64,000 bases of DNA. Origin: Sinorhizobium garamanticum (GTDB lineage Bacteria > Pseudomonadota > Alphaproteobacteria > Rhizobiales > Rhizobiaceae). The translations under genes and the position numbers were made by a program. The notes below the pieces were generated by a model. That model saw only the letters and a program-made list of their open reading frames with translations. It had not been told where the DNA came from and ran no database searches. Of this stretch, positions 1 to 64,000 are shown piece after piece. Numbering within the stretch: position 1 is the stretch's first letter; every line of letters starts with the position of its first letter. The stretch covers positions 1,488,001-1,552,000 of the forward strand of contig NZ_CP120374.1 in the NCBI RefSeq assembly GCF_029892065.1, given 5' to 3'.

Positions 1-411
1 CTGCCGGGCGGCGGCGTCGCCCTCCTGCGGGCGAGCAAGGCGATTCGGACGCTCAAGGTCGAGAATCCCGACCAGCAGGCGGGTATCGGTATCGTGAGGG
101 AGGCGATAGCCTGGCCGGCGAAATACATCGCCGCCAATGCCGGCGAGGACGGCTCGCTCGTTGCTGAGAGAATTCTGCAAACCGATGACTACGCTGCGGG
201 TTACGATGCCCAGACCGGAACGTTCTGCGATCTCATCGCCGCGGGCATCGTCGATCCCGCCAAGATCGTGCGCACGGCGCTCCAGGGCGCGGCGTCCGTC
301 GCCGGACTGATGGTCATGACGGAGGCCATGGTGGCCGAGGTGCCGGGTCCCCCGCCGCCGGAACTCCCGGGCCATCACGATCACGAGGACAACCTCGACA
401 TCGAGTTTTAG
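1..411 (+). CDS. groEL: Chaperonin GroEL, C-terminal part (5' end outside window)
   Basis: Only the last 136 codons are present; the gene begins upstream of base 1. The frame reads as the C-terminal equatorial domain of the 60 kDa chaperonin: LPGGGVALLRA, then GIVREAIAWPAKYIAANAG, then DPAKIVRTALQGAASVAGL and TEAMVAEVP. The family forms double heptameric rings in the cytosol that refold proteins with ATP and GroES. The tail is odd: the usual Gly-Gly-Met repeats are replaced by a proline-rich stretch ending PELPGHHDHEDNLDIEF, rich in His and Asp. Rhizobia often carry several groEL copies, and a variant tail suggests an accessory paralogue (inference). Identity is secure; which paralogue it is cannot be told. 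Confidence 0.93.
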   Translation: MPGGGVALLRASKAIRTLKVENPDQQAGIGIVREAIAWPAKYIAANAGEDGSLVAERILQTDDYAAGYDAQTGTFCDLIAAGIVDPAKIVRTALQGAASVAGLMVMTEAMVAEVPGPPPPELPGHHDHEDNLDIEF

Positions 412-821
412 AGCCTGGATCACATCCAGCGCTGATCCTCTCGCTCGCTCCTTTCCTCGCGCTCGCCCGTTGAAAGAGGGGATAAAGCGCAACTTCTGAT
501 GGGTTTGTCTTCACCTGAAAGTGGCTCCGCGCGCTTAGTTATCTAACGTTAATATCGCTGATGTTGCTGATGGCCCCTTACGTCGCCGCTGCGCGCCCAA
601 GATTTTCAGATCCGCCGTTCGAATGCATTCAAGGCGGAAGGGATTTGACAGTCGGCTCTTGCGCAAAGCGGACTTCCAGCTGCAATTCTCACTTGAAACT
701 GCAGGTGTCAGTCGCGCTAGCACGCTAAAAGCCGCCAGGAGTGTGACAGATCCTGTCTGCGTCAGTAATCTGGCGCGGGTGAGCGGGCAATCCTGCCGCT
801 ACAACCCTGTAGAGAGGAACC
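412..821. other. Intergenic, no gene recognised
   Basis: About 410 bases between groEL and the binding-protein gene. I see no protein with family features on either strand and no clear terminator after groEL. The last bases hold a good ribosome binding site (GAGAGG, five bases before the ATG at 822). Confidence 0.5.
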
Positions 822-1598
822 ATGAAGCGAACCTGTTTTGCGGCCAACCTGGTGGTGGCGTGGAGTTTAACATCTAGTCTGGCCTTCGCAGCGGATGGCA
901 CTCTATCGGAGATCAAGAAGGCTGGCGTGATCAAGATCGGCACGACGGGCGATTACAAGCCCTTCAGCTACAAGGCCGCCGATGGCACCCTCACGGGCGC
1001 CGACATCGCCATGGCCAAGGATCTTGCTGCCGATCTCGACGTCAGGCCGGAGTTCGTAACCACTACCTGGAAAACGATGCTGGACGATTTCAAGGCCGGC
1101 AAATTCGACATCGCCCTCGGCGGCATTACCGTGAACGCCGCTCGTGACGAGGTGGGCGATTTCTCGGTGCCCAATGTGACCGACGGCAAGCGACCGATTG
1201 CCCGCTGCGAGGACAAGGACAAATACACTACGCTTGAGGCGATCGACCGGCCCTCCGTGCGGGTAATCGTCAATCCGGGCGGGACCAACGACAAATTCGC
1301 CCACGAGCACTTCGACGAGGCGTCGATCGAGGTGTTTCCCGACAACAAGACAATTTTTGACCAAATTGCATCTGACAAGGCCGACGTGATGGTCACCGAC
1401 GGCGTGGAGGTGGACCTGCAATCCAAGCTGCATGCCGGCGTCTTATGCCCGGTCGCGGTCAAAGAGCCATTTACGCATTTCCAGAATGCCTATCTGCTGC
1501 GCGAGGATCCCGCCTTGAAGGCGGCGGTGGACGCTTTCATGCGCAAGCAACTGGAAAGCGGCAGCTGGAAAGAGAAGCTCGACGCCGCGATGCAGTAA
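822..1598 (+). CDS. Periplasmic amino-acid-type substrate-binding protein (PheC/cyclohexadienyl dehydratase-like)
   Basis: 258 residues. Residues 1-23 form a signal peptide (MKRTCF followed by a hydrophobic run ending LAFAAD), so it is exported to the periplasm. The rest is a type 2 periplasmic binding fold (SBP_bac_3): TTGDYKPFSY near the start of the mature protein, then GGITVNAARDEVGDFS, and NPGGTNDKFAHEHF, FPDNKTIFDQIASDKADVM. These last motifs match the cyclohexadienyl/arogenate dehydratase (PheC) branch, where the fold has become an enzyme of phenylalanine synthesis. Enzyme or solute receptor cannot be decided by eye. It stands alone. Right after its stop comes a ribosome site and ATG-CTG-TAG, as if a following transporter gene had been deleted. 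Confidence 0.8.
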   Translation: MKRTCFAANLVVAWSLTSSLAFAADGTLSEIKKAGVIKIGTTGDYKPFSYKAADGTLTGADIAMAKDLAADLDVRPEFVTTTWKTMLDDFKAGKFDIALGGITVNAARDEVGDFSVPNVTDGKRPIARCEDKDKYTTLEAIDRPSVRVIVNPGGTNDKFAHEHFDEASIEVFPDNKTIFDQIASDKADVMVTDGVEVDLQSKLHAGVLCPVAVKEPFTHFQNAYLLREDPALKAAVDAFMRKQLESGSWKEKLDAAMQ

Positions 1599-1645
1599 GG
1601 AGTCTCCATGCTGTAGCGGCGGACGAAAACTGCGCTCTCGCTTGG

Positions 1646-1664
1646 GCTCTCTCGGCGAGAGAGC
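1646..1664 (+). terminator. Hairpin after the binding-protein gene
   Basis: Perfect 8-bp inverted repeat GCTCTCTC / GAGAGAGC with a 3-base loop (GGC), starting 48 bases after the stop at 1598. There is no T-run after it, so termination is likely but not certain. Confidence 0.45.
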
Positions 1665-1730
1665 AACTTAGTCGCGATCTGGTATTCTGGGTACAAAGAG
1701 GCGATCCAGGAGAGCGGAGAACAACCAGGG

Positions 1731-1779
1731 GGATGTTCTCGATCTGTGCTTGGAGAATCGCATAATGTATCGATTGGAA
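1731..1779. repeat. Degenerate intergenic repeat, copy 1
   Basis: A 49-base stretch that aligns without gaps to 11475-11523. It begins GGATGTT and ends ATAATGTATCGATTGGAA, against ATAATGTATCGACTGGAA in the other copy; the middle is more diverged. Both copies lie in gene-poor DNA. Function unknown. Confidence 0.5.
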
Positions 1780-1815
1780 TTGCTCTCCGCCGGGCAGGCC
1801 CGGCGACCCGCAGCT

Positions 1816-1855
1816 AAAAGCGCGTCGCGTTCAAACGCATTCACGCGACGCGTCT
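1816..1855. repeat. Palindromic intergenic element
   Basis: Arms CGCGTCGCG (1821-1829) and CGCGACGCG (1844-1852) are perfect inverted repeats around a 14-base loop, with the pairing partly continuing into the flanking AAAG / CTT. Small palindromes of this kind are common between genes in rhizobia. It sits directly before the 5' break of the gene fragment at 1862. Confidence 0.55.
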
Positions 1856-1861
1856 TAGATC

Positions 1862-2142
1862 GAGGAGGCCACGGCGCTCCACTGCTGGCGGAAGCATCCG
1901 AACCTTCACGGCTGGATGGAACGGCTATACCGCGAGAAGGGCGGCAATGACGCGAATTTCAATTGCGTCAATCTTCAGCTGACTGCCGAGGATCTTGATC
2001 GCCTGGAAACAGCGATCCATGATCGCGGCCTTCCGCCGACCGAAGGCTTCTTTTCGACGCATCCGAGAACACCCAAGTCGACGATGATCTTGCCTTTGTC
2101 GCCAAGGCCCGCGAAGCGCTCGCGGCCGGCCTCGCTGTCTGA
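1862..2142 (+). pseudogene. 3' fragment of a small MGLDMY-type protein gene, frameshifted
   Basis: The frame opens with EEATALHCWRKHPNLHGW and continues MERLYREKGG and LTAEDLDRLETAIHDRG to GFF. It then needs a one-base shift in the T-run at 2051-2054 to go on as DASENTQVDDDLAFVAKARE and stop at 2142. There is no start codon: the N-terminal part is missing and the break lies just after the palindrome at 1816-1855. The missing N-terminal part of a closely related copy is at 52920, where the overlap reads EEATALYYWRKHP. The protein family is a small rhizobial protein of unknown function; I cannot name it with certainty. Confidence 0.7.
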
Positions 2143-2293
2143 CGCCGTCGCGGAGCGTCCTCGCGTCGCAGGCCCCGCAATGGTAAGATTGCTGACGATA
2201 TGACGACCGGTCATCGGGAGTCTGGGCGCTCCGTGGCGCTGGCAGAAATCAACTGCCTTGTCACCCTGTCCGTGAGGCCGGTCCGTTCGCCCG

Positions 2294-3328
2294 CTATACA
2301 TCATCCGACATACGAGATCTGCGGGCGTCGAGAGCGGAACAGGCGATGGCACCGCCGATCACGACCACCGTCATCAGCAGTGCCCATTGGGGCTCAAGGT
2401 AAGGCACCCAGCCGAGCTCTTTGGACAAAGCAAAATTCCAGATAACCTTTGCCCCGATCAAAACGAGCACGATCGAGAGGCCATACGTCAGGTACTTGAA
2501 TTGTGCCGCGGCCGCGGCGAGCATGAAATACATGGAGCGCAGGCCGAGGATGGCGAACACGTTGGACGTGTAGACGATGAAGGGATCACGCGTGACAGCG
2601 AAGATAGCCGGCACGGAATCCACCGCGAACACTACATCGGCGGTCTCCACCATGACCAGCGCCAGAAAGAGTGGAGTAGCGTAAAGCACCGTTAGTCCGG
2701 TAGCGGGATCTGAGAGGCGAATGAAGAAATTGCGACCGCGAATTTCGTTTGTCACCCGCATGTGGCGGCGGACGAAGGCGAGGATTTTGTTGTCCTCAAG
2801 CCTGAACTGCACACCGTGACCGGTCATCATCTTCCAGCCGGTGTAGATCAGGAAAATCGCGAAAAAGTAGAGCACCCACGTCCACGAGTTCACAACCGCG
2901 GCGCCGAGTGAGATGAAAATTCCGCGAAATACGATCGCGCCGATGATGCCCCAGAATAGCACCCGGTGTTGATATGCACGAGGGACGCAGAAGTAGTTGA
3001 AGATCAACGATATCACGAAGATATTGTCAAATGCGAGCGCCGTTTCGAGAAGATATCCGGTGACGTATTGGACGACGGCTTGGCGATTGAGATCAGTCGG
3101 AGTCGTGTAATACTGCGGATCGGGCTCATAGAAGAGGCCGAGGTATGCTCCGAACAGCACTGCAATTGCAGCAAAGCTCGCCCACATTAACGCACTTTTG
3201 CTAGGCGAGATGACTTCGTCTTTCCGGTTGATAATGCCGAGGTCGACCCATAGTAAGAGGCCGATAAGGCACAGGAAGCCGAGCCAGAGCCAAGGCGTCT
3301 GTCCTGCATACTCAACAAAGAAATCCAC
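2294..3328 (-). CDS. TerC family integral membrane protein
   Basis: 344 residues with about nine hydrophobic segments. Family hallmarks are LLETALAFDNIFVISLIF (about residues 92-109) and MVETADVVFAVDSVPAIFA (about residues 220-240); these conserved acidic residues inside membrane helices are thought to bind or move metal ions. The TerC/Alx family is linked to tellurite resistance and manganese export, including metallating exported proteins. The start is GTG at 3328, chosen for AAAGGAGC six bases upstream. No yybP-ykoY manganese riboswitch is visible upstream. The gene stands alone, so the substrate is inference from the family only. Confidence 0.9.
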   Translation of the reverse strand: MDFFVEYAGQTPWLWLGFLCLIGLLLWVDLGIINRKDEVISPSKSALMWASFAAIAVLFGAYLGLFYEPDPQYYTTPTDLNRQAVVQYVTGYLLETALAFDNIFVISLIFNYFCVPRAYQHRVLFWGIIGAIVFRGIFISLGAAVVNSWTWVLYFFAIFLIYTGWKMMTGHGVQFRLEDNKILAFVRRHMRVTNEIRGRNFFIRLSDPATGLTVLYATPLFLALVMVETADVVFAVDSVPAIFAVTRDPFIVYTSNVFAILGLRSMYFMLAAAAAQFKYLTYGLSIVLVLIGAKVIWNFALSKELGWVPYLEPQWALLMTVVVIGGAIACSALDARRSRMSDDV

Positions 3329-3767
3329 GGGCGGCTCCTTTCGTCGCAGAGACTCGAGGCCTGCGACTTAGGCGCTCGCGCTTCTGCGTCGGGATGGGCG
3401 GCAGCCGTATTCCGCGCCGATCGCGTTGGCGCGCAGTGGCGCGTCTTGGACTTCACCTTATCCATTTATGAAAGGACTGCGGGACATGATCGCAACGGAC
3501 ACAATGGGCGGAAATGTGCGCTCACGCCCACAATCCTCCAGTCCGACATCGCGATCTTTCCGTGACCGCCAGAGGGGCCCGGTCTGGCACAGCTAAAATA
3601 GGACCGCCGTCGAGGTAGTCAATACCTACGCGGCGTGCGGCCCGGCATCGTCACATGCGGGGGACGGTAGTTCCAATTTCCACCGGCGGAGCAGAAGTTC
3701 CTGCTGCGATTGCATCGGCTATGAGTCTTCCTCTCCCTCAGCACGCTTGCGCCATGCGGAGGCGAGC
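3329..3767. other. Intergenic, no gene recognised
   Basis: About 440 bases between the TerC gene (leftward) and the end of the stress-protein gene (leftward). I found no supported gene, RNA or terminator. It should contain the promoter of the TerC gene. Confidence 0.5.
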
Positions 3768-4601
3768 TTATCGAATCATCATCACTGGCACGACTGGCGC
3801 GTCAATCATCGCCTTGGTAACGCCGCCGAATACTCTTTCGCGAACACGCGAATGCCCATAGGCACCCATCACCATGAGCTCGGCCCCGGTTTCGAGCGCG
3901 TGCTGATTGAGAACCTCCGCGATCGTACGTCCGCCACCAGGAAGCCGATCGATTGTCACCGTGACGCCGTGGCGAGCCAGGTAGGAAGCAACACAATCAC
4001 CCGTTTCTTCGCCGATTGTTGCCGAGGCCGCCTTCGGTTCGACCATAACAACGTTTACGCCCTCGGCGTTTCTCATCATATCCAGCGCTTCGCGGGCCGC
4101 TCGTGCGGATTCGACGCTAGAGTTCCACGCGAGGAGAATTCTCCTCGGCTGCAAGGTGACGGATTGGAGATTGGATGCAAGCAGGATCGGGCGCGCTGAA
4201 TGAAACAAAGCGCCTTCTATCACGCCCCGCCGCAGGCGCTCATCTGATTTCAGGCTCGGGCCGATCAGGGTGATGTCGGCATACCATGCCCGCTCGCCGA
4301 CTTCGTGTTCCAGCCACATCGACTCAGCGTATCGCCCAACGACATCGAAGGATATTCCGAGGCCGCTAAGCATTTCCCGAGCTCGCTTCACCACCTCGGC
4401 AAGCTCCTCGATTTCGCTGGTCCTGTCGTATCCCCATGGCCCGAGATTAGCTGCAAAGTCTTTCATCGGAGGCAGCGTGTCGATTTTGATCGGCAGAACT
4501 GAGAGGTGCATATTGCCCGTTGCGCAGAGATCCGCGACTGCCCTGAGATCGCTTTGGAACTGGGGGACGCCGACTGCCAGGAGAACGGTTTTGTAGGTCA
4601 T
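3768..4601 (-). CDS. Universal stress protein, two tandem UspA domains
   Basis: 277 residues from the ATG at 4601 (MTYKTVLLAVG is the canonical first strand of a UspA domain; upstream codons do not fit). The first domain ends near ARPILLASN. The second begins RRILLAWNSSVESARAAREAL and ends GAYGHSRVRERVFGG followed by PVVPVMMIR, where G-x2-G-x9-G-S/T-like residues normally bind ATP. Such tandem proteins act in the cytosol in responses to starvation, low oxygen or oxidative stress. No neighbour explains its role. Confidence 0.9.
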   Translation of the reverse strand: MTYKTVLLAVGVPQFQSDLRAVADLCATGNMHLSVLPIKIDTLPPMKDFAANLGPWGYDRTSEIEELAEVVKRAREMLSGLGISFDVVGRYAESMWLEHEVGERAWYADITLIGPSLKSDERLRRGVIEGALFHSARPILLASNLQSVTLQPRRILLAWNSSVESARAAREALDMMRNAEGVNVVMVEPKAASATIGEETGDCVASYLARHGVTVTIDRLPGGGRTIAEVLNQHALETGAELMVMGAYGHSRVRERVFGGVTKAMIDAPVVPVMMIR

Positions 4602-5148
4602 TGGTCCTATTTCCGAAACCTTTCGTTCTGGAAGACATACTGCGCTCACGTCACCAGAGGCACAAGAATGTCGTGCCGTAAAAGCACTGGCTGCACGATC
4701 ATCTCTCGATAGATGGGCCTACACGCAGCTCGCAAAGAAGGAGCCCTAAGATGCAGGGCGGAAGAGCGCCATGCGGACAAGCTCAATGTGCGGATCATCT
4801 TTCTTGGGGCAGTCGGCAGCGCCATCGCGCATAGGACAGAACATCATGGGAGTCTAAAGCCGACCTCGCCAACGACGCTCGCACGACGTACGGCCAGCCT
4901 CGCACAGGCGTTCTGCTAAGCTACGCTCCGTACGTCTTCGGGTTTGCAGCACAAATTCCGTGCTAATCTCCTCTTCCAGAGGCGTGTCCGGAAGGGGAGG
5001 TCGTCCCGGCGATGTCTGAGCTCTCGCTTGCGCTTGCCGTTTTTTGGATGGCGATGCTTGTCGCGTCCTCTATGTGGCGGCGGACGCAAGGACGGCCGTT
5101 GGTCTCCACTGAGTGAGCCAGCCGCTTCTGTTATGGCGAAAGCATAAA
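4602..5148. other. Intergenic, no gene recognised
   Basis: About 550 bases with only short, low-quality reading frames on both strands and no family motif. It contains the upstream region of the stress-protein gene. Confidence 0.5.
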
Positions 5149-5352
5149 TCATTGCGCCGGAGCAGGCGTAGCGGGTGCCTGCGTTGACGGTGGTGGCTCA
5201 GAAGCCGATGGTGAAGCTGGCTCGGGCTGGGCGGTCGGCGCAGTAGTCGAGGCGGGCGGCGTTTCAGTAGTTTGTTCCACGCGTCCCGGCATCAGGAGCA
5301 CGACCGCCACGATTATGAGAACACCGATGCCAATGAGCACGTTTCTGTTCAT
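5149..5352 (-). CDS. Small membrane-anchored Pro/Ala-rich protein
   Basis: 67 residues from the ATG at 5352, chosen because AGAGGAGC lies just upstream. MNRNVLIGIGVLIIVAVVLL is a single membrane helix, followed by a short basic spot (PGR) and a low-complexity Pro/Ala/Ser/Thr tail of about 40 residues facing outside (topology inferred). Short proteins of this build are common in rhizobia and have no assigned function. The next genes on both sides are unrelated. Confidence 0.65.
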   Translation of the reverse strand: MNRNVLIGIGVLIIVAVVLLMPGRVEQTTETPPASTTAPTAQPEPASPSASEPPPSTQAPATPAPAQ

Positions 5353-5591
5353 GAGCAGCTCCTCTGGGTTCCAAGTACCCCAAAGGGATAATGGCGCCGG
5401 CGATGCGTTTTTCAACCAGCCGTCCGGCTTCAGAAAATACGCGATCATCTGCGTGAATGGCCTAGTCTTGCCAACGACATCCATTCGCGCCACTCTCGGC
5501 CGCGACTAGCCGGTCATCCTCTCGATGTCGGATGAAAGTCGAAACTCACAACCTGAAACGAAAGCCAAGCGATGAGCAGCATGAGGGACCG

Positions 5592-8432
<2,841 letters not shown>

Positions 8433-8771
8433 CTTCGCACCCGTTTCCGCACCACAACGCCTTGTTAGGCGCCTATGCCGCCGCTGTGCTGAGAACTAAA
8501 GTTCAGTTCGCGCGGGCAGTTGCGGCGGGGGCAATCCTGCCCCTGGCTGGTCGATGGCTCAATCCACCTTGAGACCTTGGCCAGTATGCCCCAGAACGAC
8601 CGATTTTCCCACTGGTAGGCAGTGAGTAGGCTGGATATGGACCCTGAGAAGCGCGCAGGCCTTGTCCGCTGAGCCGGAGCGGCTCCGGTTCCCGAGGTCG
8701 ACACCACCGAGGTGATCCGACAGAAAACCGTCCTTTCCTTCGCTCAGTTCTCTGTCAGAACTGAGCGGCAT
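8433..8771. other. Intergenic, nothing recognised
   Basis: About 340 bases between the fusion gene and the DUF1476 gene, both leftward. No supported reading frame or hairpin was found. Confidence 0.45.
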
Positions 8772-9092
8772 TCACGCGTTCTTGACCTGGTCGACGGCGG
8801 TCGCCAGCAGTTCGTCCATAACGCCGCGAATCTGATGATCGGACAGCGCGACGCCAGCCGCGTCGAAATCGGCGCGCACCTTGCGGAACACATCGTTGTC
8901 CCCTGCTTCCTCGAAATCCGCGCGCACCACCTCCTTCGCATAGGCGTCGGCGTCCGCGCCGGTTTTTCCGAGCTTTTCAGCGGCCCACAGGCCGAAGAGC
9001 TTGTTGCGGCGTGCCATGGCCTTGAACTTCGATTCCTCGTCCATCGCGAATTTCTTTTCGAAGCCTTCTTGCCGGTCTCTCATGCTGCTCAT
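8772..9092 (-). CDS. DUF1476 family protein (ATP synthase inhibitor zeta-like)
   Basis: 106 residues, the usual length of the family, starting at the ATG at 9092 after a GAGGG ribosome site. The N-terminus MSSMRDRQEGFEKKFAMDEE and the following FKAMARRNKLFGLWAAEKLG are the hallmark of DUF1476, whose Paracoccus member is the zeta subunit that blocks ATP hydrolysis by the F1 motor. The middle (about 45-105) is the four-helix DAYAKEVVRADFEEAGDNDV part. Rhizobial members can be weaker inhibitors, so activity is not assured. Confidence 0.9.
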   Translation of the reverse strand: MSSMRDRQEGFEKKFAMDEESKFKAMARRNKLFGLWAAEKLGKTGADADAYAKEVVRADFEEAGDNDVFRKVRADFDAAGVALSDHQIRGVMDELLATAVDQVKNA

Positions 9093-9855
9093 GCTTGGCC
9101 CTCGGTTCAAGGTGCGAGTTCCGACCTTCATCCGACATCCGCCAGATGACTGGCTAGAGCATCGAGCTTCAAGTGAAGTCACTGAAAGCGGATAAGATGC
9201 TCTGTAAGCTGCAGGCATTTGGCTTTACTTGTACGCCCTCCGATGCCGTTCAACTCCGATGTGTTCGGTTCGGTTGTGAGAAGCTGGCGGGTATGTTTTG
9301 GCGAGGAGCCTTGCTCCAGTGGTCCCTCGACGAATTCCAAGGAAAGTTTCATGGAGCCGCAATTGGCTATAGCTGGGCGAAGGGTTGCTATCCACCAGAA
9401 CGTGTCGAGCAAGAGCAGAAGCGCTTCGTTTCGCAATAGATGATTAATGCGGACATCCTTGATGAGAGCGACAGCGTTTTGGATCGCGGCTTCTATGCCC
9501 ATTCCACACGTCCGACTCTAACGTTTGGTGCGCCTAGTTCCGGACACCCGTGAAGTCGACCGCCGAATTCGCTGCTCAGCCATGGACGTTCATGCAGGCA
9601 GGCGAATTTACTACGAGCTCGCCGGCCAGCGCCGGTCGGGAGCCCAACATCAGCGCGCCGGCAGGTGATCGTTGTCAAACCGGCCACCACCGCGCGTTTT
9701 TCGAGAGCTGCAAAACCGAACCGTTCCGCGCTACACTCTGTTTGCATCCGGGAACACCTCCGCTTAGGGGAAGTCTTTGTTGCAGCAGCATTTTCACTAA
9801 CTCGGAGCCCCTGCACCTCACATCGTAAGCAATGCCGCTGGAGGCACCTGCCCTG
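9093..9855. other. Intergenic, nothing recognised
   Basis: About 760 bases between the divergent DUF1476 and hydrolase genes. Short frames exist on both strands but none has a ribosome site together with recognisable protein features. It holds both promoters. Confidence 0.45.
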
Positions 9856-11016
9856 ATGAGACGATGGTTTTGGATCGCTGCGCTCCTAGTGTTCGCCATG
9901 GTGGCTTTCAAACCCGTGCTCTTCCGCGCCGTCGAGGCCCTTCTGGTGATCGAGGATGTCGCCGCGGGCCCTGGGGCGAGCCGCTTAAAGGCGTGGAGGG
10001 CGGCTCCCGGTCGTGAAGAGATCAGCTATCGTGTACCAGGCAAAACGAACACCGCGGATGTCTATCGTCCCGGCGGAGGCGAGCATGCACGGGCGACCGT
10101 GATCGTCGTGCCCGGAATCGTGCGGCTTGGCAAGGACGACCCCCGTATCGTCGCGTTCGCGGAGACCATGGCGAGATCGCGATTCTTGGTGTTCGTGCCG
10201 GACCTGCAAAGCCTCCGTGAACTGTCGATCCGGTCTGAGGATGTTGATGAGCTCAGCGCGCTCACTTGGCACATCGCCTCGAAGGAGACCGCTGGGGCTG
10301 AGAAGAGCGTCGGGATCGTCGCCTTTTCCTATGCTGCCGGGCCGGCCATCCTGGCGGCGATGAACCCTCAGACGCGGAGGCTCGTCCGTTTCGTATATGC
10401 CATCGGCACCTACTACGACATCATTTCCCTCGGTACCTATTTAACGACAGGCTATTTTCGCGAGGGGCCCGATCGGCGCTGGCAGAGACGAACGCCGAGC
10501 TCCTATGCCACCTGGGTCTTTGTCCACAGCAGCGCAGCGTGGCTGAAGGACCCGACGGATCGGCGGATTCTCAAAGCTATGTCAGAGGCAAAGCTCGCGG
10601 ACCCCGACGCTGATGTCAGAGGCATGGCTGCGCAGCTCGGGCCAGAGGGCCAAGCGGTACATCGGCTGCTCGTCAATAGGGACCCGGAGAAGACGCCGCT
10701 GCTCGTCTCCGAATTGCCGGCGTCGGTACTCGCCGAGTTCCATCGCCTTGATCTCCGGTCAAGGAATATGGCCGATCTCAAGGCCACTCTCATCCTCATT
10801 CACGGCCAGGATGACACGCTGATCCCCTATTCGGAGAGCGTCAGGTTGGCGGCCACGGCTGACGCGGACAGGACGCATCTCTTCGTCATTCGAAGCTTGG
10901 CTCATGTTGAGCTTGGCTCCAGCGGCGTCCTTGATCTGTGGATGCTATCGCGGGCCTGCTATCTGCTGCTGCGCGAGCGCGACGCAATGCCCCCGCCGGT
11001 CGCTAATCGGGCGTAG
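9856..11016 (+). CDS. Alpha/beta hydrolase, membrane-anchored
   Basis: 386 residues from the ATG at 9856 (GGAGG 11 bases upstream; an in-frame ATG at 9832 is possible). MRRWFWIAALLVFAMVAF is an N-terminal membrane anchor or signal. The hydrolase core shows RATVIVVPGIVR, the nucleophile elbow GIVAFSYAAGP (Ser in an F-S-Y-A-A-G setting, unlike the usual G-x-S-x-G), the acid in LIHGQDDTLIPYSE and the histidine in RSLAHVELG. The fold and triad support a hydrolase acting at or outside the inner membrane. The substrate is unknown and no neighbour helps. Confidence 0.75.
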   Translation: MRRWFWIAALLVFAMVAFKPVLFRAVEALLVIEDVAAGPGASRLKAWRAAPGREEISYRVPGKTNTADVYRPGGGEHARATVIVVPGIVRLGKDDPRIVAFAETMARSRFLVFVPDLQSLRELSIRSEDVDELSALTWHIASKETAGAEKSVGIVAFSYAAGPAILAAMNPQTRRLVRFVYAIGTYYDIISLGTYLTTGYFREGPDRRWQRRTPSSYATWVFVHSSAAWLKDPTDRRILKAMSEAKLADPDADVRGMAAQLGPEGQAVHRLLVNRDPEKTPLLVSELPASVLAEFHRLDLRSRNMADLKATLILIHGQDDTLIPYSESVRLAATADADRTHLFVIRSLAHVELGSSGVLDLWMLSRACYLLLRERDAMPPPVANRA

Positions 11017-11474
11017 CCGAGTGGCTGGCTAGCGAGCCCACAACCCACAGAACCGCCGCGCGACGGTCGTGCGTGCAGAAGGTTCTGCAAATTCGTCTAG
11101 AGGGGGCGCTATGTCACCGGATTCCCGCGAAGGAACGCCACCATGAGGTATGGCGCGCCCTGCGGGGGCGGCTCAAATCAAGGGCCTGCTTACCGCCCCA
11201 TTTTTGACGTCTAGGTCAGACGAGGCGATGACCGGAATGGGTCGCATCAGGTCGTAGCGCGAACGGCAGGTTTGGAGAAGCGACATGAAAGTCGGCAAAT
11301 GGCGCGACCACGACCTCCATCGTTGTCGCTGGCCATGTCTGCTTTCAGGCGGTGGCAAAGCTGATCTCTACGGCCGAGATGAAGGCGCAAAATGGACACC
11401 ATGACTCCGCCCTTGAGGCTCTGCATGGTCGAAGAGAACCGTTCTTCACGAGCCCTGTGCACGGCTTGTAGCGA

Positions 11475-11523
11475 GGATGTTCACGTTCTGGGCCAAAAAG
11501 ATCGGATAATGTATCGACTGGAA
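11475..11523. repeat. Degenerate intergenic repeat, copy 2
   Basis: Aligns without gaps to 1731-1779. The best conserved part is ATAATGTATCGACTGGAA at 11506-11523 (17 of 18 identical to the first copy). Confidence 0.5.
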
Positions 11524-11665
11524 CACGCAGCCGAGCCCGGCAGGAGTGCGGCGGATTTCGGAACCTGCAACGGCGTGATCGCGAGCGGCGGTTCCCCATC
11601 ATGGCTTTGCGGATCGCTCCACGTTCGACGTTCGGCAGGAAAGGCATTTGCAATCTCGGTCGCCT

Positions 11666-11685
11666 CGGATGCATCGATGCATCCG
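11666..11685. repeat. 20-bp perfect palindrome
   Basis: CGGATGCATCGATGCATCCG equals its own reverse complement over all 20 bases. It lies about 130 bases before the small gene at 11814 and could be an operator or a cruciform; nothing else links it to a function. Confidence 0.6.
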
Positions 11686-11813
11686 CCGACTCGTATACAT
11701 CGATGTCCCCTGTGAGTTTTTCTGACTTAGTTCGATACGCCCTGACAGTCGCAGCTTTACGGTGGCATTGGCCGCCGGACTCCGTTAGCCTTACGGCAGA
11801 TGGAGGAAATGCA

Positions 11814-12014
11814 ATGTCCGGCGACGCCGACAAGGCAAAGGCCCAGACGGAAGAGGTACCGGATCTCGCCAGGCACTATCGCCCGGTGGCGATCCGTTCG
11901 GTGCTGGCTGCGCATGCGATGATCCCGCGAGTCCGCGAGAAAGCCTTGCCGGAGCCCTTCCCCGACATGTCCTTCTCCCTGCCGGAAGGGTTCCATACCG
12001 TCGCCGAGGATTGA
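11814..12014 (+). CDS. Small hypothetical protein
   Basis: 66 residues starting at the ATG at 11814, supported by TGGAGGAAATGCA just upstream. It is soluble, with no membrane segment: an acidic/polar start (MSGDADKAKAQTEEVPDLAR), a middle helix-like stretch HYRPVAIRSVLAAHAM and a Pro/Phe-rich end. I do not recognise the family. The good ribosome site and normal codon use suggest a real gene. Confidence 0.55.
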   Translation: MSGDADKAKAQTEEVPDLARHYRPVAIRSVLAAHAMIPRVREKALPEPFPDMSFSLPEGFHTVAED

Positions 12015-12161
12015 CCAGGGCGCTCACGACAGCCGTCCCGTCTTGGTTTCGTTGAAGACAATGGCTTTCACACAGCAAGCCCAAGTTGCTCGCGACGACG
12101 GACACGCGCCAAGAGCAGATAAATCGACGGGCCTAATTCCCTTGCCCCCCGAAGCGAAATG

Positions 12162-12548
12162 TCAGACCTCTTTGATCGCTTGATTGGCCATGGCGTCCTC
12201 AGGCTTCGCTTCAATTTCGACTAGCGCTTGGAACCGCGGATCGCGATGCAACGGCGCGAGGTCACTGTCGCTCTTCATCCAATCGACGAGTTCAGGAGGC
12301 ATGTCGGAAACGCAAGATTCCAAGAGGTTGAGAGCCTGATCGGACTCACCCATTCTGGCGGCGGCGCAAGCCAGATTGTAGCGATCCAGGATGTCATCGG
12401 GGTCCGTGACGATGAGCGCACGCGAGATCCATTCCTTGGCGCGATCGAACTCTCCGAGGTAAGCCAAAAAATCTGGCTGCGCCGCGACTGGGAAATATCG
12501 TTCACGGTGCCAACGTAGCTTTCTGAGGTTTTCGAGAGTCGAAACGGG
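12162..12548 (-). pseudogene. C-terminal fragment of a TPR protein
   Basis: The frame reads FLAYLGEFDRAKEWISRAL, then DRYNLACAAARMGESDQAL and ESCVSDMPPELVDWMKSDSD to the stop at 12162. This resembles the last tetratricopeptide repeats of large TPR proteins that often carry an N-terminal adenylate cyclase. No start codon with a ribosome site precedes the homologous part, and codons upstream of about 12548 do not look like the family. I read it as the 3' remnant of a larger gene, not related closely to the intact cyclase/TPR gene at 54795. Confidence 0.55.
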
Positions 12549-12959
12549 CGCGCATTTTGACGTTGTCGTGGGTGGCATTGCCCCTCCGGCTCGAAAAGCC
12601 GACGCGCCCCACAGCAGCATCTTCAAACCAGGCCGACGGATTTATATGCGTCAAGGAGACGTCTGGAGGTCGCCTTCGGGCCGAGGGGGGCGTAACCAGC
12701 CGACATCGAGCTGGTTGGCTCGTCAAAAATTGCCGAGCAAACTCTGGCAGTCAGCACTTGAGAACCAAAGGTCCTTGTAGATTGCAACGGCCGTCTCGTC
12801 TGGTGAGCGATCCCGCCTCAGCCAGACCGAGCGTATCGACCAGGCATCGGCCGCGCTTGGGAACTTGCTGCATTCGGCACTATCCGATGCACCGACGCAG
12901 GGAATGAACCAAGCTGGCATTTAGTGGCCGTGCTGCGTAACCTGCCGTTGTCCGAGTGA

Positions 12960-13578
12960 TCAGGACTGCAAGACCGGTCCTTTGCCTGCCAAGGAAAGAT
13001 TATCCGACCGCCCGGGAGCAGTGCTTCGAGCCAGTATGCGGGAAGCGCAACGAAGCCGGCGCTTACATAGACGAGATTGGCGCTCCGCATGGGCAAAGCG
13101 GTTGCGTCATCATTGGTGAGCGCAACTCCCTCAAACGGCTCGAGGTTTTCTCGCGCGCGGTCGGCCAGGCGCCGGTCGATCTCAAAGCTTGAACATGCCC
13201 CCTCGGCAGCACCAGCATCGCTAGCAGCGCGGTATAGTAACCCGTTCCCGCGCCGACATGGATTACCATCTCACCGGGCTTTGGGGCAGCCGCGCCAATC
13301 AAGGCCGCGTGGAGGAACGGTTTGCCGTTGTTGATGCCTTTCGTGACATCCAGTGCGACAAGGACATTCTGATAGACGAAGCAGGGATCGGCGCTGGGCG
13401 TCTCTACGTAACGTCGATTGACTTTGATCTGCCACGGCCCGGGACCCAAGAACGCCTCGCGCGGGACAAGCTCAAAAATCCGCTCAAGCCGTTCATCTGC
13501 CGAGTTACTGGCAACCGCCATCATCCTCGCGTGAAATGCGCGTATCTCATCCAAGCTGGCACGGCCATTTGTGGTCAT
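12960..13578 (-). pseudogene. pcm: Protein-L-isoaspartate O-methyltransferase, frameshifted and 3'-truncated
   Basis: From the ATG at 13578 the frame reads IFELVPREAFLGPGPWQ and the SAM-binding motif MVIHVGAGTGYYTALLAM, a good match to PCMT enzymes that repair isoaspartyl residues. After HVQA the frame is lost. One extra base in the A-run at 13184-13186 (T on the coding strand) would restore FEIDRRLADRARENLEPF, then NLVYVSAGFVALPAYWLEAL and PGGRIIFPWQ. Homology stops near 12960, before the usual C-terminus. It is broken twice, so not functional unless the shift is a sequencing error and the end is only diverged. Confidence 0.8.
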
Positions 13579-13834
13579 TACCTCCCTCCGTCCATCCGCA
13601 AGATATTTTCGGCCGCTTGCCCACTCCCCTCGGTGACGCAGGCTATAGCGGACAGCCCTCAGATGAAAGGCTGAGATCTTCTGTCATCAGGAGTTGCATT
13701 GCGCCCGATCCGCTCGCATTCTGTCGGGATCGGCGCCGCTGACGCACCGATATATTCAGAACTCGATTTCTCGCGGCAGAAAGGATCAATGATTCCCTTC
13801 GCGCCGCCCCTTTACTCCCTCAGCCGGAGCCGCC

Positions 13835-15406
13835 ATGTCGTTTTCGGATCGCATCTATCGTCCCCTTGAGACGCTCATTCGTCCGCTCGATATTCCTTAC
13901 ACGCCGCTGCCGTCACGCGGGCCTTTCGCGCTGCTCGTGCATTTCGCCTCGATGTTCCGCGGCGTGCTCGCGGCCGTCGCCATCCTCATGATTGCCATCG
14001 AAGGCATCAATCTCGCGACGATCTGGGGCATTTCCTTTGTCGTGGACGGGGTGACCGCCAAGGGCGCGGCCGCTTTCCTCGAAGAGGATTGGCCGACGCT
14101 GGCCGTCCTCGGCGTGCTGATTTTCCCGGTGCTGCCGCTGCTGATCTTCCTCGGTAACACGCTGAACTCGCAGACGGTGGCGGTATGCATGCCGGCCGCG
14201 ATGCAATGGCAGGGTCACAAGGCGGTGGAGCGCCAGGACCTCGCCTTCTTCCACGACCTGTTTGCCGGCCAGGTCGCTACGCGCATTTCCCAGGTCGCGT
14301 CCGCCGTGCAGCAGCAGATCGTCGTGGCCTTTTATCAGGTACCGCTCTTCTCGGTGCAGTTTGTCGGCTCACTCGTTCTGCTCGGCGCGCTGTCCTGGCC
14401 GCTGGCGCTTCCCGTCTTCGTCTGGATCGCGGCCAACATCGCGCTTGCGGCGACAGCCGTGCCGCATTTTTCTGAGCGTTCGCGCAAGACCGCCCGCGCT
14501 CGCAGCCTCGTCGTCGGCGCCATGACCGACCTCTATAGCAACATCCAGATGGTGAAGCTGTTCGCGGCAGAAGACAGCGAGGCGGGCGCGATGCGCAACA
14601 TCATGGAGAACGCCATCCAGACCCAGCAGCGCGAAAGGCGCATCCACTTGACGACCGACACGAGCGTCATCCTGATCAATACTGTCCTCACACTCGCTAT
14701 TTCCACCATAGGCTTCTGGGGACTTGTGGGCGGATTCGTCACCATCGGCCAGTTCGTCGCCTCGATCGCGATCGTGCTGCGGCTCAACGCCAACTCGCGT
14801 GCCTTCCTGCAGATGGGCCAGCAGATTTTCCAAGCGGTGGGAACGATCCGCGACGCCATGCCCGTCGTGACCACGCCGCCGACGATCATCGACATGCCGA
14901 ACGCCAGGTCGCTGACGGTGACGGCCGGCGAGGTCAAGTTCAGGAACGTGCAGTTTGAATACCGCCAGGGACAGGGGGTGAGGCCAGATTTCGGCAGCAG
15001 GAGCTCGCTTTCGCGCGGGATCCGCGCGCTTCGCGACCCCATCGACCCTGCGGGGCAATTTCTCCGTGACTGGTATTCCTGCAGCCGACCTGTCGAACCC
15101 GGCTTTCTCTCGAAGATGAAAAGGGACGCAGCGGCAATGCCGGCGGCCGTTTGGCACGGCATCTTGGAGGGCTTCGCCGAAACCGATCTCCGGCGCACCG
15201 CTATGCGGGTCGCCGCGCCGGTGCTCTGTATCGGTGGTTCGGCTGATCCGCTCTTTGGCAGCCCGCATCGCGAGGCGCTTGCCCAGGCATTCCCTTCAGT
15301 ACGATCCATCACGCTCGAGGGATATGGACATAATCCGCATTGGGAAGACCCGCAGAAAGTTTCAGCGCTTATGCTGTCGTTTCTTGCGGAAGCAGTGATG
15401 GTCTAG
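13835..15406 (+). CDS. Chimera: ABC exporter membrane domain fused to C-terminal half of an alpha/beta hydrolase
   Basis: 523 residues in one open frame. Residues 1 to about 380 are the six-helix membrane domain of an ABCB-type exporter (for example IGFWGLVGGFVTIGQFVASI) and run into the first strand of the nucleotide-binding domain, GEVKFRNVQFEYRQGQGV. There the ABC sequence ends: no Walker A, signature or Walker B follows. From about residue 395 to the stop it is the cap and C-terminal part of an alpha/beta hydrolase, with the acid in CIGGSADPLF and the histidine in EGYGHNPHWEDP; the nucleophile serine half is missing. This looks like an in-frame deletion joining two neighbouring genes. Neither activity is expected to survive. 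Confidence 0.75.
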   Translation: MSFSDRIYRPLETLIRPLDIPYTPLPSRGPFALLVHFASMFRGVLAAVAILMIAIEGINLATIWGISFVVDGVTAKGAAAFLEEDWPTLAVLGVLIFPVLPLLIFLGNTLNSQTVAVCMPAAMQWQGHKAVERQDLAFFHDLFAGQVATRISQVASAVQQQIVVAFYQVPLFSVQFVGSLVLLGALSWPLALPVFVWIAANIALAATAVPHFSERSRKTARARSLVVGAMTDLYSNIQMVKLFAAEDSEAGAMRNIMENAIQTQQRERRIHLTTDTSVILINTVLTLAISTIGFWGLVGGFVTIGQFVASIAIVLRLNANSRAFLQMGQQIFQAVGTIRDAMPVVTTPPTIIDMPNARSLTVTAGEVKFRNVQFEYRQGQGVRPDFGSRSSLSRGIRALRDPIDPAGQFLRDWYSCSRPVEPGFLSKMKRDAAAMPAAVWHGILEGFAETDLRRTAMRVAAPVLCIGGSADPLFGSPHREALAQAFPSVRSITLEGYGHNPHWEDPQKVSALMLSFLAEAVMV

Positions 15407-15851
15407 CTGTGGCCACCAGAGCTCCAGCACCGACGGCAGCGGATGAATGAGTTCAGGCGCTATCTTCGAGCGTCTTCAGAGCGTACTTTTTTGTCATTTG
15501 GTACGTGAAGCCCGATGTCGGCAACGGGTCGGTCTTTCCGGTTCCGAATCGAACACCTCAGGCTTGGCCTCACGAAAATGCGCCCGCAGGCGGGCCCAGA
15601 GCCGTAGTGGCATGAGCACAATCTTTAGCGCTAAAAGGGACTCTCTTCCGGATGCGGCTTTCTGCGTCCCTGGCCGAGCGAACGATTGGTCGGGATAGGT
15701 CAACCATGCTTTCTTGAAGGCGACATAGTGGCAGAACAGGCAAAATAGCGTGGCAATCGACAGCGCAGGCAATAAGTAATACTTAGTTTATTTCTTGCTT
15801 AATTAGACTTTAGTAGCATAGTCTGGCCGTCCACTGCCTGGGAGGAGCAAG
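15407..15851. other. Intergenic with AT-rich promoter region
   Basis: About 445 bases. The last 75 are strikingly AT-rich and contain a plausible promoter for the gene at 15852 (TTGCTT at 15795-15800, 16-base gap, CATAGT at 15817-15822). A leftward 92-codon frame at 15494-15772 with a TTG start has one hydrophobic segment but no ribosome site; I do not call it. Confidence 0.4.
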
Positions 15852-16040
15852 ATGGAGCATGTCGAAGCCGAAAAGCTTTCGAAGCACACCGTTACCAAGG
15901 TTTGGAACGTCCGCGAATTTTGCCAACAACATCAATTGGGTGAAAAAGAAGAGATCCGACTTCGTCGGCTATTCGGCCGGTTCGCCACAGCTTCCGAGCT
16001 GCAGCATAATGCCAAACGCGCTCCGAAGTGGAGATACTGA
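15852..16040 (+). CDS. Small conserved-looking hypothetical protein
   Basis: 62 residues from the ATG at 15852, preceded by a strong GGGAGGAG ribosome site. It is basic and helical in look: VTKVWNVREFCQQHQLGEKE, then IRLRRLFGRFATASELQHNA and a KRAPKWRY end. It resembles a short protein seen widely in rhizobia that has no known function (from memory, not checked). The AT-rich upstream region suggests regulated expression. Confidence 0.65.
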   Translation: MEHVEAEKLSKHTVTKVWNVREFCQQHQLGEKEEIRLRRLFGRFATASELQHNAKRAPKWRY

Positions 16041-16106
16041 GGTTTGGCGATAGCATCCCGCGTTCATCGCTGACGCTGGCTCGGTCGCAAATGAAGCGGC
16101 GCACCG

Positions 16107-16134
16107 AAAAAAGACCCGGCTCTGTGGTCGGGTC
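16107..16134 (-). terminator. Rho-independent terminator (leftward)
   Basis: On the minus strand GACCCG and CGGGTC form a 6-bp stem around a 10-base loop, followed at once by six Ts (the A-run 16107-16112 on the plus strand). It would end leftward transcription from the small gene at 16342-16524. Confidence 0.5.
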
Positions 16135-16341
16135 GATAACAACGTCTTTCATACGGACACTCTGCGATTGACCCAAACGGCAGTGCTAAAGGCAAACGCA
16201 CGATGCCCTAAGAGCCGCCCCTAACTGAAAGCTATGGGCGTGATCGCTTAACCAATTGTCTTCGGAATCAGTCGCTTGGGACGGCCATGATCGTACCCAA
16301 CCAAGGACATCAATGCTTGCTATCGGACAGTGGAATGCCCC

Positions 16342-16524
16342 TCAAACGAGCGAAAATGCGGAACAGAATTCGTGGTCCGCCTCTCGCCGATCGACGTGGG
16401 CTTCAAGCGCGCAATGAGCCACCGCCGTTGTGGCATCTACGCCATAGAGCTCTATAGCGGCTTCAATTGCGCTGTCCGGATCGAAATTGCCTGCGAAGAC
16501 GCTTTTCACGCGGTCATAACGCAT
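16342..16524 (-). CDS. Small hypothetical protein
   Basis: 60 residues from the ATG at 16524. The central stretch FDPDSAIEAAIELYGVDATT followed by AVAHCALEAHVD is highly ordered and looks like a conserved rhizobial small protein (from memory). The ribosome site is weak (GAGA). The C-terminus may be altered: after ADHEF it ends CSAFSLV where a Trp-rich end would be expected, so a late frameshift is possible. A terminator-like hairpin lies downstream at 16107. Function unknown. Confidence 0.5.
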   Translation of the reverse strand: MRYDRVKSVFAGNFDPDSAIEAAIELYGVDATTAVAHCALEAHVDRREADHEFCSAFSLV

Positions 16525-16971
16525 TTTTCGAAGATTCTCTCAGTCTGAGCTGGCCTGTCCCATGAACCGCATGCCCTGGTTCGTCCACGAGATGGATGTT
16601 CGACTTCCTGCAAGCGGTCCACCCAGCGTGACAGGCTGTTGATCTCGACCAGGCCGTGATCGAAGAGAACGCGAAGCCGGCGCCACGGAGGTCGGTTTCC
16701 GGGTCTGGAAACGCCTGTGGAAAGAAGGTCCGCAACGGCCGATCAGAGCCGATCGTCCCTTGCTCGTCCGTTGTCGTCCCGTTCGTGATCTGCACGGTGT
16801 ATCGGCTCAATTTCCTCTTCGTGAAACACGGTGGCGATCGTCGCCGCAACCGGGCGAACCGCCGGCCCGCCGGAGCGACACTGCGCGATGCTCTTCGACA
16901 TGACAGCCTCATTCACAAGGCCGGCTGGGAGGCGGTCAGACCCGCTCCTTCGCCGGCGAAAGTCTAGGCGA
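16525..16971. other. Intergenic, probably decayed sequence
   Basis: About 450 bases. Overlapping open frames exist on the minus strand but none shows family motifs or a ribosome site. It is most likely gene debris. Confidence 0.4.
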
Positions 16972-17622
16972 TCAATGATCGCTGCCGCTGCGAACACGCT
17001 CGAGGATCGCATCGATCCGAGCTCGCGTATCTTGGCTGTTGGTGTGGGTGATGTAAGGCTGGTCGATTGAGGCAGCCCATGGAACAAGCACGTCGAATTC
17101 GAGCTGTTTGATGGACTCGAGCGTGGCAATGTAGGCGTCTCGATCGTTGGACTCGAGCACCGCTGCGCGCCAATTTCCGTCGTCCAAGTAGACGGTATCG
17201 CCGGTAAAGAGGAATCGGTGTTTGCCGTTGTCCCAGAGGTAGGCTGTGGCGCCTTCCGTATGGCCTGGGGTTGGGATCACCTCAAAGTCACGATCCACCA
17301 TATGGCGATCGGAAAATGTGTCATCGACGCGGCACTTCTCGGAGACGTGATGTCGTTCCAGCTCATGGGACACAAGCGGTGCGCCGAACGTCTCGGCAAT
17401 CGCGCTGCAACCCATGCCCGCTTCGTGCCAATGGTTAAGGTAGCGCCGCGATATGCCGCCCAAACGCCGAACGGATTCCTGATCAGCGGCCAACGTGCCC
17501 ACGTTATAGATAAGCAGGTTTCCTGTTGCCCGCTGAAGCAAGAAAGCGCGAATTGTGGTTTCGGGTGCAAAGGACAGCGGCTCCGGGGAAGATGCATAAA
17601 GGCCGGGAACTACTAGGTCCAT
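16972..17622 (-). CDS. Metallo-beta-lactamase-fold hydrolase
   Basis: 216 residues from the ATG at 17622, chosen for AAGGAGG seven bases upstream. The fold is shown by VVPGLYASSPEPL, NLLIYNVGTLAAD, the metal-site region YLNHWHEAGMG, VIPTPGHTEGATAYLW and FLFTGDTVY. The usual H-x-H-x-D-H signature is altered to N-H-W-H-E-A, so the metal site may be incomplete or changed. Family members hydrolyse glyoxalase II-type thioesters, lactones and others; the substrate here is unknown. It lies downstream of the quinone-stress genes on the same strand, 210 bases away. Confidence 0.82.
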   Translation of the reverse strand: MDLVVPGLYASSPEPLSFAPETTIRAFLLQRATGNLLIYNVGTLAADQESVRRLGGISRRYLNHWHEAGMGCSAIAETFGAPLVSHELERHHVSEKCRVDDTFSDRHMVDRDFEVIPTPGHTEGATAYLWDNGKHRFLFTGDTVYLDDGNWRAAVLESNDRDAYIATLESIKQLEFDVLVPWAASIDQPYITHTNSQDTRARIDAILERVRSGSDH

Positions 17623-17832
17623 GTCATATCCTCCTTGTTTTGCTCCGAGGCAAAAGCGCGCGTGCCAACATTTCGGATCATGGCACGCAGATTTCGGTTT
17701 GGTGCTGCGTCTCGCACAATTACATCGTCGGTTATCGCGATCGGTGCCGTGCGCCATTGTTGTCAACGCGCAGCCTCGGCCCTTGTTTCGACATGCCTTA
17801 AGTTGCATGGAGCGAGCAGCAGCGCACCTGCA

Positions 17833-18718
17833 TCACCAAATGCCGAGCCCGCGTGCAAGATTTCGCATCGTCGACTCCGAATGTTGCGCACTGTCCAACA
17901 AACGTCGGGCTCCCCGGAGTATTGCCAGAATATCTGGACCACACGGAACGATGCCCCGTGGATTAAGGTCGGGAAGGCTTTTGTAGTAGTGCGTCGCGAT
18001 ATCATCGACGCGGACGGTGTCGGCGACACCGGGAAGGCAGTAGATCCTTCGGACGAGACTCCAAAGCTGCCGATAGTCGAATGCACGCTTCCAATTGCAC
18101 TTGAACAGCGTGTGGTAGACCACATCGAACCGTACGAGGGACGTGAACATCTGGATGTCAACGACGGTCAAGACGTCTCCCCACAGCCAGAGCCGTGATT
18201 GGAGAAGTTCCTCCAACTGGTCCAATGCGGAAAAACAACTTCGTGACAGCTTGATCGTAAGCCTCTTGGTTAGGGGCGAAGCCCGCCTCGTAAACGCCGC
18301 TGTTGATCGCGTCGGCCACGAATTTGCCTAGCCGGTCGAGCTCAGGCTCCAGTTGCGCCGGGAAGAGGCTTCCCTCCCGGCTGTTTCCAGGCAACCGGTC
18401 GATCCAACTCAGAATCTCCAGCGAGTCGTCGCTGAGGATCCGTTTCTCCGTCACGCTGTAGAGCATCGGCACGCTGGCGCGCCGGCTGAAGCCCGGACGC
18501 GCCCGCCTGTACACATCCAGCAGAGTCGAGACGCCCGGTTCGGTGTCGGACGGGTGGAGGACCCACCCGTCCGGGCCCATCACGGGTTGCACGACGCTGA
18601 GCCTCAAACGGCCCATCACGCCTCGCAACGCCATGCCGACCAGCACGCGGTGCGCGAAGGGGCACGCATAGGAGACGTAGAGGCGAAGGCTGTCGAGATC
18701 ATCGCGCGAAGGAACCAT
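17833..18718 (-). pseudogene. Xi-class glutathione transferase (glutathionyl-hydroquinone reductase), frameshifted
   Basis: From the ATG at 18718 the frame reads LRLYVSYACPFAHRVLVGMA, the xi-class active site with its catalytic cysteine. It then runs to AVTKLF where the frame is lost. Removing one base from the A-run at 18231-18235 joins it to SALDQLEEL, then VDIQMFTSLVRFDVVYHTLF, FKCNWKRAFDYRQLW and the C-terminal THYYKSLPDLNPRGIVPCGP. The whole is about 295 residues, near the usual length. These cytosolic enzymes reduce glutathionyl-hydroquinones. It follows wrbA by 21 bases, a sensible partner. A sequencing error in the run is as likely as a real mutation. Confidence 0.85.
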
Positions 18719-18739
18719 CGAATATTCTCCAGGCCGGGT

Positions 18740-19348
18740 TCAGCCGGCGCTGACCAATCGTCCGGCGATCTCCGCCACGTGTCTGCCCTGGAACCGGGCC
18801 CCTTCGACCTCGACCGGGGACGGGAACCTGCTGTCGTCGCCACCGGAGAGCGTGGACGCACCATAAGGCGACCCGCCGCCGGGTTCGTCCATCTGGTTCA
18901 GACCCTGGAAGCTGTACGGCAAACCCACGACGATCATGCCAAGATGCAGCAGGACGGTGTGGAAGTTCAGGATCGTCGATTCCTGTCCGCCATGCTGCGA
19001 CCCGGTCGAGGTGAACACGGCGCCGACCTTTCCGACCAGCCGATTCTCGAACCAGATCCCGCCGGTCTGATCGATGAAGTTCTTCATCTGCGCGGCCATC
19101 ATCCCGTAGCGCGTGGGGCTACCGAAGATAATGGCATCGTAATCCGGCAGTTCCTCGACGGCGGCGATAGGCGCCGGCTGCTCCAGCTTGTAGCCGGCTT
19201 CCTGGGCGACAGAGAGCGGCACGAGTTCAGGGACGCGCTTGATCGTGACATTGGCGCCGGCCTGTCGAGCGCCGTCCGCCACTCCGGCCGCCATTGTCTC
19301 GATGTGGCCGTATGAGGAGTAGTAGAGTACGAGGATTTTTGCTGACAT
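18740..19348 (-). CDS. wrbA: NAD(P)H:quinone oxidoreductase WrbA
   Basis: 202 residues from the ATG at 19348 (GGAAGG seven bases upstream). It has the flavodoxin-like phosphate loop [13 protein letters not shown], the FMN-binding [34 protein letters not shown] and the WrbA-specific [12 protein letters not shown]. It reduces quinones by two electrons with FMN, as a tetramer in the cytosol, avoiding semiquinone radicals. It sits between a LysR gene and the glutathionyl-hydroquinone reductase on the same strand, so the three likely form a quinone-stress group. Confidence 0.93.
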
Positions 19349-19492
19349 CGCTAGACCTTCCAATTGCTGTTGCGTCTGCGGTCTAGCTATTGTGTTGCTG
19401 ATATCTTCTGTAGCCTCGGCGAAAGAACATCGTTGTTACGCAAACTGCAACAACGATGCTCGCCGTGGGGCGGGCCGGCTCACCAGAAATGA

Positions 19493-20413
19493 TCAGAAGC
19501 CTGATTGCTGCAGATGAAGCCTGATGTGTTCCATCACAGCGCGCGCACGCCCTGGCAGCCGTGCACTCGAAGGAAAGAGCGCGAACACTCCTACCGAAGG
19601 CAGAGCGAAGTTCTCTAGCACGCGCACCAACCGACCCCGGTCCACGTCACGATCCGTGATGAACGTTGGTAACCCGACGAGCCCTCGTCCGGCCAAAGCA
19701 GCCGCCAAGAGAGCGTTCCCATCGTTGGTGCGCAGACGTCCGCGCGTGCGGACAGCCTTCCAGTTCCCGTCGACCAGGAAGCGCCATTGGTCAGCAGCAC
19801 TCATGTTCGTGTACGTCAGGCAGTCGTGGTGAGCCAGATCATCTGGGGTTGACGGTTGCCCCATGCGGCCGATGTAATCCGGACTGCACACCACAGCGCG
19901 ACGGATCGTGCCGAGCCGCCGAGACATCAGGGAGGAGTCTTTCAGATCTCCGATCCGGATGGCCAGGTCGAACCCGCCGCCGACGACATCGACGTAGCGG
20001 TCGTTCAGGTCGACGTCGATCTCCAGCCCCGCGTGCTGCGCCATGAGGTCTGTCAGCGCAGGCAGCACATGAAGCACGCCGAGGTTCGTGGGTGCGCTCA
20101 CGCGGACTAGGCCGCGCACCGCTGCGGCACTCGTGCCGACTGAGTCCACGGCGTCGTCCAGATCCTCGATCGCCTTCCTGGCCCGTGACTGAAAGTCAAT
20201 TCCGAGGTCTGTCAGCGATACGGCATGCGTAGTGCGGCTCACCAGAAGCACACCGAGACGGCGCTCGAGCGCCCTGACGCGCCGACTCACGATTGACTTG
20301 GAGAGACCTAGGCGCTCGGCCGCCTTCGTAAAGCTCCCGAGGTCAGCCACCTGGAGAAAGGCTTCCAGCTCTTCTAGCCCCGGACGTCGGCTCTGATCGA
20401 TCTTGTTGCTCAT
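19493..20413 (-). CDS. LysR-type transcriptional regulator
   Basis: 306 residues from the ATG at 20413. An N-terminal winged helix (about 13-70) has LEELEAFLQVADLGSFTKAA and the recognition helix region SKSIVSRRVRALERRLGVLL. The rest is the LysR substrate-binding domain, of the CrgA-like type (VSAPTNLGVLHVLPALTDLM, GFDLAIRIGDLKDSSLMSRR). It probably controls wrbA and the glutathione transferase on its own strand, 145 bases downstream, and possibly the divergent DUF2165 gene whose start lies 59 bases away. The inducer is unknown; quinones or electrophiles are an inference from the neighbours. Confidence 0.9.
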   Translation of the reverse strand: MSNKIDQSRRPGLEELEAFLQVADLGSFTKAAERLGLSKSIVSRRVRALERRLGVLLVSRTTHAVSLTDLGIDFQSRARKAIEDLDDAVDSVGTSAAAVRGLVRVSAPTNLGVLHVLPALTDLMAQHAGLEIDVDLNDRYVDVVGGGFDLAIRIGDLKDSSLMSRRLGTIRRAVVCSPDYIGRMGQPSTPDDLAHHDCLTYTNMSAADQWRFLVDGNWKAVRTRGRLRTNDGNALLAAALAGRGLVGLPTFITDRDVDRGRLVRVLENFALPSVGVFALFPSSARLPGRARAVMEHIRLHLQQSGF

Positions 20414-20471
20414 GCGGCAACACCATGTGTCATCACCCGCCGGTACCCCCTTCGAACGCAACAGCTAGAAT

Positions 20472-20990
20472 ATGTGCAGCACAATGAGGGTATTGTCCAT
20501 GTCACCTGAAGCGACGTTCTGGCTTTTCCAACTCACCGCAGCGGCCTGCTTGGCCCTGTGGATGATCGTGGCCGTCGTAAATAACGTTCAAGGCTTCCGG
20601 GCTTCAGTTGGGGCCGTGGGCGTCACGATGAGCATGACACTCCTAAAGGAGGCACCGCTCGATAAGCTGCCGTTCCATAATCGTGCAGTGAATAACGTCG
20701 CTGCTCATAGAGTGGCTCTGATTGGCGTCCTCGTGATTCAGGTCGCTAGTGCGCTTGCTCTTTCGGTAGGAACAGGCCTGATTGCTGTCCAACCTTTCCA
20801 ATATGCATCGGAGCAGGCTATCGGCGTGCTCAACATGGGCCTGAGCGCCTTCGTGCTATGCTGGTGCTTCATGTTCATCGCTGGACTTTGGTTCGGGTTC
20901 TGGATCAAGCAGGAGGGGCTTCTGCTTACCCAGCTTCTCCTTGCAAGTTGGGGGCTGCTCAGCTTTCTGGTCTTCAACATGGCGCGGTAG
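20472..20990 (+). CDS. DUF2165-type small integral membrane protein
   Basis: 172 residues with four hydrophobic segments (for example FWLFQLTAAACLALWMIVAV and VALIGVLVIQVASALALSVG), and a family-like NNVQGFRASVGAVGVTMSM loop. The ATG at 20472 is used, but ATGs at 20484 and 20499 are in frame and equally possible. The fold and length fit predicted small membrane proteins of DUF2165; function unknown. It is divergent from the LysR gene and may share its operator. Confidence 0.7.
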   Translation: MCSTMRVLSMSPEATFWLFQLTAAACLALWMIVAVVNNVQGFRASVGAVGVTMSMTLLKEAPLDKLPFHNRAVNNVAAHRVALIGVLVIQVASALALSVGTGLIAVQPFQYASEQAIGVLNMGLSAFVLCWCFMFIAGLWFGFWIKQEGLLLTQLLLASWGLLSFLVFNMAR

Positions 20991-21229
20991 CGGTTCGCAA
21001 CCACATCCTGCCCTCCGCAGTGCCTGATCTCTCCTTGGACCGTCCTTGAGGTGCGCATTGTCGGTTGCTGAGCTGGGTAGCTTTCGGCGGGTTGAAGGCC
21101 CTGCAGATTGGAACGCAATCCTCGACGGCCGATCTCTGTGGCCACGCTAGCGAACAACGAGTTGTGCGGACATCTAAAGTCGTTTCCTGTCGCGGTGGGA
21201 CGCCGGCAGCATCGGCGACCAATGCCTTC

Positions 21230-21475
21230 TCAAGGGCATGATTTCCTGTGCGATCGTTTCGTCCACACCATATCCCATGCTCGCAGTTTGGCGCTCCGGA
21301 GCTGCAGGGCGTTAATCGCGTGCACGATCAGCCAGATCGGGACCAGCACCGTCGGAACGAACGACCAGGGTGCGTGATGCATCGCTTCCGAGCCTGGGCC
21401 GTGGAAAAGTTGCAAGGGCGAACCCTCTGACGATGTGACGAAGGCGATTGCCACCACGAGATCTGGCAGCGCCAA
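21230..21475 (-). CDS. Small membrane protein with TTG start
   Basis: 81 residues. The TTG at 21475 is supported by AGGACGGAGG about eight bases upstream. SFVPTVLVPIWLIVHAINAL is a clear membrane helix, preceded by LQLFHGPGSEAMHHAPW. I do not recognise the family. It may be a complete small protein or the 3' part of a larger gene; the ribosome site favours the former. It ends facing the DUF2165 gene and starts divergently from the phasin gene, 152 bases away. Confidence 0.4.
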   Translation of the reverse strand: MALPDLVVAIAFVTSSEGSPLQLFHGPGSEAMHHAPWSFVPTVLVPIWLIVHAINALQLRSAKLRAWDMVWTKRSHRKSCP

Positions 21476-21544
21476 ACGCGCGCCTCCGTCCTTCTTTGAA
21501 AGTGTACCGAAGTTCCATCAAATCGTTGCAAAAACGTGCTCCGT

Positions 21545-21566
21545 TGCGATGCATGGTGCAATCGCA
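21545..21566. promoter_or_regulatory. Inverted repeat before the phasin gene
   Basis: TGCGATGCA and TGCAATCGCA form an imperfect inverted repeat (perfect TGCGAT / ATCGCA arms) about 60 bases before the phasin start. TGCA-rich sites are bound by the polyhydroxybutyrate regulator PhaR in other bacteria, so this is a candidate operator; that is inference. Confidence 0.35.
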
Positions 21567-21626
21567 GTTTTGTGCGGCGTACCTAGAGTTGTATTCGGTC
21601 CCTTCCGATGAAAAGGAGACACCCCG

Positions 21627-21980
21627 ATGTTGAACTTCGAAGATGCGAACAAGAAGAGCAAGGAAGCCATGGACGTGGCCGTGAAGAGCTATTCCGCCCT
21701 GACCAAAGGTTTCCAGGCCATTGCGACTGAAGCGGCAGGCTACTCGAAGAAGAGCTTTGAGGAGAGCATCGCCCATTTCGAGAAGCTTGCCAACGCCAAG
21801 AGCCTGGAGGCGGCATTCGAGCTTCAGACCAACTATCTGAAGTCGAGCTACGAAGGTTTCTTCGCCGAAGCAACGAAGATCGGCGAGATGTACGCGGATC
21901 TTGCCAAGGATGCGTACAAGCCCTATGAGGCACCGGTTGCCAAGGCGACCGCTGCAGTGAAGAGCGCCGGTGCCGCCTGA
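21627..21980 (+). CDS. Phasin family protein
   Basis: 117 residues from the ATG at 21627, after AAAAGGAGA. It is one long amphipathic helical region: NFEDANKKSKEAMDVAVKSY, then FQAIATEAAGYSKKSFEES and the Ala-rich end VAKATAAVKSAGAA. These match the phasin_2 family, which coats polyhydroxyalkanoate granules in the cytosol and controls their size. A strong hairpin follows the gene. No synthase gene is nearby, as is usual for rhizobial phasins. Confidence 0.92.
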   Translation: MLNFEDANKKSKEAMDVAVKSYSALTKGFQAIATEAAGYSKKSFEESIAHFEKLANAKSLEAAFELQTNYLKSSYEGFFAEATKIGEMYADLAKDAYKPYEAPVAKATAAVKSAGAA

Positions 21981-22006
21981 CGATCAGGACCATCACCATC
22001 GTTCAT

Positions 22007-22033
22007 GGCCGGTCGCGGTTGCCGCGGCCGGCC
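22007..22033 (+). terminator. Strong hairpin after the phasin gene
   Basis: GGCCGGTCGCGG and CCGCGGCCGGCC pair over 12 bp (one G-U) with a three-base loop, 26 bases after the phasin stop. There is no T-run, so it may act as a terminator or an mRNA 3' stabiliser. Confidence 0.55.
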
Positions 22034-22129
22034 TTCCGGTAGCACCGCTTTGCCGGAGCCGCTGGCGTAATCACGTCACGATCCTCCGGACGGCAGAGAA
22101 AGCGGATCGGACGCGGCTCTTTGTGCAGG

Positions 22130-22151
22130 AAATGAAACATCCCGGTTCTCC
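22130..22151 (-). repeat. 22-bp repeat with ribosome site and start codon (MFHFL), copy 1
   Basis: On the minus strand this reads GGAGAACCGGGATGTTTCAT plus TT. The same 22 bases occur on the plus strand at 29904-29925. It looks like a translation start: GGAGAA, then ATG-TTT-CAT-TT. Here it opens a 45-codon frame (22003-22140, minus) beginning MFHFLHKEPRPIRFLCRPED that runs into the phasin hairpin. Probably the conserved 5' end of a gene family left as fragments. Confidence 0.5.
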
Positions 22152-22548
22152 CCTTTGGCTGTCTCCTTATGAATCCCAAGGGGCGGATCAGTTCATCTGC
22201 ACCTTCGGGGCTGCGCCTTTGCGGATGAGGCCATCGTCCGGGGGCGTGATGCTGCAAGCGCTCATGAGGACCCCACCTGCGGAGCACTGTGCGTCACTTC
22301 CGCCTTCGCGTTGAAAGCGTCAGGCCATTTTTCCGATAGATAGGCAAAGAGCACCGAAGGTGATTTCCATTGCTTTTCGGTCGGCATGGTCAAGCCCTGT
22401 CACCTTCGTTAGTCGCGCAATTGGGCGCCTCGTTAACATGAATGTGTGTCAAAGAGCCTGTCGGGGATAGAAAACGCAAGAACGGCGCTGGACTGCCGTC
22501 AGCCACCCGGCCCGACGCGCCCGCTGGTCCGCGGCGAGCGGCGTTTCG
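22152..22548. other. Intergenic, mostly unassigned
   Basis: Together with 21981-22129 this is about 500 bases without a firm gene. A 41-codon leftward frame at 22262-22387 (MPTEKQWKSPSVLFAYLSEK and on) reads well for its length but has no ribosome site; it could be a remnant. Confidence 0.35.
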
Positions 22549-22941
22549 CCGAGGCCGCTTAAGGTTGGCATTCGTGCAGACATTCGCACGCTTGATAGCG
22601 AATTGTCGGACGAGGACTTGAGCAGAGCACTGCACGCCTATACCAGAACGGGCAAATACCTGGCGCAACTGCTCCCCGGTGCGACACGCATTGATCTCGA
22701 CGGCAAAGCCGCCGGTGAAGTGACAGAAGCAGAGGCGGCGACAGCCCAGGCTTGGCTGCTTGCGCGTTTTGCGAAGGGAGGAGCCGAGCAATCGCCAGAG
22801 CCAAAACCAGAGCCGGAGTCATCAGCGAAGCCAGATCCTAAACGAGCAGAGAACAAGGCCAAGCTTTCGGCCGACCGGCCTGCGGGTCTTGTCGTTGAGA
22901 CGAAGCGGCGTCGATCGCTCGGCCGCCGCGATCATCGATGA
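22549..22941 (+). pseudogene. C-terminal fragment of a ProQ/FinO family RNA-binding protein
   Basis: The frame reads RPLKVGIRADIRTLDSEL, then LSRALHAYTRTGKYLAQLLP and ATRIDLDGKAAGEVTEAEA, the typical second half of the ProQ/FinO domain, and ends in a Pro/Glu/Lys tail closing RPAGLVVETKRRR. The domain's first half (the fold's N-terminal helices) is missing and no start codon with ribosome site fits. Frames before 22549 do not resemble the family. It is a 5'-truncated remnant; intact relatives bind structured sRNAs and 3' ends. Confidence 0.7.
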
Positions 22942-23775
22942 GGGGCTTTCCGGCGGATCAATTTACTGTCGAGTCGGAGAAATTGGGCCCGGGCCTCCGG
23001 AACTCACTTTGTTTTCACTCTTTCATTGCAAGACCAGACGTCACAAAACTGTCATAAACGATGGCAAGCTTGTGGTCCCTTTCCAGCGAGGCCGTGAGAG
23101 ATGGGAGAGCAATTCGCGCCGGCAAGCAATGCCGCTGTCGCTTGGCAGCTAATCGTAAGAATGCGGCCGTTCCGGTAAAGCTTGGCACTTAAATATGAGA
23201 ATCGTAAACGCAAATCTCCGTGCTTCGATGCAATCGCGAAGGGGTAAGGTCCTGTTTTCTCTGAAGATGTAGTCCAACTCCCAAAAATGCTTGACCATGA
23301 TGCACACCGCAGCCGAATCTCAGTTTAACTGGAAAAGGCTCGGCGCAGTTCTCAACTTAAATGCCCGTTCTCAAATTAATTGCAATGCTAACCAATTGAT
23401 ATCGTTGGGATGCGATTCTCACGATTAGCTGCAAAGCGACAGCCCCTTCACGATCGGAATATAGATCGCAGCAGCCATGTTGATCGCCTTTCTCGCGAGC
23501 GCAAGGACAGGTATCCCGGCATACATCTTTATGTCCGTCCGGTTCCTGCTGGTGATATTCGTCGACCCTCCGCGAAGACTGGCCAAGTTCAGAGATCGGC
23601 GGCGCCGATCGTCGCGATCGGGCCGGGCAGCGGCATCAACGACCTGGCGGATGTACGACGGAACATTCCGGTGAGGGCTCGTCCTTGGATTCTGGTATGT
23701 CCGCGACGCGCCTTCCATCTCTTTTTCGTGCATGTCGTTGCCCCGAAACCGCTGCACGCTTTCGGGCGACATGCA
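22942..23775. other. Long gene-free stretch
   Basis: About 830 bases without a supported gene on either strand, including a noticeably AT-richer part at about 23150-23410. No tRNA, hairpin with T-run or repeat was found. It lies downstream of both flanking transcripts. Confidence 0.45.
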
Positions 23776-25098
23776 TTAGCCCCCGAATATGATGTCGGGC
23801 ACGATCAGCACCAATTGCGGAACAAAGATCAACACCAGCGTGACCGCTGCCACCGCCCCGAAGAGGGGTATTGATTCCCGCGCATAATCTCCGATCGGAC
23901 ATCGCAGGATCGAGCAGACGGCATACATCGCCGCGCCGACGGGTGGCGTGAAATTGCCGATGGTGGCGGCGATAATGAAGACAAGGCCGAAATGAACAGG
24001 ATCGCCGCCGAGCTGCCGTACCAGCGGCAGGAAGATCGGCGTCAGCATGATGATGAGAACCGTTGCATCGACAAAGAAGCCGATGGCGAGGATGAAGAGC
24101 ACCACGAGCACCATCACACCGTAGAGATTGTCGGTGATACCGAGAATCCAGCCAGACACGACCTCCGGCACGCGCTCAAGCACGATGCCGTAACTGAAAA
24201 TCGCCGACAATGCGATCAGGAACATGATGGAGCCGACATCGGCGAGGCTTCCTTCAAGCGCCTCCAGAAAGCTCTTCCGCTTCATCTTCCGGTAGGCCAG
24301 GACGCCGATGAAGATGGCATAGAGAACAGCAAAGGAACCGATTTCGGACGGTGTGAAAACGCCCATCCTCAAGCCGAGTAGCAGGATGACGGGAAAGAGC
24401 AGCGCCCAAATGCCGCCGCCCAATGCGGTGGCAAACTCGCGTGCGGTCGGCCTCGTCTGTCGCTCCGGCTGGTAGCCGCGCCGTCTGGCGGTTAACCAGA
24501 TGGCGGCCGACAGACCGATCCAGAGCAGCATGGCCGGCACGAAACCGGCAGCGAAGAGCCGGCCGATGGAAACCTGGCCGATCGTACCATAGAGGATCAT
24601 TCCAATGCCGGGCGGAATGATCGGCGTCAGCACTGCGCCGAAGGAGAGGACGCCGGCGGCAAAGCCCTTCGTGAAACCCCGCTTGATCATCTCATCGCCC
24701 AGCATGCGCGACTGCATCGCTGCATCGGCGATAGCAGAGCCCGAGACACCGCCCATCAGTGCTGAAAGTGCGATCGAGATCTGAGCCAATCCTCCTTGCA
24801 GGCGGCCGGTGAGAACCGAGGCAAGATCGAGAAGACGCTCGGTAATGCCCGATTTATTCATGAAATTGCCGGCAAGGATGAAGAGTGGGATGGCTAGAAG
24901 CGCAAAGTTCTGTGTCTGAGACACCGTCACCTGGACCGGAATCGTGAAGGGTAGCTCCGGATGCTGCAGGAAGAACAGCGCGCCCGAAATGCCGATTGCG
25001 AAAGCGACCGGCATCCCCATGAGGAGGAGAATGATGAAGGCGAGTGTTACGAGCAGCATAGCGCCTACCGTGTCGTTATGGATTGCGTCATCCCTCAT
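23776..25098 (-). CDS. TRAP transporter large permease (DctM-like)
   Basis: 440 residues with about twelve hydrophobic segments and the DctM hallmarks LALIPLFILAGNFMNKSG-like LLAIPLFILAGNFM, ALMGGVSGSAIADAAM, LTPIIPPGIGMILYG and IGNFTPPVGAAMYAV. It forms the ion-driven translocation channel in the inner membrane together with the small subunit. The start at 25098 overlaps the small-subunit gene by 11 bases, showing translational coupling. It is the last gene of a leftward operon: SDR, Ldh2 enzyme, DctP, DctQ, DctM. The substrate is probably an organic or sugar acid, inferred from the two dehydrogenases. Confidence 0.95.
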   Translation of the reverse strand: MRDDAIHNDTVGAMLLVTLAFIILLLMGMPVAFAIGISGALFFLQHPELPFTIPVQVTVSQTQNFALLAIPLFILAGNFMNKSGITERLLDLASVLTGRLQGGLAQISIALSALMGGVSGSAIADAAMQSRMLGDEMIKRGFTKGFAAGVLSFGAVLTPIIPPGIGMILYGTIGQVSIGRLFAAGFVPAMLLWIGLSAAIWLTARRRGYQPERQTRPTAREFATALGGGIWALLFPVILLLGLRMGVFTPSEIGSFAVLYAIFIGVLAYRKMKRKSFLEALEGSLADVGSIMFLIALSAIFSYGIVLERVPEVVSGWILGITDNLYGVMVLVVLFILAIGFFVDATVLIIMLTPIFLPLVRQLGGDPVHFGLVFIIAATIGNFTPPVGAAMYAVCSILRCPIGDYARESIPLFGAVAAVTLVLIFVPQLVLIVPDIIFGG

Positions 25099-25546
25099 CC
25101 GCGCGCCATTTCAGGGCCGTTGTCAGCAATAGAAGCGCCGCGCCGACAGGCATGCTCATCGTCACCCAGGAATAGCTCAACCCGGGAATACCCTGGAAAC
25201 TGCGTGCCCGGCTGATCCAGGAAAGCCAGACGCCCGCATAGATGACATAGATCAGGAAGGCGGAGATGATCAGGTAGTTGCAATAGAGCAGAGCGCGCCG
25301 CAGCCGCTCAGGTGCGCGGGCAACCGCGACGTCAATCGACATCAGGGTATCATTACGCCAGGCGATATCGGCGCAGAGAAACGCCGCCCAGGCGAAGAAG
25401 CAAGTCGCAAGGTCGATCGTCCAGTTCAGCGGGTGATGCAGGAGGCGGGCGACACCTCCGGCGAAAATCAGGACGACCATCAGCACAAGAAAAGTGCCGG
25501 CGATGATGGCTTCCAGCTTCAGGAGATAGGAATAGAGCGCGCGCAT
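25088..25546 (-). CDS. TRAP transporter small permease (DctQ-like)
   Basis: 152 residues, four membrane segments (LEAIIAGTFLVLMVVLIFAG, then FFAWAAFLCADIAWRND, then a third and fourth). AWAAFLCADIAWRNDTLMSI is the typical DctQ motif. It scaffolds the large permease in the inner membrane. It lies between the binding-protein and large-permease genes, 34 bases after the former and overlapping the latter. Confidence 0.93.
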   Translation of the reverse strand: MRALYSYLLKLEAIIAGTFLVLMVVLIFAGGVARLLHHPLNWTIDLATCFFAWAAFLCADIAWRNDTLMSIDVAVARAPERLRRALLYCNYLIISAFLIYVIYAGVWLSWISRARSFQGIPGLSYSWVTMSMPVGAALLLLTTALKWRADEG

Positions 25547-25580
25547 GAGCGATCCTCCCGATGTCCAGCCTCAAATCGGC

Positions 25581-26573
25581 TTATTTGCCGATCTCTGCTT
25601 GCACCTTGTTCTTGGCTTCGACCACGCCGAGGGCTTCATAGGCTTTTTCTCCGGCCCGCCGAAACGCCTCGCGATCGACGTCCTCGACAACGGTCATGCC
25701 CCGCTCCTGAAGGGTGGCTTTGGCTTTCGCCTCCGCCGCCTCGACCGCTTTTGAGGTTTCCTGGCCGGCACTGTGGCATTCCTCGACCAGCGCCGTCTGA
25801 TATTCTTCAGGCAGATTGTTGAACCATTGGGAACTGACGACCTGGAAATTGACCAGGAGAATGTGCCGGGTCTCGTTCGCGAACTTCAGCACCTCGTTCA
25901 GATTGGCTGCCGTGATATTGGGATAGACCAGTTCCGCGCCGTCGATCGCCTGCTGCTGCAGGCCGGGATAGATGTCGCCGAAATTCATCGCCACCGGCTC
26001 CGCGCCGAGTGCGCGGATCGACTCCTGCCAGATCGGCGCGGGCGGCGTGCGGATGCGCTGGCCGGCTAGGTCTTCCGGCGTGCGGATTTCCTTATTGGTG
26101 AAGAAGTTTCGGAACCCCTGCACCCAGTCGAAACAGACGACCTTGAGGCCATGCTTCTCGGCCAACTCGTTCTGCCATGCGGCCATTGTGGGTGCTTTTC
26201 CGAGCGCAAAAGCGTCCTTGAGCGACTCGACGAAATAAGGGCCGTTCACGACGGCAATGCCCGGGACGTAGTTGCCGAGCCGTGCCGCATCGGTATTCTG
26301 CCCGATATTGGCGCCCTGACGGATCTGCTCGATAATGTCTTCCTCGACGCCGAGCTGGGCGCTGTGGAATACCTCGATTTTGAGCCCACCCTTGGTGCGC
26401 TCTTCAACGCGCTTAGCCCAGTTCAGGAAGCCTTGATGATAAGGCTCGCCAGGTCCGAGGACATGGTTGAAGCGCAAAGTATAGCTATCCTGTGCCTGGG
26501 CCATCCCGCAGGCAAGAATGACCGCGCCCAAAGCCGTGAAGATCGCGGCCGATCGCTTGTTCGTTATCATCAT
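25581..26573 (-). CDS. TRAP transporter substrate-binding protein (DctP-like)
   Basis: 330 residues from the ATG at 26573, with AGGAGGAGC directly upstream. A signal peptide ends at about residue 27 (ILACGMAQAQD). The mature part is the DctP fold: LRFNHVLGPGEPYHQGFLNW, FHSAQLGVEEDIIEQIRQGA, the substrate arginine region GQRIRTPPAPIWQESIRALG and AELVYPNITAANLNEVLKF. The arginine in IRTPP would hold the carboxylate of the solute. It catches the solute in the periplasm for DctQM. Its neighbours suggest a hydroxy- or keto-acid sugar derivative. Confidence 0.94.
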   Translation of the reverse strand: MMITNKRSAAIFTALGAVILACGMAQAQDSYTLRFNHVLGPGEPYHQGFLNWAKRVEERTKGGLKIEVFHSAQLGVEEDIIEQIRQGANIGQNTDAARLGNYVPGIAVVNGPYFVESLKDAFALGKAPTMAAWQNELAEKHGLKVVCFDWVQGFRNFFTNKEIRTPEDLAGQRIRTPPAPIWQESIRALGAEPVAMNFGDIYPGLQQQAIDGAELVYPNITAANLNEVLKFANETRHILLVNFQVVSSQWFNNLPEEYQTALVEECHSAGQETSKAVEAAEAKAKATLQERGMTVVEDVDREAFRRAGEKAYEALGVVEAKNKVQAEIGK

Positions 26574-26687
26574 GCTCCTCCTTCTGTGCTTGCCTGAAAC
26601 CTCCCTCAACCTTTCAGGGACACGCTATCCAACATTCTTGAAATGCCCGCCCCTCATGATCGGCGGTGTGAGCTGTCATCCGGCCTT

Positions 26688-27770
26688 CTACCCGGCTAAA
26701 CACAGATTGACGCCAAACCGCAGCGCCAGTTCACGGAAGGCCCGTTCCGTTTCCGGATCGATCGGAATCCCGTCGGCCTCGCGGCGATCGGCCGCGACCC
26801 ATTCGCGATCGCCGGGCGCAAGCACCCTTGCGCCCGCCCGCGCGGGCGAGTTGCGCAATGTTTCGACATAGCGCCGCATGCCGTCCTGGAATGTCCGTAG
26901 GTCGATGAACGCGTCGGGGCGGATCGCAAGCATGAAAGCGCCCAAGCCGCGCGGCGTGCTGAGATCGGGGCCGGCCATCGGCGCGAGATCGAAGCTCAAC
27001 TTCATGCCGGTAAGGACGGCGCTGAGGATTTCGACGAGACCGGCAAGCCCCGCGCCCTTGAAACCGAAGGCGCCACCCAAGGGCGCGAGCATTTCCACGC
27101 GTTGGGGGTCGTCCGTCTCCTCTCCGCCTGCCGCGGAGGCGACGTCGGCGGGCAGCTTCTGCCCGGTGCTTTTATAGAGTTGAACGCGGTTGTAAGGGAT
27201 CGCACTCGTCGCCATGTCGAGAAGCCAGGGGCGGTTTTCCGGAACGGGTACGGCGCAGGCGATCGGATTGGTCCCGTGAAAGCGTCGCGCGCCATCGTGC
27301 AGCCGCACGAAGCTGTCGGAATTACAGACGGCAAGACCGATATAACCCGCATCGGCAGCCGCCATGGCGTATGCGCCCGCCGGTCCGAAATGCGACGAGT
27401 TGCGGATTGCGACAGCACCAATGCCAAAACATGCGGCGAGTTGCACGGCGTGCTCCATGGCGCGGTAGCTGGCAAGTGCGCCATGGCCGTCATTTGCGTC
27501 GAGCGAGGCAACGGCACCGAACGCCGAGGCGAATCGCATCTGCGGGCGAGGATTGACCCGGCCCTTGGTCAGGACGGTCACATAATGATGGAGCAGCCGC
27601 ACGCCATGGCTGTCGATGCCGAGGCGCGATCCGTGCAGCATTGCGCGGGTAGCGGCATCGGTTGTCGCCGCATCGGCGCCGGCCGCCGACAGCACGGCTC
27701 GGCAGAAGTCTTCCAGCGCCGCGATCATGGCTTTCTTGGGTGTGGCATCATGTGCGGTCACCGCATTCAC
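26688..27770 (-). CDS. Ldh2-family malate/L-lactate-type dehydrogenase
   Basis: 360 residues. The family signature is seen in SRLGIDSHGVRLLHHYV, AVAIRNSSHFGPAGAYAMAA and HGTNPIACAVPV, with catalytic His in SRLGIDSHG and SSHFG. These cytosolic NAD(P)-enzymes oxidise 2-hydroxyacids such as malate, lactate, sulfolactate or ureidoglycolate, or reduce 2,3-diketo-L-gulonate; which one cannot be told. The start overlaps the SDR stop by four bases and the TRAP binding-protein gene follows, so it likely handles the imported substrate. Confidence 0.9.
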   Translation of the reverse strand: MNAVTAHDATPKKAMIAALEDFCRAVLSAAGADAATTDAATRAMLHGSRLGIDSHGVRLLHHYVTVLTKGRVNPRPQMRFASAFGAVASLDANDGHGALASYRAMEHAVQLAACFGIGAVAIRNSSHFGPAGAYAMAAADAGYIGLAVCNSDSFVRLHDGARRFHGTNPIACAVPVPENRPWLLDMATSAIPYNRVQLYKSTGQKLPADVASAAGGEETDDPQRVEMLAPLGGAFGFKGAGLAGLVEILSAVLTGMKLSFDLAPMAGPDLSTPRGLGAFMLAIRPDAFIDLRTFQDGMRRYVETLRNSPARAGARVLAPGDREWVAADRREADGIPIDPETERAFRELALRFGVNLCLAG

Positions 27771-28510
27771 AATGTCTGTCCTCCATCGACCACGAGAAGC
27801 TGACCGGTCATGAAAGCGGATTCGTCGCTAGCGAGATAAACTGCTGCTGCCGCCATCTCCCCCACTGTCCCGAGCCGGCCCATTGGCTGCCGGGCAATGA
27901 ACTGGCGGCGCGTCTCCTCCGGGTCATCCGTCGCCTGGATCCTCTCCTCCAGGGATGGTGTATGCGTGGTTCCGGGGCATAGGGCGTTGCATCGCACGCC
28001 GCTCTTGATGATGTCACGGGCGACGGCCTTGGTGAGGCCGATCAGGGCAGCCTTACTCGCGCCGTAGGCGGCACGGCCCGGCACACCCGAGATGCTGGAG
28101 GCGACGGAGGCGATATTGACGATAGAGCCGCTGCCTCGGCTGATCATCTGCGGCAGCACTGCGCGGGTGATTCGAAAAGCGGAGGTCACATTAAGATCAA
28201 GGCTTCTGGCCCAGTCGGCGTCGCTGCAATCGAGTAAGGTGCCGTTGTGAACCCATCCGGCACAGTTGACGAGGATGTCGATACGGCCCGCATCGGCGAT
28301 CGATTGCTCGACAGCCTTTGCGTCCGTGACATCGAGGGCGATTGGGGCAATCGCGGGCGAGAGGGCAGGAAGGTCCAGCATTTTCGAAAGCGTCCGGCTT
28401 GCCGCGACGACCTCGGCACCCTCCTTGGCGAAAGCAAGTGCAATCGCGCGCCCGATGCCCTGTCCCGCGCCTGTCACGAATGCGCGCTTGCCCGAAAGCC
28501 GCCCGGACAT
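27767..28510 (-). CDS. SDR dehydrogenase, 2-keto-3-deoxy-L-fuconate dehydrogenase-like
   Basis: 247 residues with the full classical SDR set: cofactor loop VTGAGQGIGRAIALAF, NCAG (in VNCAGWVHNG), catalytic Ser in NIASVASS and YGASK. The C-terminal region CPGTTHTPSLEERI and ARQPMGRLGTVGEMAAAAV resembles 2-keto-3-deoxy-L-fuconate dehydrogenases of the non-phosphorylating fucose route. It is the first gene of the TRAP operon, divergent from the GntR gene, with an operator-like palindrome 48 bases upstream. Assignment to the fuconate step is likely but not proven. Confidence 0.85.
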   Translation of the reverse strand: MSGRLSGKRAFVTGAGQGIGRAIALAFAKEGAEVVAASRTLSKMLDLPALSPAIAPIALDVTDAKAVEQSIADAGRIDILVNCAGWVHNGTLLDCSDADWARSLDLNVTSAFRITRAVLPQMISRGSGSIVNIASVASSISGVPGRAAYGASKAALIGLTKAVARDIIKSGVRCNALCPGTTHTPSLEERIQATDDPEETRRQFIARQPMGRLGTVGEMAAAAVYLASDESAFMTGQLLVVDGGQTL

Positions 28511-28544
28511 GTTTTTTCCTAAGCCTCCGGATGGAGGAGACGGT

Positions 28545-28565
28545 CAAAACGTCTTTTGTGTACAC
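28545..28565. promoter_or_regulatory. Operator-like palindromes in the SDR/GntR divergent region
   Basis: Two overlapping inverted repeats: CAAAA (28545-28549) with TTTTG (28554-28558), and the perfect palindrome GTGTACAC (28558-28565) in the setting TTTGTGTACACTAAA. The position between the divergent SDR and GntR genes makes it a good candidate binding site for the GntR regulator. Confidence 0.5.
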
Positions 28566-28716
28566 TAAACAAAACGGGATGCTATAACAACCGCAATTGT
28601 CGGAAACGATGTGTGGCGCCTATGCCGAAGGCTTCCGCCGGTCCTACGCGGCGGCTGCGGTGACGGAGAAGACAGTGCCGGAAAGATCGTTCGAGCACGA
28701 AAGGAGGCAAGCCGGC

Positions 28717-29700
28717 TTGGCAGCATCGGGCGCGGTTCCCCGTCTTTACCGACGCGCTTTCGAGATATTGGCAAAGCAGATCGAGGAAGGGATATTGCCG
28801 CAGGGCGCGCGTTTGCACGAATCGGATATCGCCGCCCAGTTCGGTATCAGCCGGACGCCGGCGCGCCAGGCGCTGATTGAGCTCAAGCGAGGCGGGCTGG
28901 TCTCGAAAGCGAGCGGCCGTGGCTATGTCGTCGGGATGCTTGCGGGAAGGCCTTCCGACCGAAAGCCCAGGATCCCTCTTACAGGAGATATGCGCCTTGT
29001 CTCTTCGTCGAGTTGGGAACGCATCTATGGCGAAGTGGAGGGCGAGATCGTTGCCCGCATTTCATTTGCCAGCTGGCGCGTGAACGAGGCGGTGCTCGCC
29101 CGTCACTATGGCGTGAGCCGCACCGTTGCCCGCGATGTGGTCGGACGGCTGCAACAGCGCGGCGTCATTCGCAAGGATGATCGGTCACGCTGGTATGCGC
29201 CGGCGCTCACGCCTGCCCATGTGGGTGAACTTTATGAACTCCGCTGGGTGCTGGAGCCGCTGGCACTGGTGAAAGCGGCGCCGAATTTGCCGCCAGGCTT
29301 CCTTGCCGGAATGCGTGAGCACCTCGAGAGTGCCATCGCCAATGGCCACCAGATCGGAGGGGATACCCTCGACAGTCTTGAAGAGGAGATGCATGTCGCG
29401 CTGCTCGGCTATTGTGGCAACGGCACGCTTATGCAGGCGATCACGCTTCACCAGTCGCTGCTGATCGCCCACCATTTTCTCTACAGATGGACGCCGCGGC
29501 TTTTCGAGACCGAGCCCTTCCTGCCTGAGCACCTTGAAATCGTTCGGCGGCTTGAAAGCGGCAAGATCAAAGATGCCGCCAAGGCGCTTGAGCACCATCT
29601 TCGTGTCTCTCGCGAGCGCGCAATTGCGCGCATCGATGTCATTGCCCGTGAGTTCACGGCCGAAGACCTGCCATATCTCCATCGCATCGGGACCGAGTGA
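28717..29700 (+). CDS. GntR-family regulator with two winged helices and an FCD domain
   Basis: 327 residues if started at the TTG at 28717, which has AAGGAGG at the right place; upstream in-frame starts (28609, 28660) lack ribosome sites. The first winged helix (about 8-75) has ARLHESDIAAQFGISRTPAR. A second (about 105-170) has FASWRVNEAVLARHYGVSRT and VARDVVGRLQQRGVIRKDD. The FCD effector domain follows (YELRWVLEPLALVKA, EEEMHVALLGYCGNG, LEHHLRVSRERAI). Normal FadR-type regulators have one winged helix, so this tandem form is unusual. It is divergent from the TRAP operon and probably represses it until the substrate binds. Confidence 0.85.
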   Translation: MAASGAVPRLYRRAFEILAKQIEEGILPQGARLHESDIAAQFGISRTPARQALIELKRGGLVSKASGRGYVVGMLAGRPSDRKPRIPLTGDMRLVSSSSWERIYGEVEGEIVARISFASWRVNEAVLARHYGVSRTVARDVVGRLQQRGVIRKDDRSRWYAPALTPAHVGELYELRWVLEPLALVKAAPNLPPGFLAGMREHLESAIANGHQIGGDTLDSLEEEMHVALLGYCGNGTLMQAITLHQSLLIAHHFLYRWTPRLFETEPFLPEHLEIVRRLESGKIKDAAKALEHHLRVSRERAIARIDVIAREFTAEDLPYLHRIGTE

Positions 29701-30315
29701 GGCGCATCGGTGAGCTCTATCAGAGGGGGCTGGTTGTCGCGAGCAGTGCGATGGCGCAAAGGCAGACCAGCATAGCTCGCGGCAAAAGTTGCAGCGACGA
29801 AAAGCGCCAGCTCCATTCGGCGTATTCACTCACGGCCACTTCCTTGCGCCCGGTCGGGCGGAATAGAACTCGCTCCCTTCCGTTTCTCCCACGTCATTCA
29901 AATGGAGAACCGGGATGTTTCATTTTCTACTCGAGACGGGCTGTCCAGCCGCCGTGCCGGGGGTCGGTTCCGGCTGGGGGCGAAATGACACCCTCTCATG
30001 AGCGATTTAGGCTTTCCAAGCACGCCTCCGCCCGTTCCAGCTCTTCTTCGCCTGGCAGCTTGGGGATCGCCATCCAAAGCGTCGGCTCGCCACGGAGTTT
30101 TGGCGGCGGCGCAAAGGGATCGACTAGCGCATGATCGCCGAGGTTAAGATCGAACAACGGCGGCCACTCACCATCAAGCGCAACCACTAGAAGCCCGGCG
30201 ACAGCCTGATAGGCAGCCCTCGCGTCATCGGACGAAGCGTGCCGGCACCGGCGATCGGTTGCCGGTTCGAGGGGCTGGCGCCGGGTTAAGTAAACTGGAA
30301 CGACAATCTCTGCAC
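29701..30315. other. Intergenic with repeat and an unassigned frame
   Basis: About 615 bases. It holds the second copy of the 22-base repeat (29904-29925). On the minus strand a frame ending at 29996 reads AYQAVAGLLVVALDGEWPPL and WMAIPKLPGEEELERAEACL, which looks like real protein, but it has no start or family match; it may be the 3' remnant of a lost gene. Confidence 0.35.
29904..29925 (+). repeat. 22-bp repeat with ribosome site and start codon (MFHFL), copy 2
   Basis: Identical over 22 bases to the minus strand of 22130-22151 and again shaped as GGAGAA, then ATG-TTT-CAT-TT. The frame opened here (MFHFLLETGCPAAVPGVGSG) stops after 28 codons. Confidence 0.5.
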
Positions 30316-30912
30316 TCAGCTGCGCGCGAATTCCAGCAGCGGACCGATATCATGATTGTCCGCTGCGCGTAGCGCGGCGACGTAACGCGCGCGCAATTCG
30401 CCCACGTTGGCCAAGCTGCCACCACTCCAACTGAAAGGCTCGCCGCCGAGCCGCTCAATCAGAAGGTCAGCCGCCAGGCGCGCGTGACGGCCATTTCCGT
30501 TCGGAAACGGGTGAATCGCGACGAGGCGATGATGGAACCTGATCGCGATCTCATCCGGCGGAAAGGTCTCATGCTCGATCCAGTATCGGATGTCGTCCAT
30601 CAGGCTCGCCAGGTCCATCCCTATGCGATAGGCTTGAATGCCGATGTTGCGCTCGGTCGTCCGGAACGTACCGGCCCACTGCCAGACTTCCCCAAACATC
30701 TGCTTGTGCAGTGTCCGCATGAAGTCTTCGCTGAGCATCCGCTCGAGCGGCACGCGCCGCCGCGCGCGCGCCCAGGCCGCACCCTCCACGATGTTTTCCT
30801 GTTCTGCCTCGTTGAGGTCGTTGCGGTGAGTGATCCAGGTCTGGAGCAGCCCCTCTCGCTCCTGCGGTTCAAGCGGTGTCGCGTCCTCAGGCTCCTGGAA
30901 GAGATCCGTCAT
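30316..30912 (-). CDS. Mobile mystery protein B, Fic domain
   Basis: 198 residues. The Fic core motif is complete, IHPFPNGNGRHARLAADLLI, with the catalytic histidine, so AMP transfer (or another nucleotidyl transfer) to a target protein is possible. MFGEVWQWAGTFRTTERNIG is also typical of Fic/Doc proteins of this type. Family TIGR02613 is always found after mobile mystery protein A in mobile DNA; the pair resembles a toxin-antitoxin module, though its role is unproven. The start overlaps the end of gene A by four bases (ATGA), so the two are translated together. Confidence 0.92.
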   Translation of the reverse strand: MTDLFQEPEDATPLEPQEREGLLQTWITHRNDLNEAEQENIVEGAAWARARRRVPLERMLSEDFMRTLHKQMFGEVWQWAGTFRTTERNIGIQAYRIGMDLASLMDDIRYWIEHETFPPDEIAIRFHHRLVAIHPFPNGNGRHARLAADLLIERLGGEPFSWSGGSLANVGELRARYVAALRAADNHDIGPLLEFARS

Positions 30913-31370
30913 ATCTCGTTCCAGAGATCGCGCTCAGAGAGCTTGTCGCGGATATATGCCTGGATGCGAGATTCGAAATCGGCATTGTCCGTGCCTTGCG
31001 CTTCCAGCCGCATCGTATGCGCGACACGCTGCAGCTCGCGTATTGCGATCTTGCGTGCCCGAGCCTCAATGACTGCCTCAAGCGAGCTGTTGGGAACGAG
31101 GGCGTAGACGAGCGTGCAATCCAGCGCCTCGGCGGCGCGCCGCAGCGTGTTGAGCTGGATGGTTCCTGCCGCTTCCGACTTCTCGATCGTTTCGACAGTC
31201 TGGGGTCGGATGCCGATGCGCGCGCCGAGCTGCACGCCCGTCATGCCGAGGGCATCGCGTAGCGCGCGCACCCATCCCCTCGGCGGCGCCCTGAACCGAT
31301 CAATCGGCTGGAGCGACTGAAGTCGCTCGTCGAGGCGGAGCCGTGCTCTCTTGCGAGTATTGCTCTTCAT
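30909..31370 (-). CDS. Mobile mystery protein A, HTH regulator
   Basis: 153 residues from the ATG at 31370 (AGGAGC four bases upstream). A Cro/C1-type HTH lies at about 40-95 (RALRDALGMTGVQLGARIGI, then RPQTVETIEKSEAAGTIQL), followed by LNTLRRAAEALDCTLVYALV as in TIGR02612. The C-terminal half is helical and charged. As the DNA-binding partner of the Fic protein it probably represses the pair. Five phased inverted repeats lie right upstream of its ribosome site and are the likely operators. Confidence 0.9.
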   Translation of the reverse strand: MKSNTRKRARLRLDERLQSLQPIDRFRAPPRGWVRALRDALGMTGVQLGARIGIRPQTVETIEKSEAAGTIQLNTLRRAAEALDCTLVYALVPNSSLEAVIEARARKIAIRELQRVAHTMRLEAQGTDNADFESRIQAYIRDKLSERDLWNEI

Positions 31371-31383
31371 CGTGCTCCTATCA

Positions 31384-31530
31384 CCAGCCTGCAAGCTGAT
31401 CTTGGACGCTACTTTATCAGCTCAGAGCCTGACGAACAAGATCAATTGGTCAGTCTATAGGCTGGCAACACGAGACATAAAATCAGCCTGCAGCCTGAGA
31501 CACAGGCGATAAAATCAGTCTGTAGCCTCC
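31384..31530. promoter_or_regulatory. Five phased operator repeats upstream of the mobile mystery A/B genes
   Basis: Five 16-base half-palindromic sites start at 31384, 31417, 31450, 31483 and 31515, that is every 33, 33, 33 and 32 bases (about three helical turns). Sequences: CCAGCCTGCAAGCTGA, TCAGCTCAGAGCCTGA, TCAGTCTATAGGCTGG, TCAGCCTGCAGCCTGA and TCAGTCTGTAGCCTCC. Consensus TCAGYCTGYAGSCTGA reads nearly the same on both strands. Placement next to the ribosome site fits cooperative repression by the HTH protein. Confidence 0.75.
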
Positions 31531-31823
31531 GGGTGTTCCTAAAACTAGAGAAAAATTCCGATGGAGATGACCCGTGAGACACTGTCATAGCTATTGTCAC
31601 GCCCTGCGTTCTCGAGTTCGCAACGCACTAAATTGAAGGTTCTCTGGTTCGAATCGCCTCAAGGCGGATGTATCCGATTGTCGAGGCGGTCGTGCTGCGA
31701 TCTAGCGCCTCCGCTTCGAATGCCTTCTGCGGTCCACAGCGGCAATAGATTAGCGACAATGATTATGCATGCGGTCGACCAACCCTCAGTTGGCGGAGTG
31801 GGAGAGGTACCCTCGATCGGTCT

Positions 31824-32495
31824 CTAAAGCCGGCCGAATTCATCGAGCAGATCCTCGAGCGTTTTCCCCTGAGCGACCCGCTCCCGAGTCTTCTGCTCGC
31901 GTTCGGCCTGTTCGCGTGCCGCTTCGAGGACCACTTCCGCCATCGGCAATGGGACGACCGTCACGCCGATCGTGTCGGCCACGACGAAATCACCCGGATT
32001 GACCGTCACCCCTCCGCACTGGATCGGCACATTGACGGAAAGCTCCTCCTTGCGTCCGGAATACATGGTGTGGGTGCCGCGCGCGGTGATGGCGCGGGTC
32101 CAGATTGGCCATCCTATGTCGCGCAGCTCATCAATGTCCCGACCGGCGCCGTCGATGATCATGCCCCGGATGCCACGATTGAGCGCAAGGCCGCCCATCA
32201 GCCCGCCGCAAACCGAAGTCTGGCGATCGCCTCCGGCATCGACCACGATCACGTCTCCGACACCGCTCATCTCGATTGCCCGCAGCGGGTCCACGAGATC
32301 GCCGGGCGAGAGCTGGACCGTCACCGCCTGTCCGACGATCTTGGCCGGGAAGGCCGGCTTGATCTCGGAATCCATCACCCCCTGGCGGTATTGGGAATCT
32401 GCAAAAACGCAGGAGGCGCTGTAGCACTGGGCCACCGCATCGAATTTCGCGGCGAGCGCAGGATTGCGCTCGAAATCGTTGAACAGCTTCAGCAT
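31824..32495 (-). CDS. RraA-like / 4-hydroxy-4-methyl-2-oxoglutarate aldolase family protein
   Basis: 223 residues from the ATG at 32495 (AGAGG upstream). Core motifs GDVIVVDAGGDRQTSVCGGL and GIRGMIIDGAGRDIDEL carry the metal and substrate residues (Gly-Gly, Arg, Asp) of the HMG/CHA aldolase-RraA fold. Members split 4-hydroxy-2-oxoacids or decarboxylate oxaloacetate; the RNase-inhibitor role of RraA is found in a different branch. It is downstream of a 2-hydroxyacid dehydrogenase (11-base gap) in a sugar-import operon, so a catabolic aldolase role is more likely. Confidence 0.87.
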   Translation of the reverse strand: MLKLFNDFERNPALAAKFDAVAQCYSASCVFADSQYRQGVMDSEIKPAFPAKIVGQAVTVQLSPGDLVDPLRAIEMSGVGDVIVVDAGGDRQTSVCGGLMGGLALNRGIRGMIIDGAGRDIDELRDIGWPIWTRAITARGTHTMYSGRKEELSVNVPIQCGGVTVNPGDFVVADTIGVTVVPLPMAEVVLEAAREQAEREQKTRERVAQGKTLEDLLDEFGRL

Positions 32496-32506
32496 TTTAA
32501 CCTCTT

Positions 32507-33526
32507 TCAATTCCGCCGGAGGTCACCGTCTTGCCCGCCCAGCGACACTTCGTTCACCGGATTGAGCGGGCGCTCGCCCTTCAGCACGCGAGCGACCTCC
32601 GAGGCGGCCGTCTCGCGGGCGAGCCGGATCGATTCCTCGGAATAATAAGCGACATGGGAGGTGACGATCAGATTTTCGAGCGAGAATAAAGGATTGCTGG
32701 AGGGGTTCCAGTTCCTGAGCTTTGCCGGCTCTTCCTCGAGATCGTCGAGGCCGGCACCGGCAATGCGCCCCTCAGCCAGGGCTTTGGCGAGAGCACAGTT
32801 GTCGATCGTCGGGCCGCGGCCGGTATTCACGATGATGGCGTCCTTCCTCATCTTCGCAAGCTCGGCCTCGCCCAGAAAATGATGCGACTCGGCCGTCATC
32901 GGCACCTGCATCATCAGATAGTCCGAGCGGGCAAGGATCTCGTCCTTCCCGACAAGCGCGACCCCCTTCGCTTCGGCGATGCCTTCGGCTAGGTAGGGAT
33001 CATAGGCGATGATCGTGACGCCGAACGCCTTGGCGCGCTCAGCTATCGCCTGGCCGATCTTGCCGAAAGAGACGATTCCCATGGTGCGGCCTTTGAGACG
33101 ACAAACGGGTTTGCCCGTCTGCCAACGCCAGATGCCGTTGCGGATCGCCGCGTCATAGCGAATGAGCTTGCGGGCGAGCGCCAGCCAGAGCGCGATGGCG
33201 TGGTCGGCCACCTCGTCGGTGCAGTAATCGCGGACATTGGTGACGAGGATCCCCTTCCGGGTCGCGGCCTCGACGTCGACAATGTCCACGCCGACGCCGT
33301 AGCGCGCAATCACCCGGCAGCGCTCCATGCGATCGATGGTCGCCGAACCCACACGCGCATATTGATTCATGATCGCATCGCAGTCGCGCGCTTCTTCGAA
33401 CAGCTCCTCCTCCGACTTGGCCTGCAGGGCGACAACCCGGGCTCCCGCCGCTTCAAGGATCGGCAGCTCAATGTCGAGATTGCCATAGTCGTAGTCGGTG
33501 ATGACGACCTTGGGTTTGCGCGCCAT
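32507..33526 (-). CDS. D-isomer-specific 2-hydroxyacid dehydrogenase (C-terminal-binding-protein-like)
   Basis: 339 residues. NAD-binding loop GIVSFGKIGQAIAERAKAFG (about 150-170), catalytic Arg in IIVNTGRGPTIDN, Glu in GLDDLEEEP and His in SHVAYYSEESIR. The N-terminal ARYGVGVDIVDVEAATRKGI is typical of the CtBP/phosphoglycerate dehydrogenase branch. It would oxidise a 2-hydroxyacid or reduce a 2-ketoacid with NAD(H) in the cytosol. It lies between the RraA-like and VOC genes in the leftward sugar operon. Confidence 0.92.
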   Translation of the reverse strand: MARKPKVVITDYDYGNLDIELPILEAAGARVVALQAKSEEELFEEARDCDAIMNQYARVGSATIDRMERCRVIARYGVGVDIVDVEAATRKGILVTNVRDYCTDEVADHAIALWLALARKLIRYDAAIRNGIWRWQTGKPVCRLKGRTMGIVSFGKIGQAIAERAKAFGVTIIAYDPYLAEGIAEAKGVALVGKDEILARSDYLMMQVPMTAESHHFLGEAELAKMRKDAIIVNTGRGPTIDNCALAKALAEGRIAGAGLDDLEEEPAKLRNWNPSSNPLFSLENLIVTSHVAYYSEESIRLARETAASEVARVLKGERPLNPVNEVSLGGQDGDLRRN

Positions 33527-33538
33527 GCTCGCTTCCTT

Positions 33539-34033
33539 TCAGACGTAGGCGCCGGCGGAATAGGTGAGCTCGTAGGAATGGCTGTAGAGCTCGATGACGT
33601 TGCCGAACGGGTCCTCGCAATAGACCATCCGGTAGGGCTTTTGCCCCGGATAATAGAACCGCACCTGCTTCATCCGCTGCCGGCCGCCGAGCGATTCGAT
33701 GATCTTGACCCGCTCCTCGAGATTTTCGTCCTGCAGGCAGAAATGGAAAAGGCCAGGCCGCCAATATTCGAATGGCTTTTCCTCCGGCGCCGTTCTGGGG
33801 AATTCGAAGAGCTCGATACCGATGCCGTCGCCTGTCGAGAGATGGGCGATGCGGAAGCTTCCCCACCCGGGACCGAACACATCGTCGCACATCTGTCCAA
33901 TAGCGCTGTCGTCGTGCCGGATTTCGGTCGGCGGCATTATCACGTAGAAGCCGAAGGCCTTCGCGTAGAACGCGACCGCCTTCTCGAGATCTGGGACGGT
34001 GACGCCGATATGGGAAAACGTGATGGCTGTCAT
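33539..34033 (-). CDS. VOC family protein (glyoxalase/dioxygenase fold)
   Basis: 164 residues from the ATG at 34033 (GAAAGGAGGAA upstream). Two beta-alpha-beta-beta-beta modules: ITFSHIGVTVPDLEKAVAFY with metal ligand His, and GLFHFCLQDENLEERV with a second His; the last ligand Glu is in PFGNVIELYSHSY. This is the layout of glyoxalase I, methylmalonyl-CoA epimerase and similar metal enzymes. Its reaction is not known; the neighbours suggest a step in breakdown of the imported compound. The permease gene overlaps its start by four bases. Confidence 0.88.
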   Translation of the reverse strand: MTAITFSHIGVTVPDLEKAVAFYAKAFGFYVIMPPTEIRHDDSAIGQMCDDVFGPGWGSFRIAHLSTGDGIGIELFEFPRTAPEEKPFEYWRPGLFHFCLQDENLEERVKIIESLGGRQRMKQVRFYYPGQKPYRMVYCEDPFGNVIELYSHSYELTYSAGAYV

Positions 34034-35037
34034 TGCGCTTTCCTCCTTTCCCGCCGTGCGCCTCGCGCCGAGTGCAGCAGACCGAGGGCCCAGACGAATC
34101 CGCGGCTGAGCTCGCCGCGCCACATGTCGATCGCCACGGCCAGAACGATGATCGCGCCGATCACGACATTCTGCGTGGATGTCGCCACAGCATTGAGGTT
34201 CAGTCCGTTCTGAACGATCGTTACCGTCAGCGCACCGAAGAGAGTGGCCACCATGTCACCGCGCCCGCCCGCGAGGCTAGCGCCACCGATCACGGCTGCG
34301 GCAATCGCCTGTAATTCGAGGCCGGCGCCGTAGTTGGGCGAGCCCGAATTCAATCGCGCCGCCATCAGAACCGCCCCGATCGCCGCCATCAGGCCAGCCA
34401 ACGTGAACGCGCAAAGCTGGATACGCCGCACCTTGATGCCGGATAGCCGCGCCGCCTCGGCATTGCCACCCACCGCATAGATCGAGCGTCCGAGGCGGGT
34501 GCGCCGCATAAGCCAATGGGCGACCGCGAAGAACAGAACAATATAGATCAGGGGAAGCGGGATGCCGGCCAGCCTGCCGTAGAACAGCGGCTCGAGACGA
34601 TCCGACGCCTCGAAGACGGGCGAGCCGTTGTTGAACATGAATGCTAGGCCGCGATAGGCGCTCAGGCCGGCGAGAGTGGTGATGAAGGCCGGAATGCGGA
34701 GATAGGCGGTGATCGCTCCGTTGAGGGCGCCGATCGCAGCGCCGGTGGCAAGAGCGAGCACAACGGCAGGCCAAAATCCGAAGCCCCAGAATTTCAGCAT
34801 CATGGCGAGCAGCATTGTCAGAAGCGCGATCATGGATCCGGGGCTCAGATCGATGCCGCCGACGATGATTACCGCCGTGGAACCGATCGCCACGAGAGCG
34901 ACGATGCTGACCTGAAGAGCGAGATTGTTTAGGTTGCCTGGGGTAAGGAAACGGTCCGTCGTGGACATGACGAGAAGCGCAACGACGATCGTGGCGATCG
35001 CCGGGCCGGTGACGGGAAGGAAAAACAGACGCTTCAT
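34030..35037 (-). CDS. Sugar ABC transporter permease (RbsC family)
   Basis: 335 residues, about nine hydrophobic segments. Family motifs: VGGIDLSPGSMIALLTMLLA (the conserved GGIDLSVG motif), NGAITAYLRIPAFITTLAGL and ALAVIGGASLAGG-like IAAAVIGGASLAGGRGDMVA near the end. Two copies form the channel for a monosaccharide in the inner membrane. The gene overlaps its ATPase partner upstream (4 bases) and the VOC gene downstream (4 bases), so the operon is tightly packed. Confidence 0.95.
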   Translation of the reverse strand: MKRLFFLPVTGPAIATIVVALLVMSTTDRFLTPGNLNNLALQVSIVALVAIGSTAVIIVGGIDLSPGSMIALLTMLLAMMLKFWGFGFWPAVVLALATGAAIGALNGAITAYLRIPAFITTLAGLSAYRGLAFMFNNGSPVFEASDRLEPLFYGRLAGIPLPLIYIVLFFAVAHWLMRRTRLGRSIYAVGGNAEAARLSGIKVRRIQLCAFTLAGLMAAIGAVLMAARLNSGSPNYGAGLELQAIAAAVIGGASLAGGRGDMVATLFGALTVTIVQNGLNLNAVATSTQNVVIGAIIVLAVAIDMWRGELSRGFVWALGLLHSARGARRERRKAQ

Positions 35038-36554
35038 GCCGCATCCCGCCTTTCTCCGGCGCCCATGAGCTCGGCCTTGGTCAGCGTCTTCGCCTCGGCG
35101 ATGCGCATGATGCGGCCCCGCCGCACAATCGCGATGCGATCAGACATGGCGAGCAGCTCCTTGTCGTCGGAGCTGATCAGTATGACGCCTTCCCCCGCTG
35201 CGGTCAGCTCGTTGATCAGCCGGTAGATGGCGACCTTGGCACCGACATCGATGCCTTTGGTCGGCTCATCGAGAATGAAGACCTCCGCATTGGCGTTCAG
35301 CCATCGCGCGAGCAGGATCTTCTGCTGATTGCCTCCTGACAGCCGGCCGACCAGCTCGGTTTCGGCGGCACGGCTTACTCGCAGGCTGCGGATGAGATCG
35401 CCCGCCACCTTGCGCTCGCGCGCAAGATCGAGCCAGAGACCACGGTCGAGATCGGCGAGGCTTGCGGCAGTGATGTTCTGCGGGCCGGTGAAGTTGAAGA
35501 ACAGGCCGTCGATATTGCGGTTTTCGGTGAGGAGCGCGATGCCGGCGGCGATTGCGTCCGCCGGGCTGCGAATCACTTGCGCCTTTCCATGCAGCCGAAT
35601 TTCTCCGCCGGCCAGCGGCACCACGCCGAACAGGGCGCGCGCGATAGCGCTTCGGCCGGAGCCGAGCGGCCCGCCAAATCCGAGCACTTCGCCGCGATGG
35701 AGAGTGAAGCTCACGTCATGGAGCGTGGGATCGGCGGAGATGCCGAGCGCTTCCAGAAGCACCTCGCCCTGCCTGCAATGGATCTTCGGGTACTGCTCCT
35801 CCATCTCCTTGCCGATCATAAGCGAGATGATGGCGCCTACATCGAGCGGCGTGTGGTCGGCTCCGCTGACAATGCGGCCGTTGCGCATGACGCTGACCAC
35901 GTCGCAGAGATCGACAACCTCGTCGAGCCGATGGGAAATATAGAGGATCGCCGCGCCGTTTTTTCGTGCCCGCCTCAGGAGCTCGTGCAGATGCTCGATC
36001 TCCGTCACCCCGAGCGCCGTGGTCGGCTCGTCGAGCACGATCAGGCTCGCCCTCGCCGCCATCGCCTTGGCGATTTCCACAAGCTGCTGCTGCGCGACCG
36101 GCAACTCGCCGACCACAGCGTCCGGAGGGATGTCGAGCTCGAGCTCCATCAGGGTTCTGTGCGCCGCCTCGTGCATGGAGCGCCAATCGATGCTGAAGTA
36201 GCTGCCGGGCCATCGCCCCAGGAACACATTCTCCGCGACAGTCAGTTCAGGAACGAGAGAAAACTCCTGAAACACCGTGGCAATGCCGAGCGAGCGGGCC
36301 GTGAGCGTGCTGTCGAGCGTGACGGGCGCACTCTCGTGCAGGATCATGCCCCCGTCCGGCTGGTGCGCGCCTGAAAGCGTCCGGATAAGAGTGGTCTTGC
36401 CGCTGCCATTCTCGCCGACGAGCCCATGGATCTGGTGCCGGCGAAGCGCGAGCGAAACATCGTCATTCGCCAGCACCACGCCGAATGCCTTGCTGATGCC
36501 CCGCAACTCCCAGACGGTATCGCTGTCCACGCTCATAACTTCACCATGTGTCAC
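35034..36554 (-). CDS. Sugar ABC transporter ATPase, two nucleotide-binding domains (RbsA/MglA family)
   Basis: 506 residues. First domain: Walker A GENGSGKTT, Walker B LIVLDEPTTALG. Second domain: degenerate P-loop GPLGSGRSAIARAL, signature LSGGNQQKILLARWL, Walker B VFILDEPTKGID. The weakened second P-loop is normal in this family. It powers the RbsC-type permease from the cytosolic face. The start at 36554 is used; an ATG six codons later is possible. It lies 45 bases after the binding-protein gene. Confidence 0.95.
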   Translation of the reverse strand: MTHGEVMSVDSDTVWELRGISKAFGVVLANDDVSLALRRHQIHGLVGENGSGKTTLIRTLSGAHQPDGGMILHESAPVTLDSTLTARSLGIATVFQEFSLVPELTVAENVFLGRWPGSYFSIDWRSMHEAAHRTLMELELDIPPDAVVGELPVAQQQLVEIAKAMAARASLIVLDEPTTALGVTEIEHLHELLRRARKNGAAILYISHRLDEVVDLCDVVSVMRNGRIVSGADHTPLDVGAIISLMIGKEMEEQYPKIHCRQGEVLLEALGISADPTLHDVSFTLHRGEVLGFGGPLGSGRSAIARALFGVVPLAGGEIRLHGKAQVIRSPADAIAAGIALLTENRNIDGLFFNFTGPQNITAASLADLDRGLWLDLARERKVAGDLIRSLRVSRAAETELVGRLSGGNQQKILLARWLNANAEVFILDEPTKGIDVGAKVAIYRLINELTAAGEGVILISSDDKELLAMSDRIAIVRRGRIMRIAEAKTLTKAELMGAGERRDAA

Positions 36555-36599
36555 GTGTTGCTCCCGGCGGGATCCAGCGATCTGCCATGCTCCTGCGCA

Positions 36600-37649
36600 T
36601 CAATATGCCTTGGAGGGCATCGGATAGAGCGTTTCGGGATGGCGCAGGATCTCGATCACGTTGTTCTTGTCGACGATCTGCGTCGGGGTCTCGACCCAGC
36701 CGCCCGGATATTTGTTGTCGAGGATGTCGGCGGTGATGGCGAGCGCGATCTGGCCCATGACAAAGGGCGTTGTGTCGACCGTTGCGGTGACGTTGCCGGC
36801 GGCGATCTGCTCCAGGCCGGCGCCGGTATCCCCGTCATTGCCGAACAATAGAAGGTCGGTGCGGCCGAGCGCTTTCGCAGCCTGCGCGGCGCCCATGATC
36901 TCGTAATCGTTGGCAGCGAAGATCAACTGGATATCGGGATGCGCCTGCAGCATGTCCATCGCGGCGGCGTTACCGCCCTCGACGTTCCATTTGCCGTCTA
37001 GGCTGGCGACGACCTTGAAATTCGAGCCCTTGATGGCGTCGAGGAATCCGCCCACCCGCTCGGTCGAATGATAGCCGGGCTGCCCCTCCAGAATCCCGAC
37101 GATCATCGGCTTTCCGCCAGTCAATTTCAGGGCATATTCGCCGAGTTTGTGCGTGCCCTTGCGCTGCGAATAGCCGACCACCGCGTGGACAGGGGCAGGA
37201 AAGTCTGGAATGTCGGAATTGACGATCACCACTGCAATTCCGGCATCCACCGCGCGCTTCACAAGGGGAGCCGCCGCGTGCTCGTCATGCGTCGAGAGGA
37301 TGATCGCATCGACGCCGCGCGTGATCACGTCCTGCAGCATGCCCATCTGGCCGTTGATGTCGGCTCCGCTTTGCGGCGCGAGTAGGAAGGTGTCGATGCC
37401 GCGCTTGGCGGCCTCCTTCTTTATGCCTTCGCCGATCGCGATGTAGTAGTTGAACTCGGTCGCCGGCGGCATGTAGGCGATATGGGCTTCCTTCGATCCC
37501 TTGAAGCTCTTGATGGGAGCCTGGGCCGACGCCTGTAGCGGTTTCGGCGCCGGGTAAGGGTCCTGTGCCCACGCGGCTCCAACGGCCACCCCTATGGCAA
37601 GCGCCAGGCCGGTAGCGAGAATTTTCATTGTGCTTCTCATGACGTTCAT
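36600..37649 (-). CDS. Sugar ABC transporter periplasmic binding protein (RbsB family)
   Basis: 349 residues from the ATG at 37649 (GGGGAG upstream; in-frame ATGs at 37640 and 37628 also exist). A signal peptide (LATGLALAIGVAVGAAWAQD) is followed by the type 1 periplasmic binding fold with AHIAYMPPATEFNYYIAIGE, VDAIILSTHDEHAAAPLV and IQLIFAANDYEIMGAAQAAK. Such proteins bind pentoses, hexoses, erythritol or similar compounds; the ligand is not readable from sequence. It precedes its ATPase and permease genes in order. Confidence 0.94.
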   Translation of the reverse strand: MNVMRSTMKILATGLALAIGVAVGAAWAQDPYPAPKPLQASAQAPIKSFKGSKEAHIAYMPPATEFNYYIAIGEGIKKEAAKRGIDTFLLAPQSGADINGQMGMLQDVITRGVDAIILSTHDEHAAAPLVKRAVDAGIAVVIVNSDIPDFPAPVHAVVGYSQRKGTHKLGEYALKLTGGKPMIVGILEGQPGYHSTERVGGFLDAIKGSNFKVVASLDGKWNVEGGNAAAMDMLQAHPDIQLIFAANDYEIMGAAQAAKALGRTDLLLFGNDGDTGAGLEQIAAGNVTATVDTTPFVMGQIALAITADILDNKYPGGWVETPTQIVDKNNVIEILRHPETLYPMPSKAY

Positions 37650-37690
37650 CCTGTTCTCCCCGAGCGTTGCGCGCTTCCTCCTGTTGTTTC

Positions 37691-38563
37691 TCATCCGGCG
37701 AAAGGCTGGTCTGCGAGGCCGCGCACGCCGGGCCGGAATGCAAAAAGCGCCCCGGCCGTCGGCTCCGCTGCGAGCTGCTCCGGGGTCATGGCCAGCCGTG
37801 ACGTGGTGATGTAGAGCGTATCCAGTTCCGCTCCGCCGAAGGCGCAGCATGTTGGTTTCAAGACCGGCACCTCGATCGTCCGGTCGGCCCTGCCGTCGGG
37901 AAGGATGCGGACGATCCGCTGGCCTTCCCAGACCGCGTTCCACACAGCACCCTCGGCATCTACGCACGAGCCATCCGGAATGCCGGCTTCGCCTTGAAAA
38001 TCCTTCAGCACGCGGCGGTTGGAGGGGAGGGCTGTGCGAGGATCGTAGTCAAAGGCCCAGATCGTGCCGGCGAAGGAGTCGGCGAAATACATCGTCCGCC
38101 CGTCCGGCGAAAAGCAGGTGCTATTGGCGCACCCGACCCCGCTGATGATGGTGGACACCGATCCGTCGGGATCGACACGCACGACGGTGGAAACCGGCTC
38201 CGAGGAACCCTCGTTCATGCCGCCGACTATGAAGCGGCCTTGGCGATCGGTGCGGCCGTCGTTGAGGCGCGTGTCCGGATTGTCGGGCTCGAAGCGATGG
38301 ATGGAGGACACAGCGCCGCTTTCCAGATCGAAGAACGCAATTTGCTTGGCGAAGGCGACGATGAACCCTCCGCTCCGCCGGGGCGCGAAGCAGCACGCCC
38401 GGTCGGGCATGGTAACAGAACCGGACCTGCCGGACTCAGGCTCGTACCACCAGAGATGCCAGCCATGGATATCCGTCCACCAGACGCGGCCGTCCTTAGG
38501 GTTCCACAGCACACCCTCGCCGTGCTGGTTGTGGCAATCAAGGAGAAGCTCAGCCCTGTCCAT
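37691..38563 (-). CDS. SMP-30/gluconolactonase family lactonase
   Basis: 290 residues forming a six-bladed propeller. Metal ligands are visible in HGEGVLWNPKDG (Glu), CANSTCFSPDG (Asn) and GIPDGSCVDAEG (Asp), and NDGRTDRQGRFIVGGMNEG is the substrate-side loop. These cytosolic enzymes hydrolyse aldonolactones made by sugar dehydrogenases. It is the first gene of the leftward operon, so the imported sugar is probably oxidised to a lactone, opened here and then processed by the downstream dehydrogenase and aldolase-like proteins (inference). Confidence 0.92.
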   Translation of the reverse strand: MDRAELLLDCHNQHGEGVLWNPKDGRVWWTDIHGWHLWWYEPESGRSGSVTMPDRACCFAPRRSGGFIVAFAKQIAFFDLESGAVSSIHRFEPDNPDTRLNDGRTDRQGRFIVGGMNEGSSEPVSTVVRVDPDGSVSTIISGVGCANSTCFSPDGRTMYFADSFAGTIWAFDYDPRTALPSNRRVLKDFQGEAGIPDGSCVDAEGAVWNAVWEGQRIVRILPDGRADRTIEVPVLKPTCCAFGGAELDTLYITTSRLAMTPEQLAAEPTAGALFAFRPGVRGLADQPFAG

Positions 38564-38632
38564 GCGATCCTATCCCGGAGCGCTCTTAAAGCGTGGCGCG
38601 CCGCATCAAACCGCTTGTCCCATGTGCTGCTG

Positions 38633-38653
38633 TCTGGTATATCACATTCCAGA
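38633..38653. promoter_or_regulatory. Inverted repeat at the SMP-30/GntR divergence
   Basis: TCTGG (38633-38637) and CCAGA (38649-38653) are perfect inverted repeats around an AT-rich 11-base centre that includes TATATCACA. It overlaps the GntR start codon and lies between the two divergent sugar-import operons, the expected place for a GntR operator. Confidence 0.45.
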
Positions 38654-39378
38654 TGGCAGACAAACCGAAAATATACCGCAATTCCGGCGTTCGGCGCATT
38701 GAGCGCCCCAAATCGCTGGCGCAGACGGTTCTTTCACACCTGCGTTCGTCGATCATTCACGGCGACCTCGAACTCGGGCAGCCGCTCTCGGAGCGGCAGC
38801 TCGCAGATGATCTCGGCGTCTCGAAGACCCCGGTGCGGGAAGCGCTCGCTCAATTGCGCAATGAAGGCCTGGTGCTGATCTATCCTCAGCGCGGCGCATT
38901 CGTGTTCACGCTCAGTGCCCGCGAAGTCCACGAGATCTGCGAGTTTCGGAGCGCGGTCGAAGCGGCAGCGCTGAAGCTCGCGATCTCGCGCAATCCTGAG
39001 ACCTTCGCGGCCGATCTGGGGGCGGTCGTCACGGAGATGACGGCCGCCCAACAGCGCGGTGATCAGCGAGCCTATCTAGAGCTCGACACCCGCTTTCACG
39101 CCACCTTCCTTGAGCATTGCGGCAACAGCTATCTGCGCGACGCCTACGAACGCAATGTCGGCAAGATCGCCGCTCTCAGGACCCATCTCGCGACCAAGCC
39201 GCTCCACACCAAGATGTCGTTCCGCGAGCACCGCCAGATGCTGGAGACGGTGCGGCAGCGCGACCTCGCCGCAACGCTCGCCATCCTGGATGTCCATATC
39301 GGGCGGACGCGGGAAACCTATTCGGCCGAGATCGAGGACATAGCGGCTGCCGACAAGGAGGTTCCGGAGGCGATGTGA
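38653..39378 (+). CDS. GntR/FCD family transcriptional regulator
   Basis: 241 residues from the ATG at 38653. Winged helix (about 18-80) with GQPLSERQLADDLGVSKTPV and REALAQLRNEGLVLIYPQRG; FCD domain (about 90-225) with EICEFRSAVEAAALKLAI, LDTRFHATFLEHCGNSYL and the metal-ligand region MSFREHRQML. It probably represses one or both of the flanking transport operons until a sugar acid binds the FCD domain. The next gene starts on its last base (TGATG), so regulator and transporter are co-translated. Confidence 0.93.
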   Translation: MADKPKIYRNSGVRRIERPKSLAQTVLSHLRSSIIHGDLELGQPLSERQLADDLGVSKTPVREALAQLRNEGLVLIYPQRGAFVFTLSAREVHEICEFRSAVEAAALKLAISRNPETFAADLGAVVTEMTAAQQRGDQRAYLELDTRFHATFLEHCGNSYLRDAYERNVGKIAALRTHLATKPLHTKMSFREHRQMLETVRQRDLAATLAILDVHIGRTRETYSAEIEDIAAADKEVPEAM

Positions 39379-40889
39379 TGGCCGAGCCGCTCCTTCGATT
39401 AAGCGGCATTTCACGCTCGTTCGGAATGACCCGGGCGCTCCAAGGCATCCATTTCGAATTGCTAGCCGGCGAAATTCACGCGCTTTTGGGCGAGAACGGT
39501 GCCGGGAAATCTACACTGCTCGGCGTATTGTCAGGGGTCGTCGCGCCCGACGCAGGCTCGATCGAGATAGACGCTCGACAGGTCACAATCGATACGCCCG
39601 CAAAGGCGCAGGCGCTTGGCATCGGGACGGTTTTTCAGGAGCTCAGTCTCGCTCACTCGCTGACGGTCGCGGAGAATGTCTTTGCCGGCCGCGCACCCAC
39701 CCATTTCGGCCTTGTTCAATGGCGCGAGCTTCGGCGGAGGACGCGGGACATTCTGGCTGAATTCGGTGTCGAAGTGGACGTCGACCGGCCCATGGAGCGG
39801 TTGCCGGTCGGCATGCGTCAACTGGTGGAGATCGCCAAGGCGCTGTCGCTCAGCTCGCGGATCCTGCTCCTCGACGAGCCGACCTCCGCGCTCGATGCGG
39901 TCGAGGTGGAGGCGCTCTTTCAGGTCTTGCGCGGCCTCAAGGAGCGCGGAATCGGCATTGTCTATGTCAGTCATCGCATACCCGAGGTCTTCCGCATTGC
40001 CGACCGGATCACGGTCTTGCGCGATGGGCGGCTGGTGAGCACAAATCATACGGACGCAATATCACCCGATCTGGTGGTGCAGGACATGGTCGGCCGCCAC
40101 TTCGCGGCGCTGACGGCTCCTTCGGCTCAGGCCGGCGGTGGGGTCGCGCTGAAGGCGCGAAACTTGGGACGACGGGGCGAGTTTTCAGGCGTCGACCTCA
40201 CCCTGCGCTTCGGCGAAGTGGTGGGGTTGGCGGGCCTGATGGGTGCACGCCGGGACGAGCTTGCGCGGACTTTGGCGGGAATCGTTCCGGTTCATTGCGG
40301 CACGATTGAAGTTCGCGGACATCCGGTGCGCTTCCATGATGCCCGTCACGCGATGCGGCTCGGCGTCGCCTATGTGCCTGCAGACCGGAAGGAGGAAGGG
40401 CTCTTTGTAACGAAATCGGTCGTAGACAACATCATCGTGACAGCGCTTGGCCGGTTCAGCCGGAACGGACTGCTCAACGCGGCCGCGGGCCGCGAGGCGA
40501 CGAAAAAAGCCGTCGAGCGCTTTCACATTCGGGTCCCCGGGCTTTGCGCGGCGGCCGCCAAGCTCAGCGGTGGCAATCAGCAGAAACTGATGATCGCGAA
40601 GTGGCTGGAAAGGAGGCCCGAGATCATCATAATCGATGAGCCGACCAGGGGCGTCGACATCGGCGCCAAACAGGACATCCATCAGGAAATCCACCGCCTC
40701 GCCTCCCAAGGCAAGGCGGTCCTGTTCGTCTCATCCGACCTGCCCGAACTGTTTGCGCTCACCAACCGCATCATCGTAATGCAGCAGGGCCGGATCGCGG
40801 CAGAGCTCGAGACCGCAAGCGCAACCGAAGAACTCGTCATGGCCTTCGCTGCGGGAACACGAGGCCATAAAAGTGGAGCGGTGGCATGA
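39378..40889 (+). CDS. Sugar ABC transporter ATPase, two nucleotide-binding domains
   Basis: 503 residues from the ATG at 39378. First domain: Walker A GENGAGKST, Walker B ILLLDEPTSALD. Second domain: degenerate P-loop GLMGARRDELARTL, VAYVPADRKEEGL, signature LSGGNQQKLMIAKWL and Walker B IIIIDEPTRGVD. It is a second, separate RbsA-type ATPase, not a duplicate of the one at 35034 (the sequences differ throughout). It overlaps the regulator by one base and the permease by four. Confidence 0.95.
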   Translation: MAEPLLRLSGISRSFGMTRALQGIHFELLAGEIHALLGENGAGKSTLLGVLSGVVAPDAGSIEIDARQVTIDTPAKAQALGIGTVFQELSLAHSLTVAENVFAGRAPTHFGLVQWRELRRRTRDILAEFGVEVDVDRPMERLPVGMRQLVEIAKALSLSSRILLLDEPTSALDAVEVEALFQVLRGLKERGIGIVYVSHRIPEVFRIADRITVLRDGRLVSTNHTDAISPDLVVQDMVGRHFAALTAPSAQAGGGVALKARNLGRRGEFSGVDLTLRFGEVVGLAGLMGARRDELARTLAGIVPVHCGTIEVRGHPVRFHDARHAMRLGVAYVPADRKEEGLFVTKSVVDNIIVTALGRFSRNGLLNAAAGREATKKAVERFHIRVPGLCAAAAKLSGGNQQKLMIAKWLERRPEIIIIDEPTRGVDIGAKQDIHQEIHRLASQGKAVLFVSSDLPELFALTNRIIVMQQGRIAAELETASATEELVMAFAAGTRGHKSGAVA

Positions 40890-41875
40890 GAGCCGAGAAC
40901 ATGCGCCGCCTTACAGTTCAGCTGGTCTGCAGGCAGTTCCTGCGTCTCATCATCGAGACGCGCGAATTGACGCTCGCCCTTCTCATCGTGGCACTCATCA
41001 TCGCCACCTGGCTGGCCTCTCCCTTCTTCTTCTCCATGGCTAATTTCCGGGCGATCACCGTCGGTATGGCGCCGACCGCCATCATCGCCATCGGCATGAC
41101 AATGCTGCTCGCCTCGGGCGGTTTCGACCTGTCCGTCGGCTCCGTTCTCGCGCTCGCAAGCACGATCGTGGCGCTGCTAATCATCGACGGCTGGCCGATC
41201 CCGCTCGCGGTCCTGGCCGCGCTCGCGCTCGGCGCCGCGATCGGATTGGCGAACGGGCTGGTCGTCACCAAGATCAACGTCAACCCGCTTGTCGCAACCC
41301 TAGGCTCGATGTCGATCGCGCGAGGGATAGCACTGGTGCTCACAGAAGGTTTTTCTTTGTCAAACCTGCCGGCCGCCTTCGCCTGGGCCGGCAAGGCGCA
41401 GTTTATTGGCATCCCTTTCCTGGTTTAGACGACGCTCGGGCTGGTCGTCCTGTTCGATCTGGCCATGCGGCATGTACGTTTCTTCCGCCAAATCTATTAC
41501 ATCGGATCGAATGAAAGGGCGGCGCGCCTGTCGGGCCTGCCTGTCGAGCGCGTCCGCATCGTCGCCTATATGCTCTCGGGCCTGCTTGCCGCGCTCGCCG
41601 GCGTGCTGCTTGCCTCCAGGCTGATGAGCGGCACCCCTACCGCTGGCGCCGGGCTTGAGCTGCAGGTTCTCGCAGCCGCAGTGATCGGCGGCGCCAGTCT
41701 GCGCGGCGGCGAAGGGACGGTTCTCGGCGCCTTCCTCGGGGTGATCTTCGTCGCCCTCATCAACAACGCCATGACCATGCTGGCAGTATCGATCTACTGG
41801 CAGATGATCGTCACCGGTACCGTGCTGGTGGCCGCGGTCGCACTCGACATGCTCGTGCGCCGCGGCAACGAATGA
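40886..41875 (+). pseudogene. Sugar ABC transporter permease (RbsC family) with in-frame amber codon
   Basis: One frame of 329 codons interrupted by a TAG at 41426-41428. Before it lie ASGGFDLSVGSVLALASTIV and VVTKINVNPLVATLGSMSIA; after it, in the same frame, TTLGLVVLFDLAMRHVRFFR, YYIGSNERAARLSGLPVERV and VLAAAVIGGASLRGGEGTVL. Together they make a full-length permease. The stop follows IPFLV where tryptophan (TGG) would fit, a single G-to-A change. Unless the stop is read through or is a sequencing error, the second importer lacks a working channel. The ATPase and binding-protein genes beside it are intact. Confidence 0.88.
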
Positions 41876-41912
41876 ACCGTCGTCTCGACGGTTAAAGGCA
41901 AGGGAGGAAAAA

Positions 41913-42905
41913 ATGACCACACTCGACATGGATCGCCGCGATCTTCTCAAGTTTGGAGGACTGGGCCTGGCGGGCCTCAGCCTGCTGCCTGGCTTCAGCG
42001 CGGAGGCGTTGGCGCAGGGAGCCGGGATGGAATATGTCTTCTTATCCTGCGTCACCCAGGTTCCGTTCTGGGTCGACCATCGCAAGGCGCTCGAAGATTG
42101 CGCGAAGCTTCTGGGCGTCAAGACAGCCTTCACAGGGCCGCTCGATTTCGACACCGCCGCGCAGGCGCGCCAGCTCGATGAGCTCATCGCCAAGAAACCC
42201 GCGGGCCTGCTCATCTTCCCCGCCGATGCCGCCGCGCTCACGCCAGGCATCGACAGGGCAGTGGAGGCTGGCATTCCCGTCGCCATGATCATCGGCGACG
42301 CGCCCGGCTCGAAGCGCCAGATCTATCTCGGCATTTCCAACCTCGCGGCAGGCAAGGTCGGCGGCAAGATGCTTGCCGACGCGATCGGCGGAAAAGGGAA
42401 GGTGCTGCTCGGCTCGTTCCCGGCCCCCTCCGTTCTGGAGCGTGTGGAAGGCTACAAGACCTATTTCAAGGAGAACGCGCCGGGAATCGAGGTTGTCGAT
42501 GTCGTCAACGACAAGGCCGACCCCTCTTACGCGCCGACCGCCTACAGCCAGGCTCTGCTTGCCCATCCCGATGTGATCGGCGTCGGCGGCACCGATGGCG
42601 ACAGCGGCAAGGGGGCTGCGATTGCGGTCACCGAAGCCGGCCTCCAGGGCAAGGTGAAGATCGTCGCCATGGACCGGAACGACGACATGCTGCCCTATAT
42701 CGAGGATGGGACGATCGTCGGATCGGTCGTGCAGAAATCCTATGTCGAGGCCTTTCTCGGTGTATATCTGCTGCACTGGCTCAACACAGGCGCCATGAAA
42801 GTGGTGCCGGACTATAAAGCCGCAGGCATCAACCCACTGCCGGAGAAGGTGGAGACTGGCGTCATGCAGCTCACCAAGGCAAACGTGGCGCAGTTCAAGC
42901 ACTAG
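41913..42905 (+). CDS. Sugar ABC transporter binding protein with Tat-type signal
   Basis: 330 residues. The N-terminus has a twin-arginine motif (DRRDLLKFGG) before a hydrophobic run ending AEALAQG, pointing to Tat export. The mature part is the RbsB-type fold: QVPFWVDHRKALEDCAKLLG, GLLIFPADAAALTPGIDRA, AGIPVAMIIGDAPGSK and IVAMDRNDDMLPYIEDGTIV. It would deliver a sugar to the (broken) permease upstream. GGGAGG precedes the start. Tat export suggests folding or cofactor needs in the cytosol, unusual but known among alphaproteobacterial binding proteins. Confidence 0.9.
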   Translation: MTTLDMDRRDLLKFGGLGLAGLSLLPGFSAEALAQGAGMEYVFLSCVTQVPFWVDHRKALEDCAKLLGVKTAFTGPLDFDTAAQARQLDELIAKKPAGLLIFPADAAALTPGIDRAVEAGIPVAMIIGDAPGSKRQIYLGISNLAAGKVGGKMLADAIGGKGKVLLGSFPAPSVLERVEGYKTYFKENAPGIEVVDVVNDKADPSYAPTAYSQALLAHPDVIGVGGTDGDSGKGAAIAVTEAGLQGKVKIVAMDRNDDMLPYIEDGTIVGSVVQKSYVEAFLGVYLLHWLNTGAMKVVPDYKAAGINPLPEKVETGVMQLTKANVAQFKH

Positions 42906-42919
42906 CTAGCTAAGCTAGG

Positions 42920-43045
42920 CTGGAATTGGGTGCCGAATTAGGCAGCGTTTTTCTTGCCACCGACCTCGGTCTCGCGATCGAGCCGCGCGACGATCACTCC
43001 GCTTATATCGCCTCGTGGGCGAAGGTCCTGAAGGACTTGCGCCCC
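42920..43045 (+). pseudogene. ardC: ArdC-type antirestriction protein, C-terminal fragment
   Basis: The frame LELGAELGSVFLATDLGL, then IEPRDDHSAYIASWAKVLKD, matches the conserved end of ArdC/DUF1738 zincin-like proteins of plasmids and conjugative elements. After VLKD the match stops and a TAG follows at 43079. Only about 42 codons remain. It shows that conjugative-element DNA once lay here. Confidence 0.6.
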
Positions 43046-43079
43046 TCGCTCCAGGGCGGCTCGCGCGAGCGGCCGGTGT

Positions 43080-43214
43080 AGACGTCGAGCACGTGCATTC
43101 CCTTGGCAACACGTGCGGCAGCCAAAATAGCTGGCACGGTCTGCGTGGTGAGACGCGCAAAATGCCGCTCGTATCCTTTACTGACAGTTTCCCAACCGGC
43201 ATGCTCGAATTCAC
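43080..43214 (-). pseudogene. Class I SAM-dependent methyltransferase, N-terminal fragment
   Basis: Leftward frame EFEHAGWETVSKGYERHFAR, then TVPAILAAARVAKGMHVLDV and YTG, the start and SAM-binding motif I of a UbiE-like methyltransferase. It is cut off just after motif I, where it meets sequence next to the ArdC fragment, and has no clear start codon. Confidence 0.55.
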
Positions 43215-43281
43215 GGCTCGCCTAGAAGCGAAGCTGCCATTCAATGGGGCCCTCGGTCGGCCAGTTCTGGGCCAAGCGTAC

Positions 43282-44019
43282 CTATTGCCAAATGGTGATC
43301 GTCGCAAGCGTCCGCATCAGGTGGTTGGAAACCAGCTCCTCGGCGCGCTTGCCGTTGCGGTCGGCAATTGCGTCGACAATCGACTTGAGGTCCTTGTAGG
43401 ACTGCTGTTTCACCGGGCTAGGCGCTGGCTTGTCGGTGTCGTGACCGTCAAACAGCACGGCGCGGCGGTCGTCCAGGATCGAGACCATGATCTGCTCGAG
43501 GAACTTGTTCTTGGTCGAGGCGAACATCTGCCGGTGCAGCGCGTAGATGCTTTCCTTGAAATCTTCCCAAGTGGGGGCGCCAAGGATCACTTCGAGGATG
43601 CGGCGCATTTCGACGATCTCGTGCTCCTGCACCCGGCTGACGACGAGGTGCATCATTGCCGGCTCGAACAAGAGACGCCCCTCGACGATCTCGGCGAAGG
43701 ACGGCACGGCCTCGTGGCTTGCGGCGTTGGTTTGGTCCATGCGCCCGAATATGTCGTGTGCATCGTCAGTGAGGAAGGTGCCGCTGCCGACGCGGCGGCG
43801 CACCAGGCCCTGCCGCTCCATCATCGCCAGCGCGCTGCGCACCGCCGTGCGGCTGGCGTTGAGCTGCTGGGCGAGCTCGCGCTCGTTGGGGAGCTTGGCA
43901 CCCGGCACCATCAGCCCGTCCTTGATGCTGCGCAGCAGCGACCGGTAAACCAGCGACGGGGTCGCCCGGTCTTTGGTGCTGATGGCGGTCAGTTGCGGCA
44001 ATGCAGTAGTCATGGTCAT
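43282..44019 (-). CDS. GntR/FadR-type transcriptional regulator
   Basis: 245 residues from the ATG at 44019 (GAGGA upstream; an ATG two codons later is also possible). Winged helix (about 20-85): SLVYRSLLRSIKDGLMVPGA, LPNERELAQQLNASRTAVRS, GLVRRRVGSGTF. The FCD-type C-terminal domain has VEGRLLFEPAMMHLVVSRV and IYALHRQMFASTKNKFLEQI. It stands at the head of a leftward group of its own; upstream lie the leftward Gfo/Idh/MocA remnant, creatininase and aldehyde dehydrogenase genes, which with the divergent importer are likely targets. Confidence 0.92.
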   Translation of the reverse strand: MTMTTALPQLTAISTKDRATPSLVYRSLLRSIKDGLMVPGAKLPNERELAQQLNASRTAVRSALAMMERQGLVRRRVGSGTFLTDDAHDIFGRMDQTNAASHEAVPSFAEIVEGRLLFEPAMMHLVVSRVQEHEIVEMRRILEVILGAPTWEDFKESIYALHRQMFASTKNKFLEQIMVSILDDRRAVLFDGHDTDKPAPSPVKQQSYKDLKSIVDAIADRNGKRAEELVSNHLMRTLATITIWQ

Positions 44020-44098
44020 CAATGCAGATCCTCGAGGTGGTCGGCAATGAGCCGAATCGGCCCACCATTGTCAACGATTCGCGCCCAATCTGGTGCGT

Positions 44099-44490
44099 TC
44101 ATCGTCGCAGCGCAACAGGCCGGCCGCTACGCGCCGATTCCGCCAGCACGTCGAGCACGGGAATGGCGTTGTAGGCCTCGCGGTAGCGCTGCAAATAGGG
44201 CGTGCCGGCCAGCATCGCCTTGACGGCATGGTCGATTTCGTCGGCCAGCCGCCGGCGATCCTGCCGTTGATCTCGGACCAGAGTTGGGTTTCGCCGCGGC
44301 GGTATGCGCGAGCAACTTGTGGTATTCGGCAAACCCAGCGCGCCGGTCATGCCGGCCACCCGGCGACCCGCACCGGATCGAGGTCGGCGACGCCGATCAG
44401 CCCGGCGGCGGGATGATCCGCATGGACCCGGGCGTGCCGGCCGCCGAAAAAGCCGAGGCCGATGACGCCGACTCTCAGCGGTTCGATCAC
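44099..44490 (-). pseudogene. Gfo/Idh/MocA oxidoreductase, internally deleted
   Basis: From a GTG at 44490, overlapping the creatininase stop, the frame reads EPLRVGVIGLGFFGGRHARV and HPAAGLIGVADLDP, the NAD-binding start of the family. It then breaks and a second frame gives LADEIDHAVKAMLAGTPYLQ, RYREAYNAIPVLDVLAESAR, the usual C-terminus. About two thirds of the gene, including the catalytic domain, is missing. It was once the third gene of the leftward operon. Confidence 0.75.
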
Positions 44491-45269
44491 GGCCGCCGCT
44501 CCGGAATGGTCCAGAAGCGGAAGTTGGCAATGAACGTGGCGAGTTCGCTTGTGACGGCGTCGAAGAAGGCCTTTCCCGCTTCTGGACTGGCGAGCGCCGG
44601 GTCGCCAAGGGTGCCGGTGGGCGAAAGGTCGCCGAAGTCGTGGTAGAGGCGGATGGCCTGTGCTCCAAGCAGGTCGGTGGTGAGGTAGCGCGAGCCCGGG
44701 TCGGGGTAGGTGGTCTCGGCAAGGGCGATCTTCACCAGCTCGGGCCGGAGGTGCTGGACCATCGAAGTCTCGAACTCGCAGGCGTGGCCCATGCCGCCGC
44801 TTTCCGACTTGCGCAGTTTTGCGATCGCCTCGCGCGCGAGGGCAAAGTAGGTGAGCGCAGCGATCCGGGCGGCACCGTAATGGGTGTGGCCGAGCGTTGA
44901 GGCCAGCACGTCGATCACGCCGTTATTGCCGCCGTGCCCATTGACGATGAGGATGCGGCGGAAGCCGTGTGTTACCACCGAGGCGACCACGTCCTCGACC
45001 ACGGCGATCAGCGTTTCGGGGCGCAGCGTTATCGAGCCGGGGAAGCGCATGTGGTGGGCTGAGAATCCATACCAGGGTGGCGGCATGACGATTGTGTCGC
45101 CCGCCGTTTCCGCCGCCGCCAGAGACACCGCCTGGGCCAGCAGGGTATCTGTGCCGAGCGGCATGTGGTTGCCGTGCTGCTCGACGGAGCCGAGCGGCAG
45201 AATGACCACCGTCGCGGCGCGGTCCAGCGCGCCGATTTCGGGCGAGGTCATTTCCTCCCAGCGCATCAT
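44487..45269 (-). CDS. Creatininase family amidohydrolase
   Basis: 260 residues from the ATG at 45269, which overlaps the aldehyde dehydrogenase stop. Metal-site motifs: LPLGSVEQHGNHMPLGTDT (Glu, His, Asp), PWYGFSAHHMRFPGSITL, LIVNGHGGNNGVIDV and ESGGMGHACEFETSM (Glu). Members cut cyclic or small amides (creatinine, 3-dehydro-scyllo-inosose and others) or act in cofactor synthesis. With an aldehyde dehydrogenase, an oxidoreductase remnant and a sugar importer, a carbohydrate ring-opening role is possible; this is inference. Confidence 0.9.
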   Translation of the reverse strand: MMRWEEMTSPEIGALDRAATVVILPLGSVEQHGNHMPLGTDTLLAQAVSLAAAETAGDTIVMPPPWYGFSAHHMRFPGSITLRPETLIAVVEDVVASVVTHGFRRILIVNGHGGNNGVIDVLASTLGHTHYGAARIAALTYFALAREAIAKLRKSESGGMGHACEFETSMVQHLRPELVKIALAETTYPDPGSRYLTTDLLGAQAIRLYHDFGDLSPTGTLGDPALASPEAGKAFFDAVTSELATFIANFRFWTIPERRP

Positions 45270-46711
45270 CGCACCGTGAAGGTTGCGGTTTTGAGGTCGC
45301 ACATGGCGGTCAGCGCGTGTCTGCCGCCGACGCGCCCAGTGCCGCTGTCCTTGCCCGAAACGCCACCGAACGGGATGTGCAGCTCCCAATAGTTCGAGGT
45401 GTCGTTGATGTTGACGATCCCGGTCGGCATTTCCTCGACATAGCGGAAGGCGCGGTCGATATCCTGGGTGAAAACCGAGGACACTAGGCCGTAGCGGTTG
45501 TCGCGGGCGATCTCGAACGCCTCCTCATCGCTGTCGAAGACGAGCAGTGGCGCCACCGGTCCAAAAGTCTCTTCGCTGTTGATGATCGCATCGCGGGTGA
45601 CGCCGGTCAGTACGGTGGGCTCGAAGTAGAGCGGGCTCAGGGCGCCCTTCGGGAACTTGCCGCCGGCGATCGCGGTGGCGCCGCGGGAGACGGCATCGCC
45701 GACATGCTCAGCCACTTTCCGTGCGACGCCCTCATTGTTGAGCGGGCCCATGGTCACGCCTTCCTTGCGCGGATCGCCGAGGACGACCGCGCGCGCCGCC
45801 GCGGCCATGCGCCCGGCAAAGGCATCATAGACCTTGCGGTGGACCAGGATGCGCTCGGACGAGGAGCAGACCTGACCGGCATTGACGAACGAACCCGATG
45901 CGGTCGCCGCGGCGGCGCGATCGAGGTCGGCATCGTCGAGGATCACCACCGGGCCGTTGCCGCCGAGCTCCATGATCTGCGGCTTGCCTGCGGCGCGCTG
46001 ACTGATGATCTTGCCGGTCGCCACGCTGCCGGTAAAGCCCACGGCATCGGTGCCGGGATTGGAGACGATCTCGTCGCCGACGACATTGCCGGCGCCGGTC
46101 ACCAGGTTGAGGATCCCGGGCGGAAGGTCGGCGTCCTGGATGGCTTCCACCAGCGCCATGGCGACGAGCGAGGTGGTCGGTGCCGGCGTCCAAACGATGC
46201 TATTGCCCGCCGCGAGTCCGGGGGCGATGTATTCGACCGGAATGTTGACCGGAAAATTCCACGGCGTCACCACGGCGTAGACGCCGCGCGGCTGGTAGAA
46301 GGTCATCACCCTCTTGGTCGGATCCTCGGTCGGGATGGTGGTGCCCTCGAGATATTTCACCAGGTCAGCCGCGAGTTTGAAGCCGTCGGCCGACTTGCCG
46401 ACCTCGAAATATGCCTCGGCATAGGGCTTGCCCTGCTCGAGCGTCAGCAGCCGCGCCAGTTCCTGGCGCTTTGCTGTGATGGCGTCGCCGATCCGGCGCA
46501 TCGTCCTGGCGCGATCCCAGGTCGAGACCTTGCGCCAGCCCGGCTGGGCCGCACGCGCTGCGGCGATGGCATCGATCGCCGCCTGCCGCGAACTCCAGCA
46601 CAGCAGCCCGATGGCACTTTCGTCGATCGGGGAATGCTGCGGCCTGGTCTCGCCCTGCGGATCGCCGCGCCAGTGCCCACCGATGAAATTGGTTTCGCCG
46701 TTATGCGCCAT
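45266..46711 (-). CDS. Aldehyde dehydrogenase family protein
   Basis: 481 residues, normal length. VVTPWNFPVNIPVEYIAPGL binds NAD(P), VGFTGSVATGKIISQRA is the cofactor-loop region, Glu sits in IMELGGNGPVV and the catalytic cysteine in NAGQVCSSSERILVHRKVY. It resembles succinate-semialdehyde or lactaldehyde dehydrogenases. It oxidises an aldehyde to an acid in the cytosol. It is the first gene of the leftward operon, divergent from a sugar importer, and overlaps the creatininase gene. Confidence 0.94.
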   Translation of the reverse strand: MAHNGETNFIGGHWRGDPQGETRPQHSPIDESAIGLLCWSSRQAAIDAIAAARAAQPGWRKVSTWDRARTMRRIGDAITAKRQELARLLTLEQGKPYAEAYFEVGKSADGFKLAADLVKYLEGTTIPTEDPTKRVMTFYQPRGVYAVVTPWNFPVNIPVEYIAPGLAAGNSIVWTPAPTTSLVAMALVEAIQDADLPPGILNLVTGAGNVVGDEIVSNPGTDAVGFTGSVATGKIISQRAAGKPQIMELGGNGPVVILDDADLDRAAAATASGSFVNAGQVCSSSERILVHRKVYDAFAGRMAAAARAVVLGDPRKEGVTMGPLNNEGVARKVAEHVGDAVSRGATAIAGGKFPKGALSPLYFEPTVLTGVTRDAIINSEETFGPVAPLLVFDSDEEAFEIARDNRYGLVSSVFTQDIDRAFRYVEEMPTGIVNINDTSNYWELHIPFGGVSGKDSGTGRVGGRHALTAMCDLKTATFTVR

Positions 46712-46736
46712 CCCGCGACCTGCTCTACGATGCTGG

Positions 46737-46766
46737 TTGCAATTGATCTCAAGTGGTTCGTATAAT
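46737..46766 (+). promoter_or_regulatory. Sigma-70-type promoter for the MalEFGK-type importer
   Basis: TTGCAA at 46737-46742 and a perfect TATAAT at 46761-46766 with an 18-base gap, about 105 bases before the binding-protein start. It lies in the divergent region next to the aldehyde dehydrogenase start at 46711, so repression here would control both operons. Confidence 0.5.
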
Positions 46767-46870
46767 TCAACTAGCGAGCAGGAGTGTCAACGAGAATTGG
46801 GACACCCCCGCCCGGTCGGCACGGTCAGTCAACGCACCGGCCGCCAAGAGACAGGGAGGATGGACCCAAA

Positions 46871-48148
46871 ATGCAAATCAGGAAACTCATGGCCGCCGCG
46901 GCCGTGGCTTCAGGCCTCGCCACGCAGCCCGCGCTGGCGCAGGATCTCACGCTCGAATTCGTCGTCTGGAACTATTCGCTCGAGACTATCCAGGACAATA
47001 TCCGTCTTTTTGAGGAGGCCAATCCCGGGATCAAGGTCAACCTCACCGACTATGCCTGGCCCGACTATCATGACAGCCTAATCCTGCGCATCCGCAGCAA
47101 TACGCCGACCGATGTTGTCTATGGTGGTCAGGATTGGTTGCCGGCATGGGGCGCCGCCGGATTCATCGCGCCGCTTGACTCGATCGCGCCCGCCGGGGCG
47201 GTCGAGGAGCTTTCCGCCGACATCGCCGGCTTCGCGCTCACCGACGTGACCTATGACGGCAAGGTCTACGGCTTGCCGTACTACTCGGACACTATCAGCT
47301 TCATCTACAACAGGAAGATCCTCGAGGATGCCGGCATTGCCGTGCCCGCGACCTGGGAAGAGGTGACAGCCGCGGCCGAGCGGCTCAAGGCCGGCGGCAT
47401 GGATAAGCCGATCATCTACGAATACAATCAGGAGCTGCCGAACTTCTACGATGCCTTCGTCGCACAGTCCTATGGCCGCGGCGCCAAACTATTCGACGCC
47501 GAGCTGAACCCGCTGTTCGCCGATCCCGAGAACGGGGCCTACAAGCAGCTCGAGTGGATCGCCGACGCCTATGCCAAGGGGCTGGTGCAGTCGGATAACC
47601 ACGAGTCGACGATTATCACGGCGATGAACACGGGCAAGCACGCCTTCACGATCGTCTTTACCTACGTGCTCGCCGCCCTCAACGACGCCGCGACGCAGCC
47701 GCTCGCCGGCCAGTTCGCGCTGGCGCCGATGCCGGGCGAGACGCATTCGACCCTCGGCTTTGCCAAGTCCTATGTTGTCACCTCCACCGCCGCGGCCGAT
47801 CCGGTCCGCGCCGAGGCGGCGTGGAAGTTCATCAACTTCATGGCCGGCAAGCCCTATACGGTCGCTAAGCGTTGGGCGGTCGAAAAAGGTCTCGGCTTCG
47901 GGCAGCTGCCGCTCTTCAAAGACCAGGATGTGATCACCGCCTGGGGCAAATGGGCCGACGTCGGCGCGCTCGGTAAGCAGGCTTCGATCGCCAAAGCCGG
48001 CACCTATACCGAGTTCTCCTCGGTCTGGTCCGCCTACTTCCGGCCGCTGCTGGCCAAGGCGATGGTCGGCGAGGCCCCGGTCGATCAGGTGATGAAGGAC
48101 GGCGCGCGGCGCTGGACCGAACTCAAGGAGAAGTTCGCGAGCAGGTAA
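46871..48148 (+). CDS. ABC transporter sugar-binding protein (MalE/UgpB family 1)
   Basis: 425 residues from the ATG at 46871 (GGGAGGA upstream). The signal peptide is MQIRKLMAAAAVASGLA to about residue 24 (PALAQD). The mature part has the cluster of type 2 sugar-binding fold: FVVWNYSLETIQDNIRLFEE, DVVYGGQDWLPAWGAAGFIA, YGLPYYSDTISFIYNRKIL and AEAAWKFINFMAGKPY. It catches an oligosaccharide or sugar derivative in the periplasm for the two permeases that follow. Confidence 0.94.
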   Translation: MQIRKLMAAAAVASGLATQPALAQDLTLEFVVWNYSLETIQDNIRLFEEANPGIKVNLTDYAWPDYHDSLILRIRSNTPTDVVYGGQDWLPAWGAAGFIAPLDSIAPAGAVEELSADIAGFALTDVTYDGKVYGLPYYSDTISFIYNRKILEDAGIAVPATWEEVTAAAERLKAGGMDKPIIYEYNQELPNFYDAFVAQSYGRGAKLFDAELNPLFADPENGAYKQLEWIADAYAKGLVQSDNHESTIITAMNTGKHAFTIVFTYVLAALNDAATQPLAGQFALAPMPGETHSTLGFAKSYVVTSTAAADPVRAEAAWKFINFMAGKPYTVAKRWAVEKGLGFGQLPLFKDQDVITAWGKWADVGALGKQASIAKAGTYTEFSSVWSAYFRPLLAKAMVGEAPVDQVMKDGARRWTELKEKFASR

Positions 48149-48228
48149 GCTTCCTTCCGAAGCTGGCGGATGGCGACTAGTCGCCATCCGCCATCATAGT
48201 CACCCGAAGCCTCGCGGGACGGCGATCC

Positions 48229-49107
48229 ATGTGGACCATCAATCGTTTTCCAGGCCTGTGGCTGCTGCCGGCGTTGTTGCCCGTCATCCTGATGACGGTC
48301 TACCCGATCGGCCACGCGCTCTGGACGTCGCTGCACGAGGTGATGATCCTGTTCCCCGGCGAGCCCTTCGTCGGTCTGAGGAATTACGGGCGCGTCGTTG
48401 CCAGCAATTATTTTCAGGATGCGCTGCGGAACTCGCTGGTCTTTACGCTCTTCGCCGCGCCGTCTGTGGTGATCCTCGGCACGCTGATCGCACTCTTCCT
48501 GCAGCGGCGCTTCTTCGGCTCGCACGTGGTTCGCTCCATCGTACTGCTGCCCTGGGTGCTGCCGGGCGCGATCTCGGCGGTGCTGTGGGTCTGGGTGTTC
48601 CACCCGAGCTTCGGCATCCTCAACGGCATCATGCGTGATCTCGGCCTGATCGAGGACTCGATCCTCTGGCTCACTAACCCGCGTACCGCGCTGATGGCGG
48701 TGACCTTCGCCCACGTATGGACGCAAATCCCATTCGCCGTCGTTTTGATGATGGCGGCGCTCTCGACTATCAATTCCGAGACGCTCGAAGCGGCGGCCAT
48801 CGACTGCCGCAATCCGCTCAAGCGGTTCCGCTACATCATCTTCCCCGAGATCAAGGCGATGATCGTGGTGCTGCTCGTCTATAACGCGCTGATCGCGTTC
48901 ACCAGCTACGACCTGGTCTACGCCATGACCGGCGGCGGCCCGGGGACGGCGACGACGCTTTTAAGCTTCCAGATCTGGCGCGAGAGTTTTTCGATGTACG
49001 ACTTCGGCGCAGGCTCGGCGGTCGCTTTCATCGTCGTCGTCATCTCCGCGGCGCTGATCGTCGCCATCACCCGGGCGCTTCCGTCAGACCTGTTCGCGGG
49101 GGATTGA
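48229..49107 (+). CDS. ABC transporter permease (MalF/UgpA-like)
   Basis: 292 residues, six membrane segments (LWLLPALLPVILMTVYPIGH and on). The ATPase-contact EAA loop is NSETLEAAAIDCRNPLKRFR, followed by YIIFPEIKAMIVVLLVYNAL. It forms half of the importer channel. It is 80 bases after the binding-protein gene and one base before the second permease. Confidence 0.94.
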   Translation: MWTINRFPGLWLLPALLPVILMTVYPIGHALWTSLHEVMILFPGEPFVGLRNYGRVVASNYFQDALRNSLVFTLFAAPSVVILGTLIALFLQRRFFGSHVVRSIVLLPWVLPGAISAVLWVWVFHPSFGILNGIMRDLGLIEDSILWLTNPRTALMAVTFAHVWTQIPFAVVLMMAALSTINSETLEAAAIDCRNPLKRFRYIIFPEIKAMIVVLLVYNALIAFTSYDLVYAMTGGGPGTATTLLSFQIWRESFSMYDFGAGSAVAFIVVVISAALIVAITRALPSDLFAGD

Positions 49108-49108
49108 G

Positions 49109-49996
49109 ATGGCTGGTCGGCTGCACCCCATCCTCACCTTAGCCTTCGCCGCGTTGATCCTGCTGTTCACCGGCGGGCCGGTATTGCTCTCCCTCTATGG
49201 CAGCCTGGTGCCCGATCGCGTGCTACTCAGCCCCGACAAAACGATCCTCACCGAAGGCCCGAACTTCGAGACCTACCGCTACGTCTTTACCGGGCAGTTG
49301 CCGGATAGCTACCAGCAGGAAAGCGCCAACCGTGCGATGATCTCGGACGCCGCGCGGCAGGTGCCACAGGCGCTGGTCAATTCCTCCATCAATGCGCTTG
49401 CCGCGATGGCGCTGAACCTCATCCTCGGCGCGCCGGCGGCCTTCGTCTTTGCCCGTTACGTCTTCCCCGGTAAGAAGATCAGCTTCATGTACCTGATCCT
49501 GTCGCCTTTGGTGCCGGCCGTGGCGCTGGTGACACCGATCTACATGATGCTGCAGTTTTTGGGGCTCGTCGGCACGCAGTTCGGCATCATCCTGGTCCAC
49601 ACCGCCAAAGCGCTGCCGTTTACCGTGCTGATCCTGTCGGTGTTCTTCCGCAAGATCCCGGCAGAGATCTTCGAGGCTGCCGTTCTCGATCACTGCAGCC
49701 GCTTCCAGACCTTCTGGCGCGTCGCGCTGCCGTTGGCGCTGCCGTCGGTCGGCGCCACGGGGTTGTTTGCCTTCATGCTCTCCTACTCGGAATACATGTT
49801 CGCGATGATCCTTTCCGGCGACACCCGGACTCGGCCGGTCTCGGTCGTAATGGCGGCGCTGGCACGCAACACCGATGTGAGTTGGAGCCTGCTCAACACC
49901 GGTATCTTCATCGCCATCGTGCCGACGCTGGTGCTGGTCGTCCTCGTCTGGCGCTTTGTCGTCGAGGGCCTGCTCAGCGGCGCCGTCAAGGAATAG
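49109..49996 (+). CDS. ABC transporter permease (MalG/UgpE-like)
   Basis: 295 residues, six membrane segments. The periplasmic loop after the first segment is longer than usual (about 60 residues, LSPDKTILTEGPNFETYRYV and on). EAA loop: FEAAVLDHCSRFQTFWRVAL followed by PLALPSVGATGLFAFMLSY. The classic Gly of the loop is replaced by His-Cys, still compatible with function. It is the second half of the channel. Confidence 0.93.
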   Translation: MAGRLHPILTLAFAALILLFTGGPVLLSLYGSLVPDRVLLSPDKTILTEGPNFETYRYVFTGQLPDSYQQESANRAMISDAARQVPQALVNSSINALAAMALNLILGAPAAFVFARYVFPGKKISFMYLILSPLVPAVALVTPIYMMLQFLGLVGTQFGIILVHTAKALPFTVLILSVFFRKIPAEIFEAAVLDHCSRFQTFWRVALPLALPSVGATGLFAFMLSYSEYMFAMILSGDTRTRPVSVVMAALARNTDVSWSLLNTGIFIAIVPTLVLVVLVWRFVVEGLLSGAVKE

Positions 49997-50000
49997 CGCA

Positions 50001-50177
50001 ATGACCGACTTCGCCGGTGACGAGATCCATCGCTGCCTCAAGGGCGCGCGCCAGCATGTGACCGCCGGCCCCCGCTCACCGGTGCTCGAGGTCCGGTGCC
50101 TCGTCGTCATGCAGGCGATCCTCTTGCGGGGGTATCTGGTCGAGATCGAAATGTGGGCCGTCAGGGCGAAGGGTTAG
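50001..50177 (+). CDS. Small unassigned frame between permease and ATPase genes
   Basis: 58 codons (MTDFAGDEIHRCLKGARQHV and on, ending EIEMWAVRAKG) fill the gap between the permease stop and the ATPase start exactly. I recognise no family. It may be a remnant of a deleted operon gene rather than a working protein; the ribosome site is weak. Confidence 0.3.
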   Translation: MTDFAGDEIHRCLKGARQHVTAGPRSPVLEVRCLVVMQAILLRGYLVEIEMWAVRAKG

Positions 50178-50181
50178 GCGC

Positions 50182-51261
50182 GTGGCATCCGTAGACCTCA
50201 GGAATATCTCCAAGAGCTTCGGCAAGGTCGAGGCTGTGCGCGATGTCTCGCTTTCGATCGCCGACAAGGAATTCGTCGTCTTCGTCGGCCCCTCCGGCTG
50301 CGGCAAGTCCACGCTGCTGCGCGTCATCGCCGGGCTCGAGAGTATCACGTCGGGAGAATTGCTGATCGGCGGCAGGCCGATGAGCAGGGTGGCGGCCGCC
50401 GACCGCGGCATCGCCATGGTGTTCCAGTCCTATGCGCTCTACCCGCATATGAGCGTCGCCGAGAACATGGGCTTTGCACTCAAGATGATCGGGGTGAGCA
50501 AGGCCGAGGTCGAGCGTAAGGTGCGTGCTGCGGCGAACATCCTGCAGATCGGCGAACTGCTCGAGCGCAAGCCGCGTCAACTGTCCGGTGGACAGCGCCA
50601 GCGCGTCGCCATCGGCCGCGCCATTACGCGATCGCCGGACGTCTTCCTGTTCGACGAGCCGCTCTCGAACCTTGACGCTGACCTCCGCGCCCAGATGCGC
50701 GTCGAGATCGCCCGGCTCCACGACGAGCTCAGGACGACGATGATCTACGTGACCCACGACCAGGTCGAGGCGATGACGTTGGCCGACCGGATCGTTATTC
50801 TCAACAATGGGCAGGTGGAGCAGGAAGGGCCGCCGCTGGAACTCTACGAGAAGCCGGCGAACCGGTTCGTCGCCGGCTTCCTTGGGCAGCCCAAGATGAA
50901 CTTCCTTCTCGCGATCGCCGCGCCGGGCAATGGATGGATCGACTTCCGGCTCGGTGCGGACGGACCGGTGATCGTCTCCCGGCCGGCCTCGGGGGCCATC
51001 GCTGCGGGCGACCGCGTCGAACTCGGAATCCGGCCCGACGCCATTTCGCTCGTCGACAGCGGGGGCTTGGCGGCGGGCGTCGTTTTGGTCGAGCGCTTGG
51101 GCGGGTCGAGCCTGCTGCACGCGCGCGTCCCGGGCCTGCGCGATCTCCTGACCGTGGAACTGCCGGGTACATACCAAGCGGAAGCGGGCAGCACTGTGCG
51201 GCTCGGCATTGCAGCGGATCGCGTCCACGCCTTCGACGCCTCCGGCCGGACGATTGGATGA
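50182..51261 (+). CDS. ABC transporter ATPase (MalK/UgpC family)
   Basis: 359 residues from the GTG at 50182. Walker A GPSGCGKST, Q-loop VFQSYALYPHMSVAENM, signature LSGGQRQRVAIGRAI, Walker B VFLFDEPLSNLDADL, switch YVTHDQVEAMTLADRI. The C-terminal 120 residues form the regulatory TOBE-like domain (ELGIRPDAISLVD). It drives the MalFG-type permeases. MalK-type ATPases often take regulatory inputs through this C-terminal domain. Confidence 0.95.
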   Translation: MASVDLRNISKSFGKVEAVRDVSLSIADKEFVVFVGPSGCGKSTLLRVIAGLESITSGELLIGGRPMSRVAAADRGIAMVFQSYALYPHMSVAENMGFALKMIGVSKAEVERKVRAAANILQIGELLERKPRQLSGGQRQRVAIGRAITRSPDVFLFDEPLSNLDADLRAQMRVEIARLHDELRTTMIYVTHDQVEAMTLADRIVILNNGQVEQEGPPLELYEKPANRFVAGFLGQPKMNFLLAIAAPGNGWIDFRLGADGPVIVSRPASGAIAAGDRVELGIRPDAISLVDSGGLAAGVVLVERLGGSSLLHARVPGLRDLLTVELPGTYQAEAGSTVRLGIAADRVHAFDASGRTIG

Positions 51262-51807
51262 GGGGGTTGGATATGATCAGCCGCACGAGTCTCTGAATGG
51301 CAACGATCTCGGTAGGCGCGGATTATTCTTGGGGGCGTGGCGTGCGCGAGACAACTTGCAATCCAGTCGTCGGGTGCTGCTGCTCGCCTCGCTGCTTTTC
51401 CTGGCTCCGGTAGCGTCGGCCGCGCGTCGACGCCGTGGCGCAGGTGGTGGTCTGAAGAGCGTCCGGTACTCTCACACCGGCGCCGTCATTGCAGGTCTGA
51501 TGATTGGTGCCATTGCCTTTTTCGGTTGGATGGACAATCGGCGTCAGCGCTCTCGTAGCATCGGCAAATCGAAGGCGTTGTCCCAATATCCACGCGCCAA
51601 ACAGACGCGGCGGCCCAGACCACCTCGGGCGATGAGGCGGAATCTACAGCAGCAGTTCGCCGATAGTCACCGCCGCTCTCCGGATCATCCCTGCCTCATA
51701 TTTCCCCGTGGAAGGCGACCATCGCACCTCCCAAGTTGGCATCATCGATATTGCGCGGTCGCTCGCGGGGCCAAGCAGGTGAGGGGAGCGAGATCCGGGC
51801 GTATCCC
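51262..51807. other. Gene-poor stretch downstream of the importer
   Basis: About 545 bases without a firm gene. A rightward frame contains a signal- or membrane-like run (RVLLLASLLFLAPVASA) and TGAVIAGLMIGAIAFFGWMD, but has no good start or family match and degrades into low-quality sequence. It may be a remnant of a small membrane protein. Confidence 0.35.
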
Positions 51808-52494
51808 TTACCAGGACACGGCAGTGCCGCGATAATCCACGAAGGTCCCGGTCAATTCCATGTTAGTCTCCCACGCCCGTGCATGGATGCCTGCGACGGC
51901 GTCCGCGACCCTGGCCGTGGCGTCGGGTCCGCCCATTTCCGTTCGCGCCCATCCGGGATCAACGACCCTGACTGCGATCGACTCGGCGGCGAGGTCAGTT
52001 GCCAAACCTTGCATCACCTTGTTTACCGCCGTCTTGGATGCGCGATAGGCGATCCGATCGGACTTCGCATAGTTCATCCGCCCCATCTGGCTGGAGATCG
52101 TGACGATCCGGGCGATGCCAGCACGATCTCGCGCAGCACGCAGGTTGGGAAGAAAGGTCTGCACGACGCGCAACGGGGCCAGCGTATTCACTTCGAGTGC
52201 GCGACGAAAACCGTCGAAGTCCATGTCGAGGGTGGATTGGCGCTCTGGACCAATAATCCCAGCATTGTTAACTAGAAGATCGACCGGCCGGTCCCTGAGA
52301 ATGGCGGCGACACGGTCAAGCGCCTCTTTGTTGGTGACATCGACGCCGTTGATAACTTCGCAGGGCAACACGCCATTGACGTGTGTGCGCACCAACGCGA
52401 CGACGTCAGCCCCTTGTTCCAACGCGAAGGCAGCAACCGCACGCCCGATTCCGCGTCCCGCCCCGGTAATTAGCACCGTCCTCTTCATGCCCAA
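51808..52494 (-). CDS. Short-chain dehydrogenase/reductase (C-factor-like)
   Basis: 228 residues. Cofactor loop LITGAGRGIGRAVAAFALEQ, NNAG in LLVNNAGIIGP, catalytic Ser in VTISSQMGRMN and the YRASK motif in AYRASKTAVNKVMQ (Y-x3-K kept). The C-terminal VRVVDPGWARTEMGG resembles CsgA/C-factor-type SDRs. The start may be at 52494 or two codons later. It stands alone next to a fragment-rich region; the substrate is unknown. Confidence 0.88.
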   Translation of the reverse strand: MGMKRTVLITGAGRGIGRAVAAFALEQGADVVALVRTHVNGVLPCEVINGVDVTNKEALDRVAAILRDRPVDLLVNNAGIIGPERQSTLDMDFDGFRRALEVNTLAPLRVVQTFLPNLRAARDRAGIARIVTISSQMGRMNYAKSDRIAYRASKTAVNKVMQGLATDLAAESIAVRVVDPGWARTEMGGPDATARVADAVAGIHARAWETNMELTGTFVDYRGTAVSW

Positions 52495-52919
52495 GGCCCC
52501 GATCGCAAGCGCGTGACGGAGCGATGACAGCTATGCGAACGCCTCTCTGAATTTAGCTTCACAAGACGGCATCGCGAACCTTCGGCTGAGTAAGTCGCTC
52601 GAAATGATAACCGCCGCGGCCGTGGCATGGATCCATTCGGGCGGCGGGTGGAACCGTCGCTCGGGACCGCTTGGGCCGCTTATCCTCCTCACCGGATCCG
52701 TCGGCGCAACACGAGGTCGGTCCCAGGCTCCTTCGCGTTGTCGTCCCTTCGGTTCTCGCGCTTCTGCCGGACGGCACCTTGCCGTCAATGCCCTGCCCGC
52801 GCCAGCCATCGGGGGCGGACGCCCCGGCGAAGGCCCGTGTTGGCCATGACGACGGCGGCCGATGCCGCCCGGCCTTTCACGCCGCGTCCTTCGGGACCGA
52901 GCAACGAAAGGAGAAAATC
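52495..52919. other. Intergenic upstream of the MGLDMY fragment
   Basis: About 425 bases with open but featureless frames in GC-rich sequence. The last bases carry a good ribosome site (GAAAGGAG) for the truncated frame at 52920. Confidence 0.4.
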
Positions 52920-53019
52920 ATGGGACTCGACATGTACGCCTGCACTCTTCGCGAACCGCCCGCCGCGCCGGTCGACTTTGAAGTCGAAGAGGCCACGGCG
53001 CTCTACTACTGGCGCAAGC
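52920..53019 (+). pseudogene. 5' fragment of a small MGLDMY-type protein gene
   Basis: Starts at the ATG at 52920 after GAAAGGAG. It reads MGLDMYACTLREPPAAP and VEEATALYYWRKHP, then the family sequence stops abruptly at ATCCGA (about 53019). The rest belongs in another frame to a LacI regulator fragment. The missing C-terminal part of a related copy, starting EEATALHCWRKHP, is at 1862-2142. The function of the family is unknown to me. Confidence 0.7.
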
Positions 53020-53283
53020 ATCCGAGGCGCGATGATCGGCGTTCAACAGATGGGCTTTTCCGTACCTGGCGATGTCTCGGTGATCGGGATGGACGACCTG
53101 CCGCAGGCGGCCTTCCTCAATCCTCCGCTGACGACGATGCATATTCCGATGCGCGAGATCGGGTCGGTCGCACTCGATCTCCTGCGCGACAAGCTTTCCG
53201 GTCTGCCCATGCCGCCGCGCCGCGTGGAACTCGCCTGTCATTTGGTCGAGCGAGCATCGACGGGAAAGGCGCCGGCAAGCTAA
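53020..53283 (+). pseudogene. C-terminal fragment of a LacI-family regulator
   Basis: The frame MIGVQQMGFSVPGDVSVIG, then MDDLPQAAFLNPPLTTMHIP, and IGSVALDLLRDKLSGLPMPP is the end of the LacI sugar-binding domain. It carries the typical VPGDVSVIGMDD and P-x-L-T-T motifs. The DNA-binding domain and about three quarters of the protein are missing; it is joined directly to the MGLDMY fragment. Confidence 0.75.
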
Positions 53284-53904
53284 TAGCGGGTGTGAAGGCC
53301 CTCTGAACCTCGCTGGTCCGCCCGACACGACCTCGCAGTCGTCATTCTCGCTTCCATCGTCAAATGGCTCATCTGTCCAAGCGACTGCTCCGAGACCGGC
53401 GTATCGAAGGGGGCGTTCCCAGCGCGTCTTGCACGTGACAGCCTTCACCCAGTCACGACCGATCCTCGACGACCCGGAGCTTGATGCCCGCCGGAAGACT
53501 TCGAGAGTGCGGTAGGCGCGCTGGCAAAGCGGGTCGAAGCCGAAGGTCAACCGGGAGTCCTGTCCTACAGGTTCTTCATGAACGCGTCGGAATGGACCGC
53601 GCGCGGCATTTTTGAGTGTTGGTCGAACGAATGATTGGATGGGGCTCCCGAGCCATTCATCGTGCCGGACACCAATGACTGCAACGGGACAGATGCGGAC
53701 GCTATGCAGAAGGGTCGGATCCGGATTGTCACACGCCCCGCTTGTTAGGCGATCGGCAACAGGATGGGATGGGTTTTGATGAGCGAGCGCGAACTCAATC
53801 GGATTGTGGTTTTGTCGGAGGTCATTGAGGGTCGTCATCGCCCGGCGCCGCTCGATGGAAAGCCTTCCATTCGCCTCCGTGTGGCAAGCCCCGTTCATCG
53901 GATG
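53284..53904. other. Decayed region containing an ABM-like remnant
   Basis: About 620 bases. Apart from the remnant at 53497-53634 I see no gene. The long leftward open frame through this region is a GC artefact with no protein features. Confidence 0.4.
53497..53634 (+). pseudogene. Remnant of an antibiotic-biosynthesis-monooxygenase-type protein
   Basis: 45 codons reading DFESAVGALAKRVEAEGQPG, VLSYRFFMNASEWTARGIF, then a stop. This resembles the central strand-helix part of ABM-domain proteins (small ferredoxin-like dimers). No start and no C-terminal part; call is by eye and modest. Confidence 0.35.
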
Positions 53905-54738
53905 CTATAGTCGGCTGAGCAACTCCGACTTCTTGGCCTCGAATTCCTGATCCGTGAGGATGCCTTTCGCATGAAGTGCCGCGAGGCGTTCGATCTTGTC
54001 GAAGATGTCCTCATCCGACCGAACCGCCTCCGGCGCTGGATGTGCCCCTTGTTGTGGCTCGGCGGATTCCGATGCGAGTACCGACGGCGCAGCCGTCGCA
54101 GCGGATGTTCCGGTACCCGGCGTGTCCGCCGGTTCCTTGCCGCCCTGCCGTACCACATCCAGTTCCGAAATCTTCACCAGCCCATGCTGAGAAGTAAAGC
54201 TCAGCGACTGGTCGCCGCTTTGTTGCTGCGAGAACCCGCTAATGCGATGGTCCTTCGTGTCATAGACCGTAACCCGGCCGCCGATATCGATCGCCAGCCG
54301 TCGGGTTGTCGGAAAAAAGGCATAGCGCAGGTCATTCTGCGCCCCAGTCGAGGCAGGATGCCCTAACTCCTCGGGCCACCAGGCCCCAGCCGACGGCGCG
54401 CCAGGCACGAACAGGCTGACGCCGCCCTGACCCTGATATTGGGACTGGCGCGACGTCTGCGGGCCTAGCAAATCCATGCCGCGCACCAAGGCCGCAAGCT
54501 CGGAACAAATCCCGGCCACCTTCGCCTTAAGCGCGTTGTTGAACATGTCGCCGACCATGATCATGCCGCCCTGCGACCATTGTCCCATCCCACCCAGATC
54601 GGGATGGTTGAACTGGGCCTGTGTCGCGTGCCCGGCGATAATCGCCATCAGAAGGTGCTCCACCGCGCCGAAGCTGACCCCGTACCGCTCTGCAATCCCT
54701 CCCAGGGTCCGTCGGCCCTCTTCATTGAGTTGTCTCAT
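53905..54738 (-). CDS. SHOCT domain protein
   Basis: 277 residues. The C-terminal 35 residues (IFDKIERLAALHAKGILTDQ, then EFEAKKSELLSRL) are a clear SHOCT domain, a short helical module often at the end of multimerising or membrane-linked proteins. The N-terminal half starts RQLNEEGRRTLGGIAERYGV and contains a Gly-rich GGMGQWSQGGMIMVGDMFNN segment; a beta-rich part (residues about 110-190) follows. Family function unknown. The gene is 56 bases downstream of the cyclase/TPR gene on the same strand, possibly co-transcribed. Confidence 0.82.
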   Translation of the reverse strand: MRQLNEEGRRTLGGIAERYGVSFGAVEHLLMAIIAGHATQAQFNHPDLGGMGQWSQGGMIMVGDMFNNALKAKVAGICSELAALVRGMDLLGPQTSRQSQYQGQGGVSLFVPGAPSAGAWWPEELGHPASTGAQNDLRYAFFPTTRRLAIDIGGRVTVYDTKDHRISGFSQQQSGDQSLSFTSQHGLVKISELDVVRQGGKEPADTPGTGTSAATAAPSVLASESAEPQQGAHPAPEAVRSDEDIFDKIERLAALHAKGILTDQEFEAKKSELLSRL

Positions 54739-54794
54739 CGCAATCGCTTTCTTGCTCCTCTCCGCTGAGGACGCATGCCTGTCCCGTTTCGTAT

Positions 54795-56558
54795 TTAGAT
54801 GGAGACTCCAGCATCGCGGAGTCCGTCCATCAGTCGATCGAGCAGATTGGGATCCCGGTAGGGTAAAGCCCGCTTGAGGTGATCGACAGAAAAGTTCGGG
54901 TTGACCTCCAGTACCTCACGCCAATAGCGCCGCGCTTCTTCGTGGCGTCCGGTTCGACCATAGAGACAGGCGAGATAAAAGCGCGTCATGTCTGATCGCG
55001 GCGCAAGCGTTAGCCGACGCTTGAAGGCGATCTCGGCCTCGCTAAAGCGCCCGAGGCTCAATAGCGCCCTCCCCAGGAAATGCAGCGACAGGTCGAATTG
55101 CGGGTCAAGCCGGTGAGCCCGTGTATAGAGCGCCAGGGCGTCTTCGTGCCGACCCTGGAAATCCCTTATGCCGCCAAGTGCCGTATAGGCATTGGCCGAA
55201 TTGGGGTCGAGTTCGATCGCCCGCTCTGCAGCGCGCTCCGCCTCATCCAGACGCCGCATAAAGGCAAGGGCAAGCGCGAGTGCGTGATGGCCTTGCGGCT
55301 CGCTATCGTCCGTGTCGATTGCCTTCTGTGCCAGCTCGAACGCCTGTGTGAGATTGTCAGGCGTCGCGCCGTTCCACTGGTTGATGAATTCGGTCAAGGC
55401 GACGATCGAGAGCGAAGCATAGGCAGCCGCCAGCCCCTGATCGATGGCGACGGCGCGCTCCAGCATGCTGCGCGCCTCCAAGGACGAAACGGAGTTGAAG
55501 TGCAGAATGGACTGACGGGCGCGGACGAGCAGGTCATAGGCTTCCGGGTCGACCTTGCCGCGGCTCTCGCGCCGCTCCTCTTCGCCGGCTGTCAGCTTCA
55601 CCTTGAGCGCGTTGACGATAGTGCGGGTCACCTCGTCCTGAACAGCAAAGATATCCTCAAGTCCGCGATCGTAGCGTTCGGCCCAAAGATGACCGCCGGT
55701 CATACCGTCGATCATCTGGGCGTTGATGCGAATGCGGTCGGTGGCCCGGCGCACGCTGCCTTCAAGGATGTAGCGGACGCCGAGTTCCCGGCTCACCTTG
55801 CGGATGTCCGGCGTCTTGCCTTTGTAGGCGAAGGAGGAATTCCGGGCGATGACGAAGAGGCCGGAAACCTTGGAAAGATCCGTGATGATGTCCTCGGTGA
55901 TGCCATCGGCGAAATAACCCTGCTCCGGGTCGCCGGACATGTTGTCAAATGGCAGGACGGCTATCGATGGCTTCTTTGGAAGCTGCGGCGGGGTTTCGGC
56001 AGCAGTCTTGATGGGATTGTTCGTGCGGTCGTTCGGCGACCAGCTCCAGACATGCACCGGGCGCTCGATGTTCTTGACCTCGTGATAGCCGCTGTCGACG
56101 AAATCGATGCCGACGCGGCCATGGACGTATTCGTGGACGCCGTCCGAAATCGCGACGCCGCCGGGATTGGCGAGCGTCTCGAGACGGGCAGCCACGTTGA
56201 CCCCATCGCCGTAAAGGTCGCTGTCCTCGACCATGATGTCGCCCAGGTTAACACCGACGCGGAGAACGATAGCCCGGTCTTCCGGCATGTCTCTGTTCGC
56301 GGCCGCCATGGCCTGCTGAAGGGTCGCGGCGCACTCGACGGCGTTGACGGCGCTGCCGAACTCGACAAACACGCCGTCGCCGGTCCGCTTGAAGACGCGG
56401 CCCTGATGGATTGCGACGAGCGGCTCCAGCACCTCTTTCCACCGCGCCATCAGCAGCGTGTGGGTACTTTTCTCGTCCCGCTCCATAAGCCGGCTGTAAC
56501 CGACCACGTCGGCGGCCAAAATGGCGGCAAGCCGGCGTCTGATGGATTCGTTGGCCAT
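54795..56558 (-). CDS. Class III adenylate cyclase with TolB-like and TPR domains
   Basis: 587 residues from the ATG at 56558. Cyclase domain (1 to about 165): metal Asp in LAADVVGYSRLM, KRTGDGVFVEF with the substrate Lys and second metal Asp, and GVNVAARLE with the transition-state Asn and Arg, so the active site is complete. Then a TolB-type region (about 195-330: SIAVLPFDNMSGDPEQGYFA, DGITEDIITDLSK) and six or so TPR repeats (about 370-560). It should make cAMP in the cytosol in response to a partner bound by the TPRs. Such multi-copy cyclases are typical of rhizobia. Confidence 0.93.
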   Translation of the reverse strand: MANESIRRRLAAILAADVVGYSRLMERDEKSTHTLLMARWKEVLEPLVAIHQGRVFKRTGDGVFVEFGSAVNAVECAATLQQAMAAANRDMPEDRAIVLRVGVNLGDIMVEDSDLYGDGVNVAARLETLANPGGVAISDGVHEYVHGRVGIDFVDSGYHEVKNIERPVHVWSWSPNDRTNNPIKTAAETPPQLPKKPSIAVLPFDNMSGDPEQGYFADGITEDIITDLSKVSGLFVIARNSSFAYKGKTPDIRKVSRELGVRYILEGSVRRATDRIRINAQMIDGMTGGHLWAERYDRGLEDIFAVQDEVTRTIVNALKVKLTAGEEERRESRGKVDPEAYDLLVRARQSILHFNSVSSLEARSMLERAVAIDQGLAAAYASLSIVALTEFINQWNGATPDNLTQAFELAQKAIDTDDSEPQGHHALALALAFMRRLDEAERAAERAIELDPNSANAYTALGGIRDFQGRHEDALALYTRAHRLDPQFDLSLHFLGRALLSLGRFSEAEIAFKRRLTLAPRSDMTRFYLACLYGRTGRHEEARRYWREVLEVNPNFSVDHLKRALPYRDPNLLDRLMDGLRDAGVSI

Positions 56559-56756
56559 ATGCAATGGCGCCTTCCTAGCACCCATTGGCCAAATCTTACT
56601 GCCGTATCGCTGTCATGTCTATTTGGCTTGAGGCTGGCCTTGGTCGACAACCAACGTCAGTACGCAACGTTCACTTGTGCGGCTGCTATCCCCGTTGAAG
56701 GCACGGACGGGAACTTCCGCTCTCCAGCGTTTGCGGCATTTCCGGACCACTAAGCG

Positions 56757-57221
56757 GATGACCGAGCACATTCGCTCTGCCGATGACAGCTCAGCAGAGG
56801 TCAAGCGCTTTCTTGATCGGTACATCGCGCGTGCCGGTCTTGACGCCCCACCACCAGAGGAAGACCCTGCCGAGACGATTGCCGCAAGACTACCTGATCC
56901 ACCGATCCGCTCAATCGACTGGGCGACGATCGGCATTCGATCGGTGATATGGTGCACTGGCTTCAAAGGTAATTTTCGATGGGTGCATCTCAACGGTGCG
57001 CTCGACGCAGTCGGCCAACCGGTCCAAAAAGACGGGATCGGGATCATCACCGCCTCTATTTCACCGGCCTTGATTTCGCATCGACGCGAAAGTCGGGCAC
57101 CATACCTGGAGCTGCGGAAGAGGCAACCCGGCTCGCCAACCACCTGGCAGAAAGAGCATACGACATGCCTAACCGAAAGAACAGCCAGCCGGCGCAACCG
57201 TCGCCGGCCTGTGCTCGCTAA
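56757..57221 (+). pseudogene. FAD-dependent oxidoreductase (flavoprotein monooxygenase type), C-terminal, frameshifted
   Basis: The frame reads AEVKRFLDRYIARAGLDAPP and RLPDPPIRSIDWATIGIRSV then IWCTGFKGNFRWVHL, the C-terminal part of CzcO/flavin monooxygenase-like proteins. Near 57045 it shifts by one base to continue LYFTGLDFASTRKSGTIPG and EEATRLANHLAERAY, the normal end. The N-terminal FAD- and NADPH-binding half is missing. A dead remnant. Confidence 0.7.
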
Positions 57222-57408
57222 AGGTACGAGGCTGGCAAGATGGATCGCAGCTTTGGTTGGCACCTTGAAAGGCGTTTCGGCTACCGCCGATTGACGCCCT
57301 GCGGTAGGAATACGAGGGGGATCCGTCGCAAATAAGTGGTCGCTGCTGACGTTTAACGACAGCGACGTCTATGAAAGCGAGTGTCAGAAACGATGGCAAA
57401 TGGTGGAG

Positions 57409-58113
57409 TCAGCCGGATGTCGATCGGCTAAGCAGGTAGAGGGGCCGCAGAGCTCGCACGCTTGCCGCGAGTGCATCGCAGGTATGGAGCACGCTCAAAC
57501 CGACCATTGCCAAGTGTTTGTGATCCAACGGCAGCGTATTAAACGTCTGATCGATCTCAGCGCTATGTGTTGGATCAAGGTCTCCATGAATTCTCAAAGT
57601 CCTGAACGTTGGCTCCGGCAGTCCCGATCGATCTCGAATCTCATCAATTTTACTGTCCGCAGGAGGAAAAGCCTCAAGCACCGCAATGTATCCGAGAAGC
57701 ATGAGAGGGTGATGGTGCTGAACCCAATAATACTGAGTGCCGACCAGCCGTGCTACTTCGACAGAAGGGGCGATTGATAGAATCCCCTCAGGATTGCATC
57801 CTGCGGTCTCCAGGTCCTCAAGTGCCCAAGTGTCATGGTGTAGTTCCTCGGAAATATGATGTCGGTAATATTTTCCTAGCGAAGGGACAAGCCTATCCGT
57901 TTCTGCCAATTGGTCGCATCGTTCCGCTGCCCACTGCATGAGGGGAACCGACGCCCGCATGATTTGATGAAGCAAGACCAGGAAAGCAATCGTCATTTCC
58001 CGTTGGGGCTCGGTCCGCCAAAGGTTGCTGAAAGCCGCCTTAAGAGCGGGCAAACAGAGCTCAATTCTACCCCTCACAAAGTCACTATTCGCTCGTGTTT
58101 CAAGCATATCCAT
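57409..58113 (-). CDS. Heme-oxygenase-like diiron-type oxidase (HDO superfamily)
   Basis: 234 residues from the ATG at 58113; a GTG at 58197 would add 28 residues and neither start has a strong ribosome site. All-helical. Likely metal ligands lie in KYYRHHISEELHHDTW (residues 81-96), a mid-helix Glu in GYIAVLEAFPP and the late RIHGDLDPTHSAEID (174-188), the pattern of iron-dependent HDO enzymes (relatives of UndA, SznF, TenA/PqqC folds). Such enzymes use O2 for oxidative C-C or C-N chemistry. The gene is divergent from the RiPP operon with about 235 bases between starts, so it probably tailors the peptide; that is inference. Confidence 0.75.
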   Translation of the reverse strand: MDMLETRANSDFVRGRIELCLPALKAAFSNLWRTEPQREMTIAFLVLLHQIMRASVPLMQWAAERCDQLAETDRLVPSLGKYYRHHISEELHHDTWALEDLETAGCNPEGILSIAPSVEVARLVGTQYYWVQHHHPLMLLGYIAVLEAFPPADSKIDEIRDRSGLPEPTFRTLRIHGDLDPTHSAEIDQTFNTLPLDHKHLAMVGLSVLHTCDALAASVRALRPLYLLSRSTSG

Positions 58114-58229
58114 AACGACACCATTCGGTGAACAGCAAACAAAGCCGGGAAATCTTAACTCATTCCAGATACGGTTCAAGTTCGACCCTGATCGCACGCA
58201 CGTAGCCCATTAGTATTAGAGGGTAGTAC

Positions 58230-58259
58230 TGGACAACTATGGAGCCGGCATCCTATTAT
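58230..58259 (+). promoter_or_regulatory. Candidate promoter of the RiPP operon
   Basis: TGGACA at 58230-58235 and TATTAT at 58254-58259 with an 18-base gap, about 90 bases before the peptide start. It lies in the AT-richer divergent region between the oxidase and peptide genes. Confidence 0.45.
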
Positions 58260-58347
58260 TACTGATAGCCAGCGGCTCACGATTCAAAGATCGCTGACAG
58301 CAATCTAGCACGCATCGAAAAACTGTTCAGAGCCTGAGGAGGTGACA

Positions 58348-58551
58348 ATGCCGGGCTTCCAGCCAAATTTCGACCGTCTAAAGAACTCGAATGTCATTCC
58401 CGACGTGGAGGAGAATATGCTCCCGCAGGCGGTACATGACGCGATCGAAAACCTCACCGACGAAGAAATCGCGGTTCTCGAAAACATCAGTAAAAAAACC
58501 GGGTCACACATTTATCTCAACAAGGACCACTCGGTCATCTGTGGATTCTGA
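58348..58551 (+). CDS. Candidate RiPP precursor peptide
   Basis: 67 residues from the ATG at 58348, with a near-perfect GAGGAGG ribosome site five bases upstream (a GTG two codons earlier is less likely). Residues 1-50 look like a leader: acidic and helical, with LPQAVHDAIENLTDEEIAVL. The C-terminal part, SKKTGSHIYLNKDHSVICGF, looks like the core; it holds the only cysteine (Cys65) and ends Cys-Gly-Phe. The YcaO gene starts inside its last codons (11-base overlap), and TfuA follows, so this is very likely the substrate. YcaO/TfuA pairs add backbone thioamides; a change at or near Ile-Cys-Gly-Phe is inferred. It has no similarity I can see to trifolitoxin or thioviridamide precursors. Confidence 0.75.
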   Translation: MPGFQPNFDRLKNSNVIPDVEENMLPQAVHDAIENLTDEEIAVLENISKKTGSHIYLNKDHSVICGF

Positions 58552-59776
58552 AGTCGTGGCGTCGCCCAGCTTGCTGGACCGCTGGCCGCTGTACGACCGC
58601 CGCAATGAGGGGCGTAGCGCCTTAGAAGAGGCCAAACACAGGCTGTTCCTCAAATCAACAATCGATCAAGTCCCGGTAACGCGCATAGCCGATGTCACAT
58701 CGCTCGACGTCTTGGGCACGCCTGTGTTTGCGGCGGTCACTCCCCTGGCAACAGACTTGACCACTCATCTAGGCAAGGGGCTGAACGAGGAAACGGCTCG
58801 CGTCAGTGCCGTTATGGAGGCTGTCGAGAGGGTGTCCGCAGAGGAGCTAGAGAGCGAGTCTCGGCATGCCACTTATCTTGAGCTTACGTCCGCGGGTGCC
58901 AAGGTAGCGGATCCACTGTCCTTCGATCTTCCACCGCTGACTAGCTATCGTCCAGATTCGCCGTTTGAATGGGTCGAGGGTTGGGAACTGGTCAGCGCGC
59001 TTCCGATCTGGGTTCTGGCCGACCTGGCGAGGTCCCCTGCAAAGGAAGGTATACTGGATCAGGTCGATACCAATGGCTTGGCTGCCGGGTTCACTCGTGG
59101 CCGGGCGGTGCGCAGCGCAATTCTGGAGGTTGTCGAACGGGACGCTGTCAGTCAGCATCATTTCTTCCAACAGTATGGATATGAGGGGCACACTGGACCT
59201 AGTAGACGCAGGATTGATCTGGATTCACTTCCTCCCATACCCAAGGCGCTCGCGGAGCGCGCCAAAAAAGCAAACCTAAAACTCATACTGGAAGATCTGA
59301 CGACTGACCTTGAGATTCCAGTCATCTCGAGCACGCTGATAGACCCATTCTTTTGTGGTGCCGCTGGGCCTATGCCGCTTGTCGTTGTAGGTTGGGGCGC
59401 CGACGTTCTGGCCGGAGCCGCCGTTACACATGCTATCCTAGAATCATTCCAATCACGGCTCGGGGTAATTCACGGTGCCCGTGACTCTTACAACCAGGTT
59501 CCAGTATCGCGGCGGGATACCGAACGCAAGTCTTGGGATTCTGGAGCCGAGCATGACTTTTCCACTATTCCTGATACAAACTTGCCGGACCTCGAGACAG
59601 AACTCCAATTTATCTTGGAGAGGCTAAAGTCCGCCGGACTTACGCAGGCCATAGTAATCGACATGAGCCGGAGATCCTTGGGCCTGCCTGTTGTAAGGGT
59701 ACGCGTCCCCGGTCTTTCGCTCTTTACGATAGACCACTGTCGCGTTGGCTGGCGAAGTGCAAGGCACCTGTTGTAA
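58541..59776 (+). CDS. YcaO-domain protein (TfuA-associated)
   Basis: 411 residues from the GTG at 58541; no ATG is available before the conserved region, and the frame upstream of 58541 is the peptide gene read out of frame. ATP/Mg motifs of YcaO are complete: VSAVMEAVERVSAEE (89-103), TNGLAAGFTRGRAVRSAILE then VVERDAV (177-203), and THAILESFQSRLG further on; the C-terminal VVRVRVPGLSLFTID fits. The end is HLL, not the Pro-rich end of azoline-forming enzymes. It activates a peptide amide oxygen with ATP, for thioamide (or azoline) formation. Its stop overlaps the TfuA start (TAATG). Confidence 0.92.
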   Translation: MDSEVVASPSLLDRWPLYDRRNEGRSALEEAKHRLFLKSTIDQVPVTRIADVTSLDVLGTPVFAAVTPLATDLTTHLGKGLNEETARVSAVMEAVERVSAEELESESRHATYLELTSAGAKVADPLSFDLPPLTSYRPDSPFEWVEGWELVSALPIWVLADLARSPAKEGILDQVDTNGLAAGFTRGRAVRSAILEVVERDAVSQHHFFQQYGYEGHTGPSRRRIDLDSLPPIPKALAERAKKANLKLILEDLTTDLEIPVISSTLIDPFFCGAAGPMPLVVVGWGADVLAGAAVTHAILESFQSRLGVIHGARDSYNQVPVSRRDTERKSWDSGAEHDFSTIPDTNLPDLETELQFILERLKSAGLTQAIVIDMSRRSLGLPVVRVRVPGLSLFTIDHCRVGWRSARHLL

Positions 59777-60966
59777 TGACGGCCACGATGCGGATGCCGC
59801 CGGTCGTATTTTTGGGCCCGAGCGCCCCCGCTTCGGATATCTCGTCCATTTTGCCTGACGCGATCATAAGACCTCCAGCGAGGCGAGGGGACCTTTATGC
59901 TTATCGCATCCTGAAGCACGAGTTCTTTTTGATCCTGGATGGCGCATTTGGCAACGTCCTTGCCATTTCGCCACGGGAAGTCGTTGATGTTGTCCAGGAC
60001 GGGGCGGTTGTGGTTGGCGCCTCCAGCATGGGCGCCCTACGAGCCGCGGATTGCCTTCCGGCAGGTGCGCATGGCGTGGGGATCATATTTCGACTATTCA
60101 AGCATCAGGCAATATCCGCCGAGGACGAAGTGGCGGTCCTTTACCGCGAGGAAATGCCTTTTCCGCCGCTTACAGAACCACTGATCAACATGCGGATCGC
60201 TTTGCGACGGGCTACCAGGAAGGGTCTCGTGGGAGCATCCGAAGCCGAGGAAATTATCTCGGCGGCTCAATCGCTTCATTATACTATGCGGACCTGGCCC
60301 GGCGCGTATCAGAAGGCTGGACGGCACCTCCCTAGCGAGATGCTCGACCTTTTGAAGGCCATAGACACAAAGCGCGCCGACGCCATTCTGGCCGCAAAGC
60401 GGGTCTCGAAAATGCGAGAGGCCAGTAAAGCGCCGCTCCGCCGATCCAACTCATCTCAGCTGTTTGGGCTCTTAGGCAACGGCAGGGAACGACCCGCAGA
60501 CGCGTTGAGTGGTCCGGGTCGCCAACAAATTGGACCTGAATTCATCGAATGGCTTTGCTGCTCCGGCAAGGCATACAGATGGTTGCACAGTGAAATTACC
60601 AGGCTCAACGGAGAATTGGTGGCGCCGATCTCATCAGTTTGGAATATTCTTGACGGCTCGGGCGAGCTAGAGACTGAGCTGATGAGGTTCAACGTCTTTA
60701 AGAGGGCCATCTCCGAGGCTCGGCGATGTGGCCTTCGCCCCAGTATCGAGGACCACCGGCAGGCCGAACGTCAGTTGGTGAATGCTCATGGTGTCGATTC
60801 ATGGAATGAGCTCCTCATAAGCATAGGAAACGACTCGTCGTACTCAGAACGGCTAAGCATACATCGCACCCAACTTGCTCTGACCAAGTGCCTTCGACGG
60901 ACATTTTTGTTCGGACCGGGTCAGTCGACAAAGCCGAGAGAGGTGTTGTTATGGCACCCCAAATAG
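59776..60966 (+). CDS. TfuA-like protein
   Basis: 396 residues. The N-terminal core (about 8-140) has the TfuA motifs VVFLGPSAP (10-18), AISPREVVDVVQDGAVVVGA and SSMGALRAADC (83-93). TfuA proteins partner YcaO enzymes in thioamide formation, probably by supplying sulfur or by positioning the substrate. The C-terminal 250 residues are helical and not part of the core. In-frame ATGs at 59788 and 59794 are alternative starts. It overlaps YcaO by one base and the next gene by 16, so all are translated together. Confidence 0.92.
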   Translation: MTATMRMPPVVFLGPSAPASDISSILPDAIIRPPARRGDLYAYRILKHEFFLILDGAFGNVLAISPREVVDVVQDGAVVVGASSMGALRAADCLPAGAHGVGIIFRLFKHQAISAEDEVAVLYREEMPFPPLTEPLINMRIALRRATRKGLVGASEAEEIISAAQSLHYTMRTWPGAYQKAGRHLPSEMLDLLKAIDTKRADAILAAKRVSKMREASKAPLRRSNSSQLFGLLGNGRERPADALSGPGRQQIGPEFIEWLCCSGKAYRWLHSEITRLNGELVAPISSVWNILDGSGELETELMRFNVFKRAISEARRCGLRPSIEDHRQAERQLVNAHGVDSWNELLISIGNDSSYSERLSIHRTQLALTKCLRRTFLFGPGQSTKPREVLLWHPK

Positions 60967-63596
60967 CAAGTCGGCCTCAATTGTCAGGCGACAGCGTTTG
61001 CATGCTCTTCACTGACATTGAGGGGTCAACAAACCTGGTGGATTCTTATCCTGACCTCTACGATCAGATGCTCCTTCGGCACAATGAACTTTTGCGGAGC
61101 GCCATCCACTCTTATGGTGGCGAAGAAATAAACGTTGCTGGAGACTCTGTATTCGCACTCTTTCCCGCCTCGGCCCAAGGGGTTCAGGCAGCGATTGATG
61201 CACAATTTGCTTTGACGAAGGAGGAATGGGCTCAAGGATGCAAGCCACTGGTTCGGATGGGGCTGCATTCCGGAAAGGTGAGAAGATACGATGCCGCCAT
61301 AACCGGAATAGAGGTGCATCGTGCAGCTCGTATCGCATCGGTGGCACATGGAGGTCAGATCGTCATTTCGAATGTTGTCCGCGATGAGATAGCAGAAGAC
61401 CCTATCGGGCCGAATGTAGAAATACGCGATCTCGGTTTCCACCGCCTCAAGGACCTTCGATATCCTGAAGCGCTGTTCGATCTAGTGATCCCGGGACTGA
61501 AAAGCGATTTTGCACCGCTCTCATCTATCGGCACCAATCGCACCAACCTCCCGTCCGATGTGTCAGTTCTCTACGGTCGAACGTCAGAACTAGCCCGGCT
61601 GAATCGAATCATAGCAAATAAGCAGAGCCGAATTGTTACGCTGACGGGCGCCGGCGGTGTGGGCAAGACCAGCTTGGCGATCCACGCTGGTAGATCAGCA
61701 CTGAGCTCCTTTTCACGGGGAGTGTTCTTCGTACAGTTGGAAGAAATCGACAATCCGGATCTAATCGCTTCGGAGATCTGCAAGGCTGTTGGCCTGCAGG
61801 AGGTACCCGGAATCTCCGCCGTAGAAACGGTATGCAACTCGCTGGGCGGCGCTGAGGCGTTGCTAATACTCGACACCTTCGAGCACCTCGTCCAAGGTGC
61901 ACCAATTATAAACACCATCCTCAGGAGATGTCCGGCTGTGACCATTGTGGCCACCAGTCGTGAACCCCTCAAGTTGCGCTCGGAAACCGAATTCGTTGTA
62001 CCCCCCCTCACTCCTCCCGATGAAGGGGCGAACGTCGATCAAATTCGAGAGAACCCATCTGTGCAGCTCTTTGAAAATTTCGTGCACCGCGAACGGCCAG
62101 ACTACAGATTGGGAAACGACACATTGGCTTTGATCTCCAGAATATGCCGGAGACTCGACGGGCTACCGTTGGCACTTGAACTGGCAGCCTCGCATGTTGG
62201 GCTCCTGAGTGTGGCGGAGTTGGAGGACCGGCTTCAGACCAGAATGCAGGACCTTCCGAGCAAGGCGCGGGATATTGATCCCCGTCACCGCACCCTTCGT
62301 CTGATGATCGGATGGAGCGACCATCTCCTGACGGAAAGCCAGCGCGGGGTTTTTTATGCGTCGGCTGTCTTCAATGGTGGGTTCGATCTCCGAGCCGTCG
62401 AATCCTTATTCGAGGGCGATGTTGAAGTAGTTGACCAAGTGGAGGCTCTTCTGGACAAGAGCTTGTTGTTCAGGACGACGGCGCTAGGTCGCCCGCGCCT
62501 CAACATGCTGGATACGGTTCGCGATTTTGCACTCGATAAGCTGCGAGAGTCAGGCGACTACGAAACTATGCGTATCCGTCAAGCGGACCATTTTACCGAG
62601 CTTGTTCTGTCAGCCGCGCCAAATGTGATGAGATTCAATCAGCGCGACTTTGTCGAGGACCTGATGCAGGAATCTGGAAACATTCGGATGGCACTTGCAT
62701 GGCGGATGAAGCAATCCAACGCACTGGAATCCGTCAAGCTCATCGAGGCGCTGAGGTGGTTTTGGATATCAAGAGGCCAGTTTTCGGAAGCGAGAACATG
62801 GTCGGATAAGGCTTTGAAGCATGCGCGGACTACGGGCGAGCCGGAGCCGCTGGCGCGGATTTTGAACTCAGCTGCTTTGATCCAATACATGTCTGGTGAT
62901 CCTGAAACAGCGCGTGAATATGGCGTTGAAAGTTACCGAATCTACTCCGAGCTGGGGAATAAGGCTGGAATCGCAGGTGCCGGGATTATTGCCGGCATCG
63001 CGAAAGCCACTGCTGGCGATCCCGAGGCAGGTGGCATGCTGATCGGGGAGTCACTAGAACTGTCGAGGCTCATCGGCGATGACTATGGAACCGCGCTTGC
63101 CCTTATTGCAATTGGCGAAGGGACACGCGCTGAAGGGGACGAGACTGCAGCCGAAGCCCACTACCATGATGCCCTCAAACTGCTCGACAAGCTGGGTGAC
63201 ACCTATTGGCCCGGGCACCTGTTGCAAAACCTTGCCCATTTCCGACTGCATAGTGGTGACTGGAGGAACGCTGCAGTCCTCGCGGGGCAGGCCTTGGCCA
63301 TCGGCGAGAGATATGATTATCCAATGGTAGTGAACCTCGCGATCGCAGCGATAAGCGGAGTGCTCGCAGCCAAAGGGGATTGGGATGGTGCTGCAGAGAT
63401 CATCGGGGCAGTCAACGGCCGTCTCGCTCGCCTGGGGGTCCGGTTTGAGCCCACAGACGATGCCGATTTTCAAAAAATCGTGTCAGCGGTCCGCAAGATA
63501 TTAGGAAACAAGCGATTCACCCGCAGTACCGACAACGGAGCTAGGCGCCACTGGGACGAGATACTTTCGTCATGCCGGGCTGCCGTTGCAAGTTAG
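60951..63596 (+). CDS. Cyclase-like domain / NB-ARC-type ATPase / TPR regulator
   Basis: 881 residues from the ATG at 60951 (AGAGAGG upstream; earlier in-frame starts lie deep in tfuA). Residues 12-190 are a class III cyclase homology domain with both metal aspartates (Asp22 in FTDIEGST, Asp65 in VAGDSVFALF). However, the substrate Lys is Asn61 and the transition-state Asn is His123 (GIEVHRAARI), so catalysis is doubtful. Then a STAND-type ATPase: P-loop GAGGVGKTS (about 233), LLILDTFEHLV (about 303), GLPLALELAASH (about 402). TPR repeats fill about 590-850. It is the last gene of the RiPP operon and probably senses a signal or controls expression. Confidence 0.9.
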   Translation: MAPQIASRPQLSGDSVCMLFTDIEGSTNLVDSYPDLYDQMLLRHNELLRSAIHSYGGEEINVAGDSVFALFPASAQGVQAAIDAQFALTKEEWAQGCKPLVRMGLHSGKVRRYDAAITGIEVHRAARIASVAHGGQIVISNVVRDEIAEDPIGPNVEIRDLGFHRLKDLRYPEALFDLVIPGLKSDFAPLSSIGTNRTNLPSDVSVLYGRTSELARLNRIIANKQSRIVTLTGAGGVGKTSLAIHAGRSALSSFSRGVFFVQLEEIDNPDLIASEICKAVGLQEVPGISAVETVCNSLGGAEALLILDTFEHLVQGAPIINTILRRCPAVTIVATSREPLKLRSETEFVVPPLTPPDEGANVDQIRENPSVQLFENFVHRERPDYRLGNDTLALISRICRRLDGLPLALELAASHVGLLSVAELEDRLQTRMQDLPSKARDIDPRHRTLRLMIGWSDHLLTESQRGVFYASAVFNGGFDLRAVESLFEGDVEVVDQVEALLDKSLLFRTTALGRPRLNMLDTVRDFALDKLRESGDYETMRIRQADHFTELVLSAAPNVMRFNQRDFVEDLMQESGNIRMALAWRMKQSNALESVKLIEALRWFWISRGQFSEARTWSDKALKHARTTGEPEPLARILNSAALIQYMSGDPETAREYGVESYRIYSELGNKAGIAGAGIIAGIAKATAGDPEAGGMLIGESLELSRLIGDDYGTALALIAIGEGTRAEGDETAAEAHYHDALKLLDKLGDTYWPGHLLQNLAHFRLHSGDWRNAAVLAGQALAIGERYDYPMVVNLAIAAISGVLAAKGDWDGAAEIIGAVNGRLARLGVRFEPTDDADFQKIVSAVRKILGNKRFTRSTDNGARRHWDEILSSCRAAVAS

Positions 63597-63693
63597 GGTA
63601 TAGATTAAAACACGGCTTCGGACCTGTTCAGGGCCCTGAGATGACGGGCGTGACGACCGCGCCAGCTGGCGACGACGGCGCATGCTTTACAGC

Positions 63694-63825
63694 CTAGTAG
63701 TTGGTCGGCACTATTGCCGGTCTAGTGGGTGGCGGCTCATCTGCTGGATTAAACGCCAGGATGCTCATCACAACAGCGATAAGGATGCTAATGAGGGCCA
63801 GAAAGGCCATTCCCGTTCTATCCAT
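63694..63825 (-). CDS. Very small membrane protein
   Basis: 43 residues from the ATG at 63825: a membrane helix (MAFLALISILIAVVMSILAF) followed by a short Pro-rich tail NPADEPPPTRPAIVPTNY. The build is like the 67-residue protein at 5149. The ribosome site is weak. It faces the RiPP operon end and could be unrelated to it. Confidence 0.4.
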   Translation of the reverse strand: MDRTGMAFLALISILIAVVMSILAFNPADEPPPTRPAIVPTNY

Positions 63826-64000
63826 ACCGCATTTTGGTGAGGTGAATGTGCGCAAAACGCGGCACCGAGCAGGGGGAATTTAGACGCTGGCTGTCGTGGT
63901 AAATTTGCCTTACCGCAGGCCTGGCAAATGGTAAGCCGCGTAACCACGAGAAAACCGTCGATCCCAGGTCGTGCACCGATAGGCCAAAGTCGTTCTCGTT
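63826..64000. other. Window end, no gene recognised
   Basis: The last 175 bases show no supported gene; any frame continuing beyond the window cannot be judged. Confidence 0.4.

Follow-up and report, generated by a model that had tools for sequence, protein, structure and literature searches.

A probably mobile YcaO-TfuA cassette of Sinorhizobium garamanticum with a precursor peptide, a heme-oxygenase-like oxidase and a STAND protein: a candidate thioamide RiPP pathway

Genes of the cassette

Five genes lie side by side near the end of the window, the whole 64,000-nucleotide stretch of the Sinorhizobium garamanticum genome analysed here. ORF inspection and Pfam identify an oxidase of the heme-oxygenase-like HDO superfamily, a precursor peptide, YcaO, TfuA and a cyclase-like/STAND/TPR protein, with the HDO gene divergent from the block formed by the other four. 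The initial annotation had described a compact YcaO-TfuA locus with a dedicated oxidase, and this description holds: all five genes are found, and HDO, YcaO, TfuA and the last gene have Pfam domains over the cut-offs.

57409..58113, minus strand: HDO, 234 aa from the probable start ATG 58113; ORF open to GTG 58197
58114..58347, no strand: divergent intergenic region between HDO and peptide (alignment of nine loci)
58230-58259: promoter-like site TGGACA-18-TATTAT, weak evidence (one site against 0.5 expected by chance in the promoter scan)
58336-58342: ribosome-binding site GAGGAGG, within the HDO/peptide intergenic region
58348..58551, plus strand: precursor peptide, 67 aa (dN/dS over nine aligned loci; homologues)
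58540..58548, plus strand: C-terminal Cys-Gly-Phe codons, with the putative thioglycine Gly66 and the putative HDO target Phe67
58541..59776, plus strand: YcaO (PF02624, 6.7e-62); start uncertain, at 58541, 58556 or 58571
59776..60966, plus strand: TfuA, 396 aa (PF07812, 9.4e-34)
60951..63596, plus strand: class III cyclase-like (probably degenerate)/NB-ARC (STAND)/TPR protein, 881 aa (Pfam, Walker A)

The genes of the block were first described as overlapping by 11, 1 and 16 bases. The single base shared by YcaO and TfuA stands, as do the 16 bases shared by TfuA and the STAND gene, provided that the latter starts at ATG 60951 (881 aa). The 11-base overlap of peptide and YcaO depends on GTG 58541, which is GCG in two of the nine aligned loci (L006 and L008), and YcaO therefore probably starts later, at GTG 58556 or TTG 58571, neither of which is kept in all loci. 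For HDO, ATG 58113 is the probable start, because a 2-base gap lies upstream of it in 2/9 loci (L008, L012) and the model of the long form has pLDDT <50 over residues 1-34. An Rfam scan over 56600-64000 gave nothing at gathering scores.

The precursor peptide

The N-terminal ∼50 residues of the peptide are leader-like (a LTDEEIAVLENIS helix) and are followed by the C-terminal part TGSHIYLNKDHSVICGF. The tail, ...SVICGF, occurs once; there is no repeat and no APR motif. Median dN/dS is 0.25 (36 pairs, nine loci), whereas the two shifted frames give 0.88 (35 pairs) and 1.87 (34 pairs); GGAG precedes the ATG in all nine loci, and conservation extends over much of the C-terminal half. Purifying selection acts on the peptide, and dN/dS, ribosome-binding site and conservation together rule out a chance ORF or a pseudogene. 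The leader-like helix is shared with the aroma-sacti precursors described by NF045560, for which the window peptide scores 16.4 bits, under the cut-off of 30, whereas the G067 relative reaches 33.2 bits; none of the five proteins has a radical-SAM domain (Pfam).

The end of the peptide has a simple pattern. The last residue is Phe, Leu, Tyr or Ile in 46 of 50 homologues; two weak matches, P0050 (E 0.4) and the 31-aa fragment P0051 (E 0.79), belong to this set. Glycine is penultimate at every locus with YcaO-TfuA (11/11) and at neither of the two without an adjacent YcaO. The cysteine is replaceable, with MGL and AGL tails among the relatives, which argues against Cys heterocyclisation. The peptide of a YcaO-free Mesorhizobium ends in PMMF and that of Thalassotalea in GIVI, and each has an HDO of its own. 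The pattern suggests that Gly66 becomes a thioglycine and that HDO oxidises residue 67.

The modification enzymes

YcaO scores 210.1 bits against PF02624 (cut-off 25.7) and TfuA 116.2 bits against PF07812 (cut-off 30), so that the locus has two marks of a YcaO-TfuA thioamide RiPP cluster: an adjacent pair over the family cut-offs and a precursor gene under selection in the same operon. The best NCBIfam relatives of both proteins belong to the system that thioamidates a glycine of McrA, namely TIGR03266 for YcaO (218.5 bits) and NF033432 for TfuA (152.1 bits). YcaO-TfuA is required for the McrA thioglycine (PMC5589413), so the conversion of Gly to thioGly is known chemistry, but the window proteins fall far under both cut-offs (365 and 235.2) and the McrA substrate is a large enzyme. 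TfuA is also long, at 396 aa against the 211 positions of NF033432, with a core at ∼10-212 and a C-terminal extension at ∼213-396. Its relatives measure 394-407 aa, and the genome's two other TfuA ORFs 239 and 275 aa. Its structure model has a mean pLDDT of 57.7 and was consequently excluded from fold claims.

HDO scores 38.4 bits against PF14518 (cut-off 28.9) and has the heme-oxygenase-like fold of its superfamily. The predicted metal ligands E118, H121, E175, H204, D208 and H211 are invariant in 8/8 sequences and in register with the solved structure 3dde, which gives, at sequence level, the three-histidine/three-carboxylate motif of HDOs (PMC13108848). At two loci an HDO stands beside a peptide of similar leader but has no adjacent YcaO-TfuA, one of them in a genome without any YcaO. 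Because relatives without the sulfur genes keep the oxidase, HDO may be central to a peptide-modification system that has received little study. This association does not seem to extend to HDOs in general. Around weaker HDO matches (E >1e-20; 52 fetched loci, one a duplicate, with loci fetched for 30 of 82 matches in one search) no peptide match was better than E 0.5 by HMM, two being at chance level (E 0.56 and 0.96); matches to YcaO, TfuA or STAND at E <=0.01 were absent within ∼1.5 kb. A general pairing of HDO with RiPPs is rejected on these grounds, and HDO and peptide seem to be paired in a single HDO clade only. One of the weaker loci, L055, has a weak TPR match.

The cyclase-like/STAND/TPR protein

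In the last gene the guanylate-cyclase-like, NB-ARC and TPR domains all score over their Pfam cut-offs, and the Walker A motif reads GAGGVGKT. Both metal-binding Asp residues of class III cyclases are kept in 11/11 sequences. The substrate-specifying Lys, which we take to lie three residues before GD, is missing from all eleven, being N in ten and I in L027; the solved relative Ma1120 has Lys there. At the sites presumed to hold the substrate Asp and the transition-state Asn, neither residue is in place in any of the 11 (the Asn position is His; in L030 the Asp is one residue earlier), and in Ma1120 this register has no Asn either. With the substrate Lys missing, cyclic-nucleotide synthesis is doubtful, and the cyclase domain is probably degenerate.

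Models of cyclase/ATPase partners exist in NCBIfam: by their descriptions, TIGR03903 (TOMM kinase/cyclase), TIGR04510 (mod_pep_cyc) and NF041717 (HaaT) cover cyclase and/or ATPase-TPR proteins of modified-peptide systems. The window protein is under every cut-off, with 24.8 bits for TIGR04510 (cut-off 400), 81.8 for HaaT (cut-off 1125) and no listed match to TIGR03903. A TIGR03903-like protein fills the STAND slot at L028, and another precedes a further YcaO-TfuA pair of the S. garamanticum genome at L034.

Distribution and mobility

The HDO/peptide-YcaO-TfuA-cyclase-STAND block recurs in nine relatives with differing flanks, and the set is complete in 6/6 loci from genome contigs as well as in L026, L029 and L030. 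A neighbourhood search with YcaO and TfuA had been proposed with the first description, on the ground that homologous pairs lacking peptide and oxidase would speak against it. All close YcaOs (at least 47% identical) have HDO, TfuA and peptide alongside, in 5/5 family genomes, one of the peptides being recognised with a profile HMM. The 25 YcaO loci that follow, at 29-35% identity, have neither HDO (0/25) nor peptide (0/25) within ∼1.5 kb. This outcome favours the first description. The five genes form a real unit. It is accessory within its genus, and is present in 5/394 family genomes, its own counted, and in four plasmid records, every one from Sinorhizobium fredii.

The claim that the locus is less GC-rich than its surroundings survives in part. 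Over 57-64 kb GC runs at 54-57%, compared with 60-67% over 32-57 kb, but individual kilobases within the window's first 25 kb drop just as far (53.9%). Of 13 fetched loci, among which L005 and L031 are the same locus, 12 have a cassette of lower GC than either flank; the exception is L008. Among ten loci no flanking ORF of at least 120 aa recurs at the same place; some pairs have scattered matches of <=∼46% identity and short DNA stretches, partly adjoining the cassette. Direct repeats of at least 16 bases bracketing the cassette were not found. Nor does an export, protease or immunity gene recur with it among the ten loci; as a statement about recurrence, this agrees with the initial remark that transporter and protease are lacking.

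Relation to described pathways

The initial annotation knew of no described pathway that joins YcaO-TfuA to this type of peptide, an HDO and a STAND ATPase. The thiovarsolin cluster of Streptomyces varsoviensis does join YcaO-TfuA to an HDO: as described in PMC6511847, varA, varY, varT and varO encode precursor, YcaO, TfuA and a heme-oxygenase-like protein. In the sources consulted it is the one pathway with HDOs on ribosomal peptides, and a 2026 HDO review cites it for this (PMC13108848). Compared by description, both systems combine these four genes without a cluster protease. In thiovarsolin the thioamide (thio-Pro) directly precedes the residue desaturated by VarO (dehydro-Arg), and a thioamide adjoining the oxidised residue is the arrangement presumed for the rhizobial cassette. 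The differences, on the same description, are a repeated APR core there against a single C-terminal xG(F/L/Y) end here, amidinotransferase, ATP-grasp and MFS genes there against the cyclase/STAND gene here, and Actinobacteria against rhizobia. The repeated APR/GPR core of the thiovarsolin family is not found in the window peptide.

In Malit et al. 2021 (PMC8120280), TfuA clusters of Sinorhizobium are noted to include a heme-oxygenase-like gene. They probably belong to the locus family described here; the cassette is present in S. fredii. The passages concerned give the clusters one sentence, without precursor, STAND gene or mechanism, and the word "cyclase" is absent from the main text. Among the matches listed, open-access titles and the openings of abstracts, supplements aside, hold no description of the five-gene unit or of the YcaO-free variant. 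What is new is HDO with a similar-leader peptide and no adjacent YcaO-TfuA, at two loci, and the pattern of C-terminal F/L/Y/I and Gly.

Proposed pathway and alternatives

With modest confidence, the evidence is read as a self-contained, horizontally moving RiPP cassette in which YcaO-TfuA would form thioGly66, HDO would oxidise residue 67 and the STAND protein would sense or control. The 67-aa peptide would be the substrate. YcaO and the long TfuA would exchange a backbone amide oxygen for sulfur, with the penultimate Gly66 as the likeliest site; the divergently encoded HDO, a presumed dinuclear metal oxidase, would then act on the adjacent C-terminal residue 67 (Phe, Leu or Tyr), whose free carboxylate it would probably bind. 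For the HDO MboA, the target is the C-terminal Arg of a tripeptide, and the C-terminus of this tripeptide is a ligand of Fe1 (PMC13185094). The outcome could be desaturation, as with VarO, or oxidative decarboxylation, as with UndA. Because transporter and protease genes do not recur alongside the cassette, the product may be kept in the cell, or host proteins may trim and export it. For the cyclase-like/NB-ARC/TPR protein, the likeliest role is to sense the modified peptide or to control the pathway.

A thiovarsolin-like route is a real but lesser possibility. The same enzymes would act, host peptidases would free a short, protease-resistant thioamidated C-terminal fragment for secretion, and the STAND protein would be only a pathway-specific regulator. 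Thiovarsolins are tripeptides plausibly released by host peptidases, there being no cluster protease in the published description (PMC6511847), and the rhizobial cassette has no recurring protease or transporter gene either. However, the window peptide has neither repeated core nor APR motif, and its C-terminal half is largely conserved, over a longer stretch than a di- or tripeptide product calls for. TfuA is named after a rhizobial toxin, and the cassette is sporadic among rhizobia, as an antibacterial, bacteriocin-like RiPP against related rhizobia might be; yet the recurring genes include none for immunity, export or proteolysis, and what is conserved in their place is the STAND protein, which makes this function unlikely.

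Very improbable is the thioamidation of a host protein, of the kind known from McrA or uL16, with the peptide as a regulator or HDO substrate only. The McrA modifiers are indeed the best NCBIfam matches, and the HDO-peptide pair occurs without adjacent YcaO, but YcaOs of the cassette clade always have the peptide (5/5), whose Gly at -2 appears only alongside YcaO-TfuA. Hardly credible at all is an anti-phage unit made of a Pycsar-like cyclase and STAND effector with the peptide as a small effector: PADLOC gives weak matches for the last gene (TPR, 1.2e-06; PycC, 8e-05; PDC-S27), but nothing at E <=0.01 for the other four proteins, the cyclase domain is without the usual Lys, and modification enzymes are central.

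The preferred cassette reading has a speculative extension, rather improbable at present: a RiPP class defined by an HDO that acts on the free residue at the C-terminus of precursors with aroma-sacti-like leaders, in which YcaO-TfuA would be an optional add-on placing a thioglycine just ahead of that residue, and the modified, unexported peptide the intracellular ligand of a pseudo-cyclase STAND receptor.

Significance

The cassette family offers short, genetically simple Gram-negative systems. Since natural versions exist with and without the YcaO-TfuA thioamide machinery, simple co-expression makes two questions testable, whether HDO modifies the C-terminus of a ribosomal precursor and whether YcaO-TfuA sets the neighbouring thioamide. 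The modified peptide would also be a concrete ligand candidate for the STAND/cyclase-like protein.

A conserved five-gene cassette

The cassette at 57409-63596 holds all five genes proposed in the initial annotation, one of them read divergently from the other four:

HDO (heme-oxygenase-like dimetal oxidase): minus strand, divergent from the other four; start most likely 58113, to which it should be corrected, giving 234 aa
Precursor peptide: opposite strand to HDO, first of four co-oriented genes; 67 aa
YcaO: co-oriented, after the peptide
TfuA: co-oriented, after YcaO
Last gene: 881 aa; domains: cyclase-like, NB-ARC (STAND) ATPase and TPR repeats

The 1-base and 16-base overlaps described for these genes are borne out, whereas the 11-base overlap of peptide and YcaO needs a YcaO start that is not conserved among relatives.

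The five genes form a unit. A YcaO scan of genome contigs yields six loci (Rhizobium giardinii, R. herbae, Ensifer aridi, Ensifer sp. MPMI2T, Rhizobium sp. BK313 and Sinorhizobium sp. 8-89), each with the five genes in identical order and orientation, and three further five-gene loci are L026 (on a plasmid of Sinorhizobium fredii SMH12), L029 and L030. Across all ten loci, the window's included, no flanking ORF of at least 120 aa is shared at a matching position; between some pairs, the flanks contain scattered protein matches (~46% identity or lower) and short matching DNA stretches, partly adjoining the cassette.

A YcaO match occurs in 121 of 394 family genomes. The five best (47-100% identity) are all accompanied by HDO, TfuA and peptide, down to the most divergent, in genome G064, where the peptide was detected by profile HMM. 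The next 25 YcaO loci (29-35%) have a TfuA match in 22 cases, and neither HDO nor peptide is found within ~1.5 kb in any of them. The initial proposal was to fall if homologous YcaO-TfuA pairs lacked peptide and oxidase; it survives that test, as the close YcaOs have both in every case.

A combination of YcaO-TfuA with an HDO is already described: the thiovarsolin pathway has YcaO, TfuA and a heme-oxygenase-like protein, as in the window cassette (PMC6511847). Malit et al. 2021 mention a heme-oxygenase-like gene in several Sinorhizobium TfuA clusters, which are probably the same family (PMC8120280). Searches of the open-access literature found neither this precursor family, nor HDO-peptide loci that lack YcaO, nor the correlation between Gly and the C-terminus (below) described.

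The precursor peptide

On sequence grounds the peptide is a real gene: its median dN/dS is 0.25 (36 pairs, 9 loci) versus 0.88 and 1.87 in two shifted frames, and GGAG before its ATG is kept in 9/9 loci. Among homologues pooled from database searches at E up to 1 (n=50, two weak members included), 46 have F, L, Y or I as their last residue; the other four comprise three short peptides (31-39 aa) and P0020, which extends past the motif. A (C/M/A)-G-(F/L/Y) tail is present in 37 of the 50. With the window peptide included, position -3 of the 38 such tails, in which Gly at -2 is fixed by the selecting pattern itself, is C in 33, M in four and A in one; thus Cys is not required.

Distribution and mobility

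The cassette is rare in the family: the peptide occurs in 5/394 genomes, the window's own included, and is absent from all seven other genomes of the genus. Of 13 loci fetched, two of them one and the same, 12 have a cassette poorer in GC than either flank. The left neighbour, an adenylate-cyclase-like/TPR gene adjoining the cassette (54795-56585), is 84-87% identical in five of seven same-genus genomes, with which homology stops at ~56578 (56726 in one). Windowed identity is nearer R. giardinii at 58650-59900 and 60400-60900, and nearer Ensifer sp. MPMI2T at 57400-58400, 59900-60400 and 60900-61400. This mosaic, within 58650-60900, points to recombination between cassettes. Just right of the window, ~2 kb past the cassette, lies a ~1.4-kb multi-copy element (L032 15540-17000), probably an insertion sequence, with four copies in genome G373 (92-94% identity).

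The window's own genome carries a second YcaO-TfuA pair (L033 8709-10903; contig C2, ~1282 kb), preceded by a 622-aa TPR protein and by a possible precursor, a 72-aa ORF; no HDO match is found in the 19 kb fetched around it. Upstream of a third pair, on another contig (L034 5937-11030; C1, ~2804 kb), is a 1031-aa cyclase/AAA protein resembling TIGR03903, the TOMM kinase/cyclase model (8.1e-90, below model cut-off).

Variant loci and a proposed pathway

The G064 locus has HDO, YcaO, TfuA and a peptide ending MGL, identical to one from Mesorhizobium sp. L-8-10; its STAND slot holds a different, TIGR03903-like cyclase/AAA protein (2.6e-119, below model cut-off). The L034 pair has one too, so cyclase/ATPase proteins of this type recur alongside these clusters. 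G067 (Mesorhizobium sp. YM1C-6-2 by protein) combines an HDO (40% identical), a nearly full-length relative of the window's STAND protein (36%) and a 57-aa peptide whose leader is similar and whose tail is PMMF (33.2 bits to the aroma-sacti precursor model NF045560, cut-off 30); YcaO and TfuA matches are absent from 20 kb, and YcaO from the whole genome. In G1405 (Thalassotalea sp. G2M2-11 by protein), a 60-aa peptide with tail GIVI overlaps its own HDO, a papain-like (C1) peptidase follows, and the single YcaO sits on a separate contig. This locus (L081 7489-9379), from a different bacterial class, is a candidate for an HDO-only RiPP operon that encodes its own protease. HDO and peptide are therefore the constant pair, and YcaO-TfuA is the variable part. 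Gly occupies position -2 at 11/11 loci with YcaO-TfuA (window, L004-L009, L012, L013, L014 and L026, three of them first detected by peptide similarity) versus 0/2 without.

The proposed pathway has precedents: McrA thioglycine requires YcaO-TfuA (PMC5589413); thiovarsolin has a thioamide between Pro and an Arg that is itself desaturated by VarO (PMC6511847); and the target of the HDO MboA is the C-terminal Arg of a tripeptide that coordinates Fe1 through its C-terminus (PMC13185094). Sensing of the modified peptide by the STAND protein would be the weakest step of the proposed pathway. Read most economically, the pathway would have YcaO-TfuA form thioglycine at the penultimate residue, Gly66, and the HDO oxidise residue 67, the C-terminal Phe.
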